From Oleomonas cavernae (GTDB lineage: Bacteria > Pseudomonadota > Alphaproteobacteria > Zavarziniales > Zavarziniaceae): a stretch of DNA of 64,000 nucleotides. Position 1 is the first letter of the stretch, and every line of letters starts with the position of its first letter. The position numbers and the translations under genes are program-made. The stretch is taken from assembly GCF_003590945.1 (NCBI RefSeq), contig NZ_QYUK01000011.1, forward strand, positions 834,001-898,000, read 5' to 3'. The notes beneath the pieces are model-generated. The model was not told the DNA's origin and searched no databases. It worked only from the letters and a program-made list of their open reading frames with translations. Positions 1-64,000 of this stretch are shown in pieces.

Positions 1-1
1 T

Positions 2-427
2 AGGCGCGAGCTGCTGGAACATGCCAAGGTCTTCAGCAATCACTACGGCACGCCCAAGGGGCCGGTGGCCGAAGCCCTGGCCCTGGGGCGCGACGTGCTG
101 TTCGACATCGACTGGCAGGGCACCCAGCAACTGGTCGAGCATGCCCGCGAAGACGTGATTTCGATCTTCATCCTGCCGCCCTCGACCCGCGAGCTGGAAC
201 GCCGCCTGCGCCAGCGGGCGCAGGACCCGGCCGACGTGGTCGCCGCGCGCATGGCCAAGGCCTCGGACGAGATCAGCCATTGGGCCGAGTATGATTACGT
301 CGTCCTGAACGAGGACCTGGAGAAGACCCTGCTTCAGGTCCAGTCGATCCTGCACGCCGAACGGCTGCGCCGCCGCCGCCAGACCGGCCTTGGCGATTTC
401 GTCAAGCGGCTGCGCGACGGCGTGTAA
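2..427 (+). CDS. gmk: Guanylate kinase, 3' part (5' end outside window)
   Basis: The reading frame is open from base 2 to a TAA at 425-427, giving the last 141 residues of guanylate kinase, the cytosolic enzyme that phosphorylates GMP to GDP with ATP. The visible part includes the GMP-binding region (HYGTPKG near its start), the DIDWQG segment of the core P-loop kinase fold, and the lid-like R-rich stretch ending in the conserved SHWAEYDYVVLNEDL block. The missing N-terminus would hold the Walker A loop. The end overlaps the convergent membrane-protein gene by 26 bases. Family identification is firm; the truncation is only the window edge. Confidence 0.95.
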   Translation, partial: RRELLEHAKVFSNHYGTPKGPVAEALALGRDVLFDIDWQGTQQLVEHAREDVISIFILPPSTRELERRLRQRAQDPADVVAARMAKASDEISHWAEYDYVVLNEDLEKTLLQVQSILHAERLRRRRQTGLGDFVKRLRDGV

Positions 428-998
428 TCGCCGGCATCCAGCGGATGACCATCGCCGCGATCACGACGGCGGCGGGGACGAGATAGAACGGATCGTCGAC
501 CGAGCGCTTGGCAAAGCCCTGGAAGAAGACGATCCAGACATAGTAACTGCCCACGGTGTGCAGGATCTTCCAGGCGCGCGGCCCGATCAGCGCCGCCGTG
601 CGGTCGAACGAGGTCGCCACCATCGCCGCGATCAGGACATAGGCAAAGCCGCCGCCGATCAGCGTGGGCAGCGGCACCTGGGCGTTGAAGCGCACGGGAT
701 CGGCCATGGCAAAGGCCACGATGGCGATGGCATGCAGCCCATGGGATGCCGCAAAGGAAACCCCGACATAGCGGCGATTGCGCCGCAGCCAGCGGGTCGC
801 CGTGCCCGGCCACTGGCGCACCAGGGCCGAGGCGGTAAAGGCGAGGCAGAACAGCACCAGCGAGGTCCGCGCGGTGATGCGGATGACCAGCCGGAGATCG
901 TCCACCTGGCCGCCGCCGGCCAGGACGATCGCCAGGCAGGGCAGGGCGATCAGCATCGCCACCGTGCCGACCAGCGGCCAACCTTGCAGCAATCTCAT
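402..998 (-). CDS. Ferric reductase-like transmembrane protein (MsrQ/YedZ-like)
   Basis: A 198-residue protein with about five hydrophobic segments. It carries histidines at 86 and 89 in an RRYVG...SHGLH context and at 147 in a WKILHTVG context, the pattern of the heme-binding ferric-reductase-like domain that includes MsrQ/YedZ. Such proteins pass electrons across the inner membrane to a partner; no MsrP-like partner is visible nearby, so the partner is unknown. Its start lies 19 bases from a perfect 17-bp palindrome, and a TetR-family gene lies divergently beyond, suggesting TetR control. Family assignment is good; the exact electron acceptor is not known. Confidence 0.75.
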   Translation of the reverse strand: MRLLQGWPLVGTVAMLIALPCLAIVLAGGGQVDDLRLVIRITARTSLVLFCLAFTASALVRQWPGTATRWLRRNRRYVGVSFAASHGLHAIAIVAFAMADPVRFNAQVPLPTLIGGGFAYVLIAAMVATSFDRTAALIGPRAWKILHTVGSYYVWIVFFQGFAKRSVDDPFYLVPAAVVIAAMVIRWMPAITRRRAAA

Positions 999-1016
999 CG
1001 GCGCGCTCCCTCTTTA

Positions 1017-1033
1017 TGTAAGCAATGCTTACA
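1017..1033. promoter_or_regulatory. Putative TetR operator, site 1
   Basis: A perfect palindrome, TGTAAGCA-A-TGCTTACA, sits between the ferric-reductase-like gene (start 998) and the divergent TetR-type gene (start 1208). Size, symmetry and position fit a TetR-family operator. A second, related site lies 43 bases away centre to centre. Binding by the neighbouring regulator is inferred. Confidence 0.65.
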
Positions 1034-1059
1034 CGAGGGCGACGATCACGTCAACCGAA

Positions 1060-1076
1060 TGTACGCGCCGCTTACA
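1060..1076. promoter_or_regulatory. Putative TetR operator, site 2
   Basis: TGTACGCGCCGCTTACA matches 13 of 17 bases of the perfect palindrome at 1017-1033, keeping both outer TGTA/TTACA ends and the inner GC pairs. It lies in the same divergent intergenic region, so it may be a second, weaker site for the same regulator. Confidence 0.5.
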
Positions 1077-1093
1077 TCATGTTATCTTCAAGT

Positions 1094-1200
1094 TCCCTCG
1101 CCCCGCTTGCGGGGAGAGGGTTAGGGTGAGGGGTGTTTGGGCCGGCGCACGTCCCCATGGCCCCTCACCCCGGCCCTCTCCCCGCAAGCGGGGCGAGGGA
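1094..1200. repeat. Long inverted repeat, palindromic family A
   Basis: The left arm (1094-1133) and right arm (1161-1200) are near-complete reverse complements; the outer 26-27 bases, built around CCCCGCTTGCGGGG, match perfectly. The unit ends at the TetR-type start region. A related, less perfect pair lies at 18564-18707. It resembles the dispersed CCCTCACCC/CCCTCTCCCC palindromes common in high-GC proteobacterial genomes. Confidence 0.8.
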
Positions 1201-1207
1201 GTAACGG

Positions 1208-1836
1208 ATGAGGAAAGGGATGGTGCAGTCGCGCGCCTATCACCACGGCAACCTGCGCCAGGCCTTGATCGATGCAGCCCTGAGCCTGGCGGCGGAAGGG
1301 GCCCGGAGAACGTCACCATGCGCGAGGCGGCCCGGCGCGCCGGCGTCTCGTCGGGCGCGCCGTTCCGCCATTTCGCCGGTCGCACCGCCCTGATGACCGC
1401 GGTGGCCGAGGAGGCGATGAGCCGCCTGCGCGCCGAGATATCCCTGGCGCTCGACGCCGTGCCCGGGGCTGCGCCGGCCGCGGTCCTGCGCGCCATGGGC
1501 CTTGCCTATCTGCGCTGGGCGCGGACCAACCCGACGCATTTCGAGATCATTTCGGCGCGCCGGCAGATCGATTTCACCGGCTCCGCCGCGCTGACCGGTG
1601 ATCTCGACCTGCTGCAGGACATGATGGACGAGATCCTGGCGGCGGCCGCGCCGCAGATCGCCGCCGATGCCCGCCTGGTGCGCCTCACCACGCGGGCCCT
1701 GGTCTATGGCTTGGCCCGCATGTATGTGGACGGCCAGTTCCCGACCTGGCGGGTGGCCGACGGCGAGGTCGAGGCGGTGATGACCGGCGCGCTCGACCTC
1801 TTCATCGCCCTGCTGCTCAGGCCAGCGATGCCTTGA
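1208..1836 (+). CDS. TetR/AcrR-family transcriptional regulator, frameshifted
   Basis: The N-terminal part (YHHGNLRQALIDAALSLAAEG) is in one frame and the rest, starting ENVTMREAARRAGVS, is in another. Restoring one G in the GGGG run at 1298-1301 joins them into a protein of about 209 residues with a typical TetR helix-turn-helix (VSSGAPFRHFAGR) and a C-terminal ligand domain ending near LFIALLL. The two palindromes upstream are its likely operators and the divergent membrane gene its likely target. The shift is probably a sequencing error, because the remainder keeps good coding character, but true inactivation cannot be excluded. The 3' end overlaps the convergent hydrolase gene by 20 bases. 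Confidence 0.8.
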
Positions 1837-2668
1837 AGAAATCGATGGTCCGGCCCCACGCCAGTTCGGCCGCGTCCTTGTCGTAGCGGGCCTCGTTGGT
1901 GTCGTTGTTGAAGGCGTGCTGCTTGCCGTCATAGACGAAGGCCTGGTATTTCACGCCCGCCGCCTTCAGCGCCGCCTCGAAGGCGGGTACGGCGGCGTTG
2001 ATGCGCTCGTCCAGCCCGGCATAGTGCAGCAACAGCGGCGCCTTGATCTTGGGAACCTCTGCGGCATCGGGCGGCATGCCGTAGTAGACCACCGCGCCCG
2101 ACAGCTTGTCGCTGGCGGTCGCCAGCCGGCCGGACAGGCCGCCGCCCCAGCAGAAGCCGACAGCGCCGACCTTGGCGCCGGTCGCCGCCAGGAAGGCCAC
2201 GCCGGCAACCGCGTTGCCCAGGGTGGCGGCGGGATCCAGTGCGCCGATCAGGTCGCGGGCCTTGTCGGCATCGGCGGGGGTGCCGCCGGCAGGGGACAGG
2301 AAATCAACAGCGACAGCCCGGAATCCGGCGACGGCCAGGCGCCGCGCCGTATCTTGCGTGTGGGGATTGAGGCCGCGGTTCTCATGGATCACCAGCACCG
2401 CCGGGGTGGTCGCGGCCGCCTCCTTGGGCTTGGCCTCGTAATATTTCACCGGGCCGGTGGCGCCGTCGTAGCTGCCCGTGGCGATCGCCAGGCGCGGATC
2501 ATCCTGCGCCACCACCGCGGCCAGGGCATAGTTGTTTTCCAGCGCCGGCAGCAGGGCAAACGCGGCCGCCGTGCCCCCGGCCAGGCGGGTCAGCCGATCG
2601 AGAAACACCCGGCGGTCGAGCGGGGCGTGGGTGTATTCGTCATAGAGGTCGATGATACGTTGATCCAT
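1817..2668 (-). CDS. Dienelactone hydrolase family protein
   Basis: A 283-residue alpha/beta hydrolase of the dienelactone hydrolase family. The nucleophile is Cys173 in GFCWGGG, followed by Asp220 (AGLDERI) and His251 (KQHAFNND), with the conserved IHENRG at 95-100, so the catalytic triad is intact. Residues 30-55 are hydrophobic and alanine-rich, as in the Tat- or Sec-targeted members of this family, so export is possible but no clean twin-arginine motif is seen. Substrate is unknown; relatives act on lactones and small esters. It is a single gene, convergent with the TetR gene. Confidence 0.85.
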   Translation of the reverse strand: MDQRIIDLYDEYTHAPLDRRVFLDRLTRLAGGTAAAFALLPALENNYALAAVVAQDDPRLAIATGSYDGATGPVKYYEAKPKEAAATTPAVLVIHENRGLNPHTQDTARRLAVAGFRAVAVDFLSPAGGTPADADKARDLIGALDPAATLGNAVAGVAFLAATGAKVGAVGFCWGGGLSGRLATASDKLSGAVVYYGMPPDAAEVPKIKAPLLLHYAGLDERINAAVPAFEAALKAAGVKYQAFVYDGKQHAFNNDTNEARYDKDAAELAWGRTIDFFKASLA

Positions 2669-2744
2669 GGCGCTGCCTCCTTCGTTCTGGCAAGAAGTGT
2701 CCCAGCCGGGCCGCCATGCTGCGGTGGATAGGGGATGAGGGCAA

Positions 2745-3089
2745 GTGAACCATCTGTGGAAGCTGGCATTCGAAGTCGAGATGGCGCGGGCCGAGCTGGC
2801 CTATGCCCACGGCGAATTCGATGCCTGTTTCAAGACCTTGGAACGCGCCCACATCCTGGGCCAGCGCTCGACCCGGCGTCATGTCCGGGTGCATGTCTGG
2901 ATGCTGAAGGTCGGCCGGCGGCGCGGCGACCGGCGCGAAATCGTCGGCCAGGTGAAGCGCATCGCCGCCGCCGCGCTATTTTCCCGCATCTGGGTCCCCG
3001 CCGGCAACACCGGCGGGGCGAACGTGCCGGCGACCAAGCCGATGCCGATCCCCGAGGATCTGCGCCGGGTGCTCGAACACCGGCGCTAG
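2745..3089 (+). CDS. DUF3703 family protein
   Basis: A 114-residue cytosolic protein that I place in the DUF3703 family from the order of its conserved blocks: a helical start, LERAHILGQRS, HVRVHVWMLKVG, and the C-terminal GNTGGANV...PMPIPEDL. The function of the family is unknown. Translation most likely begins at the GTG at 2745 because the family's N-terminal helix starts immediately after it. It stands alone, head-to-head with the hydrolase gene, and its stop overlaps the convergent thioesterase stop by four bases. Confidence 0.75.
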   Translation: MNHLWKLAFEVEMARAELAYAHGEFDACFKTLERAHILGQRSTRRHVRVHVWMLKVGRRRGDRREIVGQVKRIAAAALFSRIWVPAGNTGGANVPATKPMPIPEDLRRVLEHRR

Positions 3090-3874
3090 GCGAAGATCGC
3101 CACGTTCTGCCGGGCGACCATCAGCGGTTCCCCACCCGGCCCCCAGATCATCATCGCCTGGGCGGAATAGCCAGCCATGGTGCTCTCCGCGGTGGTCCGC
3201 ATCAGGCGCCAGCCGCTGTCGTCGGCTGGCGCCGGGGCCAGCATATCGATCGACCAGGTCATGGTGCTGATCGGGGCCGGTGTCGTGAACTGGGTCATGG
3301 CCGCGGGCGGGGCGGCATCGGCCAGGGCGATGAGCGCGGTGAGGTCGTTGGGCGTCGCCTCGTCGAAATGGCGCAGCCACAGCAGCATGTCGGGTTCGGG
3401 CGCCCCGGTGATGGGACGGAAGCCGCCGGCCAGGCGGGAATCGAAGTGTTTGGCAAAGCTCGGCCCCGGCCGCCCGCCGAAGAAGGACTCGCACTGCTCG
3501 GGTGCCGCCACCGCCGGCATGGCCAGGTCGCTGTAGTCGAAGGCCGATTCCCGGGCGGCGCCGAAGCTGAGCAGGGCGCGGGCGGCGAGGCCGGATTCCG
3601 CCATGAGATCGACCGAGACGAAGACGGTGGAACGGCCCTGGCGCAGGATCGTAGGGACGATGGTCACGGTCCCGCCGGCCGGGCCGATGAAGCAGAATTG
3701 GGCCGAGCGCAGCGGCGGCAGGTCGGTGAAGGCCCGGCTCGCCGCCTCGTAACACAGCGCGGCGCTCAGGCCGCCGTAAGCCGTGCGGCCCTGCAGCCAA
3801 TCGTCGGGCAGGGTTACCGTATAGCCATCGGTCGAGAGGGCAATGGCGGCGACAAGCGTGGAAAACGGAGTCAT
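3086..3874 (-). CDS. Acyl-CoA thioesterase family (double hotdog) protein
   Basis: A 262-residue protein with the features of TesB-like double-hotdog thioesterases: an N-terminal half with WLQGRTAYGGLSAAL and SAQFCFIGPAGG, and a C-terminal half with the SIDMLAP and ESTMAGYSAQAMMIWGPGG segments. Such enzymes hydrolyse acyl-CoA esters in the cytosol. The gene starts 10 bases after the stop of the HxlR-type regulator on the same strand, so the two are probably cotranscribed and the thioesterase may be under that regulator's control. The acyl substrate is not predictable. Confidence 0.75.
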   Translation of the reverse strand: MTPFSTLVAAIALSTDGYTVTLPDDWLQGRTAYGGLSAALCYEAASRAFTDLPPLRSAQFCFIGPAGGTVTIVPTILRQGRSTVFVSVDLMAESGLAARALLSFGAARESAFDYSDLAMPAVAAPEQCESFFGGRPGPSFAKHFDSRLAGGFRPITGAPEPDMLLWLRHFDEATPNDLTALIALADAAPPAAMTQFTTPAPISTMTWSIDMLAPAPADDSGWRLMRTTAESTMAGYSAQAMMIWGPGGEPLMVARQNVAIFA

Positions 3875-3884
3875 CTGCAGGATC

Positions 3885-4400
3885 TCATCCTCGATCGGTG
3901 GTCTTGCGGGCGTGGAAGGCCTGGTGGCGCGCGGCGCGGGCGGTGGCGAAATCGTCGCTCATGACTGCCTTGGTATCGCGGGCGCCATAAGCCATGCCGC
4001 AGGCGGCGCAGCGCAACGGCAAGCCGGTCTCGTGCCCGCAGGCCTTGTGCAGGATGCGCAGGGCGGGCTGGTGAGCGGCGTCGAAGCCGCCCCATTTCTC
4101 GCCCCAGGCGCGCAGGCCCAGGATCAGCGGGTAAAGATCCAGGCCCTTCTCGGTCAGCCGGTAGTCGTGGCGCGGCGGGTGGGCGCTATAGGCTTGGCGC
4201 CGCACGATGCCGTCGGCCTCCAGCCGCTTCAGGCGGGTCGAGAGCAGGTGCGGCGAGATGCCGGTCTGGGCCTGGAAATCCTCGAACCGGCGCGTGCCGG
4301 TGAACAGTTCCCGCACGATCAGCATGGTCCAGCGGTCACCCACGACCGCCAGGGTCCGCGCGATGGGGCAGGGGGTGTCGCCGATCTCGTCCCAACTCAT
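3885..4400 (-). CDS. HxlR-family transcriptional regulator
   Basis: A 171-residue winged-helix regulator: CPIARTLAVVGDRWTMLIVRELFTG followed by FEDFQAQTGISPHLLSTRLKRLE is the classic HxlR DNA-binding domain. After it comes a C-terminal segment with CGHE...CAACG that looks like a small zinc ribbon. I chose the ATG at 4400 because the family starts just before this motif and a perfect palindrome ends three bases upstream of it; a longer in-frame extension to 4508 would read through that operator. It is followed by the thioesterase gene. The palindrome suggests autoregulation. Confidence 0.85.
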   Translation of the reverse strand: MSWDEIGDTPCPIARTLAVVGDRWTMLIVRELFTGTRRFEDFQAQTGISPHLLSTRLKRLEADGIVRRQAYSAHPPRHDYRLTEKGLDLYPLILGLRAWGEKWGGFDAAHQPALRILHKACGHETGLPLRCAACGMAYGARDTKAVMSDDFATARAARHQAFHARKTTDRG

Positions 4401-4403
4401 ACC

Positions 4404-4428
4404 TGTCACTTCAAAATTTGAAGTGACA
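4404..4428. promoter_or_regulatory. Perfect 25-bp palindrome, putative HxlR operator
   Basis: Two exact 12-base arms, TGTCACTTCAAA and TTTGAAGTGACA, flank one central A. The site lies directly before the ATG of the HxlR-type gene. Binding there could block transcription or initiation of the regulator-thioesterase pair. No second copy was noticed in the window. Confidence 0.75.
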
Positions 4429-4488
4429 ATGAACCAGACGGCACGCCCTGGCAAGGGCGGACGATGGCGGGCAATTCCGGCGCCCGGC

Positions 4489-5355
4489 TCAGGCCACGAC
4501 GATGGCATCTCCGATCGTCACGGCACCGGGGGCGGCGACCGTGGCATAGACGCTGAGACAGCTCTCCAATTCGCGCACGATCGTCCGGATAACGGTCGGG
4601 TCCCGGTCCAGCCCGGGCTGCGCGTGCGAGGTCATGACACAGCGCGGCGCCCTGGCCGAGATGTCGAGGCTTGCCGTGCCGATGCGCAGTTGCCGCCCGA
4701 CCCACGCCTCCTCGACCACGCCGGCGGCCGTGTCGTCCGCGAGCAGGAAGTTGGGCCGGAATCGACGCGCATCGAGCACCGCTTCGGGGGCCAGGTTCTG
4801 CAAATGGCGCAGCGAACTCTCGGTCAGCAGGTTGATGGGGAACGCGTCGAAATAGGTGCCAAGGGGCGAGGCATATTCGATCAGCTCCTGTAAGAGCTCT
4901 GCGCTGAAGCCGCCCAGGTCCGGCATGGGATCCTCCGGCCCCAGGGCAAAGATGCGCCGCCATTCGTCAATGGGATCGCCGGACGGTTGCTCATGGATCC
5001 GGTAGTGATCTTTGTTCTCCGCCGCAACCAGCGGCCACAGGGTTACCTCGCGGCCGACCGCTTCCGATACGGCGGCGTGAATGCCGGGCGCATCCGAGCG
5101 GATCCGCTCGCCACCCGGCAGGGTGATCTCCACATGGGGCACGGCGCCCGCCATGGCATCGTTTACATAGCGTGCCGCGCAGAGCATGAGCTTGGGCAGA
5201 TGCTTGGCCCCTCGGATCGTCTGCGTCTTCTCGTCCCGGACCGCCCAGCCGCGATCATAGGGGATGCCCAGGGGCGAGACAGCGCAGGCGTCCAGCTTCT
5301 CCCCTTGCATTGATTTCACCGGATAGCGCCAGATTTCCTTGACCGTGAAACTCAT
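4489..5355 (-). CDS. MOSC domain-containing protein (MOSC N-terminal beta-barrel)
   Basis: A 288-residue protein with the MOSC N-terminal beta-barrel signature (IWRYPVKSMQGEKL, then GIPYDRGWAVRD) and a C-terminal MOSC domain with RFRPNFLLAD and the conserved cysteine at 239 in ARAPRCVMT. MOSC proteins bind or transfer sulfur at molybdenum cofactors, or act as mARC-like reductases; the activity here is not assigned. It overlaps the upstream SDR gene by four bases (ATGA), so the two are translationally coupled. Confidence 0.85.
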   Translation of the reverse strand: MSFTVKEIWRYPVKSMQGEKLDACAVSPLGIPYDRGWAVRDEKTQTIRGAKHLPKLMLCAARYVNDAMAGAVPHVEITLPGGERIRSDAPGIHAAVSEAVGREVTLWPLVAAENKDHYRIHEQPSGDPIDEWRRIFALGPEDPMPDLGGFSAELLQELIEYASPLGTYFDAFPINLLTESSLRHLQNLAPEAVLDARRFRPNFLLADDTAAGVVEEAWVGRQLRIGTASLDISARAPRCVMTSHAQPGLDRDPTVIRTIVRELESCLSVYATVAAPGAVTIGDAIVVA

Positions 5356-6164
5356 GCCGGATCCTCCTGCTGGGCGTTGGCGACGAGGCGTGCCCCCAGC
5401 CGTCTCGCGACGGACGGGAAAAGCCGAAGGCCGAGGACGGCTAGCCGGGCGCGCCGGCCCGGCACGATGAAATACCGGCCATGGCGGATCCCGGCCAGCG
5501 TATCAGCGACCACGGTTTCCAGGCTGGTCCTGGGGATTGCCAGCGTATGGCGCCGGTTCTCGGGCGTCCTGTAGCTGTCCAGTTCAGCCACCATCGGCGT
5601 TTCGAACTCGGCGGGACAGACGAGGTGGACTTTGATCCCCTGCGGCGGCAACTCGTAGCTTAGGCATTCGGTGAAGCCGACCAGCGCATGTTTCGCCGAC
5701 GCATAGGCGGTGAAGCCGAAGGTGCCAGTCAGCCCGGCAACCGAGGCGATGTTGACGAGGTGCCCACGGGAGGCACGCAAATGAACCAGGGCCGCCCTGG
5801 TGACATTTACCACGCCGTGGAAATTGGTCCGCATCACGGATTGAAAATCGTCCTCGGCCAGCGTCTCGAACCGGCCCTCGCGCATCACGCCGGCATTGTT
5901 GAACAGCATGTCGATCCGCCCACACCGCCGGGCGATCGTCTCGATGGCCAGCCGAGTGGCCTCGGGATCGCCCACGTCGAGCGCTTGCACCTCGATGTCG
6001 GCGTAGCTGTGGCGCCGGCGAAGTTGGCGGGCAGCGAGGTCGAGATTGTCCGCCTGCCGGGAGACGAGCGTCAGTCGGGCGCCCAGCGGGGCGAGCGCGT
6101 CGGCGAGGGCAAAGCCCAGACCCGTCGAGCCTCCCGTGATGACGATGCTGCGCAACCGGAACAT
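5352..6164 (-). CDS. Short-chain dehydrogenase/reductase (SDR) family protein
   Basis: A 270-residue classical SDR: cofactor motif TGGSTGLG at 10-17, NNAG at 89-92, catalytic Ser141 and YASAK (Tyr154, Lys158). It would oxidise or reduce an alcohol/ketone with NAD(P). The C-terminus after about 215 has an arginine-rich amphipathic tail (PGRRARLAVLGLRLFPS), which may hold it to the membrane. The ATG at 6164 matches the family start. The longer open frame running upstream to 6944 is an artefact created by a frameshift in the preceding gene. It is the middle gene of a membrane protein-SDR-MOSC operon. Confidence 0.85.
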   Translation of the reverse strand: MFRLRSIVITGGSTGLGFALADALAPLGARLTLVSRQADNLDLAARQLRRRHSYADIEVQALDVGDPEATRLAIETIARRCGRIDMLFNNAGVMREGRFETLAEDDFQSVMRTNFHGVVNVTRAALVHLRASRGHLVNIASVAGLTGTFGFTAYASAKHALVGFTECLSYELPPQGIKVHLVCPAEFETPMVAELDSYRTPENRRHTLAIPRTSLETVVADTLAGIRHGRYFIVPGRRARLAVLGLRLFPSVARRLGARLVANAQQEDPA

Positions 6165-6174
6165 GAGAGGCTCC

Positions 6175-6632
6175 CTAGGCCAGCATTGACGCCAGGGCGC
6201 CTGAAAAGAGTACGAGGAACCCCCGAACTCGCCCAGGATCAGGGCCATGACATAGCGGTGCACGACCTTGCCGTGGACGGTGCCCTTGCCCAGGACATGG
6301 GGGCGTCTCAGCATGTTGTCGGTATCGTTCAGCCAGCCGTGGATCGCGTAATTGGCGACGGCCGTCGCGAAGAAGGTGACGGCGGCGGCGACCGCGACAG
6401 TGTTCACCACGGACGGCCAGACGCTTAGCCGGGCGAATTCGGCAAGGACCAGGCAGGCGAAGGAATACATGAGCGCACTGCGGTGGCAGATGTCGACATA
6501 GACGGGCGCCTGCGCGTTGGGCGACGTAATCATGCGCGTGTATTTCCATATGCCGGTCACCAGCCCGACAGTGAAGAAGCAGCCGCAGCCCAGTATTGCG
6601 ATCAAGACAGCGTTCGGCACATTCTCTCCCAT
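6175..6632 (-). CDS. Small integral membrane protein, function unknown, frameshifted
   Basis: Starting at the ATG at 6632, the frame encodes four strongly hydrophobic segments (for example VLIAILGCGCFFTVGLVTG and VAVAAAVTFFATAVANYAI). The last segment is interrupted: adding one base to the five-C run at 6220-6224 continues LILGEFGG directly into FLVLFSGALASMLA and a TAG at 6175-6177. The corrected protein has about 152 residues. No family recognised. It lies 10 bases before the SDR start, so it is the first gene of that operon, divergent from an AraC-type regulator. Conserved-looking histidines sit in the loops (CHRSA, YAIHGW, TVHGKVVH). Confidence 0.6.
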
Positions 6633-6752
6633 TGGTATTTCCGGCTCTCGGTGTCCGGCGCGGATAAGAACTTGCGCGCCTTCGTCGCCGGCGTAATTTT
6701 CAAGGCCAAGATAAATCGTTGGGGGAAAGGGCGCTTGCCAGAATCGGCTACC

Positions 6753-7532
6753 ATGCGCGACGAGGGGGCCTTGCTGTGCCTGTGGCCGCAGCGCCTGATG
6801 TTCATTGGGCGCCTGGGCGTGCTGCCGCCGCACCAGCATCCCATATCGGTCTGCTTGGTGGCGCTTCGGCGACCCATTCGGGTCGGCGCGGCTGGCGAGG
6901 AGCGCGCCTGTCGCACGGCCATCGTCCCCGCCGGCCTTTCGCACAGCCTGGATGTGGGTGGCGAACCGGTCGCGGTGATCTACAACGACCCCGACCGACC
7001 CTTTTACCGGCGCTTGTCGCCCTTGCGGAAAAATAGCTTGGTATCGCTGGCCCCGGCGGTGGAAGGCGCCTTCATCGACGCGGCGCAGAACCTCTATGCG
7101 TCACGCCAGGCGGGCGGGGGCTTGCGGTTCGACGGCTTCGAGGCCGCGGCGGCGCAGGCATTGGGCGTCGAGCCGCGGCCGCTCCCGCCCGATGCACGGG
7201 TGGCGCGGGTCATATCGTCGATCAGGGCCGATATCGACCACAACCACTCGATCGAGGAATTGGCCGGCAAGGTCGGTCTCTCGCCCGGCCGCCTGCAGCA
7301 TCTGTTCGTGCAGGAAATCGGCGTGCCGCTTCGCACCTTCAGGATATGGATCCGATTTCGCCACGCAGTGGAGGGTGTCGCGGGCGGTGCCTCGATCACC
7401 GCCGCGGCCCTCGATGCCGGTTTTTCGAATTCGAGCCATTTCAGCCATGCGTTCAAGGCAACATTCGGCGTTACGGCCGCCAGCCTGTTCAAGGGCGCCG
7501 CAAGGCCCAGCGTGGTTTCGGTCGCCGCCTGA
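6753..7532 (+). CDS. AraC-family transcriptional regulator
   Basis: A 259-residue regulator. The C-terminal 100 residues carry two helix-turn-helix units (HSIEELAGKVGLSPGRLQHLFVQEIG and ITAAALDAGFSNSSHFSHAFKATFG), the AraC/XylS domain. The N-terminal part has cupin-like features (LGVLPPHQHPISVCLV, IVPAGLSHSLDV), suggesting a small-ligand sensor. I chose the ATG at 6753 because earlier in-frame codons lack AraC-like sequence. It diverges from the membrane protein-SDR-MOSC operon, its likely target, and ends three bases from the convergent rsmA stop. Confidence 0.85.
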   Translation: MRDEGALLCLWPQRLMFIGRLGVLPPHQHPISVCLVALRRPIRVGAAGEERACRTAIVPAGLSHSLDVGGEPVAVIYNDPDRPFYRRLSPLRKNSLVSLAPAVEGAFIDAAQNLYASRQAGGGLRFDGFEAAAAQALGVEPRPLPPDARVARVISSIRADIDHNHSIEELAGKVGLSPGRLQHLFVQEIGVPLRTFRIWIRFRHAVEGVAGGASITAAALDAGFSNSSHFSHAFKATFGVTAASLFKGAARPSVVSVAA

Positions 7533-7535
7533 AAA

Positions 7536-8381
7536 TCAGGCGCCGGCATCCAGCGCCCGGGCCAACCTGGCGAAGGCGGCGACGTCCAGTTCTTCCGCCC
7601 GGGCCGTCGGCGTGATGCCGGCCTGTTCGAGGAGGACGTCGGCGGGGACCTGCAGGCCCTTCAGGCTTTGGCGCAGCATTTTGCGGCGCTGGCCGAAGGC
7701 GGCGGCGGTGACTTTCTCCAGGGTCTCGCGCCGGCAGGCATGGGTGGGGGCCGCGAGCGGTGTGAGGCCGACAACCGTCGAGGTGACCTTGGGGGGCGGC
7801 ACGAAGGCCTTGGGGCTCAGATCGAAATGATGCCGGGCCAGGGCGCGCCACTGTGCCAGGATGGTCAGGCGCGAATAGTCGTCGTCGCGGGGCCTGGCGG
7901 TCAGGCGGTCGGCGACTTCCTTCTGGAACATCAAGGTCAGCGATTGCCACCAGGGCGGCCAGGGCTCGACCGAGAGCCAGCGGATGAGCAGGGCGGTGCC
8001 GACATTGTAGGGCAGGTTGGCGACGATCTTGGCCGGCTTGCCCCCCAGGATGGCGCGCTCGTCGATCGCCATCGCGTCGCCCGGCACCACGGTCAGGCGG
8101 CCGGCCGGATAGGCGGCGGCGATCTCGCCCAGGGCCTCCAGGCAGCGCTCGTCGCGTTCCACGGCGACGACGCTGGCGCCGGCCGCCAGCAGGGCGCGGG
8201 TCAGGCCGCCGGGGCCGGGGCCGACCTCATAGACCAGGTCGCCGGGGCCGATCCCGGCGGCGCGGGCGATCCGGGCGGTGATATTGAGGTCCAGCAGGAA
8301 ATTCTGGCCCAGGGATTTTTTCGCCATCAGGCCGTGGCGCGCGATCACCTCGCGCAGCGGCGGCAGGTCGTCCAGGCTCAT
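7536..8381 (-). CDS. rsmA: 16S rRNA (adenine1518-N6/adenine1519-N6)-dimethyltransferase
   Basis: A 281-residue RsmA/KsgA. It dimethylates two adjacent adenines near the 3' end of 16S rRNA with S-adenosylmethionine during 30S assembly. Visible motifs are [10 protein letters not shown] near residue 22, the SAM-binding [10 protein letters not shown] at 52-61, and the catalytic NLPYN at 122-126, with [11 protein letters not shown] in the C-terminal half. The ATG at 8381 overlaps the pdxA stop by four bases, and a longer upstream extension is not homologous. It is the last gene of the lptF-to-rsmA operon. Confidence 0.97.
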
Positions 8382-9436
8382 GGCGCCGCTTGGCGGGCTT
8401 GTGCCATCCTGGCGGCCAGGTTCAAGGCGGCGATCAGGCTTTGCGGGTTGGCCTTGCCTAGGCCTGCGATATCGATCGCCGTGCCGTGATCGGGCGAGGT
8501 GCGCACGAAGGGCAGGTTCAAGGTGACGTTCACGCCCTCGTCGAAATCCAGCGTCTTGAGCGGGATCAGCGCCTGGTCGTGATACATGCATATCGCGACG
8601 TCGTAGCGGCTGCGCGCGGCGGCGTGGAAGGAGGCGTCGGGCGGCAGGGGGCCGAAGGCGTCGATCCCCTCGGCTTGCAGGATCTCCACCGCCGGCGCGA
8701 TCACCTCGATCTCCTCGCGGCCCAGCAGGCCGCCTTCGCCGGCATGGGGATTGAGCGCGATGACCGCCAGGCGCGGCCGGGCGATGCCGAAATCACTGAT
8801 CAAGGCCCTGGCGGTCAGGCGCGCCACCTCGACGATGCCGCGGGTGGACAGCAGGCGCGGCACGGCGCTCAGCGCGACATGAACGGTTACCGGCACCACC
8901 TTCAGGCTGGGCGAGGCCAGCATCATCAACGAACGGGCGCCGTTGCCCGCCAGCGTCGCCAGGAATTCGGTATGGCCCGGATGATCGAAGCCGGCCGCTT
9001 TCAGCGACTGTTTGCGGATCGGGTTGGTGACGACCGCCGCGCACCGGCCGCCTTGGGTCAGTTCCACCGCGCGCCGGATCGATTCGATGATCGCCGCGGC
9101 ATCGCGCCCGTCGACCTTGCCCGGCTCGCCATGGATGGGGGCGGCCAGGGGCAGCACCGGCAGCGCGTCTTCGAACAGGTCGGCGTCGGCATCGGCCGGG
9201 TCGGCGATGGTGGCCAACGGCACGCTCAGGCCCAGGCGCTCGGCCAGCCGGCTCAGCCGGGCGGGCACGTCCAGCAGCACGAAGCGCGGGCCGCCTTCCT
9301 CGCGTTCGGCCCAGGCCTTCAGGGCGATCTCGGCCCCGATGCCGGCCGGCTCGCCGCAGGTCAGCGCCAGCGGCAGATCGACCGGGGGCAAGCCGGCCGG
9401 GTGCTGATCGGTCAGGGTGTGATCGGGGGCGGTCAA
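8378..9436 (-). CDS. pdxA: 4-hydroxythreonine-4-phosphate dehydrogenase
   Basis: A 352-residue PdxA, which oxidises 4-phosphohydroxy-L-threonine with NAD in de novo pyridoxal 5'-phosphate synthesis. Diagnostic segments are [13 protein letters not shown] at the start, [20 protein letters not shown] with its metal-binding histidine, [15 protein letters not shown], and [13 protein letters not shown] near the end. Overlaps of four bases with surA upstream and rsmA downstream show translational coupling, and this surA-pdxA-rsmA order is shared by many proteobacteria. The N-terminal 25 residues are rich in Pro and His and not obviously conserved. Confidence 0.96.
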
Positions 9437-10761
9437 CGAACCTCGATCGTCGCGGTACGCCGCAGATCACGCAGGTAGCGGCGCGCCAGCATGGCGAGCT
9501 GCTGGTCCTCGAGGCTGCGCTGAACCGCGTCGCGCATCATGTTGTCGGGCGTCTGCTCCTCGCGCTCGCACAGCACCAGCAGGTGCAGACCATCGGTCGA
9601 GCGCACGGGGCCGCCGGCCTGGCCGACCTTCAGGGTCTGGACCACGGCGCGATATTCCGCCGGCAGATCCTTGATGTTCAGGCGGCCGACCTCGCCGAAG
9701 GTGGCGTCGGGCAGGGCTTCCAGGGCGTCGCGCGGCACGCCGCAGCCGTCGATGTCGGCGGCGGCGGCCTGCATCCGCTCGGTCAGGCTGGCAATGGTGG
9801 CATCGTCGGTCGAGATATTGGCGGGCACGAAGACCTGCTTGATTTCGACCATGGTCACGTCGGGCGGCGGCGGCGGCGTCTGGCGCCGGTCGCGCAGGCC
9901 GATGATATACCAGCCGCCGGTCGCCGCGCGGATCGGCGGCGAGACCGTATTGGTCTGCATCTGGGCCAGGGTGGTGTCGAGCTCGGGCGCCAGCTGGCCG
10001 GGCAGGATCCAGCCGATGTCGCCGCCATTGGCAGCCGACGGCGCCTGCGAATACTGCCGGGCCAGGGCCGAGAAGCGGGCGCCGGCGCGGATCTGATCGA
10101 ACAGTTGCTGGGTCAGAGCCTGGGCCTGGGCTTCCTGCTCGGGATTGTCGACCGCGATCATGATCTCCGAGACCAGGCTTTCGGGCCGGCCGGCATTGGC
10201 CTTGATCCGGTCGATCGCGGCCTGGACCTGCTCGTCGCCGACCGACAGGCGGCCTTGATAGCGGCGCAGCACGGTGCGATTCCAGGCGGATTCGGCGCGC
10301 AACTGGCGCTTCAGCGTGTCGGCGGAAACCCCTGCCCGGGCGAGGATTTCATTGAACTGTTCGGCGGTGACCTTGTTGGATTCGAGCACCTGCTGGAAGC
10401 TCTGCTCGACTTCCTGGTCGGTCACCGTGACGCCCTGCTTGGCCGCTTCCTGCAATTGCAGGATCTCGTCCACCAGGGCGCGCAGGGCGGTCAGGCGGGC
10501 CGCCTGGGCGGCCTGGGGCGTGTAGGGCACGCCGGTGGTGACCAGCAGCAGGCGCACGCGCTGGCCGACGTCGTATTCCGTCACCACCTGCTCGTTGACC
10601 ACGGCGGCGATGGCGACGTCGTTGGGCATCTGCGGCACGGGGGCGGCCGCCGGCGGCTTGCCGCCAGGGGGCCGCGGCGTCTGGGCCGAAGCGTCGGTCA
10701 CGAAGGCGGTGCCAAGTGACAAGGTCAGAGCGGTGATCGCGGTAAGGACAAGGATGCGCAT
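9433..10761 (-). CDS. surA: SurA-type periplasmic chaperone / peptidyl-prolyl isomerase
   Basis: A 442-residue exported protein. Residues 1-27 form a Sec signal peptide ending DASAQ, followed by a proline-rich linker and the SurA N-terminal chaperone region (IAAVVNEQVVTEYDVGQRVRLLL). A parvulin-type PpiC domain follows (PESLVSEIMIAVDN through GGDIGWILPGQLAPELD), then a less conserved second half. SurA helps outer-membrane proteins such as LptD fold. It sits between lptD and pdxA on the same strand and shares four bases with pdxA. The start at 10761 was chosen because it begins the signal peptide. Confidence 0.92.
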   Translation of the reverse strand: MRILVLTAITALTLSLGTAFVTDASAQTPRPPGGKPPAAAPVPQMPNDVAIAAVVNEQVVTEYDVGQRVRLLLVTTGVPYTPQAAQAARLTALRALVDEILQLQEAAKQGVTVTDQEVEQSFQQVLESNKVTAEQFNEILARAGVSADTLKRQLRAESAWNRTVLRRYQGRLSVGDEQVQAAIDRIKANAGRPESLVSEIMIAVDNPEQEAQAQALTQQLFDQIRAGARFSALARQYSQAPSAANGGDIGWILPGQLAPELDTTLAQMQTNTVSPPIRAATGGWYIIGLRDRRQTPPPPPDVTMVEIKQVFVPANISTDDATIASLTERMQAAAADIDGCGVPRDALEALPDATFGEVGRLNIKDLPAEYRAVVQTLKVGQAGGPVRSTDGLHLLVLCEREEQTPDNMMRDAVQRSLEDQQLAMLARRYLRDLRRTATIEVR

Positions 10762-10907
10762 GCTCGATCGTTCGTTAGGTCGGGGAGAAGCCGCGCCGCG
10801 TTCAGGCCCGTCTTGGAAAGCGGGGTGCAGCATAGTCCCTGGGCGACAATAGGAAAAGCGCCGCGGTGTGGCCAGATTGTGGCGGAAGCCGCCGATTGCA
10901 AGCCCCA

Positions 10908-13147
10908 TCACATGCCCAGATTGCGCAGCCGGAGGACGAGATTGAACGAGGTATCGGGTTCGATGTCGCGGTCGCGGTATTCCTCGCGCCGGAACACGCC
11001 GCCGATCTCGATGCACTCGTCGGTATAGAACAGGCCGAAGCCGGTCGAGAGCTGGTTGGCGCTGTCGGTCGTGGTGTCGGAACTGCTGGTCGTGACGAGG
11101 CTGGAACCGTTCAGGCGCCGGCGGGTGTCGCCGTAGATCGACCAGTTGTCGTCGAGATGGGCGATCGCGGTCAGATAGATTTCGTCGCGGTCGTTCTGCC
11201 CCGGCACGCCCGAGGGATCCTTGACCGCCATGTAGCCGACATAGGCAGTGAAGCGCTTGTCGCCGATGATGGCGCGGATGTCGTTGCGGTTGAACGACAG
11301 GTCGTCCTTGTCCAGGCGGAAATTGTGCTGGATGTCGAGCCAGGAGGTCGGCGTGAAGGTGATCGCGCCGACGAAATCGGAGCGGCCGTCGCCCACGCCG
11401 CTGCCCTCGGGATAGACGTCCTCCTGGTCGCTGAACTCGTAGCTTTCGCCCAGGAAGACCGAGAAAGTGGTGCCGCCGTTGCCGTAATAGGCGCTGCGCA
11501 GGCCATAGACGAAGCGCGAGCCCGAATCCCACACGTCATAGCCGCTGAAGCGGTTGACCGCGAACAGGTTGGTGTCGTCGAACTCGAAGCTCTGGCTGTC
11601 CTCGTTGGAGATCTTCTTCGACAGGGGCACGCTGGGCGCCAGCACGATCTGTGCGATCGGCTCGATTACCTGGCGGCCGTTTTCGGTCGGCCGGACCATG
11701 GGATAGCGCATGTCGAGCGAGGCCTTGGGCAGCAGGCGCGCAGTCTGGCCCGAGACATCGTTGCCGCTGTCGTCGATGACGTCTTCGCTGTCATAGAGAT
11801 CGCCGCGCACCGACAGGTCCACGGTGATCACGCTGCCCAGGTCCGTGATCCAGGGGCGCTGCCAGGCTGCGCCGGCGCTGAAGCGGCGCTGGCTGGTGCC
11901 TTCCTGGCGCCACAGGGCGACGGAACTGGCGGTCAGGTCCAGGCGGCCGCCGATCGAATCGGGCTCGAACACCCAGCTTCCCATCGCCAGGGGCAGGACC
12001 AGGGGGTGGTGTCCTCGTCGTCGATGCTGCGCAGGCCCTGGAAGCTGTAGGTCGTCAGCGAGACATAGGAGCGGTCGAAGAAGCCTTCGGTATAGAGATC
12101 GCTGGTCAGGTAGTTGGGCGAGACGAACTGGAAGCGCTTCAGATAGGTGTCGGACGAGGCCCGTTCCGCGTCGAAGCCCCAGCGCCAGTTCTCGTCCAGG
12201 TCCCATCGGCCGTGGGCGAAGATGTGGCCGCGGAAATCGTCGCCGATGGCGTTGCCGTCGTCGTCGTATTCGGTGCCGTAGCCGGCGCTGAACTGGGCGG
12301 TCAGGTCGCCGGTCTCGAACAGCTTGCGATAGTCGCCGACCAGGTAGGGGCCTTCCTGGGTCGTGATGTAGGGCGTAAGGGTCAGGTCGCTCGAATCGTC
12401 GATCACCCAGTAGTAGGGAAGGCCGAACTTGAATCCTAAGTTGCCGCTGCCGCCGATCTGTGGGCTGAGGAAGCCGCTGAGGCGCTTCACGCTGGGGTCG
12501 GGATGCGAGAAATAGGGCGTATAGGCGATCGGCACGCCGAAGACCTCGAAGGTCGCATCCTCGTACTCGACGGTCTTGGCCGCCTGGTCGTGGGTGACCT
12601 TCACCGCCTTGACCTGCCACAGCGGCGCCCGTTCGGGATGTTCGGCGCACGGCAGGCAGGGGCTGTAGACCGCCTGGTCGAGGGTGGTGACATTGCCGTC
12701 GCGGCGGATCGCGCGCACCGCCGCCGCCCGCGAATCGTCGGCGAAGAGCAGGCGGATGGTCTGGACGAAACCTTCGCGCAACTGATCGTCGAGTTCGACA
12801 TAGTCGGCGAACAGCACTTCGCCGGTCGGCTCCAGCAGCGACACCTTACCGGTCGCGGCGACGATCCGGCTGTCCTCGAAATAGGTCACTTTTTCGGCCA
12901 TCAGCACGCGCTCGCCCTGCGAGATCTCGACGTGGCCGGTGGCGGTTACCGTCTTGGTATTGGGGTTGTAGATGATCTCGTCGGCGATGATCTGCACCGG
13001 GCCTTCCGCCGGTGCGACACCGCCCGGCAGCGGCTCGGCCACGGCCAGGGTCGGCCCGCCCAGGGCAACGGCGCCCAGCACCAGCGCGATGGCCGTGCGG
13101 TTGCGCAAGCGGGGAATGTCCAGAAAGCCACGACGGACGGCCATCAA
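10908..13147 (-). CDS. lptD: LPS-assembly protein LptD, frameshifted
   Basis: The outer-membrane beta-barrel that, with LptE, inserts lipopolysaccharide into the outer leaflet. The first part has a signal sequence, then the periplasmic beta-taco (ADEIIYNPNTKTVTATGHVEI) and the start of the barrel; the second part continues with WVFEPDSIGGRLD and ends RLRNLGM. The join falls in SIDDEDTTP/LVLPLAMGSW, where one base is missing from the five-G run (plus strand) at 12002-12006. Restoring it gives about 746 residues, normal for the family. The gene overlaps lptG by four bases. Because LptD is normally essential, the break is most likely a sequence error. Confidence 0.92.
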
Positions 13148-14250
13148 CCATCTTCCAAATGAAGCAGCAACGCGATGCCCACCAGGGTGGCGGCGATTGC
13201 CGGCCCCCAGGCAGCGAGAATGATCGGCACACTTTCGGCGATGCCGAGCGCGCGGGCAATGTCAGATACGACAAACAGCGCAAAACCGGCGATCGCGCCC
13301 AGCCCGATCAGGACGCCGACATGGCCGCGCCTGGAATGGCGCAGCGACACCGTCGCGGCGACGATCACCATGGCGCACAGGATCAGCGGCAGCGAGGCCA
13401 GCGTGTGCCACTGCACCAGGTAGCGGGTCGACGAGAAGCCGGCCGCGTCCAGCCGCTTGGCAAAGGCCGGAATCGACCAGAACGAGACGGAATCAGGGTT
13501 TGCCAGGCTTTGCTGGATGTCGTCGGGGCGCAGATTGGTCGCCAGGCGATAGACCGGCACGGCCTTGGCCTGGCGGTCGGGCTCGATCACCCAGGCGTCG
13601 CTCAAGGTCCAGACGTCGCCGTCGAAGCGGGCGCTGAAGGCCTCGACCCGGCGCAGGAACTGCTCGTCCTTGTCGAACATGAAGACCACGACGGCACTTA
13701 GCCGCAGGCCGCCGTCGGAGGCGGTCAGGGCATGGATCACGGCGCTGCCCTGCGGATCGGCCTGGCGCAGCCAGATGCCCGAATCAGTGACCGTCGACAG
13801 GCTCTCGGAGGTGCCCTTGATGTAATAGGATTCGAGCTGCCGGTAATGGTAGTTCAGCGCCGACGACCAGGGATTGACGATGCCGACGACGAAGATGCCC
13901 AGCAGCAGGGCAACCATCATCGGCGGCGCCAGGAACTGCCAGACCGACAGGCCGGCGGCACGGGCGATGACCAGTTCGTTCGACCGGGTCATGCGGGCGA
14001 AGGTCCACATCGCCCCGAACAGGCAGGCGAAGGGCAGGGCCGTGACCGCCAGGCCGGGCAGCTTCATCGCCGACATCTGCATCAAGGTCAGCAGGTCGGC
14101 CTCGCGGGTCAGGACGCGGCTGGCCCGCCGGGTCAGTTCCAGCAGGTCGATCATATAGATCAGGGCGATCACCGGCGCGAAGACGAGGCCCAGGCCCGAC
14201 AGGTAGCGCCGCATCATGTAGAGCGCGAAGACCGGGGCGATCCGATGCAT
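13144..14250 (-). CDS. lptG: LPS export ABC transporter permease LptG
   Basis: A 368-residue LptF/LptG-family permease with three N-terminal transmembrane segments, a periplasmic beta-jellyroll region (about residues 150-270) and three C-terminal segments. With LptF and LptB it extracts LPS from the inner membrane and pushes it onto the periplasmic bridge. The ATG at 14250 is chosen because the protein begins MHRIAPVFALYMMRRYL, as in LptG, and shares one base with the corrected lptF stop. The stop overlaps the lptD start by four bases. Confidence 0.93.
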   Translation of the reverse strand: MHRIAPVFALYMMRRYLSGLGLVFAPVIALIYMIDLLELTRRASRVLTREADLLTLMQMSAMKLPGLAVTALPFACLFGAMWTFARMTRSNELVIARAAGLSVWQFLAPPMMVALLLGIFVVGIVNPWSSALNYHYRQLESYYIKGTSESLSTVTDSGIWLRQADPQGSAVIHALTASDGGLRLSAVVVFMFDKDEQFLRRVEAFSARFDGDVWTLSDAWVIEPDRQAKAVPVYRLATNLRPDDIQQSLANPDSVSFWSIPAFAKRLDAAGFSSTRYLVQWHTLASLPLILCAMVIVAATVSLRHSRRGHVGVLIGLGAIAGFALFVVSDIARALGIAESVPIILAAWGPAIAATLVGIALLLHLEDG

Positions 14251-15397
14251 CAGGCGGCCCCCCGCCCGCGCCCGCGGGCATTGCCGACCCGACATCGGGA
14301 TCGTTCGCCGCCACGTTGCGGCGTGGCGGGCGCAGGATGTAGAGCGCAAGCGCTGCGGCGACCAGCGGCACGAGATAAAGGACGGGCGCCAGCATCGGCT
14401 CGCCGATGACCAGGCCGCTGAGCCCCAGTTCGCTGAGGCGCAGGCCCAGCCCGGCGACCGCGGCGACCGCCGTGCGCAGGTATTTGCCGCGCCTGGAATA
14501 TTCGCCCGAGAGCAGGCCGCAGGCGGCGATCAGCGCCAGCGGCAGGGCATAGAGCGGCGACGACATCCGCTTGTGCGCCTCGGTGATCAACTGGGCCGCC
14601 GACTCCTGGTCCTTGGGATCGGTGAAGGGCGGCAGCAATTCGCTGAGGAAGCGCTCGCCCGGCTTGATCCAGCGGGTGCCGCCGCCGTCGCTGAAACTGC
14701 CCAGGTCCAGGACATAGCGCTGGAAGCTCAGGTAGGCGCCCTTGCCGGTGAACAGCTCGCTTTCCTGGCGGTTGCCGTTGACCAGCAGGATCTTGGTGCC
14801 GTCGCCTTCGGGCAGCAGGGTGCCGCGCTCGGCCATCATGGTCACGGTCTTGTCCGGCCGCCTGGCGTCATAGACCAGAACACCGCGCAATTCGCCGCTG
14901 AGCGCCCGCTCGCGGACGTAGACGGTGAGGCCCGAGGTCGGCTCGGTGAATTCGCCGTCCTGCAGGAACACGGCGGCAAGGTCGCCGCGGATTTCCGCCA
15001 CTTCGTTGCGGAACGAGCGCAGGCCCAGCGGCGTGATGTAGAGATTGAGCACCAGGGTCAGGCCCATGATCACCACCGCCAGCTCCAGCGCCGGCCGGAT
15101 CATGCTCCAGACCGAAAAGCCCGAGGCGTTCATGACGATCAGCTCGCTGTCCTGCCACAGCCGGTAGAAGGCGAAGATGATGGCGCAGAACAGGGCGATC
15201 GGCAGGATCAGCGACAGGGCGCCGGGGATCAGCAGCGAGGTCAGTTGCAGCAGGGTCTGCAGCGACAGGCCCTTGTTGACGATCAGGTCGACCGTGCGCA
15301 GCGACTGCCCGACCAGCATCACCCCGGTCAAGCCTAAGGTGAAGAAGATCAAGGGGGCGGCAATCTGCCGCCGGATATAGGACGTCATCCGATTCAT
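14250..15397 (-). CDS. lptF: LPS export ABC transporter permease LptF, frameshifted near the 3' end
   Basis: The partner permease of LptG: MNRMTSYIRRQIAAPLIFFTL at the start, the LptF-type SLRTVDLIVNKGLSL region, a periplasmic jellyroll and C-terminal membrane segments ending near VAAALALYILRPPRR. As sequenced, the frame runs on out of phase through lptG to 13784, giving 537 residues. Adding one base to the six-C run at 14258-14263 produces a TGA at 14252-14250 that overlaps the lptG ATG, giving about 382 residues, the usual length. The shift is therefore probably an error. It is the first gene of the lptF-lptG-lptD-surA-pdxA-rsmA operon. Confidence 0.9.
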
Positions 15398-15443
15398 TGC
15401 GCGCGACTATAGCCTCGGGGCCGAGCCTGAGATAGCCCGGCGC

Positions 15444-16931
15444 TCATGGTGTCTCGCGGCCGCGGAACTGATGACCGACGAACAGGTAATAGGTGCCCTT
15501 GGGGTCGGGATAGGGGCGCATCTCGACCTTGACCGGCGCCTCGACCGCGGCGAAGGCGGCGATCAATTCGGCCGAGAGGTTGTCGGAACGCGAGACGATC
15601 ACGGCATCGCGGCCCCGGGCATCGTTGATGTCGAGCACCAGGGCGAAGGAATCGTCCGGCGCGCCGTCGGCGGCATTGGACCAGCGGCGGATCACGGCGC
15701 CGCTGTCGCGCAGCCAATAGACCAGTTCCGCCGTGGCGCCGCGTTCGGTGGTGATCACGACCCGGTCGGCACCCTGGCGGCGCAACCCGTCGACGGCGCC
15801 GGCCAGGCGGTCCCAGCCGCGGACCCAGCGGAACGGGTCGGTCTTGGTGGTGAGTTCGACGAAGGGAACCTGGCCGATGGCGATGCCGGCCGTCAGGACC
15901 AGCAGGATCACGGCGTGAAAGGCCAGGGTCGCCTTGAGCAGGCGCGGCCAGTCCAGCCGGTCCAGCACCGCGACGATCAGCACCACCAGGGCCGGGAAGG
16001 CGACCGCCGCCCAATTGCCGTGAGCGCGCGAGAGAAACGCCTGGACGATCAGCAGGGCCAGGATCGGCAGCGAGAACCAGCCCAGGAAGCGCTCGCCCCG
16101 GCCGGCGAAGCTGGCCCGCGGCCGGATCAGCACGGCGATCAGGATCAGGGAGAAGCCGCCCAGGATCGCGGCCTGGTCGGCCAGGAAATCGACCACCCCG
16201 GCCACATTGCCGATCCGGGCGCCGACGCTGGCATTGGCGGCGGTGTGGCGGAAGGTCTCGAAGCCCGACTGGGCGTTCCAGATCAGGTTGGGCGACAGGA
16301 TGGCCAGGCCGACCAGCCCGGCCAGGGCCAGGCCGCCCCAGGACCGCAGGCCCTTCGGGCGCAGGGCCATCACGATCAGCGCCGGCAGGGCGAAATAGGC
16401 CATGGCATATTTCGCCAGCAGGCCCAGGCCCAGCGCCACGCCCAGGGCCAGCCAATAGGGCCGGCTGCCGGTCGCCAGGCCGCGTTCATACGCCCACAGC
16501 CCCATCACCCAGAACAAGAGGAGAAGGGGGTCGGTCGAAATGATGAAACCGGAGAAGGCGACGCCCGGCAGGGTGGCAAAGCCGATCGCCGAGAGCAGCC
16601 CGACCCGGTCCGAGAACAGGTTGCGCCCCAGCAGATAGGCAAAGATCGGGGCGAGCGCATAGGCGAGCGGCGAGGCGAGCTTGACGCAGGCCGCCCCATC
16701 GCCGCAGATCGCCGTGGTCCCGGCGATCGCCCAGGCGATCAGCGGCGGCTTGGAGAAATAGCCGAAAGCCAGGTCCTGGGCCCAGAACCAGTATTGCGCC
16801 TCGTCCAGGTAGAGCGGCAGGTCGCCGATCGCCAGGGCCGCCACGCGCAGGGCGGCAATGCCCGCCGCGATGGCGACCACGAGGGCGAGGTGGCCCGATG
16901 GTGCGGGCGGGGCAGGGGCGGGGGCGCTCAT
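15444..16931 (-). CDS. GT39-type membrane glycosyltransferase (ArnT/PMT-like)
   Basis: A 495-residue polytopic protein with about ten hydrophobic segments. Near the N-terminus the periplasmic loop carries the acidic motif GDLPLYLDEAQYWFW and then GYFSKPPLIAW, typical of the dolichyl-phosphate-mannose/ArnT-like family that uses lipid-linked sugars on the outer face of the membrane. The C-terminal 120 residues form a soluble domain. The ATG at 16931 starts just before the first membrane segment. Its acceptor could be lipid A, a lipid or a protein. It lies 46 bases upstream of the lptF operon on the same strand. Confidence 0.8.
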   Translation of the reverse strand: MSAPAPAPPAPSGHLALVVAIAAGIAALRVAALAIGDLPLYLDEAQYWFWAQDLAFGYFSKPPLIAWAIAGTTAICGDGAACVKLASPLAYALAPIFAYLLGRNLFSDRVGLLSAIGFATLPGVAFSGFIISTDPLLLLFWVMGLWAYERGLATGSRPYWLALGVALGLGLLAKYAMAYFALPALIVMALRPKGLRSWGGLALAGLVGLAILSPNLIWNAQSGFETFRHTAANASVGARIGNVAGVVDFLADQAAILGGFSLILIAVLIRPRASFAGRGERFLGWFSLPILALLIVQAFLSRAHGNWAAVAFPALVVLIVAVLDRLDWPRLLKATLAFHAVILLVLTAGIAIGQVPFVELTTKTDPFRWVRGWDRLAGAVDGLRRQGADRVVITTERGATAELVYWLRDSGAVIRRWSNAADGAPDDSFALVLDINDARGRDAVIVSRSDNLSAELIAAFAAVEAPVKVEMRPYPDPKGTYYLFVGHQFRGRETP

Positions 16932-17061
16932 GGCCGACGTGAATAGCGGCCCGCCGCTGCCATGTCGAGCCGGCTGGGGGCTTCCCAACCGTGCTCGCGC
17001 GCTTCAAGATGCCGCCGGCCCGCCTCTATGAAACATCACTGTCATCCCGGAGTGTCATTCG

Positions 17062-18558
17062 ATGAAGATCGCCTTCGCCGCCCCCAGCCTGCCGACCGCC
17101 GGCGCTGCGGTCGTCTTTGCTTATGAAGATCGCGCGCTGTCGCCCACCGCGCAGCGGCTGGACAAGACCACGGGCGGCGGTCTGACCCGGGCGATGAAGG
17201 CCAGCCGCTTCAAGGGCAAGCGGGGCGAGGCGTTGGAAGTGCTGGCGCCGGGCGGCCTGGACCTGTCCCGCGTGCTGCTGATTGGCCTGGGCAAGCCCAA
17301 GGCGCTGGACACCCTGGCCGCCGAGGCGACCGGCGGCACCATCGTCGCGCGCCTGGGGCTTTCGGGCGAAGAGGCGGTGACCGTCCTGCTCGACGCCGCC
17401 GAAGGCTCGGCCCTGACCTTGGGCGAGACCGCCGCGCGGATCGCTTATGGCGCTCTGCTGCGCAGCTATCGCTTCGACAAGTACCACACCAAGAAGAAGC
17501 CGGAAGACAAGCCCAGTCTGGCCAAGGTGACCATCGCCGTGGCCGGCGAGGCCGCGGCCAGGAAGGCCTTCGCCCCGCTGGAGAAGATCGCCGACGGCGT
17601 CTTCTTCACCCGCGACCTGGTGACCGAGCCGGCGAACATCATCTACCCCGAGACCCTGGCCAAGCAGGCCAAGACCCTGGAGAAGCTGGGTGTCGAGGTC
17701 GAGATCCTGGGCGAGGCGCAGATGCGCAAGCTCGGCATGGGCGCGCTGCTGGGTGTCGGCCAGGGCAGCGAACGGGAATCCCAACTCGTGGTCATGCAGT
17801 GGAAGGGCGGCAAGGCCAAGGAGGCGCCGGTCGCCTTCGTCGGCAAGGGCGTCACCTTCGACACCGGCGGCATCTCGATCAAGCCGGCCGGCGGCATGGA
17901 GGAGATGAAGTGGGACATGGGCGGTTCCGGCACGGTCATCGGCCTGATGAAGGCCCTGGCCGGCCGCAAGGCCAAGGTGAACGCGGTCGGCGTCGTCGGC
18001 CTGGTCGAGAACATGCCGTCGGGCACGGCGCAGCGCCCGGGCGACGTGGTCACCTCCATGTCGGGCCAGACGATTGAAGTGCTGAACACCGACGCCGAAG
18101 GCCGCCTCGTCCTCTCCGACGCGCTGTGGTACACCCAGGGTCGCTTCAAGCCCAAGTTCATGGTCGACCTCGCCACCCTGACCGGCGCCATCATCGTGGC
18201 GCTGGGCCACGAATATGCCGGCCTGTTCTCGAACAATGACGAGCTGGCCGACAAGCTGACCGCCGCCGGCAAGGCGACGGGCGAGGGCGTGTGGCGCCTG
18301 CCCCTGGGCGACGCCTACGACAAGCAGATCAATTCCGACATCGCCGACATGCAGAACATCGGCGCCGACCGCGCCGGCGGCTCGATTACCGCGGCCCAGT
18401 TCCTGCAGCGCTTCGTGAACGGCCTGCCCTGGGCCCACCTCGACATCGCCGGCACCGCCTGGACCAAGAAGGACCAGCCTACGGCGCCCAAGGGCGGCAC
18501 CGGCTGGGGCGTCCGCCTCCTCGACCGCCTAGTCGCCGACAACTACGAGGGGAAATAA
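17062..18558 (+). CDS. pepA: Leucyl aminopeptidase
   Basis: A 498-residue M17 cytosolic aminopeptidase. The C-terminal catalytic domain has the metal ligands and active-site residues in [10 protein letters not shown] (Lys262, Asp267), WDMGGSG (Asp285) and the family signature NTDAEGRL at 342-349; the N-terminal domain (1-180) is the regulatory half found in PepA. It removes N-terminal residues from peptides and in some bacteria also binds DNA. It is followed by holC, separated by a repeat element, in an order common in proteobacteria. Confidence 0.97.
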
Positions 18559-18563
18559 AAAAC

Positions 18564-18707
18564 TCCCTCTCCGCCGCGCAAGCGGGGAGAGGGAAGGGGC
18601 CCATTGCGCCGCAATGGGAAGGGTGAGGTGGTGGACCGGGCAAAAGCTCGCCCTACGCCACCGCCCCACCTCACCCAACCCTCTCCCCCCAAGGGGCGGA
18701 GAGGGCT
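18564..18707. repeat. Inverted repeat, palindromic family A
   Basis: The outer arms (18564-18592 and about 18680-18706) are imperfect reverse complements built on CCCTCTCC...GGAGAGGG, and an inner pair has GGGTGAGGTGGTGG opposed to CCACC...CCACCTCACCC. It fills most of the 169-base pepA-holC gap and starts right after the pepA stop, so its RNA could fold and affect readthrough. It is related to the element at 1094-1200. Confidence 0.7.
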
Positions 18708-18727
18708 TGCATCTCGCGGGGTGACCA

Positions 18728-19186
18728 ATGCCTGACGTCTCTTTCTACCACCTTGAATCCCGCCCCCTCGAATGGGCCTTGCCGCGTCTCCTGGCCCGTG
18801 TCGTCGACAGCGGCCTGAAGGCGGTGGTGGTCACCGGTGTGCCGGAACGCCTGCCGTCCCTCGATTCAGCCCTCTGGACCTATGACGACCAGGCCTTCCT
18901 GCCCCATGGGCGTGCGCCGGACGACAACGCCGCCCACCAGCCGGTCTGGCTGACCGCGAGACCCGACGACAGGCCCAACGCCGCCACCATCCTGGTCCTG
19001 GTCGACGGCGCCAGCCCGCCCAGCCTGGACCTCGCCGGCTTCGACCGCTGCCTCGACATGTTCGACGGCAACGACGAAGTGGCGCTCGCCGCCGCCCGCG
19101 CCCGCTGGACCGCCTTCAAGCAGGCCGGCCACACGCTCGCCTACTGGCAGCAGAGCGGCGACGGGAAGTGGGAGAAGAAGGCCTGA
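18728..19186 (+). CDS. holC: DNA polymerase III subunit chi
   Basis: A 152-residue HolC protein starting MPDVSFYHLESRPLEWALPRLL, with the conserved DDQAFLPHG and PVWLTA segments and a C-terminal ARWTAFKQAGHTLAYWQ. Chi joins the polymerase III clamp loader to single-strand-binding protein at the fork. The position after pepA supports the call. A family A repeat separates the two genes. Confidence 0.93.
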   Translation: MPDVSFYHLESRPLEWALPRLLARVVDSGLKAVVVTGVPERLPSLDSALWTYDDQAFLPHGRAPDDNAAHQPVWLTARPDDRPNAATILVLVDGASPPSLDLAGFDRCLDMFDGNDEVALAAARARWTAFKQAGHTLAYWQQSGDGKWEKKA

Positions 19187-19288
19187 TGAAATCCCCTTGC
19201 CACGAAACCTGACTCCTGCGTCATAATTTGCCCAAGCAAGAACGATCGGCCGGGCAACGACCCGGACCGGCACAAGGGAGGGTTCAAG

Positions 19289-21343
19289 ATGGGCGATCCG
19301 GCGTTCAAGCGGGCGGACCAGGGCTTTGGCGACGACCGGGCCATCGAACAGGCGCTGGAATCGGCGCATATCCCCTCGCTGGTTCTGGCACTGGTCCATC
19401 TGACCGGTGATGTCTCGCTGCTGACCCAAGTGCCGCGGCCGGTCTACGACTTTTTCGGCGACGGGCAGGGCAGCCTGGCCCCGGACGTCCAGGCAACGGT
19501 GCGCGCTCGGGCCGCCACGGCGCTGAAAGCCCTGCGCGACGGCGCGCCGCTGCCGCCCCTGCCGCCGGCCGACACGATCCGCCGGATGATGGATTTCATC
19601 GCCGGCGTCGACATTCCCGAACACTACGTGTCCTTCCTGATGGAGGAACTGGCGATCGGCGGCGGCAAGCCCCGCGCCAGCGCGCCCGAGATCAATGTTC
19701 CGGCCAGCGCCAAGGCCCGGTTCCGCGTCGTCATCATCGGTGCCGGCATGTCGGGCATCCTGGCGGCGATCGAATTGCAGCAGTCGGGCATTCCCTATGT
19801 GCTGGTCGAGAAGAACGCCGATTTCGGCGGCACCTGGTTCGAGAATTCCTATCCCGGCTGCCGGGTCGATACCCAGAACCACCTCTATTCCTATTCCTTC
19901 GAGAACAACCACGACTGGCCGCAGTTCTATTCCAGGCGCGGCGTGCTCTACGGCTATTTCCAGCGCATCGCAGCCAAGCACGGCCTGGCCGCCCATACCC
20001 GCTTCGAGACCACGGTCGACGAGGCGGTCTGGGACGAGGCAAGCCGTCGCTGGCAGGTGCGCGTCCGCGACAAATCGGGTCATGCCGAGGTGATCGAGGC
20101 CAGCGCGGTGATCAGCGCGGTGGGCCAGCTCAACCAGCCCAAATTCCCCGACATCGAAGGCCGCGACAGTTTCCAGGGCGAGAGCTTCCACTCCGCCCGC
20201 TGGAACCACGGCGTGACCCTCGAGGGCAAGCGCGTCGCCGTGATCGGCACCGGCGCCAGCGCCTTCCAGTTCGTGCCCGAGATCGCCGCGGGCCTCGAGA
20301 AACTCTTCGTGTTCCAGCGCTCCGCCCCCTGGCTGGGGCCGACGCCGGAATATCACGAGGATGTGCCGGCGGGCAAACAATGGCTGCTCGAACACGTGCC
20401 CTATTACCGGAGCTGGTACCGCTTCTACCTGTTCTGGCTGATGACCGACGGCGTGCTCGACGCCGTGCGCATCGACCCCGCCTGGGATGGCGGCCCGCAG
20501 GCGGTCAGCGCGCTCAACGAGGAACTGCGCCTGGCGCTGGCCGGCTACATCGCCATGCAGATAGAAGATCCCGGCCTGCTGGCCAAGGTAACGCCCGACT
20601 ACCCGCCCGGCGGCAAGCGCATGCTGCGCGACAACGGCACCTGGCTCAATGCCCTCAAGCGCGACAATGTCGAGGTGATCGACGAGCGCATCGCTCGCAT
20701 CACGCCGACCGGTATCGTCACCGCCGCTGGCCGGGCGGTGGATGTCGACGTGATCATCTATGGCACCGGCTTCCACGCCAGCGACTTCCTGCGCACGTTC
20801 AAGGTGAAGGGGCGGGGCGGGGTCGACCTGCACGACCAGTGGAATGGTGACGCCCGGGCCTATCTCGGCATCGCCATGCCGAACTTCCCCAACCTGTTCA
20901 GCATCTACGGCCCCAACACCAACATCGTGGTGAACGGCAGCATCATCTTCTTCTCCGAATGCGCGGTGCGTTACATCGTCGGCTGCGTGAAGCTGCTGCT
21001 GGAAGGCGGCTACGCCGCCATGGAGGTCCGCCCCGACATGCACGACGCCTTCAACACCCGCATCGACGCCGCCAACGCCGGCATGGCCTGGGGCGCGCCG
21101 CAGGTCTCGAGCTGGTACAAGAACGCCAAGGGCCGCGTCTCGCAGAACTGGCCGCTGGCGCTGGTCGACTACTGGAACATGACAAGACGGCCCGATCCGG
21201 ACGATTTCGTGTTGACCACGCCCGGCCCGCAATGGATCCCGGATCAGGTCCGGGATGACGACATGGGGGAGGCTGGCGCTCGGTTCTACAGGGCGCGACC
21301 TCCCCGGATTTTCGCTCTCTTCATGTCGTCATCCCGGACTTGA
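19289..21343 (+). CDS. Baeyer-Villiger-type FAD monooxygenase (HAPMO-like, N-terminally extended)
   Basis: A 684-residue flavoprotein. The FAD Rossmann motif GAGMSG is at 151-156, the Baeyer-Villiger fingerprint FxGxxxHxxxW is complete at 295-305 (FQGESFHSARW), and the NADPH motif GTGAS is at 320-324. A helical N-terminal extension of about 140 residues resembles that of 4-hydroxyacetophenone monooxygenase. It should insert oxygen next to a ketone; the substrate is unknown. The ATG at 19289 has a good GGGAGGG ribosome site. The last 35 or so residues, from WIPDQVRDDD onward, are encoded by a palindromic repeat that overlaps the 3' end, so the native end was probably near residue 648. Confidence 0.85.
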   Translation: MGDPAFKRADQGFGDDRAIEQALESAHIPSLVLALVHLTGDVSLLTQVPRPVYDFFGDGQGSLAPDVQATVRARAATALKALRDGAPLPPLPPADTIRRMMDFIAGVDIPEHYVSFLMEELAIGGGKPRASAPEINVPASAKARFRVVIIGAGMSGILAAIELQQSGIPYVLVEKNADFGGTWFENSYPGCRVDTQNHLYSYSFENNHDWPQFYSRRGVLYGYFQRIAAKHGLAAHTRFETTVDEAVWDEASRRWQVRVRDKSGHAEVIEASAVISAVGQLNQPKFPDIEGRDSFQGESFHSARWNHGVTLEGKRVAVIGTGASAFQFVPEIAAGLEKLFVFQRSAPWLGPTPEYHEDVPAGKQWLLEHVPYYRSWYRFYLFWLMTDGVLDAVRIDPAWDGGPQAVSALNEELRLALAGYIAMQIEDPGLLAKVTPDYPPGGKRMLRDNGTWLNALKRDNVEVIDERIARITPTGIVTAAGRAVDVDVIIYGTGFHASDFLRTFKVKGRGGVDLHDQWNGDARAYLGIAMPNFPNLFSIYGPNTNIVVNGSIIFFSECAVRYIVGCVKLLLEGGYAAMEVRPDMHDAFNTRIDAANAGMAWGAPQVSSWYKNAKGRVSQNWPLALVDYWNMTRRPDPDDFVLTTPGPQWIPDQVRDDDMGEAGARFYRARPPRIFALFMSSSRT

Positions 21344-21362
21344 TCCGGGATCCATCGGGCCG
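21225..21362. repeat. Inverted repeat, palindromic family B, overlapping the monooxygenase 3' end
   Basis: Arms of about 40 bases (21225-21264 and 21323-21362) are reverse complements with few mismatches, around GGATCCCGGATCAGGTCCGGGATGACG. The left arm and spacer are translated as the C-terminal tail of the preceding monooxygenase, whose stop codon lies inside the right arm. Members of the same general type are at 41027, 48329 and 57728. Confidence 0.8.
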
Positions 21363-21533
21363 TCGCGTGATCTATCCGAACGGACTCGACAATCGAAATT
21401 TGGAGTCTCCCGTTCAAAGCGGCGAGGTCATTCAGATCGACGATTGGGTATAGAGCCGCGCCCGGATCCGGATAGTTTTGTGCTCGTACAGAGAGTGAGT
21501 ATTCTCAGGCTTCTCCAATTGCTGGCGGGCACG

Positions 21534-22130
21534 ATGACCTTCAACTGTCGATCCAAAATGGCTGCAGCGGCCATCGCAGCACTTCTCTCTGGAGCAGTTT
21601 CAGCCCAGGCGGACGATGCGAAGGACACGATATCGACCATGCTGGAATTCGGATTGGTCGGGACGTGGGCCGTCGACTGCGGGGAGCCGCCGTCGAAGCG
21701 GAACCAGTATCTTCGCTATGTTGTCGACTCGCCTATTGGCCCGCATATCACCAATAACAGTGGGGCGGGCGAGTACGTGGGGACGCTGATCGTGTCGGCC
21801 ACCCGGTTAGCGCCAGATCGGATCGGGTTTGCGACGACGGCGTCTGATGACCAACAGCGACTCGGGGCAAGTGAAGTCATCAAGACGCCACAAGGGAAGA
21901 TCAAATCCATAGAGGCGGTCATCACCGCACATGGCATCGCGAAAGAGATTATCCGCGATGGTCATTGGCTTGGGGATGGGCGACCCACCGTTGAAATGGA
22001 GCGGTGCGACGCGCTGCCCCAAGGGCCTGACGCTCGATATCAAGGACTCGACATCGAAGAACAAAAGGTGAAGATTCCTGTTGCGCGCGACGTCAGATCA
22101 TGTGAGAACAAAGAAAGAACATTGATCTGA
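21534..22130 (+). CDS. Hypothetical exported protein
   Basis: A 198-residue protein not matched to any family. An N-terminal signal peptide (SKMAAAAIAALLSGAVSAQA, cleavage after AQA) is followed by LEFGLVGTWAVDCGEPPS, a pattern of small exported proteins with a WxVDC start, and four cysteines that could pair. Composition is less GC-rich than neighbouring genes, suggesting recent acquisition, and a family B repeat lies just upstream. The ATG at 21534 was preferred because it starts close to the hydrophobic core; a GTG at 21495 is an alternative. Confidence 0.55.
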   Translation: MTFNCRSKMAAAAIAALLSGAVSAQADDAKDTISTMLEFGLVGTWAVDCGEPPSKRNQYLRYVVDSPIGPHITNNSGAGEYVGTLIVSATRLAPDRIGFATTASDDQQRLGASEVIKTPQGKIKSIEAVITAHGIAKEIIRDGHWLGDGRPTVEMERCDALPQGPDARYQGLDIEEQKVKIPVARDVRSCENKERTLI

Positions 22131-22142
22131 GGGAACCGGCAA

Positions 22143-22394
22143 ATGGTGGCAGCGCGCTTCGATCGGGTGATGGCTTGGCTGGCTTGGGCGTGCCGCCCGG
22201 CACTGGTTCTGTTCCCGCTGCTCATGGTCTGCGAGATCGCCGGCCTGGTGCCGACAGAGGTCACCATTCCCTTTGCCGTGATGGCGGCGGTGCATGCCGC
22301 GGGGCGGAAGGCCTGGCTCGCCGCCCGCCGGGATCAGGAAGCCGCTTCCAAGACTTCCTGGGCTTCCAGCCATTCTCTTTCCGCGGCTTCCTGA
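22143..22394 (+). CDS. Possible small membrane protein
   Basis: An 83-residue reading frame with two hydrophobic stretches (VMAWLAWACRPALVLFPLLMV and VPTEVTIPFAVMAAVHAAG). It begins 12 bases after the previous stop with a GAGGGA ribosome site. Its last 20 codons overlap the 3' end of the convergent ABC-F gene (22334-22394), and there its sequence looks less protein-like. No family recognised. It could be real or a chance frame; the ribosome site and hydrophobicity favour real. Confidence 0.4.
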   Translation: MVAARFDRVMAWLAWACRPALVLFPLLMVCEIAGLVPTEVTIPFAVMAAVHAAGRKAWLAARRDQEAASKTSWASSHSLSAAS

Positions 22395-24208
22395 GCGCGG
22401 GTCGCCTCGGCCCGCTTGCGGCCCAGTTCGGCCAGCCTGGTGGCGTCGTTGAAGTTCTTGGGATCGGCCAGCGACACCTCGATCTGGGCCAAGTCCTTGC
22501 CCAGTTTCTCCATCGTCGCTTCCAGGGTCTTGATCCTCTTGACCAGCGGCGCCCGGGCGTCGCGGGCCCTGGCCGCTTCGCGGCGGGCCTCGCGCCGATC
22601 GGCGGCCGACATGTCGCCGCCCGCGAGTTTGCTGGGGCCGCTCTCGAAGGCGCCGGCCAGGACCTGGCGGCGGTAGTCCTCCATGTCGCCGTCGAAGGCG
22701 GCGACGGTGCCATGGGCCACCAGCCACAGCCGGTCCGCGCAGGCCTCGATCAGGTGGCGGTCGTGGCTGATCAGGATGACGGCGCCCGGGTAGTCGTTCA
22801 CCGCCTCCACCAGGGCCTCGCGGGCCTGGATGTCCAGGTGGTTGGTCGGCTCGTCGAGGATGATCATGTTGGGCTCGTCGACCGCCATCATGGCGAACAG
22901 CAGCCGCGCCTTCTCGCCGCCCGACAGGCGGCCCACCGCGGTCTCGGCCAGTTGCCCGCCGAAGCCGAAGGCGCCCAGGCGGCTGCGGATCTGCGTGGGC
23001 GTGCCCGCGGCAGCAGGTCCGACATGTGCTGGATCGGCGTCTCGCCCAGGCGGAATTCGTCCTGCTGGTGCTGGGCGAAGAAGCCGGGGCGCAGCTTGGG
23101 CGCGCGGTGGACATGGCCGCCGGCGGCCGCCAGGCGGCCCGCGATCAGCTTGGCGAAGGTCGACTTGCCGTTGCCGTTGGAGCCGAGCAGGGCGATGCGG
23201 TCATCGGGGTCGATGCGCAGATTGAGGTGGCGCAGCACCGGCGGCCGGTTCTCATAGGCGACCGAGACGCCGTCCAGGTGATGATGGGGGCGCCAACTCG
23301 TCCTTGCAGGGGAAGCGGAACACCACCCGCGTCTCGCCCGGCAGTTCCGGCAAGGGTTCCATCCGCTCGATCATCTTCATGCGCGCCTGGGCCTGCTTGG
23401 CCTTGGAGGCCTTGGCGCGGAAGCGGTCGACGAAGCTCTGCAGGTGCTTGCGCGCCGCGTCCTGCTTCACCTTCTGGGCTTCCAGGTTGGCGATCTTCTC
23501 GGCCCTGGTTTTCACGAAGCGGTCGAAGCCGCCAGCATAGAGGGTCAGCTTGCCCTGGTCGAGGTGCAGGATCGAGTTGACCGCCTTGTTCAAGAGGTCG
23601 CGGTCATGGCTGACGATCACCAGGGTGCGCGGGTAGCGGGCGAGGAAATCCTCCAGCCACATCGTGCCTTCGATGTCGAGATAGTTGGTCGGCTCGTCCA
23701 GCAGCAGCACGTCCGGTTCGGCGAACAGCACGGCGGCCAGCGCCACGCGCATGCGCCAGCCGCCGGAGAAGCTGCCCATCGGCCGCAACTGCGCCTCGGC
23801 GTCGAAGCCAAGGCCGGCCAGGATGCGCTGGGCCCGCGCCGGGCCGGCATGGGCACCGATCGCTCCCAGGCGCTCGTGGATCTCCGCCAGCCGTTCGCCG
23901 TCCGTCTCGGTCTCCGCGTCGGCCATCAGTTGCGCGCGTTCCTGGTCGCCGGCCAGCACCACGTCCAGCGGCGTCTCGTCGCCGCCCGGCGCCTCCTGGG
24001 CCACGGTGCCGAGTTTGGCGCCGCGTTCCAGCGAGATGTCGCCGTCATCGGCATGGGCCTGGCCTAAGATCAGGCGCAGCAGGGTGGATTTGCCGGCGCC
24101 GTTGTGGCCGACCAGGCCGACCCGGTGGCCGGCGGGCACGAAGGCCGAGGCGCCGTCGATGATGACGCGCCCGGCAATGCGGTAGGTGAGGTTCTCGATC
24201 CGTAACAT
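22334..24208 (-). CDS. ABC-F family ATPase (Uup/YheS-like), two compensating frameshifts
   Basis: A soluble protein with two ABC ATPase domains and no membrane domain, the ABC-F layout of ribosome-associated factors. Domain 1 has GHNGAGKST and a FSGGW signature with LLLDEPTN; a linker rich in K and A follows; domain 2 has [19 protein letters not shown] and [10 protein letters not shown]; a C-terminal coiled coil ends the protein. The frame is broken by one extra base at the five-C run (plus-strand G at 23286-23290) and one missing base near the CCC at 23004-23006. Correcting both gives 624 residues. The start at 24208 matches the family ([13 protein letters not shown]). The 3' end overlaps a possible small gene. 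Confidence 0.88.
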
Positions 24209-24325
24209 GGGCGGGCTATTAGCACGTGCAGCACAAGTGACAAAGCACCACGGTTGCCACACAGGCCTGCCTCGGCTACAAGGCGCCCGACTTTACCAGC
24301 CCCCTTAGACCAAATGGAGCCGATC

Positions 24326-24748
24326 ATGGCCGTCGAGCGCACCCTGTCGATCATCAAGCCGGACGCCACCCGCCGCAACCTGACCGGCAAGGTCAACGCC
24401 AAGTTCGAGGACGCCGGCCTGGCGATCGTCGCCCAGAAGCGCGTCCAGCTCACCAAGGCCCAGGCCGAGGGCTTCTACGCCGTGCACGCCGCCCGGCCGT
24501 TCTTCGGCTCGCTGGTCGAGTTCATGATTTCCGGCCCGGTCGTCGTCCAGGTCCTGGAAGGCGAAGGCGCCGTGGCCAAGAACCGCGAAGTGATGGGCGC
24601 CACCAACCCGGCCAATGCCGCCGAGGGCACCATCCGCAAGGAATTCGCCGAGTCGATCGAGGCCAACTCGGTCCACGGTTCCGACAGCGCCGAGAACGCC
24701 GCGATCGAAATCGCCTACTTCTTCGCCCAGACCGAAATCGTCGGCTGA
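24326..24748 (+). CDS. ndk: Nucleoside diphosphate kinase
   Basis: A 140-residue NDK that moves the gamma phosphate between nucleoside tri- and diphosphates in the cytosol. The start [14 protein letters not shown] and the catalytic His117 in ANSVHGSDS are intact, and the length is standard. It is transcribed away from the ABC-F gene; a hairpin terminator follows at 24771. Confidence 0.98.
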
Positions 24749-24770
24749 AAGCGGATTTCTTCGCAACTGA

Positions 24771-24799
24771 CGGGGCCGCCTTGTGCGGCCCCGTTTCAT
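24771..24799 (+). terminator. Terminator hairpin after ndk
   Basis: Exact nine-base arms CGGGGCCGC (24771-24779) and GCGGCCCCG (24785-24793) with a five-base loop are followed by a T-rich but interrupted tail (TTTCATTT), so termination may be moderate. It lies 22 bases after the ndk stop. Confidence 0.75.
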
Positions 24800-24834
24800 T
24801 TGAGGGCCTTGAAAAGCGACGGTCTGCGGCGCAT

Positions 24835-24862
24835 GTTCAACACACATGAAAATTTGTTGAAC
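24835..24862. promoter_or_regulatory. Inverted repeat before a toxin-antitoxin pair, putative operator
   Basis: Exact eight-base arms GTTCAACA (24835-24842) and TGTTGAAC (24855-24862) are separated by 12 AT-rich bases. The second arm ends 13 bases before the antitoxin-like start. Position and symmetry fit an autoregulatory site bound by the antitoxin. Confidence 0.6.
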
Positions 24863-24875
24863 GAAGGTATCGGCG

Positions 24876-25148
24876 ATGGCCAAGCCAGCCCCCAGCATCA
24901 GCAAGGAGCGTTTCGAGGCCGTCATGCAGGCTGCGGAGCAGGCGGGCCTGCTGCGCGACAAGAGCGGGCGGATCGCCGGCAGGGTCAGCCCGGTGCTGGT
25001 CGAGCAAGCGAAGCGGCTGACCGGCATCAAGACCGATACCGACCTGATCGAATTCGCCCTGGCGTCGATCGCGCTTGAAGACAATTTCGTCGAAGTCTTC
25101 AAAAAATCCCGTGGCACGGTGGATCCAACATTGAAGCTCGGCTACTGA
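24876..25148 (+). CDS. Putative antitoxin of a PIN-domain toxin pair
   Basis: A 90-residue protein (MAKPAPSISKERFEAVMQAA...) in the antitoxin position: a perfect inverted repeat lies just upstream and a PIN-domain gene follows with no gap (TGA directly followed by GTG). I do not recognise the family. The segment GIKTDTDLIEFALASIALED resembles a short helix pair seen in ribbon-helix-helix type antitoxins, and the C-terminal VDPTLKLGY is the likely toxin-binding tail. DNA binding is inferred from context only. Confidence 0.6.
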   Translation: MAKPAPSISKERFEAVMQAAEQAGLLRDKSGRIAGRVSPVLVEQAKRLTGIKTDTDLIEFALASIALEDNFVEVFKKSRGTVDPTLKLGY

Positions 25149-25715
25149 GTGCCAGCCTTCGATTTCGAGGCGGCGCGGCGCTGGGCCCGCTTCGATCGGC
25201 GAAAGACGCTGGCACGACGAGCCGATGAAGACCTTCCCTTCATTCGGGTCGATGCGCTGGGCGGGCAGGCATTGTTGTTCGATACCTGCGTCTATATCGA
25301 CCAGATGCGGAACCGCGCTCCTCGTCTGCTGGACGACCTCATCGAGAGGTCTCAAGTCGGTCATTCAACCGTCGCCATTCAGGAATTGATGCACAGTGTC
25401 GGCGCGCTCGATCCCGCCGATCCGCGAACCGCGGGTGTTGCGGCCGAAATCGGCAAGCAGATCGCGGCCATGCCGCCGCACCGGGTCTTCACCCCCGATG
25501 CCGATGTCCTGGGCCGGGGCGCGCTGCTCTCGGGCATCCTGTGCCGCCTTCAGGGTTACGAGAAGGACGGCAGGCTGCGCGCCTTGCAGGATTGTGTATT
25601 GTTCCTCCAGGCCCGGAAGCTGGGGCTCGCGGTGCTGACCGCCAATGTGGCGGACTATGACATCCTGCTTCAGTTGGTGCCGGCGGGGCGGGCGCTGTTC
25701 TACCGGGCTCACTGA
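25149..25715 (+). CDS. PIN-domain nuclease-like toxin
   Basis: A 188-residue protein. The PIN-type acidic positions are Asp45 in LLFDTCVYID, Glu79 in VAIQELMH, Asp148 in RALQDCVLF and Asp169/Asp171 after LTANVADYDIL, which together suggest an RNA-cutting active site. The first 35 residues precede the domain, longer than most VapC proteins. GTG at 25149 follows the antitoxin stop with zero spacing, so the pair is probably translationally coupled. Its last seven bases overlap the convergent transglycosylase end. Confidence 0.75.
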   Translation: MPAFDFEAARRWARFDRRKTLARRADEDLPFIRVDALGGQALLFDTCVYIDQMRNRAPRLLDDLIERSQVGHSTVAIQELMHSVGALDPADPRTAGVAAEIGKQIAAMPPHRVFTPDADVLGRGALLSGILCRLQGYEKDGRLRALQDCVLFLQARKLGLAVLTANVADYDILLQLVPAGRALFYRAH

Positions 25716-26626
25716 CGGGCTGGCTGCGGCACCACGAAAATATCCTGACGCGGCGTGGCCGGCTGCGGTCCCCCGTCCTGTCTCAGGTAGTAGGCGGTCC
25801 AGGCATTGACCGCGTCGACGTAAGGCTGGGTTGCCGGGATCACCTTGGCAGAGCCGGGCTTGCCCACGCGCGAGCCGCCGTTGTAGTGGCTCAGCGCGAT
25901 GTCGACCGAGCCGTAGCGGCTGATCAGCGCGCCCAGGAATTTCACCCCGGTGCGGATGTTCACCCGCGCATCCCACAGCGTGTCGGGGTCGAGGCCGAAT
26001 TCGCCCCGTGCCGTCGCCGGCATGATCTGCATCACGCCGCGGGCGCCGGCGGGCGACAGGGCATTCGACCGGAAGCCGGACTCGACCTTCGCCACCGCCC
26101 GCGCCAGGGCATAGGAGACGTTGGAATTGCGCGTCTCCTCCTCGATTATCTTCAGGATCTCGGCCACTTGTGCTGAATCGGGCGGCGGTGCGGTCCGCGG
26201 CACGATGACATCGGTCGGGGCCTGGGGCGGTGGCGGCCTGGTCGCCTCGGCGATGACATAGGACAGCACCGCGGGATCGAGTTGCGCGCGCTCCACCGTG
26301 TTCATCGCCTGGTAATAGCGATAGGCGATCTGGACGCCGTCGGGCAGGCCCAGCAGGTAACTGCGCAAATACCATTCGAAGGCCAGCGGCGGGTTCTGCT
26401 CCAGCACCGTGCCGGTGCCCAGCATCCAGGCGATCGCCTCGGCCGAGCGGGCATCGCCGCCCTGGGCCGCGTCCAGCATGACCTGCGCGTCCTCCAGGTC
26501 GGCCTTGCCCAGGCGCAGGTCGGTGAAGGCCTGCACCAAGCGGGCGCGGCCGGTCGCGGCCTGGGCCGGCAGCGCCGCCAGCACGGACAGGGCGAGGGCG
26601 ATCGCAAGGGCCCGCTGTTTCGTCAT
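25709..26626 (-). CDS. Exported lytic transglycosylase (SLT domain)
   Basis: A 305-residue protein with a signal peptide (ALAIALALSVLAALPAQA) and, from about residue 155, the lysozyme-like SLT domain. The catalytic glutamate lies in AKVESGFRSNALSPAGARGVMQIMPATA, followed by LSHYNGG. It would cleave the glycan strand of peptidoglycan in the periplasm. The N-terminal 100 residues contain a Sel1-like helical region (DARSAEAIAWMLGTG). The ATG at 26626 gives a good signal peptide; another in-frame start lies 24 bases upstream. Confidence 0.9.
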   Translation of the reverse strand: MTKQRALAIALALSVLAALPAQAATGRARLVQAFTDLRLGKADLEDAQVMLDAAQGGDARSAEAIAWMLGTGTVLEQNPPLAFEWYLRSYLLGLPDGVQIAYRYYQAMNTVERAQLDPAVLSYVIAEATRPPPPQAPTDVIVPRTAPPPDSAQVAEILKIIEEETRNSNVSYALARAVAKVESGFRSNALSPAGARGVMQIMPATARGEFGLDPDTLWDARVNIRTGVKFLGALISRYGSVDIALSHYNGGSRVGKPGSAKVIPATQPYVDAVNAWTAYYLRQDGGPQPATPRQDIFVVPQPARQ

Positions 26627-26657
26627 GGTCACGACGAATACCCGGGCCATCTTGACG

Positions 26658-27305
26658 TCAGGTTAAGGTAACGGCGGTCCAGGCGTCGCCGTCATAGACC
26701 GTGCGGCCGCCGTCCAGCCGCGCACGGCCCGCGGCGACCAGGGCCACCGCGGCAGGGTAGAGGCGGTGTTCGGCCGCCAAGGTCCGGGCCGCCAGGTCGT
26801 CCGGGCCCTCGCCGGGGACGGCCGGGACCACGGCCTGGCCGATGATCGGCCCCGCATCCATGTCGGCGGTGACGAAATGCACGGTGCAGCCGGAAAAGCG
26901 CACGCCGGCGGCCAGCGCCTGTTCGTGCACATGCACGCCCTTGAACGAGGGCAGCAGGGACGGGTGGATGTTGATCATCCGGCCCAGCCATTTCAGGGTG
27001 AACTGCGGCGTCAGCAGGCGCATGAAGCCGGCCAGCACCACCAGTTCGACGCCGGCCGCCTCGAGCGCTGCATCCAGCGCCGCATCGAAGCCGGCACGGT
27101 CCTTGTAACCCTTGTGGTCGATCACCAGGGTCGCCACGCCGGCCGACGCGGCGCGTTCCAGGCCGACGGCGCCCGGCCGGTTCGACAGCACCAGGACGAT
27201 TTGTGCCGGATAGTCCGCGGCCACGGCCGCGTCCAGCACGGCCGCCATGTTGGAACCGCGGCCCGAAATCAGGATCGCGGTGCGCCGGCGCGGGGCAGCG
27301 CTCAC
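26658..27305 (-). CDS. purN: Phosphoribosylglycinamide formyltransferase
   Basis: A 215-residue PurN, which moves a formyl group from 10-formyl-tetrahydrofolate to GAR in purine synthesis. The N-terminal [13 protein letters not shown] loop, the catalytic Asn-His in [12 protein letters not shown], and the aspartate in [10 protein letters not shown] are all intact. Its start overlaps the purM stop by four bases, making a purM-purN operon on the minus strand. Confidence 0.97.
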
Positions 27306-28387
27306 GATACCGCCCAGGTCTCTTGCTGGCCCCAGCAGCCGGCCGGCCCGATGACCGAGGTCTGGGAGGCGCCGGTGCGCTCGACGATGCGGCCGACGAT
27401 GCCGACGCTTTCGCCCGCCTCGTGCAGGACGCGCAGGGCCGCTTCCGCCTTGTCCGGCGCCACCACCGCGATCATGCCCAAGCCGCAGTTGAAGGTGTTG
27501 GCCATCTCGGCCGCGTCCAGGCGGCCGACCTGCTGCAGCCAGGCCAGCACCGGCGGCAGGCTCCAGCGCGCCGCATCCAGCTCTGCCGCCGCCTTATCGG
27601 GCAGGACGCGGGGCAGGTTGCCGATGATGCCGCTGCCGGTAATATGGGCATAGGCCTTGACCAGGCCGGTGCGATGCGCGGCCAGCGGCCCCTTCACATA
27701 GATCCTGGTCGGGGTCAGCAGGCTCTGCCCCAGCGTCTTCCCCGGCTCGAACGGGCTCAACTGGTCATAGGCATAGCCTTCGCCCTCGACGATGCGGCGG
27801 ACCAGGGAATAGCCGTTGGAATGCACGCCGCTGGAGGCGATGCCGATCAGCAGGTCGCCGGGTACCACGTCGCCGCCGGTGAGCAGCTTCGAGCGCTCCA
27901 CCGCGCCGACGACGAAGCCCGCCAGGTCATAGTCGCCGTCCTGGTAGAGGCCCGGCATCTCGGCCGTCTCGCCGCCGATCAGGGCGCAGCCGGCGATCTC
28001 GCAACCCTTGGCGATGCCCTTGATCACCGCGGCGGCGTCATCGACCTTGAGCTTGGACGAGGCGAAATAATCGAGGAAGAACAGCGGTTCCGCCCCCTGG
28101 ACCACCAGGTCGTTCACGCACATGGCGACCAGGTCCTGGCCCACCGTATCGTGGATGCCGGCGGCGATCGCGACCTTCAGCTTGGTGCCGACCCCATCGG
28201 TCGAGGAGACCAGCAAGGGATCGTCATAGCCCGCGGCCTTGAGGTCGAAGAGGGCGCCGAAACCGCCCAGCCCGCCGATGACGCCGGGACGAAGGGTCGC
28301 CTTGGCGGCCGGCTTGATCGCCTCGACAAGGGCATCGCCCGCCTCGATATCGACGCCCGCGCCGCGATAGGTATAGCCGCTGCTCAT
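27302..28387 (-). CDS. purM: Phosphoribosylformylglycinamidine cyclo-ligase (AIR synthetase)
   Basis: A 361-residue PurM that closes the imidazole ring to form AIR with ATP. The start [17 protein letters not shown], the [10 protein letters not shown] loop, [12 protein letters not shown] and [12 protein letters not shown] are conserved. The ATG at 28387 is the family start; an upstream extension to 28516 lacks homology. It is the first gene of the purMN operon and diverges from the DUF2066 gene. Confidence 0.97.
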
Positions 28388-28565
28388 GACTCGCCTGGAT
28401 AGAAGCAATGGGCCCAAAGGGCCGGAAGCCGGGACCATACTGCAATCGCGGGCATTCTCAAGGGGCGGGGCCGCGCATATGCACGCAGCCAGGGCTTGCC
28501 GCCCTTGTCGCGCCACCTTCTGCCGCTATAGTCGCCGGACCATGCACCTTCATCCTGGACCTGTC

Positions 28566-29750
28566 ATGCCGCTTTTCCGCCTGGTGATCCGGCTCGTCTT
28601 CGTTGGCCTGCTGGGCGCCCTTGCGCTGTCGGCGCCCGCCCGGGCCGAGGGCTATCTCGTCGAGGGCGTGGCGGGGCAGGCGATGGCGGCCGACCCGCTG
28701 GCGGCGCGCGATGCCGCAACGTCCAAGGCCCAGCGGGACGCGCTCGAAATGCTGCTGAAGCGGCTGGCGGCGCCGGGCACCGAGGGGCGCCTGCCGACGG
28801 TGACCGACCAGTTGGTGTTCAAGACCATGCAGGGCTTCGAGGTCCAGCAGGAGAAGACGACGGCGACCAGCTATTCCGCGGTTTTCACCGTCGAGTTCCG
28901 CCGCGAGGCGATCGACCGGCTGCTGGCCAACGCCGGCGTCGACTATGTCGAGGCGGCGGGCAAGCCGGTGGTGGTGGTGCCGCTGCTGATCGGCTCGGAC
29001 GGCATCGCCCGCCTGTGGGAGGACGATAACGGCTGGCGCCAGGCCTGGGATCGCCGCCCGGCGGGGAACGATCCGCTGCGCATGGTGATTCCCTTGGGCG
29101 ATCTGCCTGATCTTCAGACGCTGACTGCCCAGGCGGCCCAGCAGGGCGACGGCGGGGCCCTGGCCGTGCTGGCGGCGCGTTACGAGGCCGACGGCAGCAT
29201 CGTCGCCACCGTGCAGCAGAGCGGGGCGGGCATCACCGTAACCGCCGCCGATCCCGGCCAGCCGCCGTTCTTCACCTCGACCTACCCGGTCGGCGCCGAC
29301 CCGGCGGCGGCCTACGACAAGGCGGTGACCGCGGTGGCCAACGCGATCCAGAATCGCTACCGCACTCTCAATGCCGTGCCGGCCGGCCCGGTGGTCAGTC
29401 TCGAGGCCAAGGCGCTGTTTACCGACCTGCGCGGCTGGCGCGATCTGAAGGCGGCGATCGAGGGCACCGCCGCGGTGAAGAAGGTCAGCGTCCGCCGGCT
29501 GGTGGTGGGCGAGGCGACCATCGCCATCGAATACCAGGGCGATCCGGGCAGCCTGCGCGAAGCCCTGGCCCAGCGCGGCATCGCGCTCGAAAATACCACC
29601 ACCGGCTGGCAGGTGCGGGCCGGCCTGCCTTCGACCACCGCGGTGCCCTACACGCCCGCGACGCCCGGCCAGGCGCCGGTGACGCTTTCCCCCTTGCCGG
29701 GCAGTGGGGCGCCGGGCGGCAACGCGCCGCCTGACCTGCTGTTCGAATGA
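28566..29750 (+). CDS. DUF2066 domain-containing exported protein
   Basis: A 394-residue protein with a signal peptide (MPLFRLVIRLVFVGLLGALAL...APARA) and the DUF2066 domain (AARDAATSKAQRDALEMLLKRL onward, with FEVQQEKTTATSYSAVFTVEFRREAIDRLL). Function unknown; the usual neighbourhood upstream of a CDP-alcohol phosphatidyltransferase and hdaA is kept here. The C-terminal 40 residues are Pro-rich and probably unstructured. Another in-frame ATG at 28542 is possible, but the one at 28566 gives the shorter, cleaner signal peptide. Confidence 0.8.
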   Translation: MPLFRLVIRLVFVGLLGALALSAPARAEGYLVEGVAGQAMAADPLAARDAATSKAQRDALEMLLKRLAAPGTEGRLPTVTDQLVFKTMQGFEVQQEKTTATSYSAVFTVEFRREAIDRLLANAGVDYVEAAGKPVVVVPLLIGSDGIARLWEDDNGWRQAWDRRPAGNDPLRMVIPLGDLPDLQTLTAQAAQQGDGGALAVLAARYEADGSIVATVQQSGAGITVTAADPGQPPFFTSTYPVGADPAAAYDKAVTAVANAIQNRYRTLNAVPAGPVVSLEAKALFTDLRGWRDLKAAIEGTAAVKKVSVRRLVVGEATIAIEYQGDPGSLREALAQRGIALENTTTGWQVRAGLPSTTAVPYTPATPGQAPVTLSPLPGSGAPGGNAPPDLLFE

Positions 29751-29768
29751 GGTAACCAGGCCGGATAG

Positions 29769-30320
29769 ATGGTCAATCTGGCCAATCTCATCACGCTCGG
29801 TCGTCTGGGATCGGTGCCGGTCATCGTCTGGCTGCTGCTCGACCAGCGCTATGTCACGGCCTTCTGGCTGTTCGTGATCGCCGGCATTTCCGATGGGATC
29901 GACGGCCTCCTGGCCAAGCGCTTCGGCATGGAGACGACGCTGGGCCGCTATCTCGACCCGATCGCCGACAAGGCCCTGCTGGTCTCGATCTACGTCGCCC
30001 TGGGGCTTCAGCTCTACCTACCGAAATGGCTGGTGCTGCTGGTGGTCAGCCGGGATCTGCTGATCATCGGCGCCATCCTGCTGGCCGGCGCGCTGGGCCG
30101 GCGCGTGGCCATCCGCCCGACCATGATCTCCAAAATCAACACCGTCGCGCAGATCGGCCTGATCGGCTGGGTGCTGGCCCATTTCGCCTTCGGCCTGACC
30201 GAACGGGCGGATACGATCACGACGATTCTGATCTGGGTGGTCGCGGCAACCACGGTGGCCTCGTGGTATCGCTATCTGATTATCTGGCTGAACGACATGG
30301 CGGGCATGGAGCAGGGATGA
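29769..30320 (+). CDS. CDP-alcohol phosphatidyltransferase family protein (PgsA-like)
   Basis: A 183-residue membrane enzyme with the family signature DGIDGLLAKRFGMETTLGRYLDPIADK, in which the acidic residues for metal and CDP binding are all present. It would transfer a phosphatidyl group from a CDP-diacylglycerol to an alcohol, as in phosphatidylglycerophosphate synthesis; the acceptor is not certain. The length is typical. The stop overlaps the start of the next gene by four bases. Confidence 0.88.
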   Translation: MVNLANLITLGRLGSVPVIVWLLLDQRYVTAFWLFVIAGISDGIDGLLAKRFGMETTLGRYLDPIADKALLVSIYVALGLQLYLPKWLVLLVVSRDLLIIGAILLAGALGRRVAIRPTMISKINTVAQIGLIGWVLAHFAFGLTERADTITTILIWVVAATTVASWYRYLIIWLNDMAGMEQG

Positions 30321-31405
30321 TGACGGCGCGCAAGCAACTGCTGTTCTGGCTTGTCGCCGTCGCCCTGTTCGCCATCACCCTGTGGGCCCTGTCGTCGGTG
30401 CTGCTGCCTTTCGTGGTCGGTATGGCGATTGCCTATCTGCTCGATCCCGTTGTCGACCGGCTGGAGCGCTGGGGCATCGGCCGAACCCTGGGCACGGCCC
30501 TGATCATGTTCACCTCCGTGGTCTTTGCCCTGATCGCCTTCGTCGCGCTGTTTCCCTTGCTGCGCGACCAGGTCGTGGCCTTCGGCCAGGCATTGCCCGA
30601 TCTGATCGCCAAGGCCCAGGAGGTCGGCCAGCAGCTCATCAACGATGTAATGGCCGAACTGACCCGCCAGCAGCGCACCGCCGTGTCCAGCAGCCTGAGC
30701 GAGGTCGGCAAGAGCGCCGCGGCGATGGTCGGCGACGTGCTGGGGAAATTGTGGGCGGGCGGGCTGATCGTGGTCGACTTCCTGTCGATCATGCTGATCA
30801 CGCCGGTGGTGGTGTTCTACCTCCTGCGCGACTGGGAAAAGCTGATCGCCGCCGTCGATTCCTGGCTGCCCCGCCAGCATGTCCAGACCATCCGCGAACA
30901 GGCCCGGCTGATCGACCAGGCCCTGGCCGGCTTCGTGCGCGGCCAGGTCGGCGTGTGCCTGATTTCGGGTACGCTCTATGCCCTGGGCTGGACCATCGCC
31001 GGCCTGAATTTCGCCCTGATCATCGGCTTGTTCGCCGGTTTCCTGGCTTTCATCCCCTATGTCGGCGGCCTGTTCGGGCTGTCCGTCGCGCTGATCGTCG
31101 GCGCCGGGCAATTCGGCCTCGACTGGACGCAACTGGGAATCATCTTTGCCATCTACCTGGTCGTCCAGGGGGCCGAGGGCACGTTCGTGCAGCCCTATCT
31201 GGTCGGGCGCAGCGTCGGCCTGCACGACCTGTGGATCATTTTCGCCTTGCTGGCGGGCGGCGCCCTGTTCGGCTTCCTGGGCGTGCTGGTGGCCGTGCCG
31301 GCGGCGGCGGCGGTCGGCGTGCTGGTGCGCTTCGCCCTGCACAACTACCTGCGCAGCAGCCTCTATACCGGCGAGCCCGCGCCGGCCGAGGTCGACGGTG
31401 AGTGA
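30317..31405 (+). CDS. AI-2E/PerM family permease
   Basis: A 362-residue polytopic protein with about eight membrane segments, starting LLFWLVAVALFAITLWAL and with the family block ITPVVVFYLLRDWEKL, a long central loop, then LIIGLFAGFLAFIPYVGG. Members export small molecules or ions; the substrate here is unknown. The gene overlaps the phosphatidyltransferase by four bases and hdaA by eight, inside a co-directional run to ppx. Confidence 0.88.
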   Translation: MMTARKQLLFWLVAVALFAITLWALSSVLLPFVVGMAIAYLLDPVVDRLERWGIGRTLGTALIMFTSVVFALIAFVALFPLLRDQVVAFGQALPDLIAKAQEVGQQLINDVMAELTRQQRTAVSSSLSEVGKSAAAMVGDVLGKLWAGGLIVVDFLSIMLITPVVVFYLLRDWEKLIAAVDSWLPRQHVQTIREQARLIDQALAGFVRGQVGVCLISGTLYALGWTIAGLNFALIIGLFAGFLAFIPYVGGLFGLSVALIVGAGQFGLDWTQLGIIFAIYLVVQGAEGTFVQPYLVGRSVGLHDLWIIFALLAGGALFGFLGVLVAVPAAAAVGVLVRFALHNYLRSSLYTGEPAPAEVDGE

Positions 31406-32099
31406 GCGGCCCGGGGCGGTGCAACTGCCCCTGGACCTGCCGTTTTCCACCGCCCTGGGCCGTGACGACCTGATCGTTCACGGCGGCAACGAAACCGCGG
31501 TGCAATGGCTGGCCCGCTGGCCCGACTGGCCGGGCCAGGCCCTGGCGCTGGTCGGGCCGCCCGCCTCGGGCAAGACGCACCTGTCCGCGGTCTGGTCCAG
31601 CGATGTCGGCGCCACGGTGGTGCTGCCGGCGGCGCTGTCGAATGCCCTGGTGCCGGCCCTTGCCGGCGGCCCGGTGCTGATCGAGGACGCGGACGCGGTC
31701 GGCGACGAGGAGGCCTTCTTCCACCTGATCAACCTGATGCGGGAGGAGGGGGGCAGCCTGCTGCTGACGGCGCGCGCGGCCCCGGCACGCTGGCCCTTGA
31801 CCCTGCCCGACCTGCGCTCGCGCCTGGGGGCTGTCCCCGTGGCATCGCTGGGCCTGCCCGACGAGGCCACGCTGGTGGCCCTGATCGCCAAGCTGCTGGC
31901 CGATCGCCAGCTATCGCTGGAAGCGCGGCTGCTGGACTGGGTGGTCACCCGCATCGACCGCACCCCGGCAGCGGCCCGCAACCTGGTCGCGGCCCTGGAC
32001 CGCGAGTCGCTGAGCGCCGGCGGCCGGCTGGGCCCGGCCGTCGTGCGCCGGGTGGTGGCGATGTTGGAACCCGCCGGCCCCGCAAGCGACGCGCCATGA
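31398..32099 (+). CDS. hdaA: DnaA-related replication regulator HdaA
   Basis: A 233-residue AAA+ protein related to DnaA domain III. QLPLDLPF near the start matches the beta-clamp binding motif of Hda, the Walker A loop is GPPASGKTH at 53-61, and Walker B is VLIEDADAV. HdaA stimulates ATP hydrolysis by DnaA and limits initiation in alphaproteobacteria. A GTG at 31398 inside the end of the permease gene is the likely start. No helix-turn-helix DNA-binding domain follows, as expected for Hda. Confidence 0.9.
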   Translation: MSERPGAVQLPLDLPFSTALGRDDLIVHGGNETAVQWLARWPDWPGQALALVGPPASGKTHLSAVWSSDVGATVVLPAALSNALVPALAGGPVLIEDADAVGDEEAFFHLINLMREEGGSLLLTARAAPARWPLTLPDLRSRLGAVPVASLGLPDEATLVALIAKLLADRQLSLEARLLDWVVTRIDRTPAAARNLVAALDRESLSAGGRLGPAVVRRVVAMLEPAGPASDAP

Positions 32100-32108
32100 C
32101 AGTGTCAT
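32096..32108. promoter_or_regulatory. Short palindrome at the hdaA stop, before ppk
   Basis: ATGACA-G-TGTCAT is a perfect 13-base palindrome that overlaps the hdaA stop and lies 40 bases before the ppk start. It could be a regulatory site for ppk, but nothing in the sequence shows what binds. Confidence 0.3.
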
Positions 32109-32147
32109 TTTGCTATTGTAGCTTTTGCGCAATATTTCGTTGAGCGT

Positions 32148-34346
32148 ATGGAGGATATGGCCGTGACCGAGAGCGCCGCGAGCAAGACTGCGACCAGCGA
32201 CCAGCCCGCGACCCCGGCACCGGCCGCCATCCCCGCGGTTTCCATGGACAGTCCCGACCGGTTCATCAACCGCGAACTCTCCTGGCTCGCCTTCAACAAC
32301 CGCGTCCTGGACGAGGCCTTCAACATCAAGCACCCCTTGCTGGAGCGCCTGCGCTTTCTATCGATTTCGGCCAACAATCTCGACGAATTCTTCATGGTGC
32401 GCGTCGCCGGCCTGCGCGGCCAGGTGCGGGCCGGGGTCGAGACGCTCAGCTATGACGGCCTGACCCCGGCGCAGCAACTGGTGGCGATCAATACGACGGC
32501 GGCCAAGCTGATGGCCGATCAGCAGCGCTGCTGGATCGGCTTGACCCACGACCTGCGCGGCGTCGGCATCGCCGTCGTGCCGCCCGAGGAATTGACCGCC
32601 GACGAGAAGTCCTGGCTCTCGTCGCGCTTCCTCGAGCAGATCTTCCCGGTGCTGACACCGCTCGCCATCGACCCGGCGCACCCGTTCCCGTTCCTGCCCA
32701 ACCTGGGCTTTGCCATCGTCATGCAGCTCAAGCGGCGGACCGACGGGCAGTTGATGAAGGCGCTGCTGCCGCTGCCCACCCAGATCGACCGCTTCATCCG
32801 CCTGCCCGGCGCCGAGATCCGGTTCGTCAGCCTGGAAAATATCGTCGGCCTGTTCTTCGACCGCCTGTTCCCCAACTACGAGATGACCGGGCGCGGCCTG
32901 TTCCGCCTCATTCGCGACAGCGACATGGAGATCGAGGAGGAGGCCGAGGATCTGGTCCGCCTGTTCGAGTCGGCGCTGAAGCGCCGGCGCAAGGGCCTGG
33001 TGATCCGCCTGAAGATCGACTCGGCGATGCCCGAGGATCTGCGCCGCTTCGTCATCGAGGAACTGGAAGTGTCCCCGGCCGAGGTGGTCGTGGTCGACGG
33101 CCTGATCGGCTTGGCCGACACCAGCCAGTTGATCATCGACGACAAGCCCGAGCTGAAGTTCACCCCCTATAACCCCCGATTTCCCGAGCGCATCCGCGAC
33201 TTCGGCGGCGACTGCTTCGCCGCCATCCGCTCGAAGGACATCGTGGTTCACCATCCCTTCGAGTCTTTCGACGTGGTGGTCCAGTTTCTGCGCCAGGCGG
33301 CGGCGGACCCGGCGGTCGTCGCGATAAAGCAGACGCTGTACCGCACCTCCAACGACAGCCCGATCGTCAAGGCCCTGGTCGAGGCGGCCGAGGCCGGCAA
33401 GTCGGTGACCGCCCTGGTCGAACTCAAGGCCCGCTTCGACGAGGCGGCGAACATCAAATGGGCGCGCGACCTGGAACGCGCCGGGGTGCAGGTGGTCTAT
33501 GGCTTCCTGGAGCTGAAGACCCACGCCAAGATCAGCCTGGTGGTGCGGCGCGAGGCCGGGCAACTGGTGACCTATACCCATTTCGGCACCGGCAATTACC
33601 ACCCGATCACCGCGCGCATCTATACCGACCTGTCCTATTTCACCGCCGATCCGGTGCTGGGCCGCGATGCCTCCTATCTCTTCAACTTCCTCACCGGCTA
33701 TGCCCGGCCCGAGCATCTGGTGAAGCTGGCCGCCTCGCCCGACACGCTGCGGCCGACCCTGCTGAAGCTGATCGACGAGGAAATCGCTCATGCCAAGGCC
33801 GGCCGGCCGGCGCAGATCTGGGCCAAAATGAACTCGGTGGTCGATCCCCAGATCATCGACGAGCTCTACCGCGCCAGCCAGGCGGGGGTGGAGATCGAAC
33901 TGGTGGTGCGCGGCATCTGCTGCCTGCGCCCCGGCGTGCCGGGCCTGTCGGAAAACATCAAGGTGAAGTCGATCGTCGGCCGGTTCCTCGAGCATTCGCG
34001 CATCATCTGCTTTGGTGCCGGCCAGGAATTGCCCTCGGACAATGCCAAGGTCTTCATCTCCTCGGCCGACTGGATGCCGCGCAACCTCGACCGCCGGGTC
34101 GAGACCCTGGTGCCCATCCTCAACCCCACCGTGCAGGACCAGATCCTCGACCAGATCATGGTGGCTAACCTGAAGGACGAGGCACAATCCTGGATCCTTC
34201 AGCCCGATGGCCAGTTTCAGCGGATCCATGCCAAGGATGGCGGCTTTTCAGCGCACAACTACTTCATGACCAATCCGAGCTTGTCGGGACGCGGCAAGGC
34301 GCTTAAGACCGCCGCGGCACCGCGCCTGGTGCTGGACGAATCTTGA
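32148..34346 (+). CDS. ppk1: Polyphosphate kinase 1
   Basis: A 732-residue PPK1 that makes long-chain polyphosphate from [23 protein letters not shown] opens the conserved N-domain after a 35-residue Ala/Pro-rich leader. The two active-site histidines are His459 (LKTHAKI), the autophosphorylated one by comparison with the E. coli enzyme, and His616 (LEHSRII). It is followed 13 bases later by ppx, so synthesis and degradation of polyphosphate are encoded together. Length is normal. Confidence 0.97.
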
Positions 34347-34359
34347 ACGTCGAGAGCCG

Positions 34360-35871
34360 ATGACGATAGCCGAGGCCGTGGAACCGCGTACGCGTGCAAG
34401 CAGAACAGGACGGGTCGGGGTCGTTGACGTCGGGTCGAATTCGGTCCGCCTCGTGGTCTACGAGAGCGTGGGCCGGAATCCCGCTGCCATGTTCAATGAA
34501 AAGGTGCTGTGCGGCTTAGGAAGGCGTCTGGCCTCGACCGGCAAGCTCGACGCCGAAGGGGTGAAGACCTCCTTCGCCGCGATCGAGCGCTTTGTCGCCT
34601 TGTCCCGGGTGATGGGGGTATCGCGTCTGGAAATCGTGGCCACGGCGGCAGTGCGCGATGCCAGCGACGGGCCCGATTTCGTGGCCCGCGCCGGCAAGAT
34701 CGCGGGCGCGCCGATCCGCGTGCTCTCGGGCCAGGAGGAAGCCTATTTTTCGGCCGAAGGCGTGCTTTCGGCGATTCCCGACGCCAACGGCCTGGTCGGC
34801 GACCTGGGCGGCGGCAGCCTGGAAGTGGTGATGGTCGGCGAGGGCCAGGTGGGTGCCCAGGCGACCCTGCCGCTGGGCCCGCTGCGCCTGATGGAAGCGG
34901 CGCAGGGCGATCGCAACAAGGCCAGCGACATCATCGACCAGTCCCTGTCGGGCCTGCCCTGGCTGGACGACCTGCGCGGGCGCACCTTCTTTGCGGTCGG
35001 CGGCGCCTGGCGGGCCCTGGCCAAGATCCACATGGCCCAGGTCAGCTATCCCCTGCGCGTGCTGCATCACTACCGCATCCAGCGCGGTGACGTGCGCGAT
35101 CTCTCCCGCATCATCTCGAACCTGTCTCGCGAAAGCCTGGAGCGGATTTCCGGCCTCTCGCGCCGGCGCCTCGACACCCTGCCGCTGGCCGCCCTGATCC
35201 TCGACCGCGTGCTGAAGGCGACCAGGCCCAAGGATGTGGTGTTCTCCTCCTACGGTCTGCGCGAAGGGCTGCTCTACAGCCGGCTGTCGGCGCGGGAGCG
35301 GGCGCTGGACCCGCTGATTGAAACCGCCTGCGAGATGGGCGCCCGCATGGGCCGCTTTGCCGAGCACGGCGAGGAAATGGCGCAGTGGACCGCCCAGCTC
35401 TTTGCCGACGAGAATGCCGAGGAAGCGCGCCTGCGTCTGGCCACCTGCCATCTCTCCGACATCGGCTGGCGCGGCCACCCGGATTATCGCGCCCAGCAAA
35501 GCCTGTTCGAGATCCTGCGCGGGCCCTTTGTCGGCATCGACCATCCCGGCCGCGCCCATGTCGCCCTGGCCATCTATGCCCGCTATGACGGCGACCCCGA
35601 GTCAGGCGCCTCGCGCCAGGCCTCGGCCGTGCTGGACGAGCGCCAGATCCTGCGCGCCCGGGTCCTGGGGGCCGCCCTGCGCCTGGGCCATGTGCTGACC
35701 GGCGGCACGCCCGGCATCCTGCACGATTGCCCCCTGGTGCTGGGCGACGAGGCCGTCACCTTGAGCCTGCCGCCGCGCCACGCGGCCCTCGATGGTGAAG
35801 TGGTCCAGCGCCGCCTCGCCACCATCGGCCGCCTGATCGGCCGCCAGACCAAGGTCGAAATGGCGGCCTGA
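34360..35871 (+). CDS. ppx: Exopolyphosphatase
   Basis: A 503-residue Ppx/GppA-family enzyme that trims polyphosphate from its ends. The phosphate-binding loops VGVVDVGSNSVRLVVYE near the start and GDLGGGSLEVVMV near residue 150 belong to the ASKHA fold, and a C-terminal HD-like helical region follows. It directly follows ppk1, as in other alphaproteobacteria, and ends 22 bases from the convergent sulfur-cassette gene. Confidence 0.95.
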   Translation: MTIAEAVEPRTRASRTGRVGVVDVGSNSVRLVVYESVGRNPAAMFNEKVLCGLGRRLASTGKLDAEGVKTSFAAIERFVALSRVMGVSRLEIVATAAVRDASDGPDFVARAGKIAGAPIRVLSGQEEAYFSAEGVLSAIPDANGLVGDLGGGSLEVVMVGEGQVGAQATLPLGPLRLMEAAQGDRNKASDIIDQSLSGLPWLDDLRGRTFFAVGGAWRALAKIHMAQVSYPLRVLHHYRIQRGDVRDLSRIISNLSRESLERISGLSRRRLDTLPLAALILDRVLKATRPKDVVFSSYGLREGLLYSRLSARERALDPLIETACEMGARMGRFAEHGEEMAQWTAQLFADENAEEARLRLATCHLSDIGWRGHPDYRAQQSLFEILRGPFVGIDHPGRAHVALAIYARYDGDPESGASRQASAVLDERQILRARVLGAALRLGHVLTGGTPGILHDCPLVLGDEAVTLSLPPRHAALDGEVVQRRLATIGRLIGRQTKVEMAA

Positions 35872-35893
35872 GGGCCGCCATCGTCGGGGCCGT

Positions 35894-36973
35894 CTAGGCC
35901 CGTTGCGAGACGCTGTCCCGCGCCGCGCCGCCGGGCCTGACCCGCGGAAAGATCTCCCGGGCGAAGCGGGCCATCTCGGCCTCGAACGGCTGGAATTGCA
36001 GCATGAACAGTTCGATGCCGAGGGCATGGAATGCCTGGATGCGCTCGGCGACCTGGTCGTAGCTGCCCACGAGGCCGGCGCCGGTGCCGCCGTTGCTGCC
36101 CACCCGGGGTGCCTTGGCAAGGGTCTGGAGCATCACCACCTTGGCGTCCGAGTTCGCCCGCTGGACCGCCCGCACGGCCGCATCCTTGGCCGCCAGCGCC
36201 GAGAGATGTTCGTGCACCGCGTTCGCCTCGGCCTCGGTTTCCCGCGCGATCACGAAGGCGGAGAGGCCGAAGCGCAGCGGCGGCCCACGGCGCGGCCGCC
36301 GCCGCACGTCGGCGATCAGCACTGCCACATCCGCGGGCGGCTGGCCGTTGATGAACCAGACATCCCCGTGATCGGCGACCAGGTCGCGGGCCGGCGCGGA
36401 TTCCCCGCCCACATAGAGGGTCGGGCGCGCCCGGTAGCTGTTCCTGGGGAACAGGGCGCATTCCTTCAGGTCGAAGTTCTCGCTGCGGTGGGTCAGGTTC
36501 TCGCCGGCGAGGAGCCGCGACACCACGGAGATCCAGTCGCGACCGTAGGCATAGCGGTCGTCATGCTCGGCGAAGGGCAGGCCGGTCTTCTCGAATTCCA
36601 CCTTGTTCCAGGCATTGACCAGGTTGAGGGCAAAGCGGCCGCGGCTGATAGCCTCGATCTGGAGCGCCATCTTGGCGAGGATGACGGGATGGAAGAGCTG
36701 GGGCTTGATCGCCGCGATCAGCTCGATGCGCGTGGTGAGCGCGGCGAGCCCGGCGGCGGCGGTCCAGGCGTCGAGCTGGTCGAAGTCGGGCCGGTGCGGG
36801 TTGAAGGTGTGCTGCGCGATCAGCGTGGAATCATAGCCCAGCGCCTCGGCCTCCAGCACCAGGTGCTTATTGCGCTCCCACGAGGCATCGAAGGGTTCGT
36901 CAGGATCCTGCAAGGCCGCGCGCGCACCGTGAACGGCAGCCCAGATCCCGAAGCGGAGTGTCTTGGATGTCAT
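35894..36973 (-). CDS. LLM-class flavin-dependent monooxygenase (sulfonate/sulfone type)
   Basis: A 359-residue bacterial-luciferase-like enzyme with SsuD/SfnG-type features: IAAIKPQLFHPVILAKMA, ISRGRFALNLVNAWNKVEFEKTG, LYVGGESAPARDLVADHGDVWF, and QVAERIQAFHALGIELFMLQFQPF near the end. It would use FMNH2 and oxygen to cleave a carbon-sulfur bond and release sulfite. Its context with an ssuABC-like transporter and a second flavoprotein supports sulfur acquisition. No flavin reductase is present, so FMNH2 must come from elsewhere. The ATG at 36971-36973 is the family start. Confidence 0.82.
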   Translation of the reverse strand: MTSKTLRFGIWAAVHGARAALQDPDEPFDASWERNKHLVLEAEALGYDSTLIAQHTFNPHRPDFDQLDAWTAAAGLAALTTRIELIAAIKPQLFHPVILAKMALQIEAISRGRFALNLVNAWNKVEFEKTGLPFAEHDDRYAYGRDWISVVSRLLAGENLTHRSENFDLKECALFPRNSYRARPTLYVGGESAPARDLVADHGDVWFINGQPPADVAVLIADVRRRPRRGPPLRFGLSAFVIARETEAEANAVHEHLSALAAKDAAVRAVQRANSDAKVVMLQTLAKAPRVGSNGGTGAGLVGSYDQVAERIQAFHALGIELFMLQFQPFEAEMARFAREIFPRVRPGGAARDSVSQRA

Positions 36974-36996
36974 GAAGCCGATCCCCTGGGCCAAGG

Positions 36997-38217
36997 TCAG
37001 AAGAAGCCCTGCGTGGGCAATGGCGTGCCGTGCAGCTCGAAATCTCCCAAGGCACGCGCCTTGAGCGGCCCGGGATTGTGCGAGGCGAGCGTGCGGGCAT
37101 TGCGCCAGTGACGGTCGAGGTTGCGGTTCTTGCGCATGGCCGAGGCGCCGCCCACGTCGAACAGGCGGCTGGCGCTTTTGATGGTGAGATCGTCGACGAT
37201 CAGCTTGGTCTTCGCCGCGACGACCGCCGCCTGTAGGGCAAGCTCGGCATCCGGCTCGCCGTCGTCGCGGGCTTGCGCGGCCCGGTCCTGGGCCTCGGCG
37301 GCGGCAAGGACCAGTGTCTCGGCGGCGAAGGCGCTGCTCGAAATCTCGCCGATGATCTCCTGCAACAGCGGATCGTCGCAGGGGCGCAGCGTCGTCGCAT
37401 AATAGAAATGCCGGTCCTTGCGGCCCGCCAGCAGGTCGACCGCATCGGTCAGAATATTGCGCAGGATCCCGGCGACGATCGCGGTGACCAGCAATTGCGC
37501 CAGGGTGTTGTTGTAGCTGGTGCCATAGCCGATGCCGGGCGCATCGAAGATCACCTCGTCCGGCTCCACGCGCACGTTGCGCAGATGTGTCGTGCCCGAG
37601 CCGGTCAGGCGCTGCCCGGCGCCGTCCCAGTCGTCGACCAGCTCCACGCCTTCCCGGTTCACGGGCACGATCACGGACGCGAGTTCGTCGTCGGGACCGG
37701 CGGCACGGATCTGCACATGATCGGCATAAAGCGTGCCGGTGCTGTAGTATTTGGTGCCGTCCAGGCGATAGCCGTCTGCGTCGGCACGCAGCTTCGTCGT
37801 ATAAGGGCTGCCGCCCACCTTGGCACTGCCGAGCTCGGTATTGCCGAGGCCGAATAGATCTCCTCGGGCGATCAGCCGCGCCCATTTCGGCCGGTTGATC
37901 GCATCGTGCGGTCGCGCGAAACGGTCGACGAAGGTGTAGTGATTGCGCAGGGCATGGGCCACATTGGGGTCGGCCGCGGCCAGACGGATGACCACGGCGA
38001 GGAGCTCGCGCAGCGTGACGCCACCCCCGCCATCCGCCTTCGGCAGCCGCAGGGCCCCGAGCCTGGCCGTCCGGATCAGGTCCATGACCTCGTAAGGGTG
38101 GATGCGCTCCCGGTCCCGTTCGGCCGCCCCCTCGGCAATATGGGCAAGCAGCCGCTCCAGTTCCGCGGAATCGGGCGAGAGGGGGCCATCGCTTGGCGGC
38201 GCGGCAAGTTGATTCAT
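36997..38217 (-). CDS. Acyl-CoA-dehydrogenase-like flavin monooxygenase (SfnB/DszC-like)
   Basis: A 406-residue protein with the acyl-CoA dehydrogenase fold: the N-terminal helical domain, a middle beta domain with LDGTKYYSTGTLYADHVQI, and a C-terminal helical part with LFDVGGASAMRKNRNLDRHWRNARTLASHNP. That last motif is characteristic of the DszC/SfnB group, which oxidise sulfur compounds with reduced flavin rather than dehydrogenating CoA esters. It lies between the LLM monooxygenase and the SsuA-like protein in the same operon, so it likely acts on the same or a related sulfur substrate. Confidence 0.78.
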   Translation of the reverse strand: MNQLAAPPSDGPLSPDSAELERLLAHIAEGAAERDRERIHPYEVMDLIRTARLGALRLPKADGGGGVTLRELLAVVIRLAAADPNVAHALRNHYTFVDRFARPHDAINRPKWARLIARGDLFGLGNTELGSAKVGGSPYTTKLRADADGYRLDGTKYYSTGTLYADHVQIRAAGPDDELASVIVPVNREGVELVDDWDGAGQRLTGSGTTHLRNVRVEPDEVIFDAPGIGYGTSYNNTLAQLLVTAIVAGILRNILTDAVDLLAGRKDRHFYYATTLRPCDDPLLQEIIGEISSSAFAAETLVLAAAEAQDRAAQARDDGEPDAELALQAAVVAAKTKLIVDDLTIKSASRLFDVGGASAMRKNRNLDRHWRNARTLASHNPGPLKARALGDFELHGTPLPTQGFF

Positions 38218-38226
38218 GATGTCGCC

Positions 38227-39243
38227 TCAGCCCAGCCTTGCCAGGTGATCCGCGACGGTGACCTGCTCCGGCAGCACCTTGCGTGCCGTGAGCCAGTCGG
38301 CGGCCGACTGCAGATTGCTCACGAAGGCCGTGTCGTTCACCGAATGGATCAGGTACTTGCGCTTGAGGCCGGCGAGATGGTCGCGCACCTCGTCGCGGTA
38401 GCCGCCCTTGGCCTGGGCGATCAGTTCCGCCTCCCGGGTGTTCTCGCTCGCCCACTGCGCCTCGGTGGCGAGGGCGGCGTTCACCGCGCGCACGATGTCG
38501 GGATTCTCCTCGGCGAACTGGCGGCGGGTGAGCCAGGAGGTGAAGTCGATCTGGAAGTCGAGATCGCGCTCCTCCAGGAACACGTCGTGTGCCTTGTATT
38601 CGACGCGGGCGATATCCACGCCCGGGCTCCACATCGACCAGGCGTCCACCTTGCCGGCGGCGAGCGCCGGCGCCGCGTCGGGCGGGTTGAGATAGACGAA
38701 TTTCACCGTCGAGCGGTCGACGTTGAATTTCTCGAGTGCGGCCACCAGCAGGAATTCGCCGAGCCCGGAGCGGTTGACCGCCACCGACTTGCCGGCCAGG
38801 TCCTGGACCTTGTCGATGCCCGAGCCGTCCTTGGCGATGATCGCCGTGGTGCGCGGGTCGTAGATCAGGAACTGGGTGAAGACCAGCGGCGAGCCGGCGA
38901 TGATCGCGGCCAGGGCCGGGGTGGTGCTGCCGCCGAAGCTGAAATCGGCGGTGCCGCCGGTCACGGCCTGGAGGGTCGGCGCGTGGTTGGGGAACGGCCC
39001 CAGCCATTCGACCTTGATCCCCTCCTTGGCGAGGCTGCGGTCGAGTTCGCCGCGCTCCTTGGCGATCAGGCCGAAGCCGCTCAAGCCCCAAGTGAGGCGC
39101 ACCACATCCGTGTTGCGCCCGGTTGACTGCGCGGCCCGTGCGCCCTGTGACGCCGCGGTGCCCAGTGCGGCGAGCGCGCCGATGCCCAGCGATGTCTTCA
39201 GGAAGCGGCGGCGGGAATGGGGCGGCAGTGACGAGATGGTCAT
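38227..39243 (-). CDS. SsuA-like sulfonate-binding protein of an ABC transporter
   Basis: A 338-residue periplasmic solute-binding protein with a twin-arginine signal (SRRRFLKTSLGIGALAAL, then GARA). The mature part has the NMT1/SsuA-type fold (VEWLGPFPNHAPTLQAVTGGTADFSFGG, SGIDKVQDLAGKSVAVNRSG, AWSMWSPGVDIA). It would deliver an aliphatic sulfonate or related compound to the permease encoded upstream. The substrate is inferred from context only. Confidence 0.85.
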   Translation of the reverse strand: MTISSLPPHSRRRFLKTSLGIGALAALGTAASQGARAAQSTGRNTDVVRLTWGLSGFGLIAKERGELDRSLAKEGIKVEWLGPFPNHAPTLQAVTGGTADFSFGGSTTPALAAIIAGSPLVFTQFLIYDPRTTAIIAKDGSGIDKVQDLAGKSVAVNRSGLGEFLLVAALEKFNVDRSTVKFVYLNPPDAAPALAAGKVDAWSMWSPGVDIARVEYKAHDVFLEERDLDFQIDFTSWLTRRQFAEENPDIVRAVNAALATEAQWASENTREAELIAQAKGGYRDEVRDHLAGLKRKYLIHSVNDTAFVSNLQSAADWLTARKVLPEQVTVADHLARLG

Positions 39244-39270
39244 GGGACTTCCTTCGGGGGGACTTGGGGA

Positions 39271-39984
39271 TCAGTGGGCGGCGTGCGTCGGGGCGACGCC
39301 GAGTTCGGCAAGCAGTTCGGCCCGCGTCGCCGCGGGGGCGCCCGGTCGGGACGGGCGGTGTTCGGCCGCAATGGCGCCGTCGCGCATCACCAGGATACGG
39401 CCGGCCAGGGCGATGGCCTCGTCCACGTCATGGGTGACGAGCAGCACGCCCGGCCGGTGGCGTGTCACCAGCTCCTTGACCAGGCCGTGCATGCGGATGC
39501 GGGTAAGGGCGTCGAGGGCGGCGAAGGGCTCGTCGAACAGCAGCAATTCCGGCTCCTGCACGAGCGCCCGGGCCAGCGCCACACGCTGTGCCTGGCCGCC
39601 GGACAGGTTACGCGGCCAGTCGTCCAGCCGGGTGCCGAGCCCCACTTCCGCCAGCGCCGCCTCGGCCCGTTCGCGGGCGCCCCGGGGCGGCAGGCCCAGG
39701 GCCACATTGGCCCACAGCGGCTCCCACGGCAGCAGGCGATGCTCCTGGAACACCACGGCGGGCCGCTTGGGTGCCGAGATATGGCCGCCCTGGATCTCGT
39801 CGAGGCCGGCCAGGGCGCGCAGCAGGGTGGTCTTGCCGCAGCCGCTTTCGCCCAGCAGCGCCACGAATTCCCCCCGCTCGATGCGCAGGTCCAGGCCTTC
39901 GATCACCCGCCGCCCGCCGTAGGACCGCACCAGCCCGTGCACGCTCACCACGCTCTCGCGCGGGGACTGGAACGGGGCGTTCAT
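39271..39984 (-). CDS. SsuB-like ABC transporter ATP-binding protein
   Basis: A 237-residue ATPase with Walker A GESGCGKT at 45-52, a Q-loop near VVFQEHRLL, the signature [15 protein letters not shown] and Walker [13 protein letters not shown]. It belongs to the nitrate/sulfonate/taurine subgroup and energises the neighbouring permease. The ATG at 39984 overlaps the permease stop by four bases; a longer frame upstream belongs to the permease gene in another phase. Confidence 0.9.
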
Positions 39985-40844
39985 CGGGCACCCTTGGGCG
40001 CGTAGTTGGGATGCCAGGCGAGAAGCCGGCGTTCCAGAAGACGGGCGATCGAGTCGGCAAGGACCCCGATCAGGGCGTAGATGGTGATGGTAAGGATGAT
40101 GACGTCGGTGCGCAGGAACTCGCGGGCGTCCATGGCGAGGAAGCCGATGCCTGAATCGGCGCCGATCGTCTCGGCGACCACCAGGGCCAGCCAGGCGGTG
40201 GCGAGCGAATAGCGCACGCCGGTCAGGACCGAGGGCAGGGCGCCGGGCAGGATCACGCGGCGGATCGTCCGCCACGGGCCCAGCCCCTGGACCCTGGCCA
40301 GTTCCAGCAGCTTGGGGTCGATCTGCCGGATGCCCAGCGTGGTGTTGATGTAGATGGGAAAGGCGACGCCCAGCGCCACGAGGAAGACCTTCGCCCCTTC
40401 GCCCACGCCGAACCAGACGATGACCAGCGGCAGCAAGGCGAGGAAGGGAATGGCGCGCACCATCTGGACGCTGCGGTCGACCAGGGCCTCGGCCAGGCGC
40501 GAGAAGCCCACCAGCGTGCCCAAGGCAAAGCCGATGCCCCCGCCGACGGCAAAACCCGTGGCGGCGCGCAGCAGGCTGATGCCCAGGTCGTGAAGGAGGG
40601 TGCCAGCGACGGTAAGCCTGATCCCGGTCCAGGCCACCGTGCTGGGGGCCGGCATCACATGGGGCGGTATCCAGCCCGACCGGGCGAGAACCTCCCAAAC
40701 CGCGACCGCCAGGGCGGGGGCCAGCCACGACAGGACCAGAAACCGGCGTTGCCCCGCGGCGAAACCCTTGACCGCCCGGGGCCTTGGGGCAGGAGCGGCG
40801 CGGGTGCCCGTCACCGGAAAGGCCAGACGGTCGACATCGGTCAC
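39981..40844 (-). CDS. SsuC-like ABC transporter permease
   Basis: A 287-residue inner-membrane permease with about six hydrophobic segments and the EAA-like loop ELARVQGLGPWRTIRRVILPGALPSVLTG. With the ATPase and binding protein it forms a sulfonate-type importer. A GTG at 40844 is the likely start, preceded by AAGGGG at a normal distance. It is the first gene of the minus-strand cassette; a clear promoter is at 40903-40931. Confidence 0.88.
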   Translation of the reverse strand: MTDVDRLAFPVTGTRAAPAPRPRAVKGFAAGQRRFLVLSWLAPALAVAVWEVLARSGWIPPHVMPAPSTVAWTGIRLTVAGTLLHDLGISLLRAATGFAVGGGIGFALGTLVGFSRLAEALVDRSVQMVRAIPFLALLPLVIVWFGVGEGAKVFLVALGVAFPIYINTTLGIRQIDPKLLELARVQGLGPWRTIRRVILPGALPSVLTGVRYSLATAWLALVVAETIGADSGIGFLAMDAREFLRTDVIILTITIYALIGVLADSIARLLERRLLAWHPNYAPKGAR

Positions 40845-40877
40845 GAGAACACCCCTTTTACGCTGTACATTTTAATT

Positions 40878-40896
40878 ACACATTGATAATATGTGT
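40878..40896. promoter_or_regulatory. Inverted repeat near the cassette start point, putative operator
   Basis: Six-base arms ACACAT (40878-40883) and ATGTGT (40891-40896) with a seven-base spacer lie just downstream of the -10 element, about where transcription should start. A regulator bound here could repress the sulfur cassette. No regulator gene is visible in the cassette itself. Confidence 0.45.
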
Positions 40897-40902
40897 TAAA
40901 TA

Positions 40903-40931
40903 ATGATAAACAGTCGTATTTTGTCCGTCAA
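40903..40931 (-). promoter_or_regulatory. Sigma70-type promoter of the sulfur cassette
   Basis: Reading the minus strand: TTGACG at 40931-40926, 17 bases, then TATCAT at 40908-40903. This is close to the sigma70 consensus with ideal spacing and sits 59 bases before the ssuC-like GTG, inside an AT-rich stretch. Confidence 0.7.
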
Positions 40932-41026
40932 TAAATTCAGTCGAGATGTTTCGGTAAATAGGCCTTCGCCCGACGAGACCGTTACCGCGCCTGACCAAGG
41001 TCGAGCTGTCGGTCTGGTCTCCCAAC

Positions 41027-41107
41027 CGTCATTCCGGCGAAGGCCGGAATCCATCGGGACGATTGCGTGCTGGCCCAGGATGGATTCCGGCCTTCGCCGG
41101 AATGACG
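41027..41107. repeat. Inverted repeat, palindromic family B
   Basis: Perfect 29-base arms (41027-41055 and 41079-41107), containing GTCATTCCGGCGAAGGCCGG, with a 23-base spacer. Each arm also has its own internal dyad (CCGGCGAAGGCCGG). It separates the sulfur cassette from the PrsW-like gene. Confidence 0.85.
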
Positions 41108-41152
41108 ACCTGAACGATGTGGCTTAAGTACAGGGGCAGCGGGCAGCCCGCT

Positions 41153-41944
41153 TCAATCGATCTTGTAGGGCGAGGTCGAGCGCGGCGCCGGTTCCAGTTC
41201 GACCGGCGGGGTGGGGGACTGGGCCAGGGTGGCGGCCGCCTGGGCGCTGAGCAGCACCTGTTGTTCCCGGCGCAGGCGCCGTTGCAGGCGCAGGGCCCAG
41301 ACCACCTCGACGATCAGCACGATCAGGCCCAGGCCGATCCAGCCGGCCTCCTCGGTCAGGGCGGCGCCGAGCAGGCCGAAATCGTAGAGGCCATGCAGGG
41401 CCATTGGGACCAGGAAAGCGGCCCACAGCATCGCACCGGCGCGTTCAGGCTCGAAGCGGGCACGGGCGACATAGAAGCCCATGATGGCGCCCAGCACGGC
41501 ATGGCCGGGCACGGCGGTGAAGGCGCGCAGCACGGCGATGCCGATCCAGCCTTCGCCGCCGCCCACGACATAGAGCAGGTTTTCCAGGGTCGCGAAGCCC
41601 AGGGATGCGGTCACGCCATAGACCAGGCCATCCATCGGCTCGTCGAAGGCCTTGTGCCGGCGGCAATAGAGCAGCAGCACCGCCAGCTTGAAGGCTTCCT
41701 CCGGGATCGCGGCGAGCAGGAAGGCCTGGACCCCGGCGAGGGCGAGCGGCTGGCCGATGCGCGGCTCCAGCGCCGCCCCCAGGGGCAAAGCGACGACCAG
41801 CACCGGGATGACGATCAGCACGCCCAGGAAGAAGGTGCCCAGGATGGCCCGGGTCGGCTCGGGGAAGCGGTCGCTCTTGACGAAATAGCGCAGGATCAGC
41901 AGCGACGGCACCACCGCGGCGGCAATCATCAGGACCGGACCCAT
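41153..41944 (-). CDS. PrsW-family intramembrane metalloprotease
   Basis: A 263-residue polytopic protein with the CAAX-protease-like motifs of the PrsW family: AAIPEEAFKLAVLL (Glu-Glu), FDEPMDGLVYGVTASLGFATLENLLY, PGHAVLGAIMGFY and MALHGLYDFGLL, which supply the glutamates and histidines of the metal site. PrsW proteins cut membrane-bound regulators such as anti-sigma factors; no anti-sigma gene is nearby, so the substrate is unknown. The C-terminal 45 residues form a soluble tail. It is upstream of nothing on its strand except the repeat. Confidence 0.85.
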   Translation of the reverse strand: MGPVLMIAAAVVPSLLILRYFVKSDRFPEPTRAILGTFFLGVLIVIPVLVVALPLGAALEPRIGQPLALAGVQAFLLAAIPEEAFKLAVLLLYCRRHKAFDEPMDGLVYGVTASLGFATLENLLYVVGGGEGWIGIAVLRAFTAVPGHAVLGAIMGFYVARARFEPERAGAMLWAAFLVPMALHGLYDFGLLGAALTEEAGWIGLGLIVLIVEVVWALRLQRRLRREQQVLLSAQAAATLAQSPTPPVELEPAPRSTSPYKID

Positions 41945-41981
41945 CGTTTCCCCCGTGCCGTGCAGCGCCCCCCGGCGCGGC

Positions 41982-43151
41982 CTATCTCACCGTCAAGTCG
42001 ATCAGCTTGATGCGACGGCCTTCCGCCGCCAGGGCCACCCGGCCGTGCTTCAGGGCCAGGGCCGCATCGCCGAAGATCTGCCGCCGCCAGCCGTGGAGCG
42101 CCGGTACGTCGGCCTCGTCGCTGCCGGCGATCTGTTCGAGATCGGCGGTGTTGGCGACCAGTTTCTGGGCGACGCCGTGATCCTCGCACTGCAGCTTGAG
42201 CATGACCTTCAGCAGTTCAACCAGCGGGCCGACGCCGCGCGGGGCCTCGGTCACCTGCTCGGCCACCGGCAGCAGGTCCTCGGGGCAATTGAGGCCGCGC
42301 AGCACGGCTTCCAGCAGGGAGGGGCCCAGCTTGCCGTCGGCAAAGCCCTTGGGCACGCCGCGCGACTGCTTCATGTCGTCGATCGAGGCCGGCGGGTGGG
42401 CGGCGACCTCCAGCAGGGCGTCGTCCTTCAGCAGGCGGCCGCGCGGCAGGTCGCGGGCGCGGGCCTCGGTCTCGCGCCAGGCGGCGATTTCGCGCAGCAC
42501 ACCTAAGAAGCGGCGGTTGGTGGTGCGGGTCTTGATGCGCTGGTAGGCCTCGTCGGGCTCGATGATGTAGGTGGCGGGGTCCATCAGGATCGCCATCTCC
42601 TCGTCCAGCCAGTCGATGCGGCCGGATTTCTCCAGCTCGGCATAGAGCGTGTCATAGACCTTGCGCAGGAAGGTCACATCGCCGATGGCGTATTGGAGTT
42701 GCCGGTCGGTCAGCGGGCGGCGGCTCCAGTCGGTGAAGCGCGAGGATTTGTCCAGGCCGGCGCGGGCGATCTTGGCCACCAGCGTCTCGTAGGAGACCGA
42801 GTCGCCATAGCCGCAGACCATGGCCGCCACCTGGGTGTCGAACAGCGGCTCGGGAATGCGGCCCGACAGCTTCAGGAAGATTTCGATATCCTGGCGGGCG
42901 GCATGGAAAACCTTCAGGACGTTGTGATCGGCCATCAGGTCGAACAGGGGACTCAAGTCGATCAGCGGGGCGAGGGGGTCGATGATGGCCGCTTCGTTGG
43001 GCCCGGCGACCTGCACCAGGCACAGCTTCGGCCAATAGGAGTTGTCGCGCAAAAACTCAGTATCGACAGTGACATAATCGGCTTCTCTGAGACGTTCGAC
43101 GAGGGCCGTCAGGCCGGCCGTGTCGGTAATGTGGAGAAAGCCCTTTGACAT
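41982..43151 (-). CDS. rnd: Ribonuclease D
   Basis: A 389-residue 3'-5' exoribonuclease that trims tRNA precursors. The DEDD exonuclease acidic residues are in VTVDTEFLRD, FHAARQDIEIF and YAIGDVTFLRKVYD; a helical HRDC domain follows from about residue 210 (RTTNRRFLGVLREIAAWRE). The ATG at 43151 was chosen because MSKGFLHITDT fits the family start; an in-frame codon 24 bases earlier is possible. In many alphaproteobacteria rnd neighbours aspS; here a 2.6-kb accessory segment lies between them. Confidence 0.95.
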   Translation of the reverse strand: MSKGFLHITDTAGLTALVERLREADYVTVDTEFLRDNSYWPKLCLVQVAGPNEAAIIDPLAPLIDLSPLFDLMADHNVLKVFHAARQDIEIFLKLSGRIPEPLFDTQVAAMVCGYGDSVSYETLVAKIARAGLDKSSRFTDWSRRPLTDRQLQYAIGDVTFLRKVYDTLYAELEKSGRIDWLDEEMAILMDPATYIIEPDEAYQRIKTRTTNRRFLGVLREIAAWRETEARARDLPRGRLLKDDALLEVAAHPPASIDDMKQSRGVPKGFADGKLGPSLLEAVLRGLNCPEDLLPVAEQVTEAPRGVGPLVELLKVMLKLQCEDHGVAQKLVANTADLEQIAGSDEADVPALHGWRRQIFGDAALALKHGRVALAAEGRRIKLIDLTVR

Positions 43152-43202
43152 TGTTAAAACCACTCGTCCTTTCAAAGCGTTACGCTGATATCCTCAAGTG
43201 CT

Positions 43203-44318
43203 TCACGATTTCCAGCGCAGGGTCTTTTCCTTGACCGGGTTCTGGAACGCCCGCCCTTCGGCGCGCGCGCGGGCGAATTCCTTCTTGAGCAGATAGTACC
43301 ATTTGGCCTGGGTGTCGCCGTCGTCGAGCAGCATCAGCGAGGGGCCGTGGGCGAGGCCTGCCTGCTGCATCTCGACGATGGCCTTGTCCTGGGCGAGGAA
43401 GGTGCGCGCGAAATGGCGCAGCACCGGGCGCAGCAGGGTGATCCAGGGCATGGTCCAGTACATCACCTGCGTGACTTCGCAGCCCTTGTCCTTGCCCAGC
43501 GGCGTGATCGCGGTCAGCCCGGCGAAGCGATGGCGGCCGGCGGTGATTTCCTCGGTGCGCACGGCGGGCAGGCGGAAGGCGATCTCGGTCGCCGGCGCCC
43601 CGCCCAGCAGTTTGTAGGCGAAGGAATTCTTCGACGGGGCGTGGCGCACCATGGTGAAGCCCAGGTCCGAGGGGGCGAACCTCTTCGCCTTCTCGTGCAT
43701 CGAGGCTTTGGTCCGCCACCACCAGGAACGGTGGACGAAAGGCCCATGGGCCGGGTCCATCAGGCCCACCACCGCGTCATCCAGGGGGCAGGGGAAGTGC
43801 ATGCGCTCGATATGGGACGGGCGGCTGTCGGCGGCGAAGCCCGGCACGCTCGGCACCGGGGTGGTGGCGGCCTGGGCCGCTTCGCCGATGAAAATCCACA
43901 CCAGCCCATGCTGTTCGGCGATCGGGTAGCGCCGGACCTTGATCCGGTCGACCTTGATCGCCTGGTCGGCGACCAGGGAGGGAATCGCGGTGCAGGTGCC
44001 GGTGCCGTCGAAGCGCCAGCCGTGATAGCAGCACTCGACTTGGCGGCCGTCGAAGCGGCCGCAGGACAGCGGGATGCCGCGATGGGGGCAGATATCGCGC
44101 AGGGCAAAGGCCTGGCCGTCGTCGCCGCGGGCGAGCAGGACCGGCTCGCCCAGGATGGACTTGGCCAGCATCTTGCCCGGCTTCAACTGCCTGGACGGCA
44201 GGGCCAGATACCAGAGGTCGCGCAGCCATTCCGGCGCGTCGATGCCACGCGCCGGGCGCAGTTCGCCGGGGGCATTGTTCGGGGCATTGGCGGTGGAGGC
44301 TATCTGCAAGTCGTTCAT
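43203..44318 (-). CDS. Rieske non-heme iron oxygenase, alpha subunit type
   Basis: A 371-residue oxygenase. The Rieske cluster ligands are Cys77 and His79 (CPHRG) and Cys96 and His99 (CCYHGW). The catalytic domain has the DPAHGPFVHRSWW segment, whose two histidines bind the mononuclear iron. It resembles VanA/Pao-like single-component-type oxygenases (O-demethylases, pheophorbide-like enzymes); substrate unknown. No reductase or ferredoxin gene is adjacent, so electrons must come from elsewhere. It stands alone between rnd and a toxin-antitoxin pair, both on the same strand. Confidence 0.85.
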   Translation of the reverse strand: MNDLQIASTANAPNNAPGELRPARGIDAPEWLRDLWYLALPSRQLKPGKMLAKSILGEPVLLARGDDGQAFALRDICPHRGIPLSCGRFDGRQVECCYHGWRFDGTGTCTAIPSLVADQAIKVDRIKVRRYPIAEQHGLVWIFIGEAAQAATTPVPSVPGFAADSRPSHIERMHFPCPLDDAVVGLMDPAHGPFVHRSWWWRTKASMHEKAKRFAPSDLGFTMVRHAPSKNSFAYKLLGGAPATEIAFRLPAVRTEEITAGRHRFAGLTAITPLGKDKGCEVTQVMYWTMPWITLLRPVLRHFARTFLAQDKAIVEMQQAGLAHGPSLMLLDDGDTQAKWYYLLKKEFARARAEGRAFQNPVKEKTLRWKS

Positions 44319-44385
44319 CTTCTGCTTGTTAGCAAATTTCCACGCCGATTGCGCCGGTCTGATGATGCGTCAGTTTGTGTTTCGG

Positions 44386-44829
44386 TCACGGGCCGGGCGG
44401 CGGCAGTGTCTTCAAGGGATTGGCCAGCCGCACGCCAAGGGGGGCAAAGTGCCGCTCGTTGGCCGTGAGGACGGTGAAGCCGCGCACGGCGGCGGTGGCC
44501 GCGATCGCGATGTCCTCGAAGCCGGGATCATGCGCCCGCGCCCGGTCGATGACGGCGCCCGCCTCTCGCGCTTCCTCGATCCCGAACGGCAGGATGCGCC
44601 CGGCATAGAAGTGCTCGACGGCGGAAAGCCAATGGCGCAGGTGCCTTGCCTTGGCCGTGGCGCCGATTCGCGCGGCACGGGCAATGCCGGCCTCGATCTC
44701 GGCGACGGTCACGGTCGAGATGAAGAGCTGCGCCGAATGTGCCTGGACCCAGGCGGCGAAGGCATCCGCGCCGACCGCGCGCTTGGCCGCCGCGTCGGCC
44801 GACACGATGTTGGTGTCGAGCAGATACAA
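44386..44829 (-). CDS. PIN-domain toxin (VapC family)
   Basis: A 147-residue VapC-like RNase. Acidic active-site positions are Asp5 (LLDTN), Glu44 (VAEIEAG) and Asp106 (GFEDIAIA), followed by VLTANERHF, the usual PIN ending. The best start is the TTG at 44829, three bases after the antitoxin stop; a CTG six bases earlier, overlapping the antitoxin end, is the alternative. A non-ATG start is common for coupled toxins and lowers expression. It probably forms an operon with the Phd-type gene. Confidence 0.85.
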   Translation of the reverse strand: MYLLDTNIVSADAAAKRAVGADAFAAWVQAHSAQLFISTVTVAEIEAGIARAARIGATAKARHLRHWLSAVEHFYAGRILPFGIEEAREAGAVIDRARAHDPGFEDIAIAATAAVRGFTVLTANERHFAPLGVRLANPLKTLPPPGP

Positions 44830-44831
44830 GG

Positions 44832-45083
44832 TCAGCGGCCGGCGCCGGGAAGGGCGCGGGCAGGCTTGCGGGCCCGCTCGGGGATGTCGCCCGGCTCTCC
44901 CGGGAAAGCGAGCAGCAGGTCGGCGAAGCTGGGCACCGCCGAGATCCGCTGCCATTCCTCGAAAGAGATAAGCACGGCTTCCTTCCGGCCGTGGCGGGTG
45001 ATGACGGTCGGCTCGCCCGCGACGGCCCGGTCGACCACGGCCGACAGCGTCGCCTTCGCGTCCTTCAGGGGGAGATCTTTCAT
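44832..45083 (-). CDS. Phd/YefM-type antitoxin
   Basis: An 83-residue protein with the Phd/YefM N-terminal DNA-binding core: MKDLPLKDAKATLSAVVDRAVAGEPTVITRHGRKEAVLISFEEW. The C-terminal part is Pro- and Arg-rich and should wrap the toxin. The ATG at 45083 was preferred because a perfect 22-base operator lies just upstream; an in-frame ATG at 45116 would begin inside that operator. Family assignment is good. Confidence 0.85.
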   Translation of the reverse strand: MKDLPLKDAKATLSAVVDRAVAGEPTVITRHGRKEAVLISFEEWQRISAVPSFADLLLAFPGEPGDIPERARKPARALPGAGR

Positions 45084-45096
45084 CGGCGGTTTCCAA

Positions 45097-45118
45097 ATAT
45101 GACTATCGGTAGTCATAT
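45097..45118. promoter_or_regulatory. Perfect 22-bp palindrome, putative Phd-type operator
   Basis: Exact nine-base arms ATATGACTA (45097-45105) and TAGTCATAT (45110-45118) with a four-base centre, directly upstream of the Phd-like start at 45083. Symmetry and position match Phd/YefM autoregulation sites. Confidence 0.75.
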
Positions 45119-45185
45119 CGCCGATGGGTGAGGCCAGTCAACCGGCGCTGCGGGATTGGTGTATGATCGGGCCGCCTTCCAGTAG

Positions 45186-45254
45186 TTCGGTATCGAGCCC
45201 TCTGAATTGCTGGCGCTGGCGCGCAAGCGGATGAAAGAGATCGAGAATGGCTGA
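45186..45254 (+). pseudogene. Possible remnant of a RelE/HigB (Gp49)-type toxin gene
   Basis: About 20 codons ending IEPSELLALARKRMKEIENG and TGA resemble the C-terminus of Gp49/HigB-type toxins. An in-frame TAG at 45183-45185 closes the frame upstream and no longer version can be read. The fragment stop overlaps the next ATG (ATGGCTGA), as such toxins often overlap their antitoxins. The match is short, so this is tentative. Confidence 0.35.
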
Positions 45255-45531
45255 GAACAAGCACAAAGGCTCGTCGCTCGATAGCTTTCTCGAGGAGGAA
45301 GGGGTTCTGGGCGAATTCCAGGCGCAGGCCATCAAGGAAGTGATCGCCTGGCAACTGGCGGAGGCCATGCGGGAGCGCAAGATCAGCAAGCGCAAGCTTG
45401 CCGAACTGATGCACACCAGCCGTACCCAGGTCGACCGGGTGCTCGACCCCAAGGAAGGCAATGTCACGATCGAGACGTTGCAGCGGGCGGCGGCGATAAT
45501 CGGCCGGCGCGTTCAGTTGGAACTGGTGTGA
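45247..45531 (+). CDS. XRE-family helix-turn-helix antitoxin-type protein
   Basis: A 94-residue protein with the opening AENKHKGSSLDSFLEEEG, seen in antitoxins paired with Gp49/HigB toxins, and an XRE helix-turn-helix (KISKRKLAELMHTSRTQVDRVLDPKEGNVTIETLQRAAAIIG). It probably binds DNA as a dimer. The toxin expected upstream is reduced to a fragment, so this appears to be an orphan antitoxin. Confidence 0.8.
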   Translation: MAENKHKGSSLDSFLEEEGVLGEFQAQAIKEVIAWQLAEAMRERKISKRKLAELMHTSRTQVDRVLDPKEGNVTIETLQRAAAIIGRRVQLELV

Positions 45532-45576
45532 GACGTCAGCGACAGACAAGAACACTATCGCTCGCCGTGATCCGGT

Positions 45577-45612
45577 AAAAAAGAGCCCGGCGGGCACGGT
45601 GTCCCGCCGGGC
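45577..45612 (-). terminator. Minus-strand terminator hairpin opposite the aspS leader
   Basis: Read on the minus strand, exact ten-base arms GCCCGGCGGG and CCCGCCGGGC with an eight-base loop are followed by TC and six T. It looks like a strong intrinsic terminator, yet no gene pointing this way lies upstream (aspS points the other way). It could end an unannotated minus-strand small RNA. Confidence 0.65.
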
Positions 45613-45679
45613 AACCGCCTCGTCCAAGATGCGGTGTTCGGATTTGGCCATCATGCCCCAAATCCATGCGCGGTAGGGG

Positions 45680-45709
45680 GCATGCTTGTGAAGTTTGTGT
45701 GAAGCATGC
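45680..45709. repeat. Inverted repeat with internal direct repeat, before aspS
   Basis: Exact eight-base arms GCATGCTT (45680-45687) and AAGCATGC (45702-45709). Within them TGTGAAG occurs twice. It lies 83 bases before the aspS start and could be a regulatory site or part of a leader structure. Confidence 0.45.
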
Positions 45710-45791
45710 GACACGATCGCGAAGGCACAAGCTTGCGCCTTGGCTGTGGCCCCCGTAAAACCGCCGCCATCGCATCGGAGTCGATCGTAAA

Positions 45792-47567
45792 ATGCATGCC
45801 TATCGCACCCACACCTGTGGCGCGCTGACCGCCGCCGACATCGGCCAGACCGTCCGTCTTTCGGGCTGGGTTCACCGCAAGCGCGATCATGGCAATCTGC
45901 TGTTCGTCGACCTGCGCGACCACTACGGCATCACCCAGGGCGTTGTCGAAACCGATCAGGCCTCGTTCAAGGTGGTCGAGTCCTTGCGCTCGGAATCGGT
46001 GGTGACGGTCACCGGTCAGGTGGTCAGGCGGGCTGAGGGGAAGGACAACCCGGAGCTGCCAACCGGCGAAATCGAAATCTATATCAAGGATGTCGAAGTC
46101 CAGTCGGCGGCCGACGAGCTGCCCATGCCGGTGTTCGGCGATCACGACTATCCCGAGGACATCCGCCTCAAGTACCGCTTTCTGGACCTGCGGCGCGAGA
46201 AGCTGCACCAGAACATCATCCTGCGCTCGAAGGTGATATCCAGCCTGCGCCGGCGCATGATCGACCAGGGCTTCACCGAGTTCCAGACCCCGATCCTGAC
46301 CGCGTCCAGCCCCGAGGGCGCCCGCGACTTCCTGGTGCCCAGCCGCATGCACCCGGGCAAGTTCTATGCCCTGCCGCAGGCGCCGCAGCAGTTCAAGCAG
46401 CTCCTCATGGTCGCGGGCTTCGACCGCTACTTCCAGATCGCACCCTGTTTCCGTGACGAGGATGCCCGCGCCGATCGCAGCCCGGGCGAGTTCTATCAGC
46501 TCGACCTGGAAATGAGCTTCGTCACGCAAGATGATGTTTTTGCTGCGGTTGAGCCGGTGATCGAGGGCGTGTTCCGCGAATTCTCCAAGCGCACCATCAC
46601 CGCCGCGCCGTTCCCGCGCATCGCCTACCGCGACAGCATGCTGTGGTACGGCAACGACAAGCCGGACCTGCGCAACCCGATCAAGATCGTCGATGCCGGC
46701 GAGATTTTCCGCGGCTCGGGCTTTGGCGTGTTCGCCCGCGCGGTCGAGCAGGGCGCCGTGGTGCGGGCGATCCCGGCGCCGGGCGCCGGCCACCAGCCGC
46801 GCAGCTTCTTCGACAAGATGAACGACTGGGCGAGGGGCGAGGGTGCCGCTGGCCTGGGCTATGTCATTTTCGACGGGGCGGAAGGCAAGGGGCCGGTCGC
46901 CAAGAACATCGGGCCCGAGCGGGTCGCCGATCTGGCGAAGCTGACCGGTCTTGGCCAGGGCGATGCCGTGTTCTTCGCCTGCGACAAGGAACTGCCGGCG
47001 GCCAAGCTGGCCGGCCTGGCGCGTACCCGCATCGGCAACGAACTGGGGCTGATCGAGAAGGACGTCTTCCGCTTCTGCTGGATCGTCGACTTCCCGATGT
47101 ACGAATGGGACGAGGACGAGAAGAAGGTGATCTTCTCGCACAACCCGTTCTCCATGCCCCAGGGCGGACTGGACGCGCTCCTGACCCGAGATCCGCTGAC
47201 CATCAACGCCTTCCAGTACGACATCGTCTGCAACGGCATCGAACTGTCGTCGGGCGCCATCCGTAACCACCGCCCGGACCTGATGCTGAAGGCCTTCGAG
47301 ATCGCCGGCTATCCGGCCGAGGAGGTCGAGCGGCGTTTCGGCGGCATGCTGAACGCCTTCCGCTACGGCGCGCCGCCGCACGGCGGCATCGCGCCGGGTG
47401 TCGACCGCATCGTCATGCTGCTGGCCGACGAGCCCAACATCCGCGAGGTCATCACCTTCCCGATGAACCAGCGCGCGGAAGACCTGATGATGGGCGCCCC
47501 GGCCGAGGTTTCGCCCAAGCAGTTGCGCGAGCTTTCGATCCGCCTGGCGCTGCCGGAAAAGAAGTAA
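45792..47567 (+). CDS. aspS: Aspartate-tRNA ligase
   Basis: A 591-residue bacterial-type class IIb synthetase that charges tRNA(Asp). The N-terminal OB anticodon-binding domain has [19 protein letters not shown]; class II motif 2 is [19 protein letters not shown]; a GAD-type insertion lies in the middle; motif 3 is [11 protein letters not shown], followed by [12 protein letters not shown]. Length is normal. It ends at an intrinsic terminator. It points away from the toxin-antitoxin segment. Confidence 0.98.
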
Positions 47568-47580
47568 GGCATTGGCGTGA

Positions 47581-47614
47581 AAAAGCCCGGCCGCATCGGC
47601 GGCCGGGCTTTTTT
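47581..47614 (+). terminator. Intrinsic terminator after aspS
   Basis: Ten-base arms GCCCGGCCGC (47585-47594) and GCGGCCGGGC (47599-47608), a four-base loop and six T residues, 13 bases after the aspS stop. A-rich sequence on the left extends the stem. Strong rho-independent terminator. Confidence 0.92.
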
Positions 47615-47674
47615 CAGGTTCTGAAATGCGTCATTGTCCACACCGCCCCGGGAATAAGGGGGAAGGAGGAAACG

Positions 47675-48313
47675 ATGATTCTTTATGGTGCGGGCCTGTC
47701 GCCTTACGTCCGCAAGACGCTGGCCGCCTTCAAGGAGAAGGGCCTCTCCTTCGAGCATCAGCCGGTGATGCCGGGCGATTCCAGCCCCAGCTTCCGCAGC
47801 ATCAGCCCGTTCGGCAAGATTCCGGGCTTTACCGACGGCGATTTCAAGATCTGCGACTCGACGGCGATCATCACCTATGTCGACGCCAAGTTCGCCGACA
47901 AGCCGCTGCTGCCGGCCGAGCCGGCGCTGCGCGCCCGTGCCGTGTGGTTCGAGGAATTCTCGGACACGATCCTGGCCGCACAGACCGGCGCGATCTTCTG
48001 GAACCGGGTGGTGGCCCCCCGCTTCATGGGCCAGAAGGGTGACGACGCGGCGGCCGACAAGGCCGAGGCGGAAGGCCTGCCGCCGATCTTCGCCTATCTG
48101 GAAAGCCAGATCCCGGCCAGCAACTTCCTGGTCGGCGACCGCCTGACCGTGGCCGATCTCTCCATCGCGGCCCAGATGGTCAATCTCGGCTATGCCGGGG
48201 TCGAGGTGGACGCGGCCAAGTACCCGAAGTTCGCGGCCTATCTCGCCACCATGCACGCCCGCCCCAGCTTCGTCGAAGTGCTGGGCGCGGAGCGTGCCAT
48301 GATGGGCGGCTGA
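47675..48313 (+). CDS. Glutathione S-transferase family protein
   Basis: A 212-residue two-domain protein. The thioredoxin-like N-domain starts MILYGAGLSPYVRKTLAAFKEKGL and has FGKIPGFTDGDFKICDSTAIITYVD, where the ST pair contacts glutathione; the C-terminal helical domain has FLVGDRLTVADLSIAAQMV. It probably conjugates or reduces with glutathione; the substrate is unknown. It stands alone between the aspS terminator and a repeat. Confidence 0.9.
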   Translation: MILYGAGLSPYVRKTLAAFKEKGLSFEHQPVMPGDSSPSFRSISPFGKIPGFTDGDFKICDSTAIITYVDAKFADKPLLPAEPALRARAVWFEEFSDTILAAQTGAIFWNRVVAPRFMGQKGDDAAADKAEAEGLPPIFAYLESQIPASNFLVGDRLTVADLSIAAQMVNLGYAGVEVDAAKYPKFAAYLATMHARPSFVEVLGAERAMMGG

Positions 48314-48328
48314 CGATAATTTTTGTCG

Positions 48329-48440
48329 TCATCCCGGCGAAGGCCGGGATCCATTCCGGGGCAGGGCAGGCTCTTGACCAGCCCTGCCCGAGGGATCTGG
48401 CCCGTGTGGCCGATGGATTCCGGCCTTCGCCGGAATGACG
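48329..48440. repeat. Inverted repeat, palindromic family B, with inner hairpin
   Basis: Outer arms (48329-48356 and 48413-48440) match with two differences, CGTCATCCCGGCGAAGGCCGG against ...CCGGCCTTCGCCGGAATGACG. Inside it, GGGCAGGGC and GCCCTGCCC form an exact nine-base hairpin. It fills much of the 262-base gap between the transferase gene and rpiB; the rest of that gap shows nothing recognisable. Confidence 0.8.
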
Positions 48441-48575
48441 GTAAAGGCAAGTGACTATGGGGGAACGGAATACCGACCCCTAGTATGCGGCATGGCATCC
48501 CGTGCCGACATCTGGTAAGTTTCGCGCCTTGCCATCATCGCCGACAGCATCCGTCGATCCTGGAGGGCGCGCCCC

Positions 48576-49022
48576 TTGTCCGTTATTGCCGTGGCGTCCG
48601 ATCATGCCGGCGCCGAACTCAAGAACTTCCTGGCCGACGAATTGCGGGCCAAGGGCTTCGAGGTGCTGGATCTGGGCACCAATGGCCCGGCCTCGGTTGA
48701 CTATCCCGACTATGGCTACAAGCTGGCCGAGGCCCTGGCGACCGGCAGGGCCGCGCGCGGCGTTGCCGTCTGCGGCTCGGGGATAGGCATTTCCATCGCC
48801 CTGAACCGCCACCCCCATGTCCGGGCGGCCCTGGTCCACGACCATCTGACGGCCCGCCTGTCGCGCATGCACAACGACGCCAATGTCCTGGTCCTGGGCG
48901 GCCGGCTGACCGGCGTCGAGACCGCGCGCGACTGCCTTGCCGCCTTCCTTGATACCCCCTATGAAGGGGGCCGCCATGCCGGGCGGGTTGCCAAGCTCGG
49001 CAATCCCCCGTCAAAGCCCTGA
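48576..49022 (+). CDS. rpiB: Ribose-5-phosphate isomerase B
   Basis: A 148-residue RpiB, converting ribose 5-phosphate to ribulose 5-phosphate. SVIAVASDHAGAELKNFL and the VCGSGIGISIALNRHPHVRAALVHD block with the active-site Cys are intact, followed by HNDANVLVLGGR. The TTG at 48576 is the likely start, with GGAGGG at the right distance and no suitable ATG. It heads the glyA-riboflavin run. Confidence 0.94.
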   Translation: MSVIAVASDHAGAELKNFLADELRAKGFEVLDLGTNGPASVDYPDYGYKLAEALATGRAARGVAVCGSGIGISIALNRHPHVRAALVHDHLTARLSRMHNDANVLVLGGRLTGVETARDCLAAFLDTPYEGGRHAGRVAKLGNPPSKP

Positions 49023-49052
49023 ACCTTCTCGAGAAAAGTGCGAGGTCCCGCC

Positions 49053-50357
49053 ATGACCGCCACCAGCGCCACCCCCCTTGCTTCGTCTTCCGATTTCTTC
49101 GCCGGCAGGCTCGCCGAGCGTGACCCGGTCATCGCCCATGCGATCGACCTGGAGCTGAAGCGCCAGCAGGATTTCATCGAGCTGATCGCGTCTGAGAACA
49201 TCGTCAGCCAGGCAGTGCTCGAGGCTCAGGGCTCGGTCCTCACCAACAAATACGCCGAAGGCTATCCGGGCCGGCGCTACTACGGCGGTTGCGAGGAAGT
49301 CGACAAGGCGGAAGTCGCGGCCATCGAGCGTGCCTGCCAGCTCTTCGACTGCTCCTTCGCCAATGTCCAGCCCCATTCGGGCGCCCAGGCCAACCAGGCG
49401 GTGTTCTTCGCCCTGATGCAGCCGGGCGATACCTTCCTGGGCCTGAACCTGGCGGCGGGCGGTCACCTGACCCATGGCGCCCCGGCCAACCAGTCGGGCA
49501 AATGGTTCAAGCCGGTGCCCTATTCGGTGAAGCCCGACACGCACCAGATCGACTATGACGAGATGGAGCGCCTGGCGGTCGAGCATCGCCCCAAGGTGAT
49601 CATCGCCGGCGGCTCGGCCTATCCCCGCACCATCGACTTCGCCCGCTTCCGCGCGGTGGCCGACAAGGTCGGCGCCTGGTTCATGGTCGACATGGCGCAT
49701 TTCGCCGGCCTGGTGGCGGGCGGCGCCCACCCCAACCCGCTGGAACATGCCCATGTGGTGACCACCACCACCCACAAGACCCTGCGGGGCCCACGCGGCG
49801 GCATGATCCTGTCGCGCGATGCCGAACTGGGCAAGAAGATCAACTCGGCCGTCTTCCCCGGCCTCCAGGGCGGCCCCTTGATGCATGTCATCGCGGCCAA
49901 GGCGGTGGCCTTCGGCGAGGCACTGCAGCCCTCGTTCAAGACCTATGCCCGCCAGGTGGTGGAGAATGCCAAGGCCCTGGCCGAACGGCTGAAGACCCAC
50001 GGCTTCGACCTGGTCTCGGGCGGCACTGACACCCATGTCATGCTGGTCGACCTGCGGCCCAAGAAGCTGACCGGCAACATCGCCGAGAAGGCCCTGGACC
50101 GGGCCCACATCACCTGCAACAAGAACGGCATCCCGTTCGACCCGGAAAAGCCGATGGTGACCTCGGGGATTCGCTTAGGCACCCCGGCCGGCACCACGCG
50201 GGGCTTCGGCGTCGCCGAGTTCCAATATGTCGCCGATCTGATCACCGAGGTGCTGGACGGCTTGGCGGCCAACGGCCCCGAGGGCAACGGTGCGGTCGAG
50301 GCGGCGGTGGCGGCCAAGGTGACCAAGCTGAACCAGGCCTTCCCGATCTATCGCTGA
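49053..50357 (+). CDS. glyA: Serine hydroxymethyltransferase
   Basis: A 434-residue PLP enzyme converting serine and tetrahydrofolate to glycine and methylene-THF. The PLP lysine lies in [15 protein letters not shown], and [36 protein letters not shown] are conserved. The ATG at 49053 is preferred over an in-frame GTG 15 bases upstream. It starts 30 bases after rpiB and precedes nrdR. Confidence 0.98.
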
Positions 50358-50432
50358 GGCAATGAACCAGGGGTGCGCCGCCGGGGGCTTCGGTGGCGCG
50401 CCGTCAACCAGTCGGGGTGAGGGGGAGTTACA

Positions 50433-50897
50433 ATGCGCTGCCCGTTTTGCGGCCATGAAGAGACCCAGGTGAAGGACAGCCGTCCCACCGAGGACAATGG
50501 CGCGATCCGTCGCCGCCGGTTCTGCCCCGGCTGCGGTGCCCGCTTCACCACCTTCGAGCGGGTGCAATTGCGCGAGATCATCATCGTCAAGAAGAGCGGC
50601 CGCCGCGTCCCCTTCGACCGCGACAAGCTGGCCCGCTCGGTCATGATCGCCATGCGCAAGCGCCCGGTGGAGCCCGAGCGGGTGGAGCGCATGATCTCCG
50701 GCATCGTGCGCCGGCTGGAATCGATGGGCGAGAGCGAGATCCCGTCGGACCTGGTGGGCGAGATGGTGATGGAGGGCCTCGCCTCCATCGATTCCGTCGC
50801 CTATGTCCGCTATGCCTCGGTCTATCGCAACTTCCGCGAGGCCAAGGATTTCGAGACCTTCGTCGGGCGTCTGGCCGGTGCGGATGCCAACGACTGA
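50433..50897 (+). CDS. nrdR: Transcriptional repressor NrdR
   Basis: A 154-residue repressor of ribonucleotide reductase genes. The N-terminal zinc ribbon uses Cys3, Cys6, Cys31 and Cys34 (MRCPFCG and RFCPGCG); the ATP-cone domain follows ([20 protein letters not shown] onward). Length is standard. Its end overlaps ribD by 14 bases. The glyA-nrdR-ribD order is common in alphaproteobacteria. Confidence 0.97.
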
Positions 50898-52002
50898 TCG
50901 TTTCGCCGAGGTCGACCGCCGGCATATGGCGGCGGCGCTGAACCTGGCGCGCCGGGGGCTGGGCAATGTCGCGCCCAATCCGGCGGTGGGGTGCGTCATC
51001 GTCGCCAAGGGCAAGGTGGTCGGCCGCGGCTGGACCCAGGCCGGCGGCCGGCCCCATGCCGAAACCGAGGCGCTGGCCCGGGCCGGGGCCGCGGCCAGGG
51101 GCGCCACGGCCTATGTCTCGCTGGAGCCTTGCGCCCATCACGGCAAGACCCCGCCCTGCGCCGAGGCGCTGGTCGCGGCCGGGATCGCGCGCGTGGTGGT
51201 GGCGACCATCGATCCCGATCCGCGCGTCTCGGGCCGCGGCGTCGCCGCCTTGCGGGCCGCCGGGATCACGGTCGACATCGGCTGCCTGGAATGCGAGGCG
51301 CAGATCCTCAATGCCGGTTTCCTGTCGCGCCTGGACGGGCGGCCGCTGACCACCCTGAAGCTGGCGACCAGCCTCGACGGCCGTATCGCCACCCACAGCG
51401 GCGACAGCCAGTGGATCACCGGCGAACTGGCGCGCGCCCGCGCCCATCTGATGCGGGCCGAGCATGACGCGGTGATGATCGGCGTCGGCACGGCCGTGGC
51501 CGACAACCCGCAACTGACCTGCCGGCTGCCGGGCCTCGAACATCGCTCGCCGGTGCGCGTCGTGGCCGACGGCCGCTTGCGCCTGCCGCTGACCCACTAC
51601 CTGGTGCGCACGGCGCGCGAAGTGCCGACCATCCTGTTCACCGTGGCCGGCAACCCGGCCGAGCGGCGCGCGGCCTTCATCGGCGCCGGCGTCGAGGTGA
51701 TCGAGGTGGCGAGCGACCCGCGCGGCTATCCCGATCCGGTCACGGCGATGAAAAAGCTCGCCGAGCACGGCATCACCAGGCTGCTGGTCGAAGGCGGCGG
51801 GCAGCTTGCCGCCAGCTTGATCGGTGCCAAACTCGTCGATCATCTATGCTGGTTCCGTGGCCCGGTCGTCATCGGCGACGACGGGCGCCCCGCGGTCGCG
51901 GCATTGGGCCTCGATCGGCTCCGCAATGCCTCGACCTATGCGCTGGAAGCGGTCGAGCGTCTCGGGGATGACCTATTGGAAACTTACCGCCTCTCCCGCT
52001 AA
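50884..52002 (+). CDS. ribD: Bifunctional riboflavin deaminase/reductase
   Basis: A 372-residue two-domain enzyme of riboflavin synthesis. The N-terminal deaminase has the zinc motifs HAETEAL and [15 protein letters not shown]; the C-terminal reductase has [23 protein letters not shown] and [14 protein letters not shown]. The ATG at 50884 lies inside the 3' end of nrdR, matching the family start. The next gene, ribE, starts nine bases after its stop. Confidence 0.97.
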
Positions 52003-52011
52003 GACAGGGCC

Positions 52012-52620
52012 ATGTTCACAGGCATCATCACCGACGTCGGCCGGATCGCTGCGGTAGAGCAGCGCGGCGACACCAGATTCCGCCTCGAGACCGCCTATAA
52101 CATGGGCTCGGTCGCGATCGGTGCGTCCATCGCCTGTTCGGGCGTGTGCCTGACCGTGGTCGACAAGGGCCCGGCCGGCGAGGGCGGCTGGTTCGAGGTC
52201 GATGCCTCGGCCGAGACCCTGCGCCGCACCAAGCTGGGCGAATGGGCACCCGGCAGCCTGGTCAACCTCGAACGCTCGCTGAAGGTGGGTGACGAGATGG
52301 GCGGTCACATTGTCGCCGGCCATGTCGACGGCCTGGCGACGATCCTCTCGACCGAGCCCGAAGGGGATTCGGTGCGCATCACCATCGCGGCGCCCGACAG
52401 CTTCGGCCGCTATGTCGCTGCCAAGGGCTCGGTCGCGCTGGATGGCGTGTCGCTGACCGTCAACGGGGTCGACGGGCAGAATTTCTGGGTCAACGTCATC
52501 CCCCATACCCAGGCGATGACCACCTTTCGCCGCGACCTGATCGCGCCGGGAACGAAGCTGAATTTCGAGATCGACGTGCTGGCGCGCTATGTCGCGCGCC
52601 TGCAGGAGTGGCGTTCATGA
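52012..52620 (+). CDS. ribE: Riboflavin synthase alpha chain
   Basis: A 202-residue protein with two lumazine-binding repeats: MFTGIITDVGRIAAVEQRGD...GASIACSGVCLTV in the first and GHIVAGHVDGLATI...SVALDGVSLTVNGVDG in the second. It dismutates two molecules of 6,7-dimethyl-8-ribityllumazine to riboflavin. Its TGA overlaps the next ATG. Length and motifs are standard. Confidence 0.96.
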   Translation: MFTGIITDVGRIAAVEQRGDTRFRLETAYNMGSVAIGASIACSGVCLTVVDKGPAGEGGWFEVDASAETLRRTKLGEWAPGSLVNLERSLKVGDEMGGHIVAGHVDGLATILSTEPEGDSVRITIAAPDSFGRYVAAKGSVALDGVSLTVNGVDGQNFWVNVIPHTQAMTTFRRDLIAPGTKLNFEIDVLARYVARLQEWRS

Positions 52621-53750
52621 ACGAATGGACCGAGTACCTGTCGCCCATCGACGACATCATCGAAGACGCCCGCAACGGCCGCATGTTCATCCTGGTCGAC
52701 CACGAGGACCGGGAGAACGAGGGCGACCTGGTCATCCCGGCGCAGATGGCGACGCCCGACGCGATCAATTTCATGGCGCGTTACGGCCGCGGCCTGATCT
52801 GCCTGTCGATGTCGTCGCAGCGGGTCGAGCAACTGGGCCTGCACCTGATGAGCCGGGACAATCTCTCGCGCCACCAGACCGCCTTCACCGTCTCGATCGA
52901 GGCGCGGGAAGGGGTGACCACGGGCATTTCCGCCCATGACCGGGCGCACACCATTGCCGTCGCCATCGATCCCAGCAAAAGCGCCAAGGACCTGGCGACG
53001 CCCGGCCACGTCTTCCCGCTGGTCGCGCGCGACGGCGGCGTGCTGGTCCGCGCCGGCCACACCGAAGCCGCGGTCGACGTCTCGCGCCTGGCCGGCCTCA
53101 ACCCGGCCGGCGTGATCTGCGAGATCATGAACGACGACGGCACCATGGCGCGCCTGCCCGACCTGGTGAAGTTCGCCCAGTTCCATTCCCTGAAGATCGG
53201 CACCATCGCCGATCTCATTTCCTATCGCCTGCGCTGGGACAACCTGGTTTCCAACGTCGGTGCCACCGACATCGACTCGGTTCATGGCGGCGGCTTCCGC
53301 ACGCTGATCTATCGCAACAAGGTCGACGGCAGCGAGCACATCGCCCTGGTGAAGGGCGATGTGTCGACCGGCGGCCCGGCCCTGGTGCGCATGCACACGG
53401 TCAATGTCTTCGAGGATCTGCTGGGCGACCAGCGCGACCGCCCCAGCCCGCTGGGCGCGGCGATGGAGGCGATCGGCCGCGAGGGGCGCGGCGTGGTCGT
53501 GCTGATCCGCGACACCAGGCCCAATGCCCTGTCGGACCTGATGAGCCGGCACGCAAATCCGTCCGCCCCCGAGGCGGCGCATGGTACGCTGGCCCAACGG
53601 GAGCTGCGCGACTACGGCATCGGCGCCCAGATCCTGCTGGATCTCGGCGTCCACGAGATGATTTTGCTGTCCAATACGCGGCGCACCGTCGTCGGTCTCG
53701 AGGGCTATGACCTCAAGATCGTCGATCAGCGCCACCTGAACCTTGACTGA
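52617..53750 (+). CDS. ribB: 3,4-dihydroxy-2-butanone-4-phosphate synthase with inactive RibA-like domain (RibBX type)
   Basis: A 377-residue protein. The N-terminal RibB domain is intact: [18 protein letters not shown] binds the metal, SAHDRAHTI and TPGHVFPL...[11 protein letters not shown] complete the site. The C-terminal half is shaped like GTP cyclohydrolase II but reads [18 protein letters not shown] where active RibA has three zinc cysteines, so it should not hydrolyse GTP. This is the RibBX form known in proteobacteria. A separate GTP cyclohydrolase must be encoded elsewhere. The ATG at 52617 overlaps the ribE stop by four bases. Confidence 0.9.
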
Positions 53751-53758
53751 GTGACGAC

Positions 53759-54283
53759 ATGCGACCCAATGCCAGTGATGCCGGCGATCCCAACCTGCCG
53801 ATTTCGGGCGGTGAGATGGGGCCCGGGCGGCCGCATCTGCTGATCGTCGAGGCGCGCTTCTACGAGGCGATCCAGGACGAGATGCTGCTGGGCGCGGCCG
53901 AGGCGATCGAGGCGGCCGGCGGCAGTTGGGAACGGGTGACGGTGCCCGGGGCCCTGGAGATCCCGACCGCCATCCGCATCGCCCACGCCGGCAGCAGCGG
54001 CCGCGCCAACCGGGTGCGGCACATCGACGGCTATGTGGCGCTGGGCTGCGTCATCCGCGGCGAGACCAGCCACTTCGACTATGTCTGCGGCGAGAGTGCG
54101 CGGGGCCTGATGGACCTGTGCCTGGCGTCGGGCCTGGCCATCGGCAACGGCATCCTGACCGTCGAGAACGAGGACCAGGCCTGGGCGCGCGCTTTGCGCA
54201 GCGACCTCAACAAGGGGGCGGGGGCGGCCCAGGCGGCGCTGGCCCTGATCTCCTTACGCAAACGTTTCGGGGTTGCCTCGTGA
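53759..54283 (+). CDS. ribH: 6,7-dimethyl-8-ribityllumazine synthase
   Basis: A 174-residue enzyme that joins the ribityl pyrimidine and the four-carbon phosphate to lumazine. [34 protein letters not shown] and [24 protein letters not shown] are conserved, with the active-site His in SHFDY. It overlaps nusB by four bases (GTGA). The N-terminal 25 residues are not conserved. Confidence 0.96.
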
Positions 54284-54789
54284 CCACACCGGAAAAAGAC
54301 AGCGGCACCCCGGCCTCGCGCCGGCCCAAGGGCGGCGGCAAGGCGGCGCGCAGTGCCGCCCGCCTCGCCGCCGTGCAGGCGCTGTATCAGATCGAGGTCA
54401 CGGGCCGGCCGGCGACCGGGGTGGTGAAGGAATTCGTCGCCCATCGCTTCGGCGTCGAGGTCGACGAGGGCGAGCGCCTGCACGAAGCCGACGAGCCGTT
54501 TTTCTCGGATCTGGTGAAGGGCACGTCCGAACGGCGGGCCGAGGTCGATGCCCTGATCACGCCGGCCCTCACCGCCGAATGGCCGCTCGACCGCCTGAAT
54601 TCCATCCTGCGTGCCTTGCTGCGCATCGCGGTCTACGAGTTCCTGTCGCGCATCGATGTCCCGGCCAAGGTCGTCATCAACGAATATCTCGATGTCGCCC
54701 ATGCCTTCTTCTCGGGCAGCGAGCCGGCCTTTGCCAACGGTGTCCTGAACACGCTGGCACGGCGTCTGAGGCCGGCGGAATTCGCCTGA
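54280..54789 (+). CDS. nusB: Transcription antitermination factor NusB
   Basis: A 169-residue helical RNA-binding protein that joins NusE for rRNA antitermination. After a basic, flexible start ([29 protein letters not shown]), the core contains [23 protein letters not shown] and [13 protein letters not shown], with [12 protein letters not shown] at the end. The GTG at 54280 overlaps the ribH stop. The start codon is not certain, as other GTGs lie nearby. Confidence 0.94.
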
Positions 54790-54807
54790 TCCGGCCGGGG
54801 CGAGGCG

Positions 54808-55770
54808 ATGGATGAGTTCGACATCATTGCCCGCCTGTTCGCGCCGCTGGCGCAGGCCGAGCCGGGTGCCTTCGGCCTGGGCGACGACGCCGCGGTGCTG
54901 ACGCCGACGGCGGGCATGGACCTTGTCCTGACCAAGGATGCGATCGTCGAGGGCATACATTTCTTCGCCGACGACCCGCCCGAGGCGATCGCCGCCAAGC
55001 TGCTGCGGGTGAACCTGTCGGATCTCGCTGCCAAGGGCGCGCGGCCGCGGGCCTATATGCTCGCGGCGGCCTTTCCTGCCCAGGCCGACGAGGCCTGGGT
55101 GACCCGCTTCGCCACCGGCATCGCTGCCGATCAGAAGCGCTTCGGCGGTACCCTGATCGGCGGTGATACGGTGTCCACGCCGGGGCCTGGCTTTTTCAGC
55201 CTGACCGCGATCGGCGAGCTGCCGACGGGCACCATGATCCGGCGCAAGGGCGCGCGGGCCGGCGACCTCGTTTGCGTCTCGGGCACGATCGGCGATGCCG
55301 CCCTCTATGTCGCCCATCGCCTGGCAGGGGCAGCGGTCGCCGACGTGGCGCTGCTGGAAGACCGCTATCGCCTGCCACAGCCGCGGCTGGCCCTGGGCCA
55401 GGCCCTGAAGGGCAAGGCCCATGCCTGCTGCGACATTTCCGACGGCCTGATTGCCGACCTCGGCCATCTGTGCGAACAGTCCGCCCTGGGTGCCGTGATC
55501 GAGTGGGCGCGTGTGCCCCTGTCGGCCGCCGCGCAGGCCAGCCTGGACGCCGGCCCGGCCCTGCTCGAGACCATTCTTGCCGGCGGCGACGACTATGAAC
55601 TGGTCTTTGCGCTGGCCCCCGATGCCGATCTCGCGGCCCTGGCGGCGATCACCCCGGTCACGGTCATCGGCCGCTTCGAGGCGGGGCAGGGGGTTCGCGT
55701 GATCGATGCCGGGGGCCATGATGTCGCGTTGCGCCGGACAGGCTGGCGCCACGGGGTAGGTGCCTCGTGA
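54808..55770 (+). CDS. thiL: Thiamine-monophosphate kinase
   Basis: A 320-residue ThiL that phosphorylates thiamine monophosphate to thiamine diphosphate with ATP. LGDDAAVL and TKDAIVEGIHFF near the start carry the metal aspartates, followed by NLSDLAAKGARP, LIGGDTV, CDISDGLIADL and AGGDDYEL. It follows nusB by 18 bases; the stop overlaps the next gene by four bases. Confidence 0.96.
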   Translation: MDEFDIIARLFAPLAQAEPGAFGLGDDAAVLTPTAGMDLVLTKDAIVEGIHFFADDPPEAIAAKLLRVNLSDLAAKGARPRAYMLAAAFPAQADEAWVTRFATGIAADQKRFGGTLIGGDTVSTPGPGFFSLTAIGELPTGTMIRRKGARAGDLVCVSGTIGDAALYVAHRLAGAAVADVALLEDRYRLPQPRLALGQALKGKAHACCDISDGLIADLGHLCEQSALGAVIEWARVPLSAAAQASLDAGPALLETILAGGDDYELVFALAPDADLAALAAITPVTVIGRFEAGQGVRVIDAGGHDVALRRTGWRHGVGAS

Positions 55771-56231
55771 AACGGTGGATCGTTATCGTGGTCGCCGTGC
55801 TCGTCCTGGCCGTGCTGGGCTTCGGCGGGCTCTACCTCGGGGGCTTCATCCTGGCCGGGCCGGACACGCAGATGCCGCCGCCGGCGCCCGTGGCAACGCT
55901 GCCGACCGTGCCCGACGTCGCCTATCTCGAATTGAAGAACGTCATCCTGCCGGCCAATCGCGGCGGCCAGTTCCGCAACTACATCAACTTCACCTTCAAG
56001 ATCGAGGTGAAGGACGAGGCGACGGCGCAGACGCTGAAAGAGCGCGAAGTGTACATGCGCGCCGCCCTGGTGGGTGCCTTCTCGACCGAGCCGATCGAAA
56101 CCAAGACCGGCCCCGCCGATTTTGATGATGCCGTCTTCCGGGCCAGGGTTCTGGCGGAACTGGTCAAGGTGGCTGGCCCCGACCTGATCCAGGGGGTGCT
56201 GATCGAGCGCGTCCTGCCGATCAAGGGGTGA
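55767..56231 (+). CDS. Membrane-anchored protein with FliL-like domain, function unknown
   Basis: A 154-residue protein with one N-terminal transmembrane segment (RWIVIVVAVLVLAVLGFGGLYL), a Pro-rich linker, and a soluble region resembling the periplasmic part of FliL (AYLELKNVILPANRGGQFRNYINFTFKIEV). No flagellar gene is nearby, so a motor role is not supported. The GTG at 55767 overlaps the thiL stop, so it is coupled to thiL and probably cotranscribed with the MFS gene five bases after its stop. Confidence 0.65.
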   Translation: MKRWIVIVVAVLVLAVLGFGGLYLGGFILAGPDTQMPPPAPVATLPTVPDVAYLELKNVILPANRGGQFRNYINFTFKIEVKDEATAQTLKEREVYMRAALVGAFSTEPIETKTGPADFDDAVFRARVLAELVKVAGPDLIQGVLIERVLPIKG

Positions 56232-56235
56232 GCGG

Positions 56236-57429
56236 ATGGCGACGGTTCCCTTCGAGCGGCGCAATGTCCTGCTGCTGGGCCTGGGGCAGGCGCTCTACGG
56301 CACGGCGACGACGATTCTGTTCACCCTGAACGGCCTGGTCGGCCACCTGCTGGCCGACGACAAGTCGCTGGCCACCCTGCCGATTACGGCGGTGATGGTC
56401 GGCGCGACCCTGTCCACTGCGCCGGCCTCGTTCATCCAGAAGCGCTATGGCCGGCGCGCGGGGTTCATGCTGGGCGCGACGGCCGGGGCCTTGGGCGGCG
56501 TCGGCCATGGCCTGGCGATCTGGCAGGGCAGTTTCTGGCTGTTCGTCGCCGCGGCCCTGGTCTCGGGCTGGTATTTCGCCAATGCCCAGTTCTATCGCTT
56601 TGCCGCGGCCGAGGCGGCGGCGCCCGAGCGGCTGCCCCGGGCCATCAGCATGGTCATGGCCGGCGGCGTGGCGGCCGCCCTGGCGGGGCCTGAACTGGTC
56701 AAGTACACCAAGGACATGGTGCTGGGCCTGCCCTTCGCCGGGGCCTATGCGGTGGTGGTCGCCCTGGGCCTGGTGGCTGCGGTCGTGCTGGCCGGTCTGC
56801 GCCTGCCGGGCTTGAGTGCGCAGGCGGTCCAGGACCCGGGCCGGCCGCTGCTGGCCATCCTGCGCCAGCCGCGCATGATCGCGGCGGTGACCACGGGGGT
56901 TGCGGCCTATGCCTCGATGAGCCTGGTGATGACCGCGACACCCCTGGCCATGGTCGCCTGCAGCCTGACGGTCGAGGACGCCGCCTTCGTCATTCAATGG
57001 CATTCGCTGGCGATGTTTGCGCCCTCGTTCTTCACCGGCCGGCTGATCGAACGATTCGGCGCCGCGCGCATCATCGGCATCGGCCTGGTCCTGATCCTCG
57101 GCTGTTCCGCGGTGGCCCTGACCGGCGTGACCCTGGAGCGTTTCTGGTTCGCCCTGGTGCTGATCGGCCTGGGCTGGAATTTCGCCTTCGTTGGCGCCAC
57201 CACCCTGGTCACCACCTGCCACAGCCCGGCCGAGCGCGCCAAGACCCAGGCGGCGAACGACTTGATCGTCTTCGGCGCGGTCTCGGCCGCCTCGTTCCTC
57301 TCGGGCGTGCTGCTCGATGTTTCGGGCTGGCACAGCGTGCCGGTCGCCGCGCTGCCCCTGGCCTTGCTGGCGCTGTGCCTGTTGCCGCTGATCGCGCGGG
57401 CGCCGCGGATCGTGGAGGTGCGTTCTTGA
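56236..57429 (+). CDS. MFS-family transporter
   Basis: A 397-residue inner-membrane transporter with twelve hydrophobic segments and the loop 2-3 motif QKRYGRRAGFMLGA, plus the pseudo-repeat ERFGAARIIGIG in the second half. Substrate cannot be predicted; the family includes drug and metabolite exporters. It starts five bases after the FliL-like gene, so it closes the rib-thiL run. The N-terminus MATVPFERRNVLLLGLGQ fits the family. Confidence 0.88.
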   Translation: MATVPFERRNVLLLGLGQALYGTATTILFTLNGLVGHLLADDKSLATLPITAVMVGATLSTAPASFIQKRYGRRAGFMLGATAGALGGVGHGLAIWQGSFWLFVAAALVSGWYFANAQFYRFAAAEAAAPERLPRAISMVMAGGVAAALAGPELVKYTKDMVLGLPFAGAYAVVVALGLVAAVVLAGLRLPGLSAQAVQDPGRPLLAILRQPRMIAAVTTGVAAYASMSLVMTATPLAMVACSLTVEDAAFVIQWHSLAMFAPSFFTGRLIERFGAARIIGIGLVLILGCSAVALTGVTLERFWFALVLIGLGWNFAFVGATTLVTTCHSPAERAKTQAANDLIVFGAVSAASFLSGVLLDVSGWHSVPVAALPLALLALCLLPLIARAPRIVEVRS

Positions 57430-57443
57430 CCGTCCCCTTTGTC

Positions 57444-57456
57444 GGCAAATTTTGCC
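57444..57456. promoter_or_regulatory. Short palindrome before the shortened ParD-like gene
   Basis: GGCAAA-T-TTTGCC is a perfect 13-base palindrome, 40 bases before the ParD-like start. Antitoxins of this type bind such sites, so it may be a relic operator. It is short, so it could also be chance. Confidence 0.35.
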
Positions 57457-57495
57457 AACAGAGTTATCGTGCGCTGAATAGCTGAGGGTTTGGCA

Positions 57496-57687
57496 ATGCC
57501 GACGCGGAACATCAACTTCACCGACGACGAATTGAAGCGCGATCTGCTGCATGCCCGGCTCAAGGCCGGGATCGACGCGCTGGCGTGTGGCGAGTCTACA
57601 GAAATCGACGACGCCGATCTTGATGCAACGCTTGATGCCCTCGCGCCAACCAGCACCCATCGATCCTTGCCCAGTTCCCGCGGCTGA
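57496..57687 (+). pseudogene. ParD-like antitoxin with internal deletion
   Basis: A 63-residue frame. Its first nine residues (MPTRNINFT) match the ribbon-helix-helix start of ParD antitoxins and the later part (LKAGIDALACGESTEIDDADLDATLDAL) matches the C-terminal toxin-binding end. The central helices of about 35-40 residues that normally complete the DNA-binding fold are missing, and no ParE toxin follows. It is probably a non-functional remnant, although a GAGGG ribosome site remains. Confidence 0.6.
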
Positions 57688-57727
57688 CTGGTCAAGGAAA
57701 TTACGGCACGCGCGCACCACCCCCCAA

Positions 57728-57837
57728 CCGTCATGCCCGGCCTTGTGCCGGGCATCCACGTCGGGACAGTGCACCTCCGTTGACGGTATTGGCGGCTTGG
57801 CGACGTGGATGGCCGGGACTTCGCCCGGCCATGACGG
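57728..57837. repeat. Inverted repeat, palindromic family B
   Basis: Arms of about 36 bases (57728-57763 and 57801-57837), CCGTCATGCCCGGCCTTGTG against ...CCGGCCATGACGG, with a spacer of about 37 bases. It lies between the ParD remnant and the aminotransferase gene; the rest of this 239-base gap shows nothing recognisable. Confidence 0.8.
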
Positions 57838-57926
57838 ATTTGGGTTGTGAGGATGGAGAGAAAATTGCGTAAAGGACGTGGCTTTCCGTGCCCACTTCCT
57901 GGTGAGTGGGACCAGCCGAGGCTGAG

Positions 57927-59111
57927 ATGAGAGAGGTATCCCCGTTGTTTCCTGCTTCCCGTGCCCGGGTACAGTCCCTGCCGGCCTCGCAGATTCGCGA
58001 GGTGGCGAATGCCGCCATGGGACGGGCCGATGTCCTGGCTTTCTGGTTCGGCGAGTCCGACCAGCCGACCCCTGAATTCATCCGCCGCGCTGCCATGGCG
58101 TCGCTGGAGCAGGGCGAGACCTTCTACACCCCAAATCTGGGCCAGCCGGGACTGCGCCAGGCCATCGCCACCTATCTCACCGGCCTGCACGGCAAGTCCT
58201 TCACGGTCGAGCGCATCGGCGTCACCGGGTCGGGCGTCAATGCCCTGATGCTGGCCAACCAGCTCCTGGTCGAGCCGGGCGACCGGGTGGTGGCGGTAAC
58301 ACCGCTGTGGCCCAATATCGTCGAGATCCCGCGCATCCTGGGCGGCGAGGTCATCCGCGTGCCCCTGGGTGTCGACGGCGGGCGCTGGCGGCTCGACCTC
58401 GACCGGCTGCTGGCGGCGCTGACCCCGGACACCAGGCTTCTGCTGCTGAATTCGCCCAGCAACCCGACCGGCTGGACCATCGACGCAGGCGACCAGCGGG
58501 TCGTGCTGGACCATTGCCGGCGCCACGGCATCTGGATCCTGGCCGATGACGTCTATGAACGGCTGGTCTATCGCGAGGGGCTGGCGTCGGCCCCGTCGTT
58601 CCTGGCGATGGGCGAGGCGGGCGACCGCATCATCGGCGTCAACAGTTTCTCCAAGGCCTGGAGCATGACCGGGTGGCGCGCCGGCTGGCTGGTGGTGCCG
58701 CCGTCGCTGCTGGCGGACCTGGCCAAGCTCATCGAGTTCAATACCTCTTGCGTGCCGGACTTCGTCCAGCGGGCGGCGACCGTGGCGATTACCCAGGGTG
58801 ATGGTTACATCACCGCGCTGCGGGCCGATCTGGCGGCCAAGCGCGAACTGGTGGTCGGTGCCCTGAAAAGCCTGCCCGAAATCGATCTGCCGGAGGCCGA
58901 TGGCGCCATGTACGCCTTTTTCCGGGTCGCCGGCCAGACCGACTCCGTGGCCCTGGCCAAGCGCCTGGTGGCCGAGGCCGGCCTGGGCCTGGCGCCCGGC
59001 CGTGCCTTCGGGCCGGAAGGCGAGGGCTGGCTGCGCTGGTGCTATGCCGCCGACAGCGCCAGGCTGCGCGAAGGGGTCGCGCGCCTCGCCCGGGCGCTGG
59101 GCCACGGCTGA
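57927..59111 (+). CDS. Pyridoxal-phosphate-dependent aminotransferase (class I/II)
   Basis: A 394-residue fold-type I aminotransferase. The PLP lysine lies in VNSFSKAWSMTGWRAGW, the ring-contacting aspartate in ILADDVYERL, and the substrate arginine near RWCYAAD. It probably moves an amino group to a keto acid such as 2-oxoglutarate; the specific substrate is not clear. The ATG at 57927 with GAGG upstream was preferred over one at 57906. Confidence 0.88.
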   Translation: MREVSPLFPASRARVQSLPASQIREVANAAMGRADVLAFWFGESDQPTPEFIRRAAMASLEQGETFYTPNLGQPGLRQAIATYLTGLHGKSFTVERIGVTGSGVNALMLANQLLVEPGDRVVAVTPLWPNIVEIPRILGGEVIRVPLGVDGGRWRLDLDRLLAALTPDTRLLLLNSPSNPTGWTIDAGDQRVVLDHCRRHGIWILADDVYERLVYREGLASAPSFLAMGEAGDRIIGVNSFSKAWSMTGWRAGWLVVPPSLLADLAKLIEFNTSCVPDFVQRAATVAITQGDGYITALRADLAAKRELVVGALKSLPEIDLPEADGAMYAFFRVAGQTDSVALAKRLVAEAGLGLAPGRAFGPEGEGWLRWCYAADSARLREGVARLARALGHG

Positions 59112-59303
59112 CGCCCCACCGATCGCGAAAACAAGGCGGGCACTGGGTTCCAGCGTCTTAACCTCGATTGCGGGGCGCGCGGTTCTCTGGCACGGTTTCG
59201 CCCGGCAGAAGCAGGGGCCTCCCGGAATCGGCGGGCGACCAACAATTGAACTGCCTGGTACGGCTGGGTTTGCCTGGCTTTCGGGGAAATGTGTGGGGAG
59301 ATC

Positions 59304-61400
59304 ATGGATACCACTCTAGGCCTTTGGATCGTCATGGGGTGCGGCCTACTGGCGCTGCTCTATGGCATTTGGGCTGCTCGCTCGGTGTTGTCGCGTGATG
59401 CGGGCACGGTGCGCATGCAGGAAATCGCCGCTGCCATCCAGGAGGGCGCGCGCGCCTATCTGAACCGGCAGTACCGGACCATCGCCATCGTCGGCATCGT
59501 GGTCTTCGGCCTGCTGTTCTGGCTTCTGGGGCAATTCGTCGCCATCGGCTTCGTGATCGGTGCCGTGCTGTCGGGCGCGACCGGCTATGTCGGCATGAAT
59601 ATCTCGGTCCGGGCCAATGTCCGCACCGCCGCCGCCTCGCGCGACGGGCTTGCCGCCGGCCTCGCCATCGCCTTCCGCGCCGGCGCCGTCACCGGCATGC
59701 TGGTGGTCGGCTTGGCACTGCTCGCGGTCACCGTCTACTACTACGTCCTGCTCCAGACCGGGGCCACGGGCCGCGGCATCGTCGATCCCCTGGTGGCGCT
59801 CAGCTTCGGCGCTTCGCTGATCTCGATCTTCGCCCGCCTGGGCGGCGGCATCTTCACCAAGGGCGCCGATGTGGGCGCCGACCTGGTCGGCAAGGTCGAA
59901 GCCGGCATCCCCGAGGATGATCCGCGTAACCCCGCGGTGATCGCCGACAATGTGGGCGACAACGTCGGCGACTGTGCCGGCATGGCGGCCGACCTGTTCG
60001 AGACCTATGCGGTAACGCTGGTCGCGACCATGGTGCTGGCCTCGATCTTCTTCATCGGCACGCCGCTGATGGACAAGATGATGCTGTTCCCGCTGGCCAT
60101 CGCCGGGGTCTGCGTCATCACCTCGATCATCGGCACCTTCTTCGTCCGTCTGGGCGCCAGCCAATCGATCATGGGCGCCCTCTACAAGGGCCTGATCGTC
60201 ACCGGCGTCCTGTCGGCGGTGGCGCTGTGGCCGATCACCCAGTATGTGCTGGGCGACATGACGACCGAGATCACCGGCGGCGGCCATGTCTTCACCGGCC
60301 GGTCGCTGTTCTATTGCGGGCTGATCGGCCTCGCCATCACCGGCCTGCTGGTCTGGGTGACGGAGTACTATACCTCCACCGCCTTCCGCCCGGTCCGCTC
60401 GATCGCGCAGTCGTCGACCACGGGCCACGGCACCAACGTGATCCAGGGCCTGGCGATCTCGATGGAAGCGACGGCGATCCCGGCCGTGATCATCTGCGTC
60501 GGCATCGTCGCCACCTTCCAGCTTGCCGGCCTGTTCGGCATCGCCATCGCGGTCACCACCATGCTGGCCCTGGCCGGCATGATCGTGGCGCTCGATGCCT
60601 ACGGCCCGGTGACGGACAACGCCGGCGGCATCGCCGAGATGGCCAACCTGCCGCCGGAGGTGCGCAAGACCACCGACGCGCTGGATGCTGTCGGCAACAC
60701 CACCAAGGCGGTCACCAAGGGCTATGCCATCGGTTCCGCCGGCCTTGCGGCCCTGGTGCTGTTCGCGGCCTATACCCAGGACCTGGTGACCCTGTTCCCG
60801 GACCTGAAGGTCACCTTCGACCTGTCCAGCCCCTATGTGGTGGTCGGCCTGCTGATCGGCGGCCTGCTGCCCTATCTGTTCGGGGCCATGGGCATGACCG
60901 CGGTCGGCCGCGCGGCCGGTTCGGTCGTGGTCGAGGTGCGCCGCCAGTTCAAGGAGATCAAGGGCATCATGCAGGGCAAGGCCAAGCCGGATTACGGCCG
61001 CGCCGTCGACCTGCTGACCAAGGCGGCGATCAAGGAGATGATCATCCCCTCGCTGCTGCCGGTGCTGGCGCCGGTGGTCCTCTACTTCGTCGTGCTGACG
61101 GTGGCTGACCAGACCTCGGCCTTCGCCGCGGTGGGCGCCATGCTGATGGGCGTGATCGTGACCGGCATCTTCGTGGCGATCTCCATGACCGCCGGCGGCG
61201 GCGCCTGGGACAATGCCAAGAAGTACATCGAGGAAGGCCACCACGGCGGCAAGGGCTCGGACGCCCACAAGGCCGCGGTGACCGGCGACACGGTCGGCGA
61301 TCCCTACAAGGACACCGCCGGCCCCGCCGTCAACCCGATGATCAAGATCACGAACATCGTGGCCTTGCTCCTCCTGGCGATCCTGGCCCACGCGGCTTGA
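59304..61400 (+). CDS. hppA: H+-translocating inorganic pyrophosphatase, probably K+-independent
   Basis: A 698-residue membrane protein with about 16 hydrophobic segments. The active-site block is [20 protein letters not shown] followed by [20 protein letters not shown]. The segment [16 protein letters not shown] has lysine where potassium-dependent enzymes have alanine, so it should be K+-independent and proton-pumping. It hydrolyses pyrophosphate and energises the membrane. The ATG at 59304 follows GGGGAG. A terminator follows. Confidence 0.95.
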
Positions 61401-61470
61401 TGGGAAGGCGTTCGAGGGCCTTGCCCTCGAACGTCCCTCGAGCGCCGGGCTTCAATGGCCCGGAAAAAGA

Positions 61471-61499
61471 AAGCCCCGCAATTCTGGCGGGGCTTTTTT
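61471..61499 (+). terminator. Intrinsic terminator after hppA
   Basis: Arms GCCCCGC (61473-61479) and GCGGGGC (61487-61493) with a seven-base loop, followed by six T, 72 bases after the hppA stop. It is preceded by an A-rich stretch, so it could also act weakly on the opposite strand, where bamE ends nearby. Confidence 0.9.
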
Positions 61500-61533
61500 C
61501 TATGGGCGGTTGAGGCCCGCGCTGCCAAGCCCG

Positions 61534-62040
61534 TTACCTATTACCTGGGCTGTTGCTGCCGCCGGGCAGGGGGGCGCGGCCGCCGTCGGAGGGCACATTG
61601 AAGCGGCCGAGGTTGCCGAACAATTGCTGCCAGATGGTCAATTCGTTACCCAGGGTCGGCGTCTTGTCCGGGTTCATCGCCACCTGCTTGCCGTCCTGGA
61701 GCCCCAGGCGGCTGACCTCGGTGACATTGCCGGCCTGGTCGAAATTGACGATCAGCACGCCCTGGGCGGTAAGCTGGTCGCGCTGGAAGGCGACACGCTC
61801 GGTGGTGGCCGAGATGTAGTACCAGGCCTGGTCGTCGAAATTCGAGACGGTCGACGGCGTGCCGAGCAGCCGGGCCACTGATTCCTTGTTGTCGACACCC
61901 GGCCGGATCGAGGTGATCGCGGTCTCGTCGGGGCGCCAGCCGCGCTCGTCGACAATCGGTGTGCAAGCGCCAAGGCCAAGGCTCGCAACGACAACGGCAG
62001 CGCCACACAGGCGCAGCAGGGGAAGGCGGTCAGCAGCCAT
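61534..62040 (-). CDS. bamE: Outer-membrane assembly lipoprotein BamE (SmpA/OmlA type)
   Basis: A 168-residue lipoprotein. The signal ends in LGLGAC with Cys26 as lipid attachment site. The mature SmpA/OmlA domain has ITSIRPGVDNKESVARLLGTPSTVSNFDDQAWYYIS, typical of BamE, which supports the BAM machine at the outer membrane. A Pro/Gly-rich tail follows. It is divergent from the CBP3-type chaperone gene. Confidence 0.9.
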   Translation of the reverse strand: MAADRLPLLRLCGAAVVVASLGLGACTPIVDERGWRPDETAITSIRPGVDNKESVARLLGTPSTVSNFDDQAWYYISATTERVAFQRDQLTAQGVLIVNFDQAGNVTEVSRLGLQDGKQVAMNPDKTPTLGNELTIWQQLFGNLGRFNVPSDGGRAPLPGGSNSPGNR

Positions 62041-62181
62041 GAGCGAGCAAGTCCATCAAGGAGCGGGCGAAACAGCGCCCCATGCGATATGAAGAAAGAC
62101 GTGGCACCTTGTCATTGCGCCACAGACCTGTCAATTCGACGGCGAACCAGCCAAAGACGAAAAGACGAGGTGCCTATCAAC

Positions 62182-62730
62182 ATGTTCGCAAGCCTGTTTC
62201 GCCGGCAGGATGCGCGGGTCGCCGCGACGCTGTACGCCGCCGCGGTGAACCGGGCGCGGGCGCCTGTCTTCTACCGCGATCTGGGGATCGCCGACACCCT
62301 GGACGGTCGCTTCGACATGGTCACCCTGCAGGTGGTCTTGCTGCTGCACCGCTTCAAAGGCGCGGCCGATCCGCGCATCGGTCGGCTTTCCCAGGGGGTT
62401 TTCGACACCATGTTCGCCGACATGGACCGCTCGCTGCGGGAAATGAGCATCGGCGACGATGGGGTCAAGCACCGGGTGAAGAAGATGGGCCAGGCCTTCT
62501 ACGGCCGCCTCAATGCCTATGACGCCGCCCTGGCCGATGCCGGGGAGGATTCCCTGATCGAGGCATTGCAGCGTAATCTCTACCGTGGGCGCGCAGTGGC
62601 GCCGGCCGCACTGGCGGCCATGGCGGCCGATGTCCGGGCCCAGGCCGCGGCCCTGGCCGCCGCCCCGCTCGACGTTTTCGTGGCCGGCACGCTGCCGTCC
62701 GCGCCCTTGCCTCAGGAAGTGCCGGCATGA
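62182..62730 (+). CDS. Ubiquinol-cytochrome c chaperone family protein (CBP3-like)
   Basis: A 182-residue protein with the CBP3-like block APVFYRDLGIADTLDGRFDMVTLQVVLLLHRFKG and VFDTMFADMDRSLREMSIGDDGVKHRVKKMGQAFYGRL. In mitochondria the relatives help assemble cytochrome bc1; the bacterial role is inferred. The ATG at 62182 was preferred because earlier codons (from 62089) lack family sequence. It overlaps yceD by four bases. Confidence 0.87.
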   Translation: MFASLFRRQDARVAATLYAAAVNRARAPVFYRDLGIADTLDGRFDMVTLQVVLLLHRFKGAADPRIGRLSQGVFDTMFADMDRSLREMSIGDDGVKHRVKKMGQAFYGRLNAYDAALADAGEDSLIEALQRNLYRGRAVAPAALAAMAADVRAQAAALAAAPLDVFVAGTLPSAPLPQEVPA

Positions 62731-63287
62731 CCGCTGCAGAACAGACCGAATTTCCCAGGCCCCTGCGGGTCGAAAGCGTCGGCGCGCGCGGCCGCGTCGA
62801 GAAACTGGCCGCCACCCCCGCGGAATGTGCCCTGCTGGCCGCGCGATTCGACATCCTCTCGGTCGAATCGCTGGCCGCGGAGATCGAGGTCAGGCCCCAT
62901 CGGCGCGACGGCCTGGCCCTGTCGGGGCGGCTGGTCGCCGATGTGACCCAGGCCTGCATCATCTCGCTGGAGCCGGTGCCGGAGCATATCGAGGTCGCCT
63001 TCGAGCGGGTCTTCGAGCCGGGTGCGGCGGATCCCGACGAGAATTTCTCGGTCGACGACCTGTTCGATCCCGAGGCCCAGGACCCGCCCGAGCCGCTGAT
63101 CGGCGGCATGGTCGACCTGGGCGAACTGGTGGCCGAAGAGCTGGCGTTGTCGCTCGATCCCTATCCCCGGGCGCCGGGCGCCGAGATTCCGGCCGCCTAC
63201 CGGGCCGAGGACGAGGCTATAGCCAGCGACGAGGCGCAGACCACCCATCGCCCCTTCAGCGTGCTCAAGGGTGGCCGAGAGACTTGA
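62727..63287 (+). CDS. yceD: DUF177 (YceD)-family protein
   Basis: A 186-residue protein of the YceD/DUF177 family, usually placed just before rpmF. Features are LSGRLVADVTQACIISLEPVPEHIEVAFERVFEP and VDLGELVAEELALSLDPYPRAPG. In plants and bacteria the family is linked to 23S rRNA accumulation. It is coupled to the chaperone gene by four bases and is followed by rpmF. Confidence 0.92.
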   Translation: MTAAEQTEFPRPLRVESVGARGRVEKLAATPAECALLAARFDILSVESLAAEIEVRPHRRDGLALSGRLVADVTQACIISLEPVPEHIEVAFERVFEPGAADPDENFSVDDLFDPEAQDPPEPLIGGMVDLGELVAEELALSLDPYPRAPGAEIPAAYRAEDEAIASDEAQTTHRPFSVLKGGRET

Positions 63288-63361
63288 GTTCAAGAACTTT
63301 CCGTGTATGTTCGTGCCCTTCCTGGGCGGGGCCTGTCCCCGTAACCTGAACGAGTTGAAAA

Positions 63362-63547
63362 ATGGCTGTTCCTAAGAAACGTACGTCGAGCTCGCGCCGC
63401 AACATGCGCCGCAGTCATCTGGCCCTGACCCCGGTTGCCTCCAACGAGTGCCCGAACTGCGGCGAGCTGAAGCTGCCGCACCATGTTTGCGGCGCTTGCG
63501 GGTTTTATGACGGCCGCGAGGTCGTCGCCGCGACCACGACGGCCTGA
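63362..63547 (+). CDS. rpmF: 50S ribosomal protein L32
   Basis: A 61-residue ribosomal protein starting [22 protein letters not shown], with a four-cysteine zinc ribbon (Cys30, Cys33, Cys43, Cys46; ECPNCG and VCGACG). All ligands are present, so this is the zinc-binding form. It lies in the standard yceD-rpmF-plsX order. Confidence 0.98.
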
Positions 63548-63566
63548 CGCCGACTGAGAACGGGGC

Positions 63567-64000
63567 ATGGCGACCATGTCCCCGCTCACCGTCGCTATCG
63601 ACGCCATGGGGGGCGACCATGCCCCCGATGTGCTGATCGGTGGCGCGGCGATTGCCCGTGAGCGCTATCCGCAGCTCCGCTTCGTCTTTTTCGGTGACGC
63701 GGCCAAGGTCGAGCCTTTGATCAAGGCCCAGCCCCTGCTGATCGACTGCAGCGAGCTGGTCCACACCGCCACGCAGATTTCGCCCGACGAAAAGCCCAGC
63801 GTGGCCATGCGGCGCGGCAAGGGCACGTCCATGTGGCTGGCCTGCGAAGCGGTGCGCGACGGCAAGGCCCAGGCCGCGGTCAGCGCCGGCAATACCGGCG
63901 CCCTGATGGCCGTGGCCATGCTGCTGCTGCGCACCTCGCCCGCCATCAACCGCCCGGCCATCGCCTCGTTCCTGCCCACCGTGCGCGGCGAATCGGTGAT
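63567..64000 (+). CDS. plsX: Phosphate acyltransferase PlsX, 5' part (3' end outside window)
   Basis: The first 144 codons of PlsX, which converts acyl-ACP to acyl-phosphate for phospholipid synthesis. TVAIDAMGGDHAPDVLIGGA and AAVSAGNTGALMAVAMLLLRT are family hallmarks. ATG at 63567 or 63576 could be the start; both have G-rich upstream sequence. The gene runs past the window end and normally leads into fabH. Confidence 0.96.
   Translation, partial: MATMSPLTVAIDAMGGDHAPDVLIGGAAIARERYPQLRFVFFGDAAKVEPLIKAQPLLIDCSELVHTATQISPDEKPSVAMRRGKGTSMWLACEAVRDGKAQAAVSAGNTGALMAVAMLLLRTSPAINRPAIASFLPTVRGESV

Follow-up and report, generated by a model that had tools for sequence, protein, structure and literature searches.

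The window analysed here is a stretch of 64,000 nucleotides from Oleomonas cavernae (contig NZ_QYUK01000011.1, positions 834,001 to 898,000). Five contiguous minus-strand genes lie within positions 35894-40844 of the window, in the 5' to 3' order C-B-A-D-L. The first, C (39981..40844), encodes an SsuC-like ABC permease with a GTG start and is joined by a 4-bp ATGA overlap to B (39271..39984), which encodes an SsuB-like ABC ATPase. These are followed by A (38227..39243), an SsuA-family substrate-binding protein whose signal (SRRRFLK) is of the twin-arginine type, D (36997..38217), a group D flavin monooxygenase of the DszC/MsuC/SfnB fold, and L (35894..36973), a group C luciferase-like monooxygenase (LLM). 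The intergenic gaps C-B, B-A, A-D and D-L measure -4, 27, 9 and 23 bp, respectively. L starts at the ATG at 36973; the 1065-aa open reading frame listed as ending at 35894 is an open read-through into the upstream neighbours. The locus therefore does place an LLM and a DszC/SfnB-type monooxygenase in one operon with an ssuABC-like importer, as the preliminary description had claimed. Beyond these five, no gene was seen between ppx (ending at 35871) and prsW (starting at 41153), so the cassette contains neither a flavin reductase nor a regulator, again in agreement with that description.

The operon leader is AT-rich (GC 0.331 vs 0.675 window-wide) and contains a candidate sigma-70-like promoter, TTGACG-17-TATCAT, at 40903..40931 on the minus strand (10/12 match). 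Three promoter-like sites were found in 35700-41200, compared with 0.4 in shuffled sequence; all three fall inside the leader, and only that at 40903..40931 lies on the minus strand. A 20-mer of AT-rich sequence upstream of L that matches between the congener G002 (locus L013) and Azospirillum (locus L023) was absent from the window's genome and from the congener G003 at up to two mismatches.

Matches to ppx and prsW lie only ~40-125 bp apart in four congeners (G002, G003, G004 and G005), with no cassette between them, indicating that the segment 35872..41152 is an insertion. Relatives of all five genes were found at 27 of 81 L loci by the thresholds of this study, in Nitrobacteraceae, Azospirillaceae, Xanthobacteraceae and one congener, and the grouping is thus not due to chance. 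Among 385 genomes of the class, L is present in four, A in the same four (once unlinked) and D in three of these four plus two others; the genomes with D but no L are G003 and G033. By the same thresholds, 25 of the 81 loci have L without any other tracked gene, some of these loci ending at contig ends, and some L relatives adjoin CoA-transferase, enoyl-CoA hydratase or TctC genes. L may therefore have other roles as well.

L matches the Bac_luciferase domain (PF00296, 198.7 bits) of group C two-component FMN monooxygenases, and its flavin-phosphate residues H123, R126 and Y127 are conserved in 72/72 rows of an alignment that counts the G002 gene twice. The sulfonate-binding motif of SsuD and MsuD consists of W195, R225 and R296 in MsuD numbering, according to the part of PMC8234197 consulted. 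Across the same 72 rows, these positions are occupied by N, S (A in three rows) and N, so that L does not carry the motif. The same replacements, together with the retained H123, R126 and Y127, recur in 12 rows of a further alignment, one of which (L013) is already among the 72. The best NCBIfam model for L is SfnG (TIGR04021), at 207.6 bits against a cut-off of 382.95 and against the 635.5 bits reached by an annotated SfnG, while the scores on the alkanesulfonate monooxygenase model TIGR03565 (160.4 bits, cut-off 518.2) and the NtaA/DmoA/DszA-type model TIGR03860 (84.9 bits, cut-off 279.7) are also below threshold. In the phylogenetic tree, for which the program warned of long branches, L forms its own clade outside that of SfnG with support of 100/100. 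When the best 50 Foldseek matches of the predicted L structure were re-ranked with VIA-align, SfnG with dimethylsulfone and FMN came first (Z 41.2, rmsd 2.4, 340 aligned residues), and 3rao (Z 39.2), MsuD (Z 38.2) and CmoJ (6ask, Z 33.0) were also among these 50. This predicted resemblance to SfnG is structural only and does not establish an activity converting dimethylsulfone to methanesulfinate.

These results bear on the simplest explanation of the locus, namely an ordinary alkanesulfonate or taurine operon in which D and L are redundant sulfonate oxygenases. The SsuABC-like importer would fit, as would the structure 8vw6, which is titled SsuD in the PDB and likewise has no W/R/R clamp, meaning that clamp loss in L does not by itself exclude sulfonates. 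Against this, L falls below the TIGR03565 cut-off, has lost all three clamp side chains and lies in another clade, and the genome already encodes a standard SsuD that exceeds its cut-off (593.8 and 573 bits) and adjoins genes for an ABC transporter and a binding protein. We consider this explanation improbable. With the clamp replaced and SfnG bound to dimethylsulfone as the top structural match, the earlier suggestion that the substrate is not a simple alkanesulfonate is upheld, but its extension to cyclic or aromatic sulfur compounds is not: nothing was found pointing to such substrates, and a literature search for sulfolane gene clusters returned none by title and abstract start.

D belongs to the group D two-component FMN monooxygenases (PF08028, Acyl-CoA_dh_2, 51.4 bits), with H380 aligned to the DszC residue His391. 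Its best NCBIfam model is SfnB (TIGR04022), at 266.8 bits against a cut-off of 430.9; the Agrobacterium SfnB scores 604.3 bits on this model. D also remains below the cut-off of the DszC model NF043015 (106.1 vs 850 bits). A 47% relative of D adjoins a true sfnG (516.9 bits, cut-off 382.95) in Methylocalor. As for the supply of reduced flavin, the genome holds three PF01613 and four PF03358 matches as candidate reductases, none of them inside the cassette, and a PF01613 reductase stands beside D at 24 of the 81 loci, all in Bradyrhizobium and 23 of them also with a CysE-like gene. A single reductase, MsuE, supplies the entire dimethyl sulfide (DMS) route in Acinetobacter (PMC13352529). Given these Bradyrhizobium relatives and the shared MsuE, the absence of a reductase from the cassette is uninformative, and we rejected it as a hint of an unusual mechanism.

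The importer proteins similarly resemble the Ssu families without reaching their cut-offs. C matches BPD_transp_1 (119.5 bits) and scores 282.1 bits on the SsuC model NF008470 (cut-off 347), B matches ABC_tran and scores best on the aliphatic-sulfonate ATPase model NF008420 (216.2 bits, cut-off 395), and A matches NMT1 and scores 159.3 bits on the SsuA family model TIGR01728 (cut-off 163.5). A is probably Tat-exported, judging from its sequence: it scores 22.3 bits on the Pfam TAT_signal model (cut-off 22.7), and an RRx-type motif was seen in 21 of 23 relatives, the displayed sequences of the other two starting downstream of the motif position.

Eighteen importer loci were reached via A. L is adjacent at 11 of these and located elsewhere at one, two have an NtaA/DmoA-type LLM with D, and one has D relatives with an NtaA-type LLM nearby. 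At the remaining three (Variovorax, Azospirillum B510 and G609, a genome from another class of the phylum), a BisC-family S/N-oxide reductase lies directly downstream of the importer, in the place where D or L stand elsewhere, although an LLM-type gene is still near in two of them (L157 and L167). Neither of the two BisC-family proteins with a clear start has a signal-like leader, and the three importers do not form a single clade on the importer tree. This replacement hints at a sulfoxide (or sulfone) as the imported ligand, and a polar compound of this class is the ligand that we favour, although exchanged neighbours need not imply one common ligand.

The BisC family also covers N-oxide reductases, which would suit a non-sulfur ligand, e.g., an N-oxide or amine, with D and L acting on nitrogen or carbon. 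Two group D relatives of D with solved structures, a nitrososynthase and DnmZ (3mxl, 4zxv), lend this some weight, as do the CoA-transferase and enoyl-CoA hydratase neighbours of L relatives, which occur in some Acetobacteraceae. However, the majority of the closest relatives with solved structures have sulfur compounds as substrates, a CysE-like gene is present at 25 of the 81 L loci, and soxC adjoins a Methylobacterium copy, making a non-sulfur ligand very unlikely in our estimation. The CysE-like and reductase genes at the Bradyrhizobium loci tie the system to cysteine synthesis and, along with soxC, bear out the earlier view of a cassette devoted to sulfur.

Taken as a whole, we regard it as an even call that the cassette is an acquired organosulfur-assimilation operon working by import, oxygenation and C-S cleavage; the gene content, insertion, co-conservation, lost sulfonate clamp, retained flavin and catalytic residues and alternative importer partners are shown above, whereas the substrate, step order and products that follow are our inference. 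A, probably after Tat export, and the ABC importer would take in a polar compound that is S-oxygenated but not a sulfonate, with a sulfoxide (or sulfone) as the likeliest case. With FMNH2 from a reductase encoded outside the cassette, D would then oxygenate the sulfur from sulfoxide to sulfone, and L, also FMNH2-dependent, would cut the C-S bond of the sulfone in the manner of SfnG to give an aldehyde and a sulfinate. The sulfinate sulfur would proceed to sulfite for cysteine synthesis, either spontaneously or by the action of further oxygenases, for example the SsuD that this genome encodes.

The steps may alternatively run in the other order, with an imported sulfone cleaved first by an SfnG-like L to a sulfinate, which an MsuC-like D would convert to a sulfonate for the chromosomal SsuD to finish. 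SfnG-MsuC-MsuD is an established route (PMC8234197, in the part consulted), MsuC is the second-best solved relative of D (110.7 bits), and the above-cut-off SsuD of this genome, with its adjoining transporter, also fits. D and MsuC nevertheless sit in different clades, the BisC replacement suits a sulfoxide better than a sulfone, and the portion of PMC13352529 seen reports that msuC deletion had no significant effect in Acinetobacter and that the kcat of MsuC is low. We therefore view this order as rather unlikely.

Returning to sulfoxide import followed by D and then L, a broader proposal, which we advance tentatively, is that C-B-A is a dedicated polar-sulfoxide importer whose cargo is processed either reductively, by a BisC-family enzyme, or oxidatively, by D and then L, with L representing a new family of sulfone C-S monooxygenases. 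If true, this would be a single uptake module with interchangeable reductive and oxidative processing enzymes.

Much of the sulfur in soil is organic and, to our knowledge, many SfnB-like and LLM-type oxygenases have no assigned substrate. Database records name the L family only as ‘LLM class flavin-dependent oxidoreductase’. The module is conserved and moves horizontally in Bradyrhizobium, Azospirillum, Paraburkholderia and others; its testable ligand class would give the L family a function, and assigning the ligand would reveal a route by which sulfoxides or sulfones enter cells.

No literature on this gene set was recognised by title and abstract start among open-licence papers; a Bradyrhizobium with SsuABC, SsuD and TauD is described in the part of PMC10708946 consulted. 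Among the closest known systems is the SfnG/SfnB/MsuC route for dimethylsulfone in Pseudomonas, Agrobacterium and Gordonia, which likewise pairs a group C with a group D monooxygenase, both FMN-dependent, and combines S-oxygenation with C-S cleavage, as proposed for the cassette. In the Agrobacterium arrangement (msuE-sfnG-importer-SfnB), an importer also accompanies the two oxygenases, located between them, but it is of the branched-chain type rather than SsuABC-like. LLM, SfnG and SfnB bear consecutive protein numbers in Gordonia (PMC11852219, from the portion seen), and with the Agrobacterium and Methylocalor precedents the pairing of two such monooxygenases is not new. The cassette differs in that neither L nor D belongs to the SfnG or SfnB family and that no msuE- or SfnR-like gene is present. 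The alkanesulfonate operon SsuEADCB shares an SsuABC-like importer and an LLM monooxygenase in one operon, whereas the cassette has a clamp-free L, an additional group D oxygenase and no ssuE, with the true ssuD elsewhere in the genome. The dszABC genes of the Rhodococcus 4S pathway also pair a DszC-type group D enzyme with a group C enzyme cleaving C-S bonds, but the cassette has no desulfinase gene, L does not belong to the NtaA/DmoA/DszA type and D is below the DszC cut-off. In the CmoO/CmoJ salvage of S-alkylcysteine in Bacillus, as presented in the part of PMC10863075 consulted, two flavoenzymes perform S-oxidation and then oxidative C-S cleavage, and CmoJ is homologous to DszA and YxeK; its structure matches L less well than that of SfnG does (Z 33.0 vs 41.2). 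The cassette is thus an uncharacterised version of the sfn/msu/ssu/dsz theme.

The preliminary description of a sulfur cassette (35894-40844, minus strand) that pairs two unlike flavin monooxygenases with one importer was borne out. Five contiguous minus-strand genes, with intergenic gaps of -4, 27, 9 and 23 bp and no reductase or regulator among them, lie between ppx (34360-35871, plus strand) and prsW (41153-41944, minus strand). They encode an SsuC-like permease (C), an SsuB-like ATPase (B), an SsuA-family binding protein (A), a group D flavin monooxygenase (D) and a luciferase-like (LLM) group C monooxygenase (L, start codon at 36973). Protein A carries the motif SRRRFLK, which we take to be a twin-arginine-type signal, and scored 22.3 bits against Pfam TAT_signal, slightly below the cut-off of 22.7. 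The cassette leader has a GC content of 33%, versus 67.5% for the window, and contains a sigma-70-like promoter (40931-40903, minus strand). REP-like palindromes (ATTCCGGCCTTCGCCGGAATGAC and variants) occur at 41028-41106 and 48328-48439; a search of the window allowing up to two mismatches gave seven matches, equal to four places as the palindrome is matched on both strands, and none in shuffled sequences. Two of these places are directly upstream of the inserted cassette.

The ppx protein is present in six of the seven genomes of the family examined, including the window's own. In the four congeners whose flanks were compared (G002, G003, G004 and G005; G006 was left out), ppk-ppx adjoins prsW-rnd-Rieske without the cassette, the ppx and prsW matches lying 40-125 bp apart. 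G002 does carry a cassette of its own, at another site in the genome and in the order L-C-B-A-D. In an unrooted tree of C, B, A and L this cassette joined Ancylobacter (100/100) and next Azospirillum (99.6/100) rather than the window, and the D tree likewise grouped it with these genera (92/91 and 96/95). The simplest reading is that the cassettes were acquired separately. A further copy, in which D was not found, is located amid IS elements on a predicted conjugative Bradyrhizobium plasmid. An AT-rich element, CTATAAAAACATnTnTTTAG, is common to the regions upstream of L in a congener (L013, 9330-9600) and an Azospirillum (L023, 7750-8010), and was not found in the window's genome.

Eighty loci with L relatives (61-74% identity) were retained from a scan across named genomes, and the G002 locus made 81; fixed identity thresholds decided which genes counted as present. 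Out of the 81 loci, the count was 35 for each of C, B and A, 34 for D and 27 for all four together, while 25 had L alone, some being truncated by contig ends. An NtaA/DmoA-type LLM gene occurred in 42 and a CysE-like gene in 25. The 24 loci that have a PF01613 flavin reductase all carry the name Bradyrhizobium, and the gene order is CysE-reductase-D in 23 of them, the remaining one having no CysE-like gene. Among 385 genomes of the class, L (E <= 1e-110) and A (E <= 1e-90) were found in the same four, and D (E <= 1e-85) in three of those and two others. By our own arithmetic, the chance of such an identical distribution for L and A is approximately 1e-9, or 3e-7 when counted as three genera of 276. 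One of the four genomes (G286) has L and A unlinked, at 0.78 and 4.27 Mb on a 4.79-Mb contig. In Methylobacterium radiotolerans (L114, 5596-6840), soxC, encoding sulfite dehydrogenase, adjoins a D relative near SsuA-like, L and NtaA-type genes, which suggests sulfite as the end product in that organism.

The solved structures closest to L by sequence are 3rao, 8vw6, SfnG and MsuD, and its NCBIfam scores fall under the SfnG and SsuD cut-offs. In a tree that took in one third of its relatives and omitted the other two thirds, L formed a 100/100 clade separate from SsuD/MsuD, SfnG, RutA and 3rao/8vw6, although the program flagged long branches. The sulfonate contacts of MsuD are given as W195, R225 and R296 in part of one source (PMC8234197). 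Across 72 rows, from the window and 71 relatives (with the G002 gene counted twice, and rows excluded if they held a stop or fell short of 280 residues), these columns hold N, then S or A, then N, while the flavin-phosphate residues H123, R126 and Y127 are retained; a further alignment of 12 rows, 11 of them new, agreed at all these positions. SfnG has N, N and N at the clamp. However, 8vw6, titled SsuD, also lacks the W/R/R clamp, which counts against reading its loss as non-sulfonate. The best structural match of the predicted L (pLDDT 86.2) was SfnG with DMSO2 and FMN (8t0w; Z 41.2, rmsd 2.4, 340 aligned), followed by 3rao (Z 39.2), MsuD (38.2) and 8vw6 (38.0); BdsA scored 33.9.

D is nearest to the solved TdsC, MsuC, 8cda and DszC, scores below the SfnB and DszC cut-offs of NCBIfam, and forms a clade with its relatives (99/96) separate from SfnB, DszC and MsuC. 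Its H380 occupies the column of DszC His391, a residue named in part of PMC11134501, and is followed by NP, versus DP in DszC and MsuC. Pairing of group C and group D enzymes is common, since D relatives adjoin a true sfnG in Methylocalor, in Nostoc, Rhizobium rhizogenes and Rhodococcus they adjoin LLM-type genes, and in congener G003, which has no L, they lie near an NtaA-type LLM gene. In Rhizobium jaguaris (L152), a D relative with importer and LLM genes adjoins a YcaO/SagB-type cluster. A second cluster in the window's genome (L015, G000:C11:128000-146000) encodes a TonB receptor, two LLM proteins, a family-5 binding protein, a FAD_binding_2 protein and an ABC protein that includes a membrane domain, together with a second SfnB-like enzyme (272.3 bits), and is possibly another organosulfur route.

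Protein A was also traced independently of L, through 10 of 12 plasmid records (58-79% identity; H88 and H91 were left out) and eight genomes from the class and phylum surveys, giving 18 importer loci. L adjoins the importer in 11 and lies elsewhere in one. In six of the 11, all Caballeronia or Paraburkholderia, D is more distant (~38% identity to that of Methylobacterium), and in one D was not found. In Paraburkholderia largidicola (L156, 8892-10130), the annotation splits the D-type gene behind the importer into two short hypothetical proteins, so that this gene looks broken, and gives L whole. Two loci (Cupriavidus and G530) have an NtaA/DmoA-type LLM gene with D, and in one (G677) an NtaA-type LLM gene lies close to D relatives.

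In three of the 18 (Variovorax, Azospirillum B510 and G609), a BisC-family S/N-oxide reductase gene lies directly downstream of A; LLM-type genes are near two of these, with 41% identity to the NtaA type (B510) and 30% to SfnG (G609). The three importers do not form one clade: that of B510 groups with the L/D importer of Azospirillum griseum (95.4/86) and the others fall elsewhere. Provided that the importer kept its ligand, this compound would be open to reduction by an S/N-oxide reductase or to oxidation by D and L, and a sulfoxide fits. Some L or D relatives have MetN- or MetQ-type genes nearby, which also fits such a ligand, though weakly. The three reductases scored 919.6-938.7 bits against TIGR00509, below the cut-off of 1017.55. 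The two with a clear start have no signal-like leader, and in this resemble E. coli BisC, described as cytoplasmic in part of PMC12096835, whose reference list includes a title that gives BisC a role in assimilating methionine sulfoxide.

We favour a route in which a sulfoxide or sulfone would be imported and oxygenated by D, after which L would cleave the C-S bond to give a sulfinate, and this would pass via sulfite to cysteine; we infer the order of steps, the products and the ligand. Reduced flavin for D and L may come from one of seven candidate reductases matched elsewhere in the genome, outside the cassette. The strongest counterpoints are that L stands alone at many loci, that it is uncertain what the loss of the clamp means, and that the BisC cases number only three. 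For Acinetobacter, parts of one account (PMC13352529) state that a single MsuE supports the entire DMS route, that group D enzymes oxidise DMS and DMSO, and that none of the group C enzymes tested there oxidised DMS. The earlier observation was right and its interpretation half right. The cassette belongs to the known sfn/msu/ssu/dsz type, of which it represents an uncharacterised variant, and the analysis provides a new, testable hint as to the ligand.
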